DNA of 34,832 bases from Cytophagia bacterium CHB2. GTDB lineage: Bacteria > Zhuqueibacterota > Zhuqueibacteria > Zhuqueibacterales > Zhuqueibacteraceae. The stretch covers positions 1 through 34,832 of the forward strand of contig SZPB01000016.1 in NCBI GenBank assembly GCA_030263535.1. The letters run 5' to 3'. Below the pieces are notes generated by a model that saw only the letters and a list, made by a program, of their open reading frames with translations, was not told the DNA's origin and searched no databases. Of the stretch, positions 1-34,832 are shown in pieces (positions within the stretch are counted from its first letter, which is position 1; the number at the start of each line of letters is the position of its first letter). A program made the translations under genes and the position numbers.

Positions 1-2217
1 CATGTTTACGACATCCATCTCACTCATGCTGCCGATCTGCAGCACGTGAACCGGTTTTCTCATGCCCATGAGAATCGGGCCGATGGCTTCGGCGTGTCCG
101 AGGCGCTGGAGAAGTTTGTAGGCCACATTGCCGCTGATGAGATCCGGAAAGATCAACACGTTCGCGCCGCCCTTGATCCGGCTGAAGGGATAAAACTCCT
201 CGATGATTTCCGGCACGACGGCGGTGTCTGCCTGCATCTCGCCATCCACCTCGAAATCGACGGCTTTGCGCCGCAGCAGCGTGAGCGCTTGCTGCACTTT
301 CTGCGACAACGGATGCCGCACACTGCCAAAATTCGAGAACGAGAGCAACGCCACGCGCGGCTCAATGTTGAAGCGCCGCACTTCTTTGGCGGCAAGCTGG
401 GCAATCTCCGCCAAATCTTCGGCGGTGGGATCGATATTGACTGTCGCGTCTGCAATAAAATAAACACCCTCTTTGAACACCATGGCATACAAGCCCGCCA
501 CTTTGGTAAGGCCATTGCGCAATTTGATAATCTGCAGCGCGGGACGCAGCGTCTCCGGATAATGCTTGGTGAGGCCCGAGACCAGGCCATCGGCTTCGCC
601 GAGATGCACCATCATCGGGCCGAAATAATTGCGATGCCGCATCAGCTCGCCGGCTTCACGGCGGGTAACGCCTTTGCGTTTACGCAACTCGTAAAACGCC
701 TCGACATATTGCGCCAATTTCGGCGAAGTGGCGGGATCGACAATCTCGATGCCGCCTTTCAAATCCAAATGCATTTCAGCAATGCGCTGCTGAATGATCT
801 GCTCATCGCCCAACAAAACCGGATGCGCGATGCCCTCATCGAGAATGATTTCACAGGCCTTCAAAATAGCCGGGAAATCGCCTTCGGGAAAAACGATGCG
901 CTTGGGCGCGGCTTTGGCCTTGTTGATCATGACCCGCATGAACTTGCGGGCAACGCCGAGCCGGCCTTCCAGCTCTTCGCGATACTTGTCGAGATCAATT
1001 TTCTTTTGCGCCACGCCGGTATCCATCGCCGCTTTTGCCACCGCCGGCGCCACCCACAACAACACGCGCGGATCGAAGGGCTTGGGAATAATGTAATCCC
1101 GGCCGAATTTGAGATTCTGCAAGCGATAGGCCTTGATCACGGCATAGGGCACGGGTTCCTTGGCCAACTCAGCCAATGCGCGCGTCGCGGCATGCTTCAT
1201 TTCTTCATTGATCGCTGTGGCGCGCACATCCAGCGCGCCGCGAAAGATGAACGGAAAGCCCAGCACATTGTTCACTTGATTTGGAAAATCCGAACGACCG
1301 GTCGCCATAATCAAATCGCTGCGCACGGAGGTGGCATCTTCGTACGTAATCTCCGGATCGGGATTCGCCATGGCAAAAATAACGGGATCCTTCGCCATTG
1401 ACTTGACCATGTCTTTCGTCATCATATTGGGGCCGGAGAGGCCGACAAAAACATCAGCGCCGGCCACGGCTTCCGCGAGCGTGCGCGCTTTGGTCTCCGC
1501 CGCCAGCTTGGCCTTGTAGGGATTCATATTCTCCTTGCGGCCGGCATACACGACGCCTTTGGTATCGCACAGAATCAAATTCTCCCGCGACACGCCGAGA
1601 CTGAGATAATAATTGGCGCAGGCAATGCCGGAAGCGCCGGCGCCGTTGAAAACCACTTTGACGTTGCGAATGTCTTTGCCCACCAGCTCCAACGCATTGA
1701 GCAACGCCGCGCCGGAGATGATCGCCGTGCCATGCTGATCGTCATGGAACACCGGGATTTTCATGGTTTTCTTCAATGTTTCTTCAATTTGAAAACATTC
1801 CGGCGCCTTGATGTCTTCGAGATTGATGCCGCCAAACGTTGGCTCCAACAGTTGTACGGCTTTGATGATGTCGTCCGCATTGTGGGAATTCAACTCGAGA
1901 TCGAATACGTCGATGTCGGCAAAGCGTTTGAAGAGCACGCCCTTGCCTTCCATCACCGGCTTGCCGGCCTCTGCGCCAATATCGCCCAGGCCCAGAACCG
2001 CGGTGCCGTTTGAGATGACGGCCACGAGATTCCCGCGCGAGGTATACTCCCAGACTTTTTCGAGATCGTGATGAATTTCGCGGCAGGGCTCTGCAACGCC
2101 CGGCGTGTAAGCCAACGCCAGGTCATTTTGGGTGACGCAAGGCTTGGTCGAAACCACTTCGATTTTCCCCTTGCGGCCTTCGGTATGATACCGCAGGGCT
2201 TCTTGCTTGGTAATCAT
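1..2217 (-). CDS. maeB: NADP-type malic enzyme with phosphotransacetylase domain, 3' end cut by window
   Basis: Oxidative decarboxylation of malate to pyruvate with NAD(P)+, in the cytosol. The reading frame is open from ATG at 2217 to base 1 (739 codons); MaeB proteins are about 755-760 residues, so only the last few residues are missing. Order: malic domain about 1-160 with Tyr37 in [13 protein letters not shown] and the lysine-rich [15 protein letters not shown] segment; NAD(P)-binding domain about 165-400 with [12 protein letters not shown]; then a phosphotransacetylase-like domain from about 425 to the end. In MaeB proteins that last domain is generally regulatory, binding acetyl-CoA, rather than an active transferase (family knowledge). 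No strong ribosome site is visible. It follows the CoA-transferase gene across a 96-base gap filled by an inverted repeat. The long plus-strand frame over 46-1401 is only its antisense shadow. Confidence 0.95.
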
Positions 2218-2241
2218 GAGTATTCTCGTTGTTGAGTTGAT

Positions 2242-2317
2242 GTGAAAAGTGTAAGGTGTAAAATGTGGGGCGATTTTACATTTTACCCTTTACACCCTAC
2301 GCTTTACACTCTTTCAC
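2242..2317. repeat. Imperfect palindrome built of GTGTAAA-like units
   Basis: The left arm carries GTGTAA / GGTGTAAAATGT and the right arm is its reverse complement with extra GTGTAAA-like units inserted. The outer ends GTGAAA and TTTCAC pair. It fills the gap between the CoA-transferase and malic enzyme genes and overlaps the CoA-transferase stop codon by a few bases. It could fold in RNA as an intercistronic hairpin. There is no U-run, so it is not a classical terminator. Confidence 0.55.
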
Positions 2318-3609
2318 AACCACTTCCTTTCCTTCACGAATTTCGTCAGCTCCTCACGAAATTTGGGATGTGCAATATTGATCAATGCGCGACAGCGTTC
2401 CTGCACGGTTTTACCGTGCAGATAAGCCACGCCGTATTCGGTGACGACGTAGTGCACGTCGCCGCGCGAAGTGACTACGCCCGCGCCTTCTTTCAAGTGT
2501 GGAACGATGCGGCTGATGGTATCGTCTTTCGCCGTCGAAGGCAGCGCGATAATCGGTTTGCCGCCCTTGCTGCGCGCCGCGCCGCGAATGAAATCCACCT
2601 GGCCGCCGATACCGCTGTAAAAATTATAGCCGATCGAATCCGCGCAAACCTGGCCGGTGAGATCGACTTCGATCGCCGAGTTGATCGCCACTTGCTTGTC
2701 GTTGCGGCTGATGATGAACGGATCGTTGGTGTAGCTGCTCGGATGAAATTCGAAAATGGGATTATTGTCGATGAAGTCATAAAGCCGGCGCGTGCCCAGC
2801 ACGAATCCCAAAATCACTTTGCCGGGATGCAGGGTTTTCTTTTCATTGTTGATTACGCCTTTTTCGATCAAGCTGACCACACCGTCGCTCACCATCTCGG
2901 TGTGAATGCCCAAATCTTTTTTGGCGTCGAGATAATGCAGCACCGCATCCGGAATTTCGCCGATGCCGAGCTGTAACGTCGATCCGTCTTCAATCAAGCC
3001 GGCAATGTTGCTGCCGATTTTGTTGGCAATATCGGAAATCTGCCCTTGCGGATGCTCCCAAATATCGTCTTCGACTTCGACCAGATGATCGATTTTGTTA
3101 AGGTGAATGAAGGAATCTCCCAGGCTGCGCGGCATTTTGGGATTGACTTGCGCGATGACGATATCGGCGTGTTCCGCCGCCGCTTTGGTGGTATCGACGC
3201 CGACGCCGTAGCTGCAAAAGCCGTGTTCGTCCGGCAGCGAGACATGAATCAGCGCGACATGCACGGGAATGCTGCCATTCGCAAACAACGCTTCGATTTC
3301 GCCCAAAAAAATCGGAATAAAATCCGCGCGGCCTTCGTTGATGGCGCGCCGGACATTGGCGCCCGCAAAAAAGGCGACATGCCGGAAATGCCCTGCCATC
3401 TCCGGCCGGGCGTAATCTGCGCTGCCCGCCGTAAGCAGGTGAATCACTTTCACATCTCGCAATTGCGGCCCGCGGCGCACCATGGCGCGCACGAGTTGCT
3501 CCGGCGCAGCACAACCGGGGTGAATATACACCGTATTTCCTGCACGAATGTGTTGGACCGCCTCATCCGCTGAGCAACGTTTTCTTCTGTACGTTTCAAG
3601 CCAACTCAT
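2314..3609 (-). CDS. Acetyl-CoA hydrolase/transferase family CoA-transferase (4-hydroxybutyrate CoA-transferase-like)
   Basis: Moves CoA between short-chain acids, typically using acetyl-CoA, in the cytosol; the exact acid cannot be read from sequence. 431 residues is usual for the AbfT/Cat family. N-terminal half about 10-190 and C-terminal half about 200-430. Glu238 in IHTEMVSDG falls at the position of the catalytic glutamate known in clostridial AbfT, and the family segments GIGEIPDAVL and GGQVDFIRGA are present. The start at 3609 has a good ribosome site (GGAG five bases before ATG). It sits between the alanine-dehydrogenase-like and malic enzyme genes on the same strand, so co-transcription is plausible. 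A role in releasing branched or short-chain acids made by the nearby 2-oxoacid oxidoreductase is inference. Alternative: acetate:succinate CoA-transferase. Confidence 0.9.
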   Translation of the reverse strand: MSWLETYRRKRCSADEAVQHIRAGNTVYIHPGCAAPEQLVRAMVRRGPQLRDVKVIHLLTAGSADYARPEMAGHFRHVAFFAGANVRRAINEGRADFIPIFLGEIEALFANGSIPVHVALIHVSLPDEHGFCSYGVGVDTTKAAAEHADIVIAQVNPKMPRSLGDSFIHLNKIDHLVEVEDDIWEHPQGQISDIANKIGSNIAGLIEDGSTLQLGIGEIPDAVLHYLDAKKDLGIHTEMVSDGVVSLIEKGVINNEKKTLHPGKVILGFVLGTRRLYDFIDNNPIFEFHPSSYTNDPFIISRNDKQVAINSAIEVDLTGQVCADSIGYNFYSGIGGQVDFIRGAARSKGGKPIIALPSTAKDDTISRIVPHLKEGAGVVTSRGDVHYVVTEYGVAYLHGKTVQERCRALINIAHPKFREELTKFVKERKWL

Positions 3610-3699
3610 ATCACTCCATTTTCTTTTGATCAGCAGCGTGTTGAACCGGAGGGAGGGATTGGTGCAGTGGTGGATTGCTGGGAAAACCTTTTTCCTCCC

Positions 3700-4821
3700 T
3701 CACTCCTTTGAGATCAACTCGTCGATCGGTGTGACCGGCCAGCCCAGCACGCGGGCCACCTCCGGATGCGTGCATTGCCCATGATAAAGATACACGCCGC
3801 GTTGCAGCATTTCGTTGGTCGCGATCGCGGCGACGCCGCCATCGGCGATGAGCTGGGTGTACGGCAAAATCATATTGTTGAGCGCATGCGCCGCGGTGCG
3901 CGCCACCAGCGCCGGAATATTCGCGACCGCGTAATGAATAACGCCATGACGAATAAAAATCGGATCGGAATGCGTCGTCGGCCGGCTGGTTTCCACACAA
4001 CCGCCTTGATCGATCGAAACGTCCAGGATCACACTGCCTTTGCGCATGCGTTTGACATGTGCTTCCGTAATCACATGCGGCGATTGCTGGCCGTGAATCA
4101 TCACCGCGCCCACCAGCACATCGATATTGCCGAGATTGCGCTCGATGTTATAAGGCGTCACAAACGCGGTATTGATCTGATGACGCGTTTGCCGTTCGAG
4201 TTTACGCAAGCGATCGAGATCACTGTCCATCACCATGACATTTGCGCCCGCGCCCACGAATGCTTCCGCTGCGGTGCTGCCCACCATGCCGGCGCCGATG
4301 ATCAGCACATTCGCCGCCGGGATGCCGGCAACGCCGCCGAGCAACACGCCGCGACCGCCTTCCTGGGTCGCCAAGAAGCGTCCGGCAATCTGCGGCAACA
4401 ACATGCCCGCAATCTCGCTCATCGTGGTCAGCACCGGCAAATTGCCGTTGCGATCTTCGATCAAATTATAACCGATGGCCGTGCATTTGGCATCGCCCAA
4501 ACTCGCCATGAGCTTGGGATTCAAGACGCTAAAATTGAAGAAACTCATCAGCGTCTTGTCACGCGCAATCCACGTGGATTCCTGCAAAGAAGGCGGCATG
4601 ATTTTGACAATCACATCGGCGCGCCCAAAAACTTCGGTTTCGTTAAAGGCCAGGACGGCGCCGGCTTCATCATACGCTTCATCTGTGAAATCGCAGCTCA
4701 GGCCTGCGCCGGTCTGCACGATGACTTTATGCCCGGCTTTAACGAGCGCATACACGCCCGCCGGAATCAATGCGACGCGATGCTCATCACGCCAGCTTTC
4801 TTTGGGAATGCCGATGATCAT
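3700..4821 (-). CDS. Alanine dehydrogenase/PNT family protein lacking canonical catalytic Lys and His
   Basis: Full-length member of the alanine dehydrogenase / transhydrogenase family (373 residues from ATG 4821, which has GAAGAGGG upstream; an in-frame TTG at 4836 is less likely). Arg15 (DEHRVALIP), the nucleotide fold (VLIIGAGMVGSTAAEAF) and DVSIDQGGCVETSRPTTHSDP with its conserved Asp are present. The numbering runs exactly in step with M. tuberculosis alanine dehydrogenase, so two losses stand out: Lys75 is Met (VKIMPP) and His96 is Asn (SFFNFS). Both are catalytic in true alanine dehydrogenases. It may act on another substrate, be a non-catalytic paralogue, or represent a distinct FCB subfamily. 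It lies downstream of leucine dehydrogenase across a 71-base palindrome, which suggests a link with amino acid metabolism. Confidence 0.85.
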   Translation of the reverse strand: MIIGIPKESWRDEHRVALIPAGVYALVKAGHKVIVQTGAGLSCDFTDEAYDEAGAVLAFNETEVFGRADVIVKIMPPSLQESTWIARDKTLMSFFNFSVLNPKLMASLGDAKCTAIGYNLIEDRNGNLPVLTTMSEIAGMLLPQIAGRFLATQEGGRGVLLGGVAGIPAANVLIIGAGMVGSTAAEAFVGAGANVMVMDSDLDRLRKLERQTRHQINTAFVTPYNIERNLGNIDVLVGAVMIHGQQSPHVITEAHVKRMRKGSVILDVSIDQGGCVETSRPTTHSDPIFIRHGVIHYAVANIPALVARTAAHALNNMILPYTQLIADGGVAAIATNEMLQRGVYLYHGQCTHPEVARVLGWPVTPIDELISKE

Positions 4822-4838
4822 AATAACCCTCTTCAATT

Positions 4839-4909
4839 AGTGAAGTCGGGCTTGCGCCCGGAAATTTGAAAAGAATTCGAGGCGTTAGCAGCGCAAGCCC
4901 GACTTCGCT
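4839..4909. repeat. Palindromic intergenic element with 19-base arms
   Basis: The arms at 4839-4857 and 4891-4909 are reverse complements with one mismatch (core GAAGTCGGGCTTGCGC), separated by 33 bases. It fills the gap between leucine dehydrogenase and the alanine-dehydrogenase-like gene. No T-run follows on either strand, so it looks REP-like rather than a terminator. Confidence 0.7.
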
Positions 4910-4915
4910 CTTGTT

Positions 4916-6025
4916 TCACCACGCATATCGTTCGCCGCGAATTTGGCGCGGGCGGCTCAACACGTGCATGCGTTTCAGCTTGGCCACCTGCGCCAGGCGG
5001 TGCTCGGCCAGGCGATTCGAAGCTTCGCAGGTGGGAATATTCTCTTTGTGTGCGATCAGAATGATTTGTTTCAGCACGCCGTAAATGCCTTCCGCTTCTT
5101 TCAGCGCTTTATCGCGATGATAGCCTTCGATTTCATTGGCGACATTGATCAAGCCGCCGGCATTGATGACATAATCGGGCGCATAAAGAATGCGTTTCTC
5201 CATCAAGATGCGGCCATGCTTTTGCTCATCGGCCAATTGATTGTTGGCACCGCCGGCAATGACTTTGACCTTCAGGCGCGGGATGGTTTCATCATTGATG
5301 ATCGCGCCTAGGGCGCACGGCGAAAAAATATCGGCATCGACATCATAAATTTTATCGGGCGCCACTGCCGTCGCGCCGAACTCTTCGACACAGCGATTGA
5401 CGCGCTCGTTGCGAATATCGCTGACAAACAGCGTCGCGCCCTCCCGATTCAAAAAATCGGCGAGATAATACCCGACATGACCCGCGCCTTGAATCGCCAC
5501 TTTCCGGCCTTTTAACGAAGGTGTGTCAAATACCGCTTCACAGGCGGCTTTTAAACCGAAATACACGCCGCGCGCTGTCACCGGCGAGGGGTCGCCGCTG
5601 CCGCCGAGCGCTTCGGAGATGCCCAGGACCCACGGCGTTTCCATGCGCACCCATTCCATGTCTTTCACTTCCACCCCGACATCTTCACCCGTGATAAAAC
5701 GGCCGCTAAAGCCTTGCACAAATCTGCCAAACGCGCGAAACAGCATTTCATTCTTGTCGCGGTGCGGATCGCCGATGATCACGGCCTTGCCGCCGCCAAA
5801 ATTGAGACCGGCGGCTGCAGATTTGTACGTCATGCCGCGCGCCAGGCGTAACACATCGTGCAGCGCCTCTTCTTCGGATTTATATGGCCACATGCGCGTG
5901 CCGCCCAGCGCCGGACCGAGCGTAGTGTCGTGAATGGCAATGATGGCACGCAGGCCGGTATCGCGGTCGTTACAAAAAACAACTTCCTCGTGATTGTGTT
6001 CATTCATGGCAGTGAAGATTTTCAT
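4916..6025 (-). CDS. Leucine dehydrogenase (Glu/Leu/Phe/Val dehydrogenase family)
   Basis: Reversible NAD+-dependent oxidative deamination of branched-chain amino acids to 2-oxoacids and ammonium, in the cytosol. 369 residues, close to Bacillus leucine dehydrogenases (about 364), and many blocks match that family, for example AIHDTTLGPALGGTRMW. Lys68 and Lys80 (GMTYKSAAAGLNFGGGK) sit at the family's catalytic positions. The NAD fold has GAGHVGYYLADF, followed by APDYVINAGGLINVA near the end. A strong ribosome site (AAAGGAG) precedes ATG 6025. Its products are the natural substrates of the branched-chain 2-oxoacid:ferredoxin oxidoreductase encoded upstream on the same strand, so a joint catabolic role is likely. 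Phenylalanine or valine preference cannot be ruled out. Confidence 0.93.
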   Translation of the reverse strand: MKIFTAMNEHNHEEVVFCNDRDTGLRAIIAIHDTTLGPALGGTRMWPYKSEEEALHDVLRLARGMTYKSAAAGLNFGGGKAVIIGDPHRDKNEMLFRAFGRFVQGFSGRFITGEDVGVEVKDMEWVRMETPWVLGISEALGGSGDPSPVTARGVYFGLKAACEAVFDTPSLKGRKVAIQGAGHVGYYLADFLNREGATLFVSDIRNERVNRCVEEFGATAVAPDKIYDVDADIFSPCALGAIINDETIPRLKVKVIAGGANNQLADEQKHGRILMEKRILYAPDYVINAGGLINVANEIEGYHRDKALKEAEGIYGVLKQIILIAHKENIPTCEASNRLAEHRLAQVAKLKRMHVLSRPRQIRGERYAW

Positions 6026-6147
6026 AGCCGCACTCCTTTCTTGAAGGCATTCTTGCGAACGGCAAGTTTCAGTTGCCGGAAGGCTTCATGCACAGACTTC
6101 GCAACACCAGCACACTTCGATACTATCGTGGTTCAGGCCAAATGACC

Positions 6148-9100
6148 TTATCGCAATAGACTCATCTTGTTCCATGTGCTAAATTCGCCGGCAGTGAATT
6201 TGAGAAAATAGATGCCCGAACCCACTTGATGCCCAGATTCATTCGTACCCGTCCATTTGACCTGTTGCCAACCCGCAGCATATTTCTGTATTGCCAAAGT
6301 GCATACCTTTATGCCAAGCACATCATATATCGATAGCACTACATTGCTTGTCTTGGGCAGGTAGAAACGAATGGTGGTCTCTGGGTTGAATGGATTGGGG
6401 TAGTTGGGTAAAAGCGTAAATTCATCTGGCATATTGTCGGATTCCCTTTGCACGGAAGTTCCTGTGCTTGAGAAACGCCCAGTATTCTGAGTATTCGCAC
6501 GGAATTTGGGCCAAGCACTTTGTGCTAGGCCTTTACTAGTGGAACTAATGGCATATAGCTTATGTACTGACCCGACATAAACTGTACCATCGACGCTAAT
6601 AGCAGGGGAATATTCCACGCGGTCCTCCGTGGTGAACGCCCACTTTTGCGTGCCATCGGGGTTAATCGCGTATAACTTACTGTCCATTGATCCAACATAA
6701 ATTGTGCCGTCGGCACCAATTGCTGGCGATGAATCCACTTCGTCTCCTGTTGTGAACGCCCACTTTGAGGTGCCGTCGGAGTTGATGGCGTAAAGCTTGT
6801 TATCCCACGATCCTACATAGATTGTGCCGTCAATGCCGATCGCCGGGGAAGACTCAACAACACCTCCATCATTATCTGCGATTGTAAATGCCCATTTTTG
6901 CGTGCCATTGGGATTAATGGCATAAAGCTTGGCATTTCGTGGCCCTAAATGATAAATTGTGCCATCGACGCCGATAGCGGGGGAAGACCCACCATAACTC
7001 CCGATGGTGAGTGCCCACTTTTGCGTACCATTGGGATTGAGAGCATAAAGCTTGTTGTCATTTGACCCTACGTAGATTGTCCCGTCGGCACCTATAGCTG
7101 GGGAAGACGTTACCCAATCCCCTGTGGTAAACGCCCATTTCTCTGTGCCATTGGGATTGAGAGCATAAAGCTTATGATTAATTGCTCCGAAATAAATCGT
7201 ACCATCGGCTCCAAGAGCTGGGGACGAAACCACATAGCTCCCGAAGGCAAACGCCCACTTTGGGGTGCCATCAGGGTTGAGGGCATAAAGCTTATCAGAA
7301 CCCACGTAAATCGTGCCATCGGTACCGATGGCAGGTGACACTGCACTGCTCGAGGTATGAAATCTCCATTTTTGCGTGCCGTTGGGATCGAGGGCATAAA
7401 CATCATCTTGTTGAATATAAATCGTTCCATCAGCACCTATTGCCGGTGAAGAACTTCCATATCCATAATCCCTGGTGGTGAACGCCCATTTTTGTGTGCC
7501 CAGGATATTAGTACTTATGTAAGCAACAGCAATTTTTGTATCTGAGCCAGTTGGACCCATTACCTCCAAGCTCACAGTATATTCCCCTGGCGAATTATAA
7601 GTATGGGAGGGATTTATTTCATTGCTCGAACTTCCGTCGCCAAAATCCCAAGAATAATCTGTAATAGTCCGGGATGATCGATTTGTGAATGCAACGGTGA
7701 GAGGGGCAATGCCGGATGTAGGGTCACCTGTGAAATCAGCAATAGGCGTCGTTGTCTTTCTGAGTATATGTCCGTCGATTCCAACGACCCAGCCTGTAGC
7801 TGGATTGATGAAATGGATTGAGCTAAGGGTTTCCGTTATGCCTGCCTCCTCTTTATTCCAATTCATTCCACCATTTGTCGTGTTCATTATGAGTCCATCA
7901 TAACCGACCATCCATCCGGTGGTCTCATCTATGAAATGGGCGGATCGTATGAAGTTGAGCTTATTAGGTATACTCTCCTGAATAATCCAGGTAGCTCCGC
8001 CATCAGTCGTACCAAAAATTTCAGCTTTGTATATATTTTGGTTGTTTTCCCAATACCTGACAATTCCGGCAACCCACCCAATTCTGACATCATGAAAATA
8101 TGCGGTCCCCAAGATTCCTATTTTTAGGGGACCTGTTTTGCTCAATTGTAGTGCTTGCCAGGTTGTGCCACCATCTATACTCTTATAGACATAAATCGTA
8201 GCCTCCCCGCCAGTATCTCCAATTGCCCACCCCACATTGGCATCAACAAATTGAACGTACTTCAAATGTTCCGCGATTCCTCCGCTTGAGAATGGCTGAA
8301 GTTGCCAATTCATACCTGCATCTATTGTTTTGAGCATGGCTTCATTACGCCCGGCTATCCAACCAGTGTTTTCATTTATGAAAAATATTGAATTCAACTC
8401 TTCATTTGTACCAGTATTCTGTAATTCCCAAGTTTCGCCGCCATCAACAGTTTTAATCAGTTTGCCATCATCCCCTGCAGCCCACGCTTTCTTGGCATCA
8501 ATCACATGAATCGAATTCAGCCCTCCACTTAAACCGCTTGATTGAGAAATCCATGTGTTCCCACCGTCTATTGTTTTTAAGATTACCTCTCCTCTTGGTT
8601 CACCCATGCCTCTCCCACCGACAATCCAGCCAATTCTTTCGTCCACAAAGTAGATTGCCTCTGGAAACCCATCTGCCCCCGATTCTCCAAGATACCACGG
8701 ATAATCAACAATAACATAATTTGTTAACATCCTGGTACTAGAGCCGTTCGGACCATTCACAGTCAAGCGCACAGTATAGTCGCCTGCTCCATAATTGCCT
8801 ACTTCTGAGTAAGTATGAGTAGGATTTTGCTCCTGACTGGTTTGCCCGTCGCCAAACTCCCAAAGCCAGTTCTCAACACTGCCGAGCGATTGATCTGTAA
8901 ACTGTACGACGAGGGGAGCAAGCCCTCTCAGTGGCGCACCAACAAAATCTGCTGCAAGTTCTGTCGGCGTGCCCGTTACAATCGTAAAGTCCTCGGCAAT
9001 GACAAGATTCACAACTCCGGCTCCATCATAATCAAGCAAGACCGTAATTGAAAGCTCTCCAATCGGGGCGTTGGGCTCTACCTTCAGTGTAAATTTGGTT

Positions 9101-9366
9101 CTAATGTTCAAAGTGCCAAAAATGGGTTCAAAACTATCCAGACGCACAGTTACATAGGCCGAATCCGATCCTTCTATGGAAGCTGTTACTCCAGTGACAG
9201 GTGCGAAATTGATTAAAGGTTCCCTGGTGATTTGGAGTGAATCGCCAGGCGCGACATCTACCCTTGTCTGAGCGAATGCTGCTTGCCCAATGATAAACTG
9301 TAATCCGATTGGAATCAGCATGCCAAAACCAATTACAGTTAATGCACCTCTATATAGTTTCTTCAT
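6148..9366 (-). CDS. Secreted PKD / YCF48-propeller / PQQ-like propeller protein with T9SS sorting domain
   Basis: Predicted surface or secreted protein of about 1072 residues. Order: signal peptide about 1-32 ending IIGQAAFA; a beta-rich region of unknown type to about 130; PKD domain about 135-220 (WLWEFGDGQTS); seven YCF48/BNR-like repeats about 225-540 (GWxxG ... KTxDGGxTW); second PKD about 545-620 (SWDFGDGSS); eight near-identical PQQ-like propeller repeats of about 40 residues about 630-960 (SPAIGADGTIYVGS ... KLYALNPDGTQKWAF); then a type A T9SS domain (LPNYPNPFNPETTIRFYLP ... GSGIYFLKF). ATG 9366 is preferred over GTG 9375 because AGGTGAG lies just before it. The gene is clearly more AT-rich than its neighbours (a sampled 60-base line at 7561 is about 42% GC against 60% at 10561). 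Ligand and function are unknown; the repeats suggest adhesion or display. It begins 26 bases after the oxidoreductase beta-gamma gene. Confidence 0.92.
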   Translation of the reverse strand: MKKLYRGALTVIGFGMLIPIGLQFIIGQAAFAQTRVDVAPGDSLQITREPLINFAPVTGVTASIEGSDSAYVTVRLDSFEPIFGTLNIRTKFTLKVEPNAPIGELSITVLLDYDGAGVVNLVIAEDFTIVTGTPTELAADFVGAPLRGLAPLVVQFTDQSLGSVENWLWEFGDGQTSQEQNPTHTYSEVGNYGAGDYTVRLTVNGPNGSSTRMLTNYVIVDYPWYLGESGADGFPEAIYFVDERIGWIVGGRGMGEPRGEVILKTIDGGNTWISQSSGLSGGLNSIHVIDAKKAWAAGDDGKLIKTVDGGETWELQNTGTNEELNSIFFINENTGWIAGRNEAMLKTIDAGMNWQLQPFSSGGIAEHLKYVQFVDANVGWAIGDTGGEATIYVYKSIDGGTTWQALQLSKTGPLKIGILGTAYFHDVRIGWVAGIVRYWENNQNIYKAEIFGTTDGGATWIIQESIPNKLNFIRSAHFIDETTGWMVGYDGLIMNTTNGGMNWNKEEAGITETLSSIHFINPATGWVVGIDGHILRKTTTPIADFTGDPTSGIAPLTVAFTNRSSRTITDYSWDFGDGSSSNEINPSHTYNSPGEYTVSLEVMGPTGSDTKIAVAYISTNILGTQKWAFTTRDYGYGSSSPAIGADGTIYIQQDDVYALDPNGTQKWRFHTSSSAVSPAIGTDGTIYVGSDKLYALNPDGTPKWAFAFGSYVVSSPALGADGTIYFGAINHKLYALNPNGTEKWAFTTGDWVTSSPAIGADGTIYVGSNDNKLYALNPNGTQKWALTIGSYGGSSPAIGVDGTIYHLGPRNAKLYAINPNGTQKWAFTIADNDGGVVESSPAIGIDGTIYVGSWDNKLYAINSDGTSKWAFTTGDEVDSSPAIGADGTIYVGSMDSKLYAINPDGTQKWAFTTEDRVEYSPAISVDGTVYVGSVHKLYAISSTSKGLAQSAWPKFRANTQNTGRFSSTGTSVQRESDNMPDEFTLLPNYPNPFNPETTIRFYLPKTSNVVLSIYDVLGIKVCTLAIQKYAAGWQQVKWTGTNESGHQVGSGIYFLKFTAGEFSTWNKMSLLR
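6600..7500 (-). repeat. Tandem coding repeats of about 120 bases in the PQQ-like propeller
   Basis: About eight in-frame repeats of roughly 40 codons, each coding an SPAIGxDGTIYVGS / KLYAxNPDGTQKWAF module. Some adjacent units are close to identical at DNA level, which suggests recent duplication or unequal recombination. Blade number could vary between strains. Confidence 0.85.
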
Positions 9367-9392
9367 AATTCTCACCTGATGTAAGATACGTG

Positions 9393-10820
9393 TTATCCGC
9401 TAACAAATTCCTGGCCGGCACGCAAAGCTCTGGCATTCAATTCCACAAGCGCCGGCCGCGCTTTTGCTTTCTTATTCAATACGGCAAGAATTGCTTCTTC
9501 CGGCAACAACTTGGCAAGACCAAGATAAGCGCCGAGCATCACTACGTTGGCAACTTTGGTATTGCCAAGTTCATCTGCAATTTCTGTAGCCGGAATCGCG
9601 GCGACCTGAACGTCATCGCGCAATGGCACCTCGGAAATCAACGAACGATTATAAAGCACCAAACCGCCGCTGCGAACCTCCGCTTGAAATTTTTCAAGAG
9701 AAGGCCGGTTCATCGCAATCAACACATCGCTTTCAGATACCAACGGCGAGCCGATCAGTTGCTCCGAGATGATGACATGGCAATTGGCCGTGCCCCCGCG
9801 CATCTCCGGGCCGTAACTCGGCAGCCAACTCACATGCCGGCCAACCCGCATGCCCGCTTCCGCCAGCGTGACGCCCATGAACAAAATGCCCTGGCCGCCA
9901 AAACCTGAAATTTTCAAACGCGGATTGACGCCGTGTGCTTCCGGCGGCAATTGCCAGGCTTGTGTGTCTTCTTCGGCGATGCCCAAAATGTGGCGCATCG
10001 TGCTCGTTTCCTGCGTTGCGCCGTTGGTCGGAGGAAGACTGGCGGGCTTTTCTTTTCTATCGCGAAACACCCCAAGCGGAAAAACCGGCAACATGTTTTC
10101 GATGAGCCATTTTTTGGCGAGGGTGGGCGTCACATTCCAGCCCGTCGGGCACGTGGATAACACCTCAACCAGCGAAAACCCGCGCCCTTCAATTTGATTT
10201 TGAATCGCCTTGCGAATGGCTTTGCGCGCCGCCATGACGTGTTTGGCATCGGTAATCGCAACGCGCTCGATGTAAGCCGGGGCTTCCAACGTCGCCAACA
10301 ATTCACAAACCCGCAGCGGATAACCCTCATTGGCGACGGTCCGGCCAAAAGGCGTGGTGGTGGTTTTCATGCCGAGCAAAGTCGTTGGCGCCATTTGCCC
10401 ACCCGTCATGCCATAAATGGCATTATTGATGAAAATCACGGTAATGTTTTCGCCACGATTGGCGGCGTGCAAAATTTCATTTCCGCCGATGGCGGCAAGA
10501 TCGCCGTCGCCTTGATAGCTGATCACAATGCGATCGGGCAAGACCCGGCGCACGCCCGTGGCAGCCGCCGGCGCGCGGCCATGCGCAACCTGAATGTTCC
10601 CGCATTTCATGTAGTAATACGCAAACACCGAGCAGCCCACCGGAGAAATGAAGACAGTGCGATCACGAATGCCAAAATCATCCATGGCCTCGGCGATCAG
10701 TTTGTGCACGTTGCCGTGGCCGCAACCCGGACAATAATGCGTCGAGGTTTTGTCAGCGCCGGGTTTGCGCGTGAAGACTTCATAAAACGATTCCGGCCGG
10801 CGCAGTACTGTTGCTTGCAT
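9393..10820 (-). CDS. 2-oxoacid:ferredoxin oxidoreductase, fused beta (TPP) and gamma subunits
   Basis: Catalytic and coupling parts of a ferredoxin-dependent 2-oxoacid oxidoreductase (2-oxoacid + CoA + oxidised ferredoxin to acyl-CoA + CO2 + reduced ferredoxin), cytosolic. Residues about 1-250 are the thiamine-diphosphate beta subunit: FeS cysteines CPGCGHG and VGCS ... MKCG, TPP motif GDGDLAAIGG followed by NN, and the GYPLRVCELLATLEAPAYIER stretch typical of Vor/Kor beta. After a linker of about 50 residues, about 300-475 is the gamma subunit (ISGFGGQGILFMG, SYGPEMRGGTANC). The usual separate subunits are one chain here. AGGGAG precedes ATG 10820. Alpha and ferredoxin subunits are encoded upstream. 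A branched-chain 2-oxoacid substrate is favoured by the alpha subunit type and nearby leucine dehydrogenase; 2-oxoglutarate is the alternative. Confidence 0.92.
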   Translation of the reverse strand: MQATVLRRPESFYEVFTRKPGADKTSTHYCPGCGHGNVHKLIAEAMDDFGIRDRTVFISPVGCSVFAYYYMKCGNIQVAHGRAPAAATGVRRVLPDRIVISYQGDGDLAAIGGNEILHAANRGENITVIFINNAIYGMTGGQMAPTTLLGMKTTTTPFGRTVANEGYPLRVCELLATLEAPAYIERVAITDAKHVMAARKAIRKAIQNQIEGRGFSLVEVLSTCPTGWNVTPTLAKKWLIENMLPVFPLGVFRDRKEKPASLPPTNGATQETSTMRHILGIAEEDTQAWQLPPEAHGVNPRLKISGFGGQGILFMGVTLAEAGMRVGRHVSWLPSYGPEMRGGTANCHVIISEQLIGSPLVSESDVLIAMNRPSLEKFQAEVRSGGLVLYNRSLISEVPLRDDVQVAAIPATEIADELGNTKVANVVMLGAYLGLAKLLPEEAILAVLNKKAKARPALVELNARALRAGQEFVSG

Positions 10821-10922
10821 GATTTTCTCCCTGATTCGAGAGCGGGGTTTCGAAGATGCCGCAACAAAAAACCGAAACCTGCGGCGGCGTCATCAGCCGT
10901 TCATCTTCGATTCACACGCGGT

Positions 10923-11129
10923 TCAATAAACCAAATCGCCTTTTTTCATGGCTTCTGCGGCCTCGCCTTTCCCCATTTGCTGGCTGTGCAAAAACCGCAA
11001 ACACGCCGAGCAGTACATCGTTTCCGTTGCCTTATCGAACACCAAATCATGTTTCTCACCGCAGCGCTCGCAGCGGAAATCCAATTCCCATTCATAATCG
11101 GGAAACAATTCTCTTTCTGGGAAAACCAT
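10923..11129 (-). CDS. Small zinc-ribbon protein in the 2-oxoacid oxidoreductase operon
   Basis: 68-residue protein of unknown function with two CxxC pairs, FRCERCGEKH near residue 20 and MYCSACLRFL near residue 40, so a likely zinc ribbon; highly charged, no signal peptide or membrane segment. It is judged real because AAGGAG lies at ideal distance before ATG 11129, the frame ends cleanly, and it lies between the alpha and beta-gamma genes on the same strand. It could be an accessory or assembly protein of the oxidoreductase (inference from position only). Confidence 0.75.
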   Translation of the reverse strand: MVFPERELFPDYEWELDFRCERCGEKHDLVFDKATETMYCSACLRFLHSQQMGKGEAAEAMKKGDLVY

Positions 11130-11148
11130 TGATAGACTCCTTGAAAAA

Positions 11149-11300
11149 GAGGAGCATCCGCCTCATCGTCTATCTTCCATCCATTACGCCAAGCCCGCTG
11201 GCTGCTCTCGTCTAGAAAATCCAGATCGCTGACATGGGCTTAACTGCATTGCAGATGCTCCTCGTGTTTATGCGTTGGTTCGTGAAAAACAGTTTTTCAC
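11149..11300. repeat. Inverted repeat plus short hairpin between alpha subunit and zinc-ribbon genes
   Basis: GAGGAGCATC at 11149-11158 is the exact reverse complement of GATGCTCCTC at 11254-11263. A separate perfect hairpin at 11282-11300 has 8-base arms GTGAAAAA / TTTTTCAC around a 3-base loop. Both are in the 211-base gap of the operon. They may set relative expression of alpha versus beta-gamma; no true terminator U-run follows. Confidence 0.45.
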
Positions 11301-11340
11301 AATGTCCAGGGCCATCCTCAACAACGAACTAGCCTTATCC

Positions 11341-12399
11341 TTATGCGTTTACGTCCAACTCTTTCCAAAAACGCTCGATTTGACGCAGCAACTCTTCCGC
11401 GCTCGGCACCATGCCGCCGGTGCGGCCGTAAAATTCCACCGGCGTCCAGCCGTTCACGGCCAGCCGAACATCTTCGACCATTTGCCCGGTGCTCAATTCA
11501 CACACAAGAAAACCGTAGGTATGATCGGTCAACTCGTCGATTTTTTCTTTCGGAAATGGCCACAGCGTAATCGGACGAAATAGCCCGACGGGAATGCCGC
11601 GCTCGCGCGCCATATCCACCGCCGTGCGCAACAGGCGCGCAATGATGCCGTAACCGACTACAACCATTTGCGCATGCTCCAGGCGATAGCCTTCGTAACG
11701 CGGCTCTTCCTGCTCAATGGTTTTATATTTCTCAAAAAGATGGTGGATATGCGCTTCCAAATCTTCGGGAACAAGGTCGATGGAAGTGATCAAATTGTCG
11801 CGGGTTTCGGGGTTGCCCGACACCGCCCAGGTTTTTTCCGGGAATGTGGTTACCGGCGCGGGGAAATTCACCGGTTCCATCATTTGGCCGATAAAACCAT
11901 CGGCCAGCACGACGGCGGGATTGCGATAGCGATCAGCCAACTCAAACGCCAGCATGGTGAGATCACACATTTCCTGCGCGCTGTTGGGCGCGAGCACGAT
12001 AAGCCGATAATTGCCGTGGCCGCCGCCTTTGACAATTTGAAAATAATCTGCCTGCTCCGGCGCAATGTTTCCCAGCCCGGGGCCGCCGCGCATAATGTCA
12101 ACAATCACCATGGGCAATTCCGCGCCGGCCGCATAGGAAATGCCTTCCTGCATCAATGAAATGCCCGGACTCGAGGAGCCGGTCATGGCGCGCACACCTG
12201 CCGAAGCCGCGCCATACAGCATGTTGATGGAAGCCACTTCACTTTCTGCTTGCAAAAAAACGCCGCCGACTTTGGGGAAATACTCGGCTGCAGTTTCCGC
12301 AATTTCACTCGCCGGCGTGATGGGATAACCAAAATAAGCGCGACAACCGGCCAGCAGTGCGGCTTTCACCACGGCCTCATTACCTTTGATGAGTTGCAT
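11341..12399 (-). CDS. vorB: 2-oxoacid:ferredoxin oxidoreductase alpha subunit (VorB-type, branched-chain 2-oxoacids)
   Basis: Alpha (pyrimidine-binding and domain II) subunit of the same oxidoreductase. 352 residues from ATG 12399; the longer upstream frame to 12558 overlaps the ferredoxin gene and has no homologous look, and AGGA lies before ATG 12399. Family blocks: [89 protein letters not shown], and a C-terminal domain with [18 protein letters not shown]. This block set matches proteins usually annotated as 3-methyl-2-oxobutanoate dehydrogenase VorB. Substrate assignment within the Vor/Kor group by sequence alone is moderate. The order ferredoxin, alpha, small protein, beta-gamma forms a compact minus-strand operon. 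Confidence 0.9.
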
Positions 12400-12445
12400 A
12401 TTCGTATTCCTGATTGCTGAAGCGTTTGCCGGTACACCAATATTT

Positions 12446-12712
12446 TCATCCTTCAACGACCGGCGCTTTCGCCTCGACCCGTTTGTACACTGTAATCGCG
12501 CCCGGCTCCGGGCAAACATAATAACACACGCCACAGCCGGTGCATTCGATTCCGACATACTCTGCGGGATGATAGCCCATCCGATTCAACGCCTCGGAAA
12601 TTTTCAACACGGTGGGCGGGCACACCTCAACGCACAGGCCGCACCCCTTGCACTCTTCCGCATTGATGACTACCATGCCGCGATTGCGGCTGTCTTTTCG
12701 GATTTCTGCCAT
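12446..12712 (-). CDS. 2x[4Fe-4S] ferredoxin (delta) subunit of the 2-oxoacid oxidoreductase
   Basis: 88-residue ferredoxin-like protein with two cluster motifs, [12 protein letters not shown] about residues 21-32 and [16 protein letters not shown] about residues 57-72. It should carry electrons from the TPP site to external ferredoxin. It is the first gene of the operon, 46 bases upstream of the alpha subunit gene. The site before ATG 12712 is weak (GAGCGAGCC). The gap upstream (12713-13336) holds the operon's likely control region, including a paired CCGTCCGGA element. Confidence 0.92.
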
Positions 12713-12731
12713 GGCTCGCTCATTTTACTTT

Positions 12732-12819
12732 ACCGTCCGGACGCCAAGGAGGCCAAACATGATTACATGATTTATCCCATGCAACAATCATCACTTAATC
12801 AAAACGGCATCCGGACGGT
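12732..12819. promoter_or_regulatory. Paired palindromic boxes upstream of the 2-oxoacid oxidoreductase operon
   Basis: ACCGTCCGGACGCC at 12732-12745 and its reverse complement with one mismatch, GGCATCCGGACGGT, at 12806-12819. Each half contains the self-complementary core CGTCCGGACG or a one-base variant. They lie 20-107 bases upstream of the ferredoxin ATG, where an operator pair would sit. The regulator is unknown. Between them is a direct repeat CATGATT ACATGATT. Confidence 0.35.
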
Positions 12820-13045
12820 GGTTTCAAATCGGACGTCATTTTGCCACCTCGAATCTTTCAAACAGCATGCCGAAAACGACTTAGGAACGCCGCTTTGGAA
12901 ATTTGGCTTTAACTAATTCGAATTGCGAGAGATGCTCTAGATTGAGAGGCGCGCGTTTTGCGAAATATGACGCGCCACATTCCCAACCCTGCAAAACCTC
13001 ATTAAAATCATTCTCATAAATAAGAATGCAACTTAGGATTCTCAC

Positions 13046-13157
13046 TTAAATAACTTGCCCATCTCTCAAACCGCGAATGGACGCTAATAAACGCGAATTT
13101 CAAAATTAGCGAATATTCGCGCTCATTAGCGGTTTCCCGAATGAGTAAGTTATTTAA
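13046..13157. mobile_element. MITE-like palindromic element, copy 1
   Basis: Ends are perfect inverted repeats TTAAATAACTT / AAGTTATTTAA, and pairing extends across almost the whole element through arms carrying AAACCGCGAATGG, ACGCTAAT and CGCGAAT blocks. A related copy lies at 20173-20287. No coding capacity. It sits in the 624-base gap (12713-13336) between the acetyltransferase gene end and the oxidoreductase operon. The rest of that gap shows only the paired boxes at 12732-12819 and a possible decayed reading frame at 13199-13326. Confidence 0.7.
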
Positions 13158-13336
13158 ATGGCGCATTCTTAACATGCTGTCAGAGGCTAAGGTTGGTGAA
13201 TACCGAGCAAACGAGGGGGTTGTTTGAGGAAACTCTGCAAGTGTTGCACGAATTCAATCACTTGCCGAGGCGATGATGTGGGCGCTGCTGTTGCAAAGAT
13301 TGCCGTTTGAGGATGCGAGGAGGTGAAAGGTTTTGT

Positions 13337-15853
13337 TTATAAATCCATCGTTGCTTTGATTACGCCCTCATCTTGATCGAAGCGAAGCTGCATGCCGAGT
13401 TTTTTGCAAACACGCTGCATGCCGTCGTTGTCGGGAAGAATATCGGCCGAGATACGATCGAACTTTTCCGCGCGGCCGATATCAATCAACCGCCGCATCA
13501 ACGCACTGCCCAAGCCCTGCCCTTGATACGTATCGCTGACCAGCGCCGCGAATTCGGCTTCGTTCGCGCCGTGGGATTTGCTCAAGCGGCCGACTCCGAT
13601 AATCTCGCGCTCGGCGCCAGCGGCAGGAGTCCGTTCCACCACCAAAACCATCTCGCGATCGTAATCGATAAAACAGATGCGCGTCAAACGTTCGTGCGCA
13701 ATGCGTTGATTGAGAGTGATCAAATGAAAATAACGCAAATAAACGGTGCGCTCGGAAAGTTTTTGATGAAATTGAACCATCAGCGGCTCGTCTTCCGGCC
13801 GAATCGGGCGAATGGTAACCGGCGCGCCATTGCGCAATGTCCACGTTGAAACGTACTGCCGCGGATAAGGCCGGATGGCAGGCTTCGGCAAATGTTCTTC
13901 CGGTAAAGTCGTTTCATGCAACTTCACGCGTGCGGCACGCACACCCAAAGTTTCTTTAGAAAAGATAACGGAACTGCACTCAATCTCATTAATCCAACGC
14001 TGTTCCACCACCAGCCAGCTCAAACGAACCAGCATTTGTTCGAGCGCAGCAAAATCTGCCGGCGCAAGTTCGTGTTTCGCTCGCAGCGCGGGATAAATGC
14101 GGGTTTTCTCCATCATGCGGCGCGCCAAAGTCGTGGTGAGCGGCGGCAGAGCAAAGCTGCGATCATGTATGGCCTCCCCGAGCTTTCCACCGGCGCCAAA
14201 AGCCAGCACCGGCCCAAATTGCGGATTGATGCTGCTACCAGCAAATAATTCATAACCCTGCGCCTCAATCACCGGCGACAAAACAGGAATGTCATAAGTC
14301 GCAAGCAAATTCCGTGCTTCGGTTCCAGTCAACTGAGTTCGATTTTCTTGGCGCGCGAGTTGAATAATGTCACCCGCCTTTTTTTGATCAATGCTCGCCT
14401 CGGCAAAATCCGCCGGCAACATCGGGGTTTCATACAAGCCGCGCAGATTTTCAGTATACTGCCACATGTAGGCAAACATCCGCGCCGCCGTATCGGGAAA
14501 CGGAAAAGCGGGAATGCCGGCGCGGTTGAGCAGCGCCTGGCCGGCGGCAACGTCGGCGCCGCCCATCCAGCTCGCCAACAGAGGCGTATTTAAATTTTGC
14601 GCATGGGCAATCACCAATTCGGCGGTGAGGGTGGGATCGGCCAGCGCCAACGGCGTCAGAATGACGAGCAGGCCGTTGCTATTCGCATTTTGGGCTGCAA
14701 TCGTCATGGCTTGCGCATAGCGTTCCGGTTCCGCATCACCCAAAATGTCTATCGGGTTGCCGTGACTCCAATTTGCCGGCAAGAGTTGATCAAGTTGTTC
14801 TTTCGCCTCTGCAGAAAGCGGCGCCAATTTACCGCCATTTGCCTGCACCGCATCTGCAGCGAGCAATCCCGGGCCGCCGGCATTGGTCAGAATCGTTAAC
14901 GCCGGGCCTTTCGGACGCGGCTGCTTGTCGAGCACTTCTGCCATATAAAATAACTCGGCAATGGTGTTGACGCGCAGCACGCCACAACGTCGAATCGCGG
15001 CATCAAATACTTCTTCGCTGTTACTTGAATCTGCAACTTGTGAGTTAGCAAAACTTGCAGCCGGGGCATGCCGCGCTTTCAGCACGATGATCGGCTTAGT
15101 GAGCGCGACTTCACGCGCAGCAGAGAGAAACGAGGCCGCGTCGCCAATCGTTTCCATATACAAAATAATGCTTTTGGTGCGCGGATCGTCGCCGAGATAA
15201 TAGATTAAATCACCCCAACCAACATCAAGCATCGCGCCCACCGAGATGAAAGCGCTGAAGCCCGCCTGCACGCGCATGCTCCAATCTAAAATGGCCGCGC
15301 CGAGTGCGCCGCTTTGACTGATAAAACCAACATGCCCGGGCTGTGCCATCGCGCGCGCATAGGTCGCGTTAAGCTTGGTATGAGGGCGCATCACGCCGAC
15401 GGAATTCGGCCCGATGATCCGCATTCTGCCGCGACGCGCTTGCGCCAGCACCTCCTGCTCCAACGCCGTCGCATCATCTGTGCGCCGTTGAAAGTCCGCG
15501 GAAAGAATAATTGCCGCTCGCACTCCCGCAGCAGCGCAATCCCCAACAAGGCTAGGCACGGTTGGCGCCGGCGTTGCAATAATCGCAAGGTCAATCGGGC
15601 CGGGCGCCTCCGTCACGCGCGGATAAGCTGAGAGTCCCAGCACACTCTCGCGGTTGGGATTGATGGGAAAAACGGCGCCGCCAAAGTGGTTATTCATGAG
15701 ATTCGCGAGCACAGCCTGTCCCACACTGCCCGCCCTTTCCGTCGCGCCAATCACAGCTATGCGTTGTGGAGAAAAAATCGCATCCAACGATTGTCGTTGA
15801 TTGCGCAGAATGTCGCGCGTGGCGTCTCGCACATGATTGAGAACATTGTTCAT
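13337..15853 (-). CDS. Pat-type protein lysine acetyltransferase: degenerate acyl-CoA synthetase (ADP-forming) half plus GNAT domain
   Basis: 838 residues. CoA-binding domain about 25-130 ([18 protein letters not shown]), succinyl-CoA-ligase-like domain about 160-310, degenerate ATP-grasp part about 500-650, GNAT domain about 679-838 ([34 protein letters not shown]). The overall plan matches Pat/YfiQ of E. coli (886 residues), which acetylates lysines of metabolic enzymes such as acetyl-CoA synthetase. The synthetase half looks inactive: the alpha-type SHTG histidine region reads [11 protein letters not shown] near 265, and near 525-535 the chain jumps from [13 protein letters not shown] straight to [16 protein letters not shown], omitting about 80 residues that normally hold the ATP lysine and HKSD histidine. 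The GNAT acidic residue (AEF) and acetyl-CoA loop remain. It is the last gene after hypE, behind a 228-base gap; no clear ribosome site. Confidence 0.88.
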
Positions 15854-15882
15854 AAGATTTGCCGCAGAATTGAAATGACTAT

Positions 15883-15940
15883 AATCATGTCATCCCTTCG
15901 GGATTTTCCGAACCGAGAATCCCGAAGGGATGACATGATT
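15883..15940. repeat. Perfect hairpin, 23-base arms, 12-base loop
   Basis: The arm at 15883-15905 (core ATGTCATCCCTTCGGGATT) is exactly reverse-complementary to 15918-15940. It begins 30 bases upstream of the acetyltransferase ATG, within its presumed leader. No T-run adjoins it, so it is read as a REP-like element or strong RNA stem. Confidence 0.8.
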
Positions 15941-16039
15941 AAAGGAAAATAGCTAAAAAGAACAGGATAAAACCCGATGAAAAGACAAAAAGCTCTATCA
16001 GTTGGCGTTAATCTATCCGTTGGAGCCGCTCTTAGGGCT

Positions 16040-16067
16040 GCGGTTTTCAGCTTGTCTAAAAATCCGC
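16040..16067. repeat. CTTGTCT-core hairpin, copy A
   Basis: GCGGTTTT and AAAA(T)CCGC pair around the core CAGCTTGTCT. It lies just after the hypE stop. Related hairpins with the same core are at 17383-17405 and 18684-18704, each just downstream of a hyp gene. Confidence 0.5.
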
Positions 16068-16081
16068 TTTAGTCTCAACAA

Positions 16082-17143
16082 TCAACAAATGCGGGGCAAC
16101 TGCTCGCCGCTCAACACATCAACGATGCGGTTTGCGCCAATGACGCTCGTCATGGTTACCAATCCAGATGATTCTTTCTTCACCTCGCCAATGATGCGGG
16201 CGCCTTCACCCAGCGGATGGGCGCGCATCACGCGCAGCGCCCGTTCGACCTCCGCCGGCGGCACAAAGGCGATGAAACGGCCTTCGTTGGCGATATAAAG
16301 CGGATCCAGGCCAAGGATTTCGCATGCGCCTTGCACGTCTTCGCGCACGGGAATGTTTTTTTCCTCAAGATTGATTTGCACACGCGCGGTTTCGGCAATC
16401 TCGTTTAAGGCGCTGGCCAGGCCGCCGCGGGTGAGATCGCGGAGGCAATGAATTTCAATATTTGCGGCAAGCAACGTTTGCACCAAATCCGCCAGCGGCG
16501 CGCAGTCACTCTCAATCTCGCTCTCGAACGCCAAGCCTTCCCGCATTGCCATGATCGCGATGCCGTGCCGGCCGAGATCTCCGTTCACAAGAACGAGATC
16601 GCCCGGCTTGACGCTCGCTGGAGAAATAACAAGATCATGTGTAATAACGCCAATGCCGGCGGTGTTGATAAAAATGCCATCGCCCTTGCCGCGATCGACG
16701 ACTTTGGTATCGCCGGTTACAAGCTGAACATTCGCATGTGTTGCCGCGCGTTGCAGGGATTGCACGACGCGCCAGAGCGTCTCCATCGGCAAGCCTTCTT
16801 CGAGAATGAATCCTGCGCTGAGATACAATGGCTGCGCGCCGCACATGGCAAGATCATTCACGGTGCCGTAAATCGACAACGTTCCAATATCTCCTCCCGG
16901 GAAAAAAAGCGGATGCACGACAAAGGAATCCGTCGTGAAGGCAAGCTTTCGGCCTTCCAAATTGAATACCGCACCATCGTGCCGTGATTCTAGCAATGTA
17001 TTGTTGAATGCAGGCACGAACATCTTCTCAATAAGCTGGTGCATGAGTCTGCCCCCGCCGCCGTGCGCGAGCAGAACGCTCGGATAATCATGGATTGGAA
17101 TCGGGCAGGAAAGCCCGAATTCGACATTCACTTTTTGCTGCAT
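16082..17143 (-). CDS. hypE: Hydrogenase maturation protein HypE
   Basis: HypE dehydrates the carbamoylated C-terminal cysteine to a thiocyanate, the source of the cyanide ligands on the Fe of [NiFe] hydrogenase. 353 residues, of the PurM-like ATP-binding family: [14 protein letters not shown] near the start, [57 protein letters not shown]. The chain ends in PRIC with cysteine as the very last residue, as required. It comes after hypD in transcription order. HypF, which carbamoylates this cysteine, is not encoded in the window and must lie elsewhere. No clear ribosome site is seen before ATG 17143. Confidence 0.96.
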
Positions 17144-17186
17144 AAATTTTCAGTGCGTAAACAGGTAAGGCGATAAGGCGCTCAAA

Positions 17187-17405
17187 GTTAGAATAAAATT
17201 CTGAAAGTTTGTCGCAGAATAATTTATTGGCAGAACGATTCAAAGTCGTTCTGCCAATAAATCATCCTGCCAGAGTTTTTGGGGCGGTGCTCGATGACTT
17301 CGGCGCATTTCGGTGGAAAAACTTTATCGCCAATGGTCACCGAGTTTCGCCGAACAGTCATCTGCTGCTTAGCAGGCGCTTTGATTTGCAGCTTGTCTGC
17401 AAATC
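17187..17405. repeat. Composite intergenic repeat, copy B (hypE-hypD gap)
   Basis: Fills the 300-base gap between hypD end and hypE start. It begins with a 29-base box (17187-17215, containing AATTCTGAAAG) that matches 18559-18587 at 25 of 29 positions. Next comes a perfect hairpin at 17222-17262: arms of 17 bases (ATTTATTGGCAGAACGA and complement) with loop TTCAAAG. It ends with GATTTGCAG-CTTGT-CTGCAAATC at 17383-17405, a perfect 9-base-arm hairpin with the CTTGTCT core. No gene is seen here. Confidence 0.6.
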
Positions 17406-17443
17406 AGGGTAGAACGTAAGTGCACGGGGATAACAGATTTAAA

Positions 17444-18535
17444 TTACGTTTTTACTTTTCTATAACGATAGTATGCCGCGCACGCGCCTTCCGACGAAAC
17501 CATGGTCGCGCCCAGCGGGCGCTCCGGTGTGCAGCGCACGCCGAACGCCGGGCATTCATGCGGCTTCTTCACGCCCTGCAACACCAAACCGCTGAGACAC
17601 TCCGATGATTCTTCGCGTGCAGAATTTGTCACCTCAAAGCGCTTTTCGGCATCGAAGGCCGCATAAGCCTCGCGCAAACCCAAACCGCTTTGAGGAATCT
17701 CGCCCACGCCGCGCCATTTGCGCGGAACGACGCAAAAGACTTCACGCATGAGCTGTTGCGCCGGTTGATTGCCGGCGCGCTGCACCGCGCGCGTATATTG
17801 ATTCTCAACTTCGGCGCGGCCCTCTTCCAATTGTTTGATACAGAGATACACGCCTTGCAGAATATCCACCGGCTCGAAACCGGTGACGACGATCGGAACA
17901 TGATATTTGGCAGCAAGCGGATAATACGCTTCGTAACCCATCACCGTGCAAACATGTCCGGCCGCCAAAAAACCTTGTACACGATTATGCGGCGAGGCGA
18001 GAATAGCCTCCATGGCCGGCGGCACCAACACATGCGAAACTAAAACGGAAAAATTCGTGACATTTTGCTCCGCCGCTTGATAAATCGCCATGGCATTAGC
18101 CGGCGCGGTGGTTTCGAAGCCCACCGCAAAAAACACCACCTGCCGATCCGGATTTGCGCGCGCGAGTTTGAGCGCATCGAGCGGCGAATAGACGATGCGA
18201 ACATCGCCGCCGGCTGCTTTGACGCTGAGCAAATCTTTTTCGGAGCCGGGAACGCGCAACATATCACCAAAAGAACAAAACACCACCTCAGGCCGGGAGG
18301 CAATGGCAATGGCTTTATCAATTAATTCCAACGAGGTGACGCACACCGGGCAGCCCGGACCGTGCACCAACGTGATCGTTTTGGGCAGCAATTCATCAAT
18401 GCCGAATTTGACGATGGCATGGGTTTGCCCGCCGCACACTTCCATGATGGTCCACGGCTTGGTGACCAGGCGCGCGATTAAATCGGCATAACGCCGGGCG
18501 GCTTTGGCATCGCGATATTCGTCGATATATTTCAT
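17444..18535 (-). CDS. hypD: Hydrogenase maturation protein HypD
   Basis: Scaffold, with HypC, on which the Fe(CN)2CO unit is built; carries a [4Fe-4S] cluster. 363 residues, normal length. Conserved segments: [21 protein letters not shown] with Cys34, [27 protein letters not shown], and C-terminal cluster cysteines in [32 protein letters not shown] and [10 protein letters not shown]. Same strand as hypC and hypE but separated from each by about 200-300 bases of repeat-rich sequence, unlike the tight hyp operons of many bacteria. The ribosome site before ATG 18535 is weak. Confidence 0.97.
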
Positions 18536-18558
18536 TAATAGACGATTGACTTCTCAAC

Positions 18559-18704
18559 GTTGGAATAGAATTCTGAAAGTGTCTCGCTCACGGAAATGAA
18601 ATCCCACGGAAAAGGCCTTTGCTTTTTTTGGTGGGAATTCAACTTTTGTGGGCGAGGCTCACAGAGCTGCTCGATGAGCTTCAATTTTCAACTTGTCTGA
18701 AAAT
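18559..18704. repeat. Composite intergenic repeat, copy C (hypD-hypC gap)
   Basis: Starts with the same 29-base box as copy B. A longer hairpin follows: GTCTCGCTCAC near 18581 pairs imperfectly with GTGGGCGAGGC near 18650, enclosing CCCAC ... GTGGG. It ends with ATTTTCA-ACTTGTC-TGAAAAT at 18684-18704, nested in GCTGCTC / GAGCAGC. The 198-base gap has no gene. Confidence 0.55.
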
Positions 18705-18733
18705 CGGAGCAGCGCTTACGATAAAAAAATGCC

Positions 18734-19006
18734 TTACGTTGACCGGCGCGCCGGGTCATCCGCCTCCTCCAACTCTTTTAGCTCATCCATTTCTTTGAGA
18801 TAATCAAAGACGCGCCTCGCTTCACCTTCATCTAACGTATTAATTGCGAAGCCAACATGTACGATGACATAGTCGCCGACTCTGGCTTCCGGCGTATACG
18901 CGAGGTTCACTTCTTTCAGAATGCCGCCAAAATTCACTTTCCCCGTGCGCAGCAGCGGCTCGTCGCCGTTAATACTCATGATTTTTCCCGGCACTGCGAG
19001 GCACAT
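18734..19006 (-). CDS. hypC: Hydrogenase maturation chaperone HypC
   Basis: Small chaperone that, with HypD, carries the Fe(CN)2CO unit to the large subunit. 90 residues, beginning MCLAVPGKI: the cysteine after the initiator methionine is the essential one. The beta-barrel part has VNFGGILKEVNLAYTPEARVGDYVIVHVGFAI, with a charged helical tail. AAGGAG lies seven bases before ATG 19006, so the start is secure. The 369-base gap upstream (19007-19375) holds no convincing gene; a CxxC-containing stretch there continues the hypA frame past its stop. Confidence 0.96.
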   Translation of the reverse strand: MCLAVPGKIMSINGDEPLLRTGKVNFGGILKEVNLAYTPEARVGDYVIVHVGFAINTLDEGEARRVFDYLKEMDELKELEEADDPARRST

Positions 19007-19375
19007 CTTAATACTCCTTGCGCTTTGTTTTGATCGAATTCACAAAGGTGAAAGCCGTTCGGATTCAGCAGCGCAGAATTAGCAATTCGCATGCAAGTTT
19101 AGAAGCAAGATAACCGGAATGCAAATCAGGCGCAACACCTAAGGCAAATATGCTGGATCATCAAAGGCCGGAGGGAGCTACGTCTTATACCTGCCGCCCG
19201 TGGCAACGGCAAAGAGTCGATGGTAACCGCAATTTGTGCAGTTGGGGAAAGGGTTAATTTCGCGCCAATTATCCATCTTCCCGCCGGCATCAGCGATGGG
19301 CAGCGCCGGCAAGAAACAGGCAAAAGCGCACGCTCGGCGCTGCGCACGATCTAGCGCATACGCGCCTAACCGTCC

Positions 19376-19645
19376 TCAATCAAACTCATCCACTTCCACA
19401 CTTTCGAGAATGATCTCTTGTGCGTGGGAATCCGTGAAATCGTTTGAGACTTCGATGTCGAGATGCGCGTTTTCGGCAATCGTGCCGCGCGAGGCGTGCA
19501 CAAAATGTTCACGGAAATGATCGGGGGACATATGCGACAACGCGCCCAATTTGACTTTAACGCCCAGCACTCTGCGGGCATGCGGCACGCGCGCCACGGA
19601 TTCGATTTTGCGCATCAAATCTGCCATCAAAGAGAATTCATGCAT
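19376..19645 (-). CDS. hypA: HypA-like nickel chaperone lacking the zinc-finger domain
   Basis: HypA delivers nickel to [NiFe] hydrogenase. The N-terminal nickel site MHEFS (His2), the middle segment VKLGALSHMSPDHFREHF and RGTIAENAHLDIE are recognisable. The protein is 89 residues against about 113-118 usually, and contains no cysteine at all: the CxxC ... CxxC zinc finger is replaced by DFTDSHAQ before the final strand EIILESVEVDEFD. A clean loop excision rather than truncation is suggested because that last strand is kept. Its start overlaps the end of the protease gene by 8 bases (ATGCATGA), so translation is probably coupled. hypB normally follows hypA, but hypC comes next here. Confidence 0.88.
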   Translation of the reverse strand: MHEFSLMADLMRKIESVARVPHARRVLGVKVKLGALSHMSPDHFREHFVHASRGTIAENAHLDIEVSNDFTDSHAQEIILESVEVDEFD

Positions 19646-20126
19646 GATTTATTGTCCTCGGTATGAATCGTAAATCAGATTGAATTTGTGCAGCAACTGT
19701 CTGCGCTGCTTTTTCGATTTCCGGTGAAAGTCTTGCGCCGGCTTCGAACGTTTTTCCTTCAATGCCATAGACGACAAGATTTTCAGGAAGCTGCTGTAAC
19801 GCCCGGGCGAGTTCCACCGCTTCTGCGACGCTGAACGCGTGCGTGGAATAATGAAAAAAACTGCTGGGCATGGGTTGTTTACCGGCATCCAAACGAAAAA
19901 CCGTTCCCGGCGCAGCGCCGGAGTGTACCGCATCGACGATGATCACATGTTCCGCGCCTTTCCAGGCTTCCATCAATGCCGCGCCCTCGCCGCTGAGCGT
20001 CAGAATGCCAACGCTTTCCGGCAGTTGCCCTTGCAGCCGCCGCGCGATGACGAGGCCAACGCCGTCGTCGCCGCGATACTCATTGCCGACGCCAATCACG
20101 AGAGTGGTTGTTGCGTTCGTTTTCAT
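19638..20126 (-). CDS. Hydrogenase maturation protease (HycI/HybD family, peptidase M52)
   Basis: Endopeptidase that removes the C-terminal tail of the large subunit after nickel insertion. 162 residues. Motifs: VIGVGNEYRGDDGVG near residue 11 (first acidic nickel ligand), IIVDAVHSG near residue 62 (second Asp), and STHAFSV near 94 (His). It lies downstream of hydA, whose chain carries a 13-residue tail after the last cluster motif, the expected substrate. It overlaps hypA by 8 bases. The 170-base gap to hydA contains MITE-like copy 2. Confidence 0.93.
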   Translation of the reverse strand: MKTNATTTLVIGVGNEYRGDDGVGLVIARRLQGQLPESVGILTLSGEGAALMEAWKGAEHVIIVDAVHSGAAPGTVFRLDAGKQPMPSSFFHYSTHAFSVAEAVELARALQQLPENLVVYGIEGKTFEAGARLSPEIEKAAQTVAAQIQSDLRFIPRTINHA

Positions 20127-20172
20127 CTGTGGTTTATGCGGCTGGAGAACGAGTTCGTACGAAGATCGTCAT

Positions 20173-20287
20173 TCAAATAACTTACTCATTTTCTTTAAAC
20201 CGCTAATCAACGCGAATGGCCGCTAATGCTCTTTAATTCGCGATGATTTGCGTCAATTCGCGGTCGGAGATAGGGAAAGTTATTTAA
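20173..20287. mobile_element. MITE-like palindromic element, copy 2
   Basis: Ends TCAAATAACTT and AAGTTATTTAA, with internal CCGCTAAT, ACGCGAATGG and CCGCGAATT blocks arranged as a long imperfect palindrome. It shares ends, size (115 against 112 bases) and internal blocks with 13046-13157. It lies between hydA stop and the protease start within the hydrogenase operon. No open frame. Confidence 0.7.
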
Positions 20288-20296
20288 TCGTCGATC

Positions 20297-21598
20297 CTAT
20301 TTATCTTCCGCCTCACGCTCAATATTCAACTTCAAAAAATGTGTGGCGCATGAGATGCACGGGTCATAGTTACGAATTGCCTGTTCGCATTGCCACGTGA
20401 GTTTTTCTTGCGGGAGATGCAAAAATTTGGGCACATAATTGCGGAGATCGTTTTCAATCGTCTTTTGATTTTGTGAGGTCGGCGGAACAATCTTGGCGTC
20501 GAGAATCGCGCCGTGTTCGTCAAGACGGTAGCGATGATACAAAATGCCGCGCGGCGCTTCCGTGCAGCCATGTCCCACCGCAGCCCTGGGCGTCATTTCG
20601 ATGAACGGCTGCGCGGGAGGTTCATATGCCGCGATAATGCGGAGCGCTTCGTCACAAGCATACACAATTTCAACGCTGCGCACGATAATGCTTTGAAACG
20701 GATTGCGGCATTCCGAGCCAATGCCGGCTTCGTGTGCGGACTCTTGCGCGAGCGGCGAAAGGCGGTCGAAATTCAAATTATAACGCGCCATTGGCCCGAC
20801 AAAATAGGCGCCGCGCGCCTTGAGCACGGAATGCAGCGCATTGGAGTGTTGCACATGCTCTTCGGCAAAATGCGATTCATACTCGCGCACGGCAATATCC
20901 AGTCCTTTGTTTGAAACGATCCGGCCTTCATTAAAGGGATATTCTTCCGGATGCCGGAGGCTGACGAATTCATAATCCTGATCAAACTCAGGGAAGGGCA
21001 GCTTTGCGACCCAGCGCACGGTTGCAAGCGCCGCGTCGCGCGCCCATTTCAGGCGCTCGGCGAGCTGCAGCAAATCTTGCTTATCCGGCGCTTTATAAAA
21101 TCCGCCGACGCGTATGTTGATGGGATGAATTTCACGGCCGCCCACAAGCGTAACGATCTCGTTGCCGATTTTTTTAAGCTGCAGGCCGCGTTGCACGACT
21201 TCGGGATAATCTTTCGCCATTTGAATGGCGTCATCATAACCGAGAAAATCCGGCGCGTGCAGCATGTAAACGTGCAACGTGTGGCTTTCGATCCATTCCC
21301 CGCAATAGATCAGCCGGCGCAACGCGCGCAACTGCCCTTCGACTTTTACGCCAAAGGCGTCTTCCATCGCATGTACAGCGCTCATTTGGTACGCGATCGG
21401 GCATATGCCGCAGATGCGTGCCGTGATGTCCGGCGCTTCACTGAAATCGCGGCCGCGCAAGAACGCTTCGAAGAAACGCGGCGGCTCGAAAATTTTCAAT
21501 TTCGCTTCAGTGACCGCGTTCTCTTTGATCTTGACGTACAACGCGCCTTCGCCTTCGACCCGGGCGAGGTAATCCACTTTGATGGTTTTGGTTTTCAT
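20297..21598 (-). CDS. hydA: [NiFe] hydrogenase large (alpha) subunit, group 3b type
   Basis: Catalytic subunit of a cytosolic NAD(P)-linked (sulf)hydrogenase interconverting H2 and reduced pyridine nucleotide. 433 residues. N-terminal nickel motif [19 protein letters not shown] (Cys63, Cys66; the His of the classic RxCGxCxxxH is Tyr, which I recall as usual in bacterial group 3b). C-terminal motif DPCISCATH (Cys414, Cys417, His420), followed by [13 protein letters not shown], the probable cleaved tail. Group 3b is supported by the HydB-HydG-HydD-HydA gene set and order. It starts 15 bases after hydD. Regulated probably as part of the long operon from the cytochrome gene or from an internal promoter near 24169. 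Confidence 0.95.
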
Positions 21599-21613
21599 GG
21601 TTTCGTGCCTCGC

Positions 21614-22450
21614 TCACAAACGCGTTTCGTGCGCTTCGCTTTCCTTGCGGAACGCCTCGGCGTAGGCGTTGAATCCGCGAAAGGCGCGTACCAGATTATC
21701 TCCCGAAACGCCCAGACGGCTCCACCATTCGCTCAAGGAAGCGGTGTTGGGCGTTTCCTTCGGCCCGAAGCAACCGTAGCAGCCGCGATCATAGGCCGGG
21801 CAAATCGCGCCGCAGCCGGCATGCGTCACCGGGCCGAGGCATGGCGTGCCGTGCGCAACCATCACGCAAGTCATGCCGCGCAGCTTGCACTCCTGACACA
21901 CACTGTGCTGCGGCGTATTCGGCTTGCGGCCGTGCAAAAAGGCGCTGATCACTTCCACCAATTGCATTTTGTTGATCGGGCAGCCGCGCAGCTCGAAATC
22001 AACGAAGACATGATCCGCAATCGGCGTGGATTTATTCAAGGTTGAAATGTAAGCCGGTGTAGCATAAACGATGGAGATGAATTCCTTCACCTCCTTGAAA
22101 TTGCGCAATGCTTGAATGCCGCCGGCGGTGGCGCACGCGCCGATCGTCACCAAAAATTTCGAAACCCGGCGCACTTGATGAATGCGCTCGGCGTCGTGCG
22201 GCGTCGTGATCGAGCCCTCCACCAGCGAAAGATCATAGGGGCCTTTCACAAATGCGCGCGTCGCTTCGGGAAAGTTGGCAATCTCCACGGCGTCGGCCAC
22301 GGCCAACAACTCGTCTTCACAATCCAACAAACTCAATTGACAGCCGTCACACGAGGCGAATTTCCACACCGCGACTTTGGGTTTGCCGTTTTTTGTTGAG
22401 GCGGATCTTGTCCGCGTTTTTCGGCTGAGGTTTTTTGTTTTACGTTGCAT
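21614..22450 (-). CDS. hydD: [NiFe] hydrogenase small (delta) subunit, group 3b type
   Basis: Electron-transfer small subunit carrying FeS clusters next to the large subunit. 278 residues; no Tat signal, so cytosolic. Proximal cluster [15 protein letters not shown] (Cys34, Cys37), [12 protein letters not shown] and [18 protein letters not shown]; further cluster cysteines in [32 protein letters not shown] and [14 protein letters not shown] basic N-terminal stretch of about 20 residues precedes the domain. The ATG lies 3 bases after the hydG stop, so the two are tightly coupled. Confidence 0.94.
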
Positions 22451-22453
22451 AGT

Positions 22454-23284
22454 TCAAATTTCCCGCTTGGCCAGCAGTTCCCGGAGCTGATCGTACCGGA
22501 ACACCGGCCCATCTTTGCAAATAAACGTGTGCCCAAACTGGCAATGTCCGCACAATCCAATGGCGCATTTCATGTTGCGCTCCATGGAAAGAAAAATATT
22601 ATCCGCGCGGATGCCGCGTTTTTGCAGCTCGAGCACGGTGAAGCGCATCATAATCTCCGGGCCGCACACCATGGCAACGGTATTGGCGGGATCGAAGGGC
22701 GCTTTGGGAACAAGGGTGGTGACGACGCCGACATTGCCGCGCCACGCGCCGGCTGCGCGATCGACGGTGACATAAACATCGAGATCGAGACGTGCACGCC
22801 AGTTCTCCAATTCACGCCGATATAAAATATCTTCCGGACTGCGGGTGCCGTAGAGCAAAACCACTTTGCCGTATTTTTCACGCTGCCTGAGCACGGCATA
22901 CAACGCCGGCCGCAAGGGCGCCAGCCCAATGCCGCCCGCCACAATCACCACATCATTGCCCAGGGCTTCTTGCACCGGCCAGTGCGTGCCAAACGGCCCG
23001 CGCACGCCCAGGACGCTGCCGCGTTTCAATTTGCGCATGGCTTTGGTCACAGTGCCGACGGCGCGCGTGGTATGCACCAGCTTTTCCGGCTTGCCGGGAT
23101 CTCCGCAAATGGAAATTGGCACTTCGCCGACGCCAAAAACGTAGAGCATGTTGAATTGGCCGGCGGCAAAAGCAAACTCACCGGCGCCGTTTGCCGGGCT
23201 GAGTTCGAGTGTAAACGTGTCATACGTATTCTGCTGCACACGCTGCACACGAAACGATGCCGGTAACATGGGATCAGGTGTCAT
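22454..23284 (-). CDS. hydG: Hydrogenase gamma subunit: FAD/NAD(P)-binding oxidoreductase with [2Fe-2S]
   Basis: Diaphorase-type subunit passing electrons between the FeS chain and NAD(P). 276 residues of the ferredoxin-reductase fold: FAD domain about 10-100, NAD(P) domain about 105-225 with [19 protein letters not shown] and VCGPEIMM, and a C-terminal [2Fe-2S] motif Cys240, Cys245, Cys248, Cys256. Similar to PyrK and the gamma subunits of group 3b/3c hydrogenases. No clear ribosome site before ATG 23284; the upstream 300-base gap holds a 14-base palindrome and a 145-base palindromic element. Confidence 0.93.
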
Positions 23285-23329
23285 AATGATGCCGCATGCA
23301 AATTATTCTGAACTGCTTCACCCCCCGGC

Positions 23330-23343
23330 CTGGCGGCCGCCAG
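23330..23343. promoter_or_regulatory. Perfect 14-base palindrome upstream of hydG
   Basis: CTGGCGGCCGCCAG is exactly self-complementary and ends 46 bases before the hydG start. Position suits an operator or leader stem. The bound factor is unknown and chance is possible in GC-rich sequence. Confidence 0.3.
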
Positions 23344-23409
23344 CGTCTAGTCAGTTGTTGCAAGACTTTGTTGCCGCGCTCCGGTGGCCAGGGATAGAAT
23401 GCTTTGATC

Positions 23410-23554
23410 TACAGCGTTTTTTAAATGCGTGTACAGGATTCGTAGCCCTGCCCCCTTGCGGGGCATTGTTGCAACCGCGAATTTCATGGCTTCAACAGCC
23501 GCCCACAAGGGGCGGGGACTACAAACTCTGTTCATCCAAATGCAAAACGCTGTA
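23410..23554. repeat. 145-base imperfect palindrome in the cNMP protein-hydG gap
   Basis: Ends TACAGCGTTTT and AAAACGCTGTA are exact inverted repeats. The complement relation continues with mismatches through arms of about 67 bases (GTAGCCCTGCCCC / GGGGCGGGGACTAC; TTGCGGGGC / GCCCACAA). It looks like a MITE or REP-type element of a different family from 13046-13157. It lies inside the hydrogenase operon and has no open frame. Confidence 0.65.
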
Positions 23555-23584
23555 AACAAGTGATCGGCCACAAAAACAATTCCG

Positions 23585-24061
23585 TCATCGCGATGACTGC
23601 GAATGATTCGCGCCGTAAATATCCAGCAATTGCAAACGTGTGGCTTCCAGCCGTTGCTCGATAATGTGCGAGAATCGCTTTAAAAGCTCATATCCCAGAT
23701 GATGATCTTCCTCGCATTTGGTGCGCAGGCATTTGGCGTCAAGCGCGATGGCCCGCGTCAGCTCCACCGCACGCGCATCGAAATGCCACTGGTAAGGCGG
23801 AATGAGCCAGGACCAGCCCAGCACTTCGCCGTCGCCAATCGTTTGAATGGTAATAGGGCCGCGCTCAGCCGCAAAAATATCCACCGCGACTTTGCCATGC
23901 CGGATGATGTAAAACGTGTTGGCTTCTTCGTCTTCATGAAACAAAAATTGTCCGGCTTCAAAGCGCACGTTGGAAGCGCAGCCAACGATAAGCTGAATGT
24001 AGTGAGGCGCGAGCCCCTTCACGAACGGATGTTCGGCTAAAATCGGTTCGAGTGTTTCCAT
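23585..24061 (-). CDS. Cyclic-nucleotide-binding-fold protein with altered ligand cassette, no DNA-binding domain
   Basis: 158 residues from ATG 24061, which has AAGGAG seven bases upstream (an in-frame TTG 18 bases earlier is less likely). A single CAP-type effector domain about 5-110 (LAPHYIQLIVGCASNVRFEAGQ, TFYIIRHGKVAVDIF) and a helical tail; there is no helix-turn-helix. In the phosphate-binding cassette the usual GE...L and PRxA are replaced by GWSWLIPPYQWHFDARA (about 82-98), so the glutamate and arginine that hold cAMP in Crp are absent. It probably senses something else or acts through protein contact. Placed between hydB and hydG on the same strand, it may modulate the hydrogenase post-translationally (inference). 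Confidence 0.85.
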   Translation of the reverse strand: METLEPILAEHPFVKGLAPHYIQLIVGCASNVRFEAGQFLFHEDEEANTFYIIRHGKVAVDIFAAERGPITIQTIGDGEVLGWSWLIPPYQWHFDARAVELTRAIALDAKCLRTKCEEDHHLGYELLKRFSHIIEQRLEATRLQLLDIYGANHSQSSR

Positions 24062-24168
24062 CTGGTTTCTCCTTGGCAAACGCTTTGTAACGAAAAATCT
24101 AATGAACCCGCCCTGTCACTTTTAGGGTAAGCGCCGCGCCCGGCTGATTGAGTGCGCCGCGCGGTTTG

Positions 24169-24197
24169 ATTTTATAACGGCCAATTGTTCCGCTCAA
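24169..24197 (-). promoter_or_regulatory. Candidate sigma-70-type promoter before the cNMP-fold gene
   Basis: On the minus strand TTGAGC, a 17-base spacer and TAAAAT (4 of 6 and 5 of 6 to consensus). It lies in the 193-base gap between hydB and the cNMP-fold gene, giving a leader of about 100 bases. It would allow hydG-hydD-hydA to be expressed apart from hydB. Based on pattern only. Confidence 0.35.
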
Positions 24198-24254
24198 ACC
24201 GTTTTATTTCTTTCCAGCATGATTTGCTCAAATCGTGAGTGCAAGCGTCGCATC

Positions 24255-25385
24255 TCATCTCGGTTTACCGGCTTTGTTGGACGATTCATTTTCTCGCATG
24301 GCTTGCACTTCTTCGGTGAGATCGATTCCCACCGGGCACCAGGTGATGCAGCGACCGCACCCGACGCAGCCGGAGACGCCGAATTGATCAATCCAGGAGG
24401 CGAGCTTGTGGGTTAGCCATTGGCGATAACGCGCTTTGACCGAAGGGCGCACACTGCCGCCGTGAATGTAGGAAAAATCCATAGTGAAACAGGAATCCCA
24501 CTTGCGCCAGCGCTCCGCATGTTCACCAGTCAAGTCCGTCACATCCTCAACCGTGGCGCAAAAACAGGTTGGGCAAACCATCGTGCAGTTGGCGCAGCTC
24601 AAGCAGCGTCCGGCCACTTCTTCCCAGCGCGGATTGTCGGTATTGCGGTACAGCAATTCTTTAATGCCCTCCGTATTCAACTTGGGCTTCATTTGCTGCG
24701 CGGCGCGCGCGACAACTTCATCGATCTTCGCGAGATCTTCCGCGCTCGCCTCTTGATGCGGAATTTCCTGAACGATCCCGGCGCCGCGCTCCGAACCGGT
24801 TTCGACGATGAAATAATGCCGTTTGCCTTCCACCACTTCGGTGAGCGCGAGATCGAAGCCACCCGTTGCTCGCGGCCCGGTGTTCATCGACGCACAAAAA
24901 CAATTTCCACCCGCCTGCCCGCAATTGACCGCGATGATGAAAATCTTTTCGCGGCGCGTGCGATAGGCCGGATCAACATAACTGCCGCCCATAAAGATTT
25001 TGTCTTGAATGGCGAGCGCGTGCAACTCGCAGGCGCGCACGCCGAGAAAGGCGCGCAGCGGAACCTCGTCCGATTCCGGCGCAATGTTGAAGCCCTCGCT
25101 GGTGCGTTGCGCCTGCCAGAGCCGCAACGTGGGCGGGTGCAGGAATCGTTTCCACGAGTGCGGGCCGACGACGTAACCAAACAATGCTGGATCCGCGCGT
25201 TTCTGCAAGCGGTAAGCGCCTTTCTTCTGCTCATCCGTTACACCCTGCGGCAAATCCCGGCTCGAGCGCAACGAATCGTAGACAATCGCGCCGTCGCGCA
25301 CGCGTGGCCCAATAATTTCTTGAAAGCCGCGGCGCTGCAGAGCCTCGAACAGAGCATCCAGGGCGTTTCGTTCAATGATTTTCAT
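24255..25385 (-). CDS. hydB: Hydrogenase beta subunit: 4Fe-4S dicluster protein, group 3b type
   Basis: FeS electron-transfer subunit of the cytosolic hydrogenase. 376 residues. The N-terminal part has the family block [20 protein letters not shown], and [18 protein letters not shown]; the C-terminal part has two [4Fe-4S] sites, [16 protein letters not shown] about residue 263 and [17 protein letters not shown] about residue 342. This is the plan of HydB / anaerobic sulfite reductase A proteins. It starts 18 bases after the cytochrome gene stop, with AAGG before ATG 25385, so it is probably co-transcribed with that gene. It is separated from hydG by the cNMP-fold gene, an unusual interruption of the beta-gamma pair. 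Confidence 0.93.
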
Positions 25386-25403
25386 AACACCTTCAGCGAG
25401 GAT

Positions 25404-25958
25404 TTACTTCGTCTTCAAATAGCCGCTTTTGGAGAATCGCTTCGGGTCGCGTAAAAAAGCGGTTCTGCAATCCGGGCATTCAAAATAAAAAGTCTTGTCC
25501 CCGTATTGCGCCCACAAATTGGTTTTCCGCGCAACTGTCGTACTCAACGGCGCGCCGCACACCGGACAAATGTCATCCAGATTCTTGAGATTCACCGGGG
25601 TGTTGGCCTTGCCGTGCAGCGAAGCAATATACTGGGTCACGGCGCTAATCTCTTGCGGCGTCAGCGCAATCGGCGGCATCAGGGTCGAATCTTCCAGCGT
25701 TTGCAAATGTTTCTTTACATAAAGCGTATCCATTGCCAGCATCAATGCGGAAAGCTCGCCGCCTTGGAACTCTTCTCCGCCATGCGCAATGCTATGACAT
25801 GCGCTGCAATCTTCTCTAAGAAAAATTTGTTCGCCCAGGGCGACTTGTTCCGCCAGATAGCCCGGTGAGGGCAGATGATCGTCTCCTGATTTGCAGCCGG
25901 CGCCGAGCCACAGCATTAGCGCCCAACTCGACACGATTACAACTTTTAAAAATCGCAT
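25404..25958 (-). CDS. Lipoprotein cytochrome c with C-terminal TRASH/YHS-like metal-binding domain
   Basis: 184 residues. Lipobox LWLGAGC puts the lipidated cysteine at residue 22, so the mature protein faces the outside of the cytoplasmic membrane or the periplasm. One class I haem c domain: CSACH at 51-55 with Met94 in STLMPPIAL as the likely sixth ligand. A C-terminal module follows with CPVC at 131-134 and CPDC at 161-164 around WAQYGDKTFYFE and DPKRF, resembling TRASH/YHS metal-binding domains. AAAGGAG precedes ATG 25958. It lies 34 bases after the receiver-Usp gene and 18 bases before hydB. A role as redox or metal sensor for this locus is inference; it cannot contact the cytosolic hydrogenase directly. 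Confidence 0.85.
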   Translation of the reverse strand: MRFLKVVIVSSWALMLWLGAGCKSGDDHLPSPGYLAEQVALGEQIFLREDCSACHSIAHGGEEFQGGELSALMLAMDTLYVKKHLQTLEDSTLMPPIALTPQEISAVTQYIASLHGKANTPVNLKNLDDICPVCGAPLSTTVARKTNLWAQYGDKTFYFECPDCRTAFLRDPKRFSKSGYLKTK

Positions 25959-25992
25959 ATCTGTCTCCTTTCTCTGAAGAGGTGAATGAAGG

Positions 25993-27375
25993 TCATTCGA
26001 TCAGAGATTTGCCAAACGCCTTCACGGTAAACACCGGGCAAGGCGCACGCCGAACGACCTTTTCCGCCACGCTGCCGAGCAAGAGATGTTTAAAACCGGT
26101 TAACCCATGTGTTGCAATAACGATATAATCCATGTCATGTTTTTCCGCAAAATGAACGATGTCATGCGCGGGATAGCCTTCCAGAATATGCAACGTGGAG
26201 GCGACATTGGGGCCGGCCGTTTCCGCCAAAAGCTGCTGCAGCGCGGTCTCCGTGCGCGCTTTGATGTCGGCCACGGAGTCGAAGCCGGTGACATTCAAGC
26301 CGACATAGAACGGCGGCACGGCATTGGTTTCGATCACGTGCAGCAAGTGCATATGCGCGCCATACGCGGCGGCAAACTGTTTAGCATAAATGAGCGCATC
26401 GCGGGAATGCTCGGAAAAATCGATCGGCACCAAGATCGATTTGATCGCTTCCACCGCCACAGGCTCCTTACGCTCGCGGATAGTGAGTACCGGGCAGGGC
26501 GCCAGCCGCACCACTTCTTCGGTGACGCTGCCCAAAAAAAGATGCTTCAAGCCGCGGCGGCCGTGCGTGCCCATGACGATCAAATCAATGCTGTGATCAT
26601 CGGCATACTCCAAAATCGTCGGGGCGATGGAGATGCCCTGCAATTGCGCTTGTGAGATGCGCAAATCGGAAACCGCGCGCGCGCTCAGCGCCGCGTTCAT
26701 GCGCGCGGAAGCCATGTCGTTCAGCCGCGTTTGCACGGCTTCCATATCCGGAAACTGGTGCGAAGGATTGTTGGCGTCGTATTCCAGCGGCACCATCACA
26801 TGCAGAATATGCAGATCGGCGCGATACTGCCGCGCCAAATACAACGCGTGATTGAGCGCCTGATCGGCGCAGCGCGAAAAGTCCGTGGGGAATAAAATTC
26901 TTTTTATGGCTAACATCTCTTGTCTCCTTATGTTGGCATTCAACTCTTGCTGGGAATATTTCATCGCGCGCCGCGCTGACGCAAAAATCGTCTGGCGCTT
27001 GACGGGTTTGCAAAGATAGTCAAACGCGCCGGCGGCCATGGCCAGTTCGTAACTGGCGGCGTCGCTGTTCACGGTGACAACGATCACTTTTGAACGCGGG
27101 CATTTTCGCTTAATTTCACGCAGACAATCGAGGCCGGATTTCCCGGGCAATTTCCAATCCAAAATGATCAGGTCATACACATTCTTGCCGAGCAGCGCGC
27201 CGGCTTGATTGCCCGTGGAAGCCGCATTCACCTGAAACCCGGCTTTTTCAAAAATTTTGGTTAACGAGCGCCGAAATTCGCGATCATCGTCCACGATCAA
27301 AATGCGCTGCTCATTGATGACGGACACGTCGTGACCTCCTGAACTGGTTCCTTCCATAACGATTTCAAAAAGCAT
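25993..27375 (-). CDS. Receiver domain fused to two universal stress (UspA) domains
   Basis: 460 residues from ATG 27375 (GGAGG nine bases upstream; the longer frame to 27561 runs through a terminator and is rejected). Receiver about 24-140 with acidic pocket Asp29/Asp30, phosphoacceptor Asp73 (IILDWKLPGKSG), Thr101 and Lys123. UspA domain 1 about 158-300 and domain 2 about 312-452, each with the ATP-binding loop (GTHGRRGLKHLFLGS and ATHGLTGFKHLLLGS). No DNA-binding or enzymatic output domain, so phosphorylation may control Usp dimerisation or nucleotide binding (inference). The gene follows the NtrB/NtrC pair on the same strand and precedes the cytochrome gene by 34 bases, tying it to the hydrogenase locus. 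Confidence 0.9.
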   Translation of the reverse strand: MLFEIVMEGTSSGGHDVSVINEQRILIVDDDREFRRSLTKIFEKAGFQVNAASTGNQAGALLGKNVYDLIILDWKLPGKSGLDCLREIKRKCPRSKVIVVTVNSDAASYELAMAAGAFDYLCKPVKRQTIFASARRAMKYSQQELNANIRRQEMLAIKRILFPTDFSRCADQALNHALYLARQYRADLHILHVMVPLEYDANNPSHQFPDMEAVQTRLNDMASARMNAALSARAVSDLRISQAQLQGISIAPTILEYADDHSIDLIVMGTHGRRGLKHLFLGSVTEEVVRLAPCPVLTIRERKEPVAVEAIKSILVPIDFSEHSRDALIYAKQFAAAYGAHMHLLHVIETNAVPPFYVGLNVTGFDSVADIKARTETALQQLLAETAGPNVASTLHILEGYPAHDIVHFAEKHDMDYIVIATHGLTGFKHLLLGSVAEKVVRRAPCPVFTVKAFGKSLIE

Positions 27376-27390
27376 ACCCTTAATCCTCCC

Positions 27391-27426
27391 AAAACAAAAA
27401 AGCCGTTTGTGCATACACAAACGGCT
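27391..27426 (-). terminator. Rho-independent terminator after the NtrC-type regulator gene
   Basis: Perfect 11-base stem (27401-27411 AGCCGTTTGTG with 27416-27426) and 4-base loop, followed on the minus strand by TTTTTGTTTT. An A-run on the other side makes it roughly bidirectional. The T-run ends only a few bases before the receiver-Usp ribosome site, so that gene needs read-through or a promoter in 27427-27626. I see no clear promoter there; the stretch is AT-rich, with TATAAA near 27455. Confidence 0.85.
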
Positions 27427-27626
27427 GTAAAAAAAAGCGATGGAGCAAAGAAGATTTTTATAAAATTTATGCTTTTTGCGCCGCCATTTTCTTAGGGTCG
27501 GTAAAACATTCTTGGGGTTTCTTATTTTTGAGAAGGCGAACGCCGCGGGGTTATTGAGCAAAAATCACAAGATTGTGAGCCGGCAACATACGAAAATTCC
27601 CCCCCGGCGCCCGGCCCGCTGCGGCT

Positions 27627-28985
<1,359 letters not shown>

Positions 28986-28995
28986 GTTGTGTCCC

Positions 28996-30471
28996 TCACT
29001 TAGTTTCGTCCAATGGAAGAATGATCGAGAACGTCGTTCCGTGTCCAACTTTGCTATGGCATATAACCTGCCCGCCGTGATCGTGGATAATCTGCTCTAC
29101 GATCGCCAATCCCAACCCGGTGCCGACTTCCTTTGTCGTAAAAAAAGGCTCGAATATTTTGCCGATCACTTCAGACGGAATGCCGATGCCGGTATCTTCA
29201 ATATGAATAACAGCCTCTTCGTTTCGTTTCTCCACCCACAAGCGCAGCTTTCCGCCCTTGGGCATGGCCTCGACCGCATTCCGGATCAAATTCAACAGGG
29301 CGCGCCGCATTTGCACGCGGTCAAATCGAATTTCCCCCAACACCTCTGGAAGCTGGCACTCCATTTCAATGCGTTTTTGCCGCAACTCATGACGCAAGAA
29401 TTCGAGCGTTTCTTCGATCATACGCGGCAGATTGCCCGGCACAAGCAGAGATTCCGGCAGCCGCGAAAACTGCAAATACTCCTCCGTCAAAGCCGTCATG
29501 CGGTCGATTTCCGCGATGATGGCGCGCAGCAAAGCCCGCGCTTCATCAGTATTCACTTGATCATAAGCGCTGATCTCATCCTCCAGCATCTCCGCATTCA
29601 AACTGATCGAGGACAGCGGATTCCGGATTTCGTGCGCGACTTTTGCCGCCATTTTGCCGATGGTCGCCAGGCGCTCCGTTTGCAGAACCTGCTTCTCCAG
29701 CCGCTTTTGATCGGTGATATCAATGCCGATGGCCAGCGCGCCGGAGATATTACGGGCCTCATCGCGAATCACCGTGTTCGACCACGCGATCAAGCGTTCG
29801 TCGCCGCGTTTCGTCAAAATATGATTCTCAAAGCGCGAGGGCAATCGCCCCTCGACAATGGCGCTGAACACATCGTTGACTTCCACGCGCGCTTCTTCCG
29901 GCAGAAACATGTCAAACCAGTTTTTGCCGATCACCTCATGCTTGGCATAGCCGGTCACTTCTTCGCATTTCTTGTTGAACAGCGTCAGCTTGCCCTCGAG
30001 GTTCAAACTCACGATCAAACAATTTGCCGTTTCAATGACGGATTCGGAAAACTCTTTTTCCTGAAGAAGCCGGGCCTCGATTTTCTTCTTTTCCGTCAGG
30101 TCGATTTCAACGCCCATGTAGCCGATTTTCGCGCCGTCGCGATAAATCGGCGTAATCGAGAGCAATACCGGAATTTCATGGCCGTCCTTGTGCTTGTTGA
30201 TAATCTCGCCGACCCAACGGCCTTTGCTGTTGACGCCTTCCCACATGCGCTTGTACTGTTCATTTGTGGTTTTGGCGGAACGCAAAATCCGCGTGTTTTG
30301 GCCGACCGCCTCCTCGTGCGTCCACCCAAAAAGATTGGAAAACGCTTGATTCGCTTCAATGATATTGCCCTGCAAATCCGTCAAGAGAATGGCATCGGTC
30401 GAATATAAAAAGGCGCTATGAAAAAGATTTAAACGCTGTTCCAGTAAAGCTTTTTTTGACAAAGCAGCCAT
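28996..30471 (-). CDS. Cytosolic PAS-PAS sensor histidine kinase (NtrB-like)
   Basis: 491 residues with no membrane segment or signal peptide, so it senses an internal signal. Two PAS domains, about 12-135 (STDAILLTDLQGNIIEANQAF) and about 140-255 (ANCLIVSLNLEGKLTLFN), then HisKA about 265-335 with phosphorylated His in VAHEIRNPLSS, and HATPase about 375-490 with NLIRNAVEAM, DTGIGIPSEVIG and GTGLGLAIVEQI. Partner is the NtrC-type regulator encoded 10 bases downstream. The 430-base region to the divergent plus-strand gene must contain both promoters; I could not assign either with confidence. Confidence 0.95.
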   Translation of the reverse strand: MAALSKKALLEQRLNLFHSAFLYSTDAILLTDLQGNIIEANQAFSNLFGWTHEEAVGQNTRILRSAKTTNEQYKRMWEGVNSKGRWVGEIINKHKDGHEIPVLLSITPIYRDGAKIGYMGVEIDLTEKKKIEARLLQEKEFSESVIETANCLIVSLNLEGKLTLFNKKCEEVTGYAKHEVIGKNWFDMFLPEEARVEVNDVFSAIVEGRLPSRFENHILTKRGDERLIAWSNTVIRDEARNISGALAIGIDITDQKRLEKQVLQTERLATIGKMAAKVAHEIRNPLSSISLNAEMLEDEISAYDQVNTDEARALLRAIIAEIDRMTALTEEYLQFSRLPESLLVPGNLPRMIEETLEFLRHELRQKRIEMECQLPEVLGEIRFDRVQMRRALLNLIRNAVEAMPKGGKLRLWVEKRNEEAVIHIEDTGIGIPSEVIGKIFEPFFTTKEVGTGLGLAIVEQIIHDHGGQVICHSKVGHGTTFSIILPLDETK

Positions 30472-30901
30472 AATAAATCAGAGAAAACAAATCGAACTTG
30501 TTTGGTCGCAGAATTTTGTCGAATAGAGTAAAAACAAATTCGTCAAATCACAAGAAATATTTAAGCGATAAAACGGCCCTGGGGCGGGATGAAAGTGCAT
30601 GACCCAAACCGGGGAGCGCAATCGTTTTTCGCTTTCCGGGGCCATGTTGCAACTGCAATTGTCCTGGTTTGGCGAGCCGCTGGCCTGAGCGCTTGACAAG
30701 GCAGGCAGAGTGAATCTCTAAACCCAAAATTTAGGCAGGCGGTTGTTCCAGCCCAACCCAAATTTCTGCATTTTCATGGCTTATGAAGTATAAACAAACT
30801 TCAAACTCCCGCTCGCGCGGAACGGTTATTGACTGAAGTTCTTGCTGCATCGCTATGGCTTTGGATCACCCAATTTCATGATCCCCTCCGGGAGCACTGC
30901 A
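30472..30901. other. Divergent intergenic region between kinase and propeller-sensor genes
   Basis: 430 bases with short minus-strand frames (for example 30478-30699) that have no ribosome site or recognisable domain. AT-rich stretches near 30500-30570 suit the kinase promoter. On the minus strand TTGACG occurs near 30540 without a good -10 partner. No repeat or RNA gene recognised. Confidence 0.4.
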
Positions 30902-33900
30902 ATGCTATCTTCCTGCCGAACACTATCCTGGCTTGTCGTTTTCCATCTGGCATTCCCCGCGATTTCCGCACCTCAATCCACTAGCGATCAAATGTTGCCT
31001 TCGCTCGACCCCAACAAAAGAATCAGCCAGTACGTTCTTGATATTTGGGGCAATGAAGAAGGCTTGCCCTATGGCAACATCATCGACATTGCGCAAACGC
31101 CGGATGGATATCTTTGGCTTGTGACGGACGGCGGCTTGCTGCGTTTTGACGGCGTACGTTTCACCGTTTACAATTTTGAAAACACGCCGGTTTTCAAAAG
31201 CAACATCCTGCGGGAATTGCTGGTAAGCTCAGGCGGCAGCCTTTGGATTGCTGCGATGGAGGGTGGATTAATTCGTTTCAAAGATGGCCAATTTTCCGCC
31301 TGGACCTCGACAGAGGGCTTGGCGAGCAACGATGTCGCATCGCTGTGTGAAGGTCGTGACGGGAGCATTTGGTTTCATGCCGCGGGGGGGTTACATCAGT
31401 GGCAGGAGAATAAAATTGTTTCCTTTCCGGATCCCACTGGCATCACACAAATTCACTCAAAAGCTATTATGCCTGACCAGGCCGGGAATCTCTTGCTGGC
31501 AGGGTTGGCAGGGCTGCTCCGGTTCAGCCGGGATGCGAGCCAGAAATTTGTCCAGATAGACACTCTGCTGAAAGGGCGCATACTGAGTTTGACGCATGAT
31601 CGCTTTGGCAATATCTGGGTGGGCACACACGATGACGGTTTACTGCGCTATCGTGACGGCCAATTCGAACATTTCACCACCGCCTCCGGGCTTGCGCATT
31701 TTCGCATTTGGGATACTTATGAAGATCGCGCCGGCACACTCTGGTTGGCAACAGCAAACGGCTTAAGCCGAAAACGGTTGGGGGAGGAAATCGACGGTTA
31801 TAACGCGCTGCCCGACGTTCGCTTGCGCACGATTTTCGAAGATCGCGAGGGCAATCTTTGGGTTGGCAGTTATACCCGGCTCTATCGCTTCAAAAACGGA
31901 CAAATAACGACATGGGACAGTTCCACCGGGGTTTCGCCCTTGGGGGCAAATTGTATTTATCAAGATCGCAACGGCGTCATGTGGATTGGTACGCCGGAGG
32001 GTCTGAGCCGCATGACGAATGGCACCATCGCCAATTATACCACAGCGGAGGGCTTGCCTTCAAATGTGGTATACTCGGTGGCGCAAGACGATGCCGGCAC
32101 GATTTGGGCCGGCACCAGCGCCGGTTTGGCGCGCTATGAGGACGGCAAATTCCTGAAAATTCCTCAACCCCGGCTTGCCGGCATTCAAACCCTCTACAAA
32201 GATCGTCGCGGCCTGCTCTGGATCGGCACGGGATACGGCGAAATTTTCACCTATGACAGCGGCACCTTCACAACCTGGCGCCCGGATCTCAACAACGGCG
32301 CTGCGGTTTTCTGGTTTCACCACGATCGTGCAGACAATTTTTGGATTGGTCGAGGTGGGATGCTGCTGCAGGGACCGCGAGAGGGCATCATCAACTCCGT
32401 TGCACATGAGAGCTTAACCAGCATATCCACAAAATGTTGTCATGAAGAACAGGATGGCACACTCTGGCTCGGCACCGCAGGCAACGGCCTGTATCGCTTC
32501 CAAAACGGCGTCTTCAAAGCATACACCACGCGTGACGGCCTCTTTGATAATTATGTCTGGTCGATTTTGGAAGATGGCGATGGTTACTTGTGGATGAGCA
32601 GTGATCAGGGCATCTGGCGGATACACAAGCAGGACTTCAGCGATTATGATGCCGCTCGAATCAACAAACTGGTCTGCACGGCATATGGCAAAAGCGAGGG
32701 ATTAAAAACGAAAGAGGGTAACTCTTGGGGTTTTCCCAAGGCCTGGAAAAACTCAGCCGGAGAACTGTGGTTTCCGATGGTGCAGGGCGTGGCAACTGTC
32801 AATCCGGAACAGCAAGTCGTCAACACTTTGCCGCCGCCGGTTCACCTCGAAGAGATTTGGGTGGACACCGTGAAGTTCGAGTGGCGCCGAAACAACGTCA
32901 TTCCCCCCGGCAAAAAAAACCTGACATTTCGTTACACGGCGGCCAGCTTGCGCTCGCCGGAAAAAGTGCGTTTCAAATACAAACTGGAGGGGTATGATGC
33001 CGGCTGGATCGACGCCGGCGCGCGGCGAATCGCTTACTATACGAATCTCTCACCCAACCATTATCGTTTTCGGGTGATCGCGTGCAATGAAAACAACGTT
33101 TGGAATGAAATCGGCGCTAGCGCCGCCTTTTCACTCGCGCCGCGCTTTTATCAAACCCGGTGGTTTGCCGCGCTGTGCGTCTTCATGTTGGGATTCACCA
33201 TCTATCAAGGCTATCGCTGGCGCTTGCGCTATTTGCAGGTCCGGCAAGTCCGCCTCGAAAAATTGATTGCGAAGCGCACCAAACAGCTTCGCTTGAGCGA
33301 CGCGAGAAACAAGGCCATTCTGCAAGCTTTGCCGGATGCCATTTTCCGGCTGGGTCCGGCGGGAAAGTTTTTGGAATATTTTCCGGGCCACAGCACGGAG
33401 CCGCTCGTGCCGCCGCAAGAATTTCTCGGTAAGAATGTTGACGAGGTTTTGCCCGCGCCGCTGGCCCGCCGCATTAAACATTTCATCGCGGCGGCGCAAC
33501 ACACCAAACAAATACAAACATTCGAATACGAGCTGGCCGTGGCCCAAAAAACACGCCAGTTCGAAGCTTATATCGTGGCTTTCGAGAAAAACGAAACCCT
33601 GGCCATCGTGCGTGACATCACGGCGCGCAAACAAGCGGAGAAGACAATGCGGGAGTTCGAGTATTTCCGCCTGATCGCAGAGGCTTCCCCGATTGCGCTA
33701 GCCATGACGCGCATCCGCGACGGCGTGATCCTCTTCGCAAATCATCATATTGAACAGATTCTGGGCGTGTCGAACCGCGAGCTGATCAGCCGCTGCGCTC
33801 TGGATTTCTATGACAACCCGGCCGAGCGCGCCGCCCTCCTTGAAGAGATTCACAACACGGGCGCCGTACACAATCGCGAATTGAAGCTAAGAAAACCGGA

Positions 33901-34832
33901 TGGCGCTGTCTTGTGGATAATGCTTTCGTGTGAAAAGCTCATCTTCGACGGCGAGCCCTCGTTGCTCATCGGTTACTATGATATCACCACACGCAAGCAG
34001 GCCGAAGAACAGCAAGCCCGCTACGCCCGCACGCAAGCTGCGCTGGTGCAGGCCAACAAAGTCTTGTTGAGCACACTCGATATTGACTGCCTGCTGACCG
34101 GAATTTTGCAAGCGGCACAAGCAGCCATCCCCGCCGCTGAAAAAGGCGCGATTCTGCTATGGGATGAAGAGAAACAGGCGTTGCAACTGAAGAATGCCTG
34201 GGGCTATGACGATCCACGAGTTGCCCAAATCGTTTTTTCCCGTGATAAAGGCTATTCGAGTCGCGCCGCCCGGCTGCGCCAGCCCCTGATCGTGCCGGAT
34301 ACGAATGCCGAGGAGGAAATTCGCTACGAGGGCGACATCGCAGAAATACGCGCGCTACGCAGCGCCATCGTCGCACCCATGATTTTGCGCGGCGAGATGC
34401 TCGGCGTCATCAGCCTGGATGCGACAACGCGCGAGGCATTCCAGGAAGACGATCTCGAGTTGCTGGTGGCATTTGCCAGCCAGGCGGTGCTTGCGCTCGG
34501 CAATGCCCGCTTGCACCAGCAGGTGCGCACTTCGGAAGAACGCTACCGTGTTTTGCACGATGACAATCCCTCCATGTATTTTACCCTTGATGCCGGCGGC
34601 GCGGTTCTTTCCGTCAATCGTTTCGGAGCCGGGCAGCTCGGTTACACCGCCGCCGAGCTGCTGAGACAATCCGTGCTCAAAATCTTTCTGCCGGAAGATC
34701 ATGCCACCGTCTTACGGCAGTTGCAGCTTTGCCTGCAAACGCCCTCACAGGCGCATTATTGGGAATTGCGCAAAATTCGCAAAGACGGAAGCATACTCTG
34801 GGTCGGCGAGACGGCCCGCGCCGTGCCGCACC
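30902..34832 (+). CDS. Propeller (Reg_prop) / Y_Y_Y / PAS / GAF multi-domain sensor, 3' end outside window
   Basis: Only plus-strand gene; 1310 codons visible and open at the right edge. ATG 30902 follows GGGAG; an in-frame ATG at 30878 is the alternative. Signal peptide about 1-23 (LSWLVVFHLAFPAISA), then about fourteen two-component-propeller repeats about 40-640 (SLWIAA, GNIWVGT, GLLRYRDGQF types), Y_Y_Y domain about 665-740 (FKYKLEGYDAGWIDAG), a membrane segment about 754-772 (WFAALCVFMLGFTIYQGY), PAS about 798-910, PAS about 918-1035 (ending DITTRKQAEE), GAF about 1049-1205, and a third PAS from about 1209. Periplasmic sensing with cytosolic signalling, the plan of hybrid two-component or cyclase sensors common in Bacteroidota and relatives. 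The output domain lies beyond the window, so kinase activity is not shown. Confidence 0.9.
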   Translation, partial: MLSSCRTLSWLVVFHLAFPAISAPQSTSDQMLPSLDPNKRISQYVLDIWGNEEGLPYGNIIDIAQTPDGYLWLVTDGGLLRFDGVRFTVYNFENTPVFKSNILRELLVSSGGSLWIAAMEGGLIRFKDGQFSAWTSTEGLASNDVASLCEGRDGSIWFHAAGGLHQWQENKIVSFPDPTGITQIHSKAIMPDQAGNLLLAGLAGLLRFSRDASQKFVQIDTLLKGRILSLTHDRFGNIWVGTHDDGLLRYRDGQFEHFTTASGLAHFRIWDTYEDRAGTLWLATANGLSRKRLGEEIDGYNALPDVRLRTIFEDREGNLWVGSYTRLYRFKNGQITTWDSSTGVSPLGANCIYQDRNGVMWIGTPEGLSRMTNGTIANYTTAEGLPSNVVYSVAQDDAGTIWAGTSAGLARYEDGKFLKIPQPRLAGIQTLYKDRRGLLWIGTGYGEIFTYDSGTFTTWRPDLNNGAAVFWFHHDRADNFWIGRGGMLLQGPREGIINSVAHESLTSISTKCCHEEQDGTLWLGTAGNGLYRFQNGVFKAYTTRDGLFDNYVWSILEDGDGYLWMSSDQGIWRIHKQDFSDYDAARINKLVCTAYGKSEGLKTKEGNSWGFPKAWKNSAGELWFPMVQGVATVNPEQQVVNTLPPPVHLEEIWVDTVKFEWRRNNVIPPGKKNLTFRYTAASLRSPEKVRFKYKLEGYDAGWIDAGARRIAYYTNLSPNHYRFRVIACNENNVWNEIGASAAFSLAPRFYQTRWFAALCVFMLGFTIYQGYRWRLRYLQVRQVRLEKLIAKRTKQLRLSDARNKAILQALPDAIFRLGPAGKFLEYFPGHSTEPLVPPQEFLGKNVDEVLPAPLARRIKHFIAAAQHTKQIQTFEYELAVAQKTRQFEAYIVAFEKNETLAIVRDITARKQAEKTMREFEYFRLIAEASPIALAMTRIRDGVILFANHHIEQILGVSNRELISRCALDFYDNPAERAALLEEIHNTGAVHNRELKLRKPDGAVLWIMLSCEKLIFDGEPSLLIGYYDITTRKQAEEQQARYARTQAALVQANKVLLSTLDIDCLLTGILQAAQAAIPAAEKGAILLWDEEKQALQLKNAWGYDDPRVAQIVFSRDKGYSSRAARLRQPLIVPDTNAEEEIRYEGDIAEIRALRSAIVAPMILRGEMLGVISLDATTREAFQEDDLELLVAFASQAVLALGNARLHQQVRTSEERYRVLHDDNPSMYFTLDAGGAVLSVNRFGAGQLGYTAAELLRQSVLKIFLPEDHATVLRQLQLCLQTPSQAHYWELRKIRKDGSILWVGETARAVPH

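Follow-up and report, generated by a model that had tools for sequence, protein, structure and literature searches.

A short HypA with no zinc site, usually found without HypB, suggests a simplified nickel-delivery route for group 3b [NiFe] hydrogenases

Can a HypA protein serve a [NiFe] hydrogenase without its zinc domain and without the GTPase HypB? HypA binds nickel through its MHE motif (PMC7055735), and according to reviews all HypA proteins carry a nickel and a zinc site, while the nucleotide-dependent HypA-HypB mechanism appears to be conserved throughout evolution (PMC7055735, PMC12134894). In the HypAB complex of T. kodakarensis, His98 of HypA joins the MHE nickel site, and cysteine mutants of the zinc site in H. 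pylori HypA have reduced hydrogenase activity (PMC7055735). The question is raised by a short reading frame in the window, that is, the whole stretch of 34,832 nucleotides analysed here, which the original prediction described as a HypA with its zinc finger cleanly removed that may deliver nickel in a simplified way. The features of the locus are collected in Table 1.

Table 1. Features of the short hypA gene and the surrounding hydrogenase operon, in window coordinates.
Feature	Coordinates	Strand	Length	Basis or remark
hydB, 4Fe-4S subunit	24255..25385	(-)		profile match
CRP-like cyclic-nucleotide-binding-domain protein	23585..24079	(-)		between hydB and hydG; same annotation on plasmids
hydG, FAD/NAD(P)-binding subunit	22454..23284	(-)		profile matches
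hydD, hydrogenase small subunit	21614..22450	(-)		sulfhydrogenase delta models best
hydA, group 3b [NiFe] hydrogenase large subunit	20297..21598	(-)		sulfhydrogenase alpha models best; top PDB match HyhL 5yxy
hycI/hybD-type hydrogenase maturation protease	19638..20126	(-)		TIGR00072 128.5 bits, over cut-off; 8-base overlap with short hypA
short, zinc-less hypA	19376..19645	(-)	89 aa	PF01155 match; AF2 model similar to HypA structures
M1 H2 E3 codons, nickel-binding motif	19637..19645	(-)		invariant in alignment
residues 38-47 (HMSPDHFREH), with gained H38, H43, E46, H47	19505..19534	(-)		alignment counts, short versus canonical
linker residues 67-77, site of zinc-loop insertion in canonical HypA	19415..19447	(-)		sister-species alignment; flanked by strands 61-66 and 78-86
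hypC	18734..19006	(-)		TIGR00074 78.6 bits, over cut-off
hypD	17444..18535	(-)		TIGR00075 524 bits, over cut-off
hypE	16082..17143	(-)		TIGR02124 477.5 bits, over cut-off

The translated protein, MHEFSLMADLMRKIESVARVPHARRVLGVKVKLGALSHMSPDHFREHFVHASRGTIAENAHLDIEVSNDFTDSHAQEIILESVEVDEFD, begins with MHEFS and contains no cysteine. It matches PF01155 with 48.1 bits (E 1.3e-12, gathering cut-off 28.9) over model positions 1-67 of 112 only, and in the Pfam scan the CxxC-Xn-CxxC part of the model was left unmatched; the same N-terminal part aligns with TIGR00100, at 42.2 bits and below the equivalog cut-off of 88.1. Alignment to full-length HypA from sister species shows a missing block that begins ahead of the first CxxC and ends beyond the second, and the last strand continues in frame. 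MHE is identical in 26/26 short and 70/70 canonical HypA sequences of our alignment, and CxxC is absent throughout the short HypA sequences examined. By cut-off, MHE motif and nickel-domain fold the protein is a member of the HypA superfamily PF01155, yet it lacks what marks a canonical HypA, namely a sufficient TIGR00100 score, the CxxC-Xn-CxxC zinc site and a HypB in the same genome.

The AF2 model (pLDDT 85, pTM 0.73) consists of helices at residues 2-19 and 41-52 and strands at 25-33, 61-66 and 78-86. Foldseek relates it to HypA with a probability of 1.00 and TM scores (query) of 0.78-0.84 for the top matches, and the top 14 PDB matches are all HypA, including HyhL-HypA and HypAB complexes. 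From the topology, one edge of the sheet would hold the end of helix 1 that carries MHE, the turn at 34-43 together with the beginning of helix 2, and the linker at 67-77; H38, H43 and H47 would then lie close to H2 and to the former site of the zinc domain, a proximity read from connectivity. The earlier reading of the reading frame thus stands in its structural part: the MHE motif is retained, the final strand is in frame in the model as well, and the profiles and the sister-species alignment agree that a loop of approximately 30 residues, with every cysteine, is missing in frame.

The host genome is a MAG of 7.0 Mb in 681 contigs (100% complete, 4% contamination). A search of this genome found no HypA besides the short form and no HypB over the cut-off, the top HypB match (25 bits) being MobB-like by eye. 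Two candidates for a hidden HypB were rejected by eye: a 226-aa P-loop match that resembles MobB and a 313-aa match that resembles FtsY. Only one [NiFe] hydrogenase scored over the cut-off, that of the window, which also encodes HypC, HypD, HypE and the protease, and hypF was found at the start of another contig. Because the search returned no other HypA, no HypB and all of HypC to HypF, the nickel step of HypA and HypB is represented by this one protein and no member of the Fe(CN)2CO route is missing. The lack of hypB beside the gene, as originally noted, extends to the whole genome, and the second canonical HypA on which the original prediction could have foundered was not found there.

A MAG in so many contigs, with hypF at a contig start, invites the explanation that the gene is an assembly error, a frameshift or a decaying pseudogene, and that the real HypA and HypB are missing from the assembly. 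However, a second assembly of the same species contains the same short form, and scanning a collection of species genomes gave 22 short forms of 86-94 aa (L047-L068) at loci in other genome records, many from isolates, belonging to KSB1, Planctomycetota, Chlamydiota (Simkania), Alphaproteobacteria, Nitrosomonas mobilis, Thioalkalivibrio and Aquisalimonas. About 18 further short HypA came from 392 Planctomycetota genomes searched with a profile, with the protease gene within the 1.5 kb flanks and HydA likewise in nearly all, and the operon or its remnants are present on four Burkholderiaceae plasmids. In a tree of 85 HypA, the 26 short sequences form one side of a branch with support 100/99. 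Pairwise dN/dS is about 0.06-0.14 (for pairs with unsaturated synonymous sites), and short hypA is therefore under purifying selection. Sequencing error, the other ground on which the original prediction could have failed, or a pseudogene is ruled out by the relatives and the dN/dS values; with the C-terminal strand in frame, a single clade and 22 genomes that all lack HypB, we consider the explanation as a whole extremely improbable. The loss of the zinc finger is thus real, but it is not a local removal: judging from tree and distribution, short HypA is an old monophyletic subfamily present in several phyla and on plasmids.

A truncated HypA match in G130 was rejected as a contig-end fragment. 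The sequence at L224:8483-8722, in genome G470 of the Pseudomonadota sample, is an independent zinc-less HypA of 80 aa (MHELGLSRNI...FLIKEFEFGEIA) that falls outside the short clade and adjoins hypB, from which it follows that the zinc loop was lost more than once and that its loss is not always coupled to that of HypB.

Nor is the short family a mere deletion product, as the original prediction had it. At positions 38, 43 and 47 the 26 short forms have histidine in 21, 25 and 25 cases and the 70 canonical HypA in 1, 0 and 0, and position 46 is Glu in 26/26 short HypA, versus Phe in 65/70 canonical ones, giving a short-family consensus of LGALSH(I/M)xxxHFxEHF. The 18 Planctomycetota sequences, which had been held out, show the same pattern (H38 in 17/18, H43 and H47 each in 18/18). 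The alignments thus indicate that the short family is HypA minus the loop plus a new conserved His/Glu motif. The sole short HypA that has lost all three histidines is that of G078, a genome that also encodes full HypA and HypB (a single case). In another single case (L258), on plasmid pOLGA1 of Paraburkholderia phytofirmans OLGA172, the operon has decayed, with hypF to hypE gone, and the short HypA begins with MRE, having lost H2, and has Asn in place of H43.

The client enzyme is a group 3b [NiFe] hydrogenase with four subunits. Its large subunit HydA has the N- and C-terminal CxxC nickel-ligand motifs (ARICGIC and DPCISCATH), followed by a protease tail, and HyhL and sulfhydrogenase 1 alpha are its top PDB matches. 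The order of the short-form clusters is hydB-crp-hydG-hydD-hydA-hycI-hypA'-hypF-hypC-hypD-hypE, and in KSB1, Planctomycetota, Chlamydiota, Proteobacteria and the plasmids short hypA sits between hycI and hypF/hypC. The full order from hydB to hypE, with genes overlapping or abutting, is found on a Burkholderia savannae plasmid. No separate small CxxC reading frame that could replace the zinc domain recurs in the operons, the compact ones of which have overlapping or abutting genes. In Thioalkalivibrio (L049-L060), hypA'-hypF-hypC-hypD-hypE lies several kb or more from the hydrogenase genes, and on another contig in at least one strain; length and motif of the short HypA are unchanged there despite the separation. 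The CRP-like gene between hydB and hydG is kept in most relatives of the hydrogenase operon, species with canonical HypA included. Directly before hydB, the window encodes a cytochrome c plus YHS-domain protein (25404-25958), which is retained in sister species of the genus.

HypB was found in 0/22 genomes that have the short form only, in 3/3 that have both forms and in 53/58 that have canonical HypA only, the last set being drawn from the window's phylum. The association with the form of HypA gives a Fisher p of about 3e-15, calculated over related genomes that by our own estimate represent some ten independent lineages, and it is not strictly exclusive, as the short form stands alongside full HypA and HypB in G026, G078 and G094. 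Among carriers outside the window's phylum, the HydA of 20/21 falls in the same clade (59-71% identity), with no match in the remaining one (G099). In four sister species (G076, G077, G079, G081), the orthologous hydB-crp-hydG-hydD-hydA genes encode a HydA that is 79-83% identical, and these species have no hypA beside the protease gene; their canonical hypA lies in an operon of its own, hypA-hypB-hypF. Closely related species thus apparently mature the same type of enzyme either with HypA and HypB or with short HypA alone. The idea that the short form marks a single HydA subclade was discarded, since the label switches several times along the HydA tree and species with canonical HypA are interspersed. 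Three genomes of the same class (G020, G021, G022) encode a longer HypA (open frames of 138-144 aa); their group 3 hydrogenase is more distant, at about 40% HydA identity, no HypB match passes 1e-15, and they are possibly a case of ATP-type HypB.

Short HypA could still be served in trans by an NTPase other than HypB, either UreG or a MinD/Mrp-type ATPase like the ATP-type HypB that archaea possess (PMC12134894). The weaker HypB-like matches in relatives, at about 75 bits, were rejected as HypB because they are UreG and, in one case, MeaB. UreG is present in four short-form carriers and has been proposed as a stand-in for HypB in Nitrosococcus oceani AFC132 (PMC7285500). In most carriers, however, the host genome included, the HypB search returned no match at the level of about 75 bits that UreG would score, and no ATPase gene was seen in the operons examined, a result for the operon neighbourhoods, the genome-wide search being one with the HypB profile. 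A helper NTPase of this kind is in our view unlikely.

Alternatively, short HypA might be a docking or structural factor for HydA that carries no nickel, with free cellular nickel loading the enzyme. Added nickel partly rescues hypA and hypB mutants of other bacteria (PMC3287977), and in E. coli the large subunit can be bound by HypA even when HypB is absent (PMC7055735). We nevertheless find this rather improbable, as every intact short form in the main set has kept M1-H2-E3 and three histidines have been gained, which would be unexpected if metal binding had been lost.

The zinc loop is gone, the genome has no full HypA or HypB and the protein is conserved, and for these reasons a simplified route is the best reading of the locus; the sequences suggest such a route of nickel delivery for this type of hydrogenase. 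Short HypA is probably a functional, specialised zinc-less nickel metallochaperone that is specific to a single clade of group 3b [NiFe] hydrogenases and independent of HypB. It would bind Ni(II) at its N-terminal MHE; HypCDEF would place Fe(CN)2CO first, short HypA would then dock on the apo large subunit HydA and pass on the nickel with no help from HypB, the GTPase, and the tail of HydA would subsequently be cut by the protease HycI. H38, H43, E46 and H47 would most likely supply the extra nickel ligand(s) or the docking surface that elsewhere come from the zinc domain and HypB. His98 of T. kodakarensis HypA is a residue that we take to belong to the zinc domain. More tentatively, and as a possibility that we rate as slightly less likely than not, the family may amount to a second, HypB-free pathway of nickel insertion, in which a rebuilt His/Glu site allows short HypA alone to replace the HypA-HypB pair and the cassette has spread across phyla together with its own hydrogenase.

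Compared with known HypA/HybF proteins (PF01155, TIGR00100; H. pylori 6g81 and 2kdx, T. kodakarensis 3a43), short HypA has the same MHE and the same two helices on a three-stranded sheet, and like them it is encoded in a hydrogenase operon by the maturation protease and hyp genes; it differs in the missing zinc loop and CxxC, the gained H38/H43/E46/H47, the lack of HypB in the genome and its score below the TIGR00100 cut-off. The T. kodakarensis HyhL-HypA structures (5yxy, 5yy0) contain the nearest relative of HydA with a solved structure, HyhL, and a HypA that is one of the top fold matches to short HypA, but that HypA keeps its zinc domain and has an ATP-type HypB as partner. The nickel chaperone UreE resembles short HypA in having histidines and no zinc finger (PMC7055735), but no UreE appears at the top of the fold search, where the first 14 PDB matches are all HypA. 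Clusters of hypAFCDE with a group 3b hydrogenase and no hypB, in the same gene order, have already been published from N. oceani AFC132, Nitrospina gracilis and others, with UreG suggested as the stand-in (PMC7285500); zinc-site loss and the His motif are unmentioned there, and we liken these clusters to ours by gene order and missing hypB. A report of a zinc-less HypA was not found in the open literature, to which the search was confined, with subscription papers outside its scope. What appears to be new here is the zinc loss of HypA in hypB-less clusters, the absence of hypB itself being already known.

A natural HypA that lacks both the zinc site and HypB, compared with sister species that apparently mature an approximately 80% identical hydrogenase with the full HypA and HypB pair, offers a direct way to test the functions of the zinc domain and of the GTPase, and it would provide a smaller set of helper proteins for producing [NiFe] hydrogenases in other hosts.
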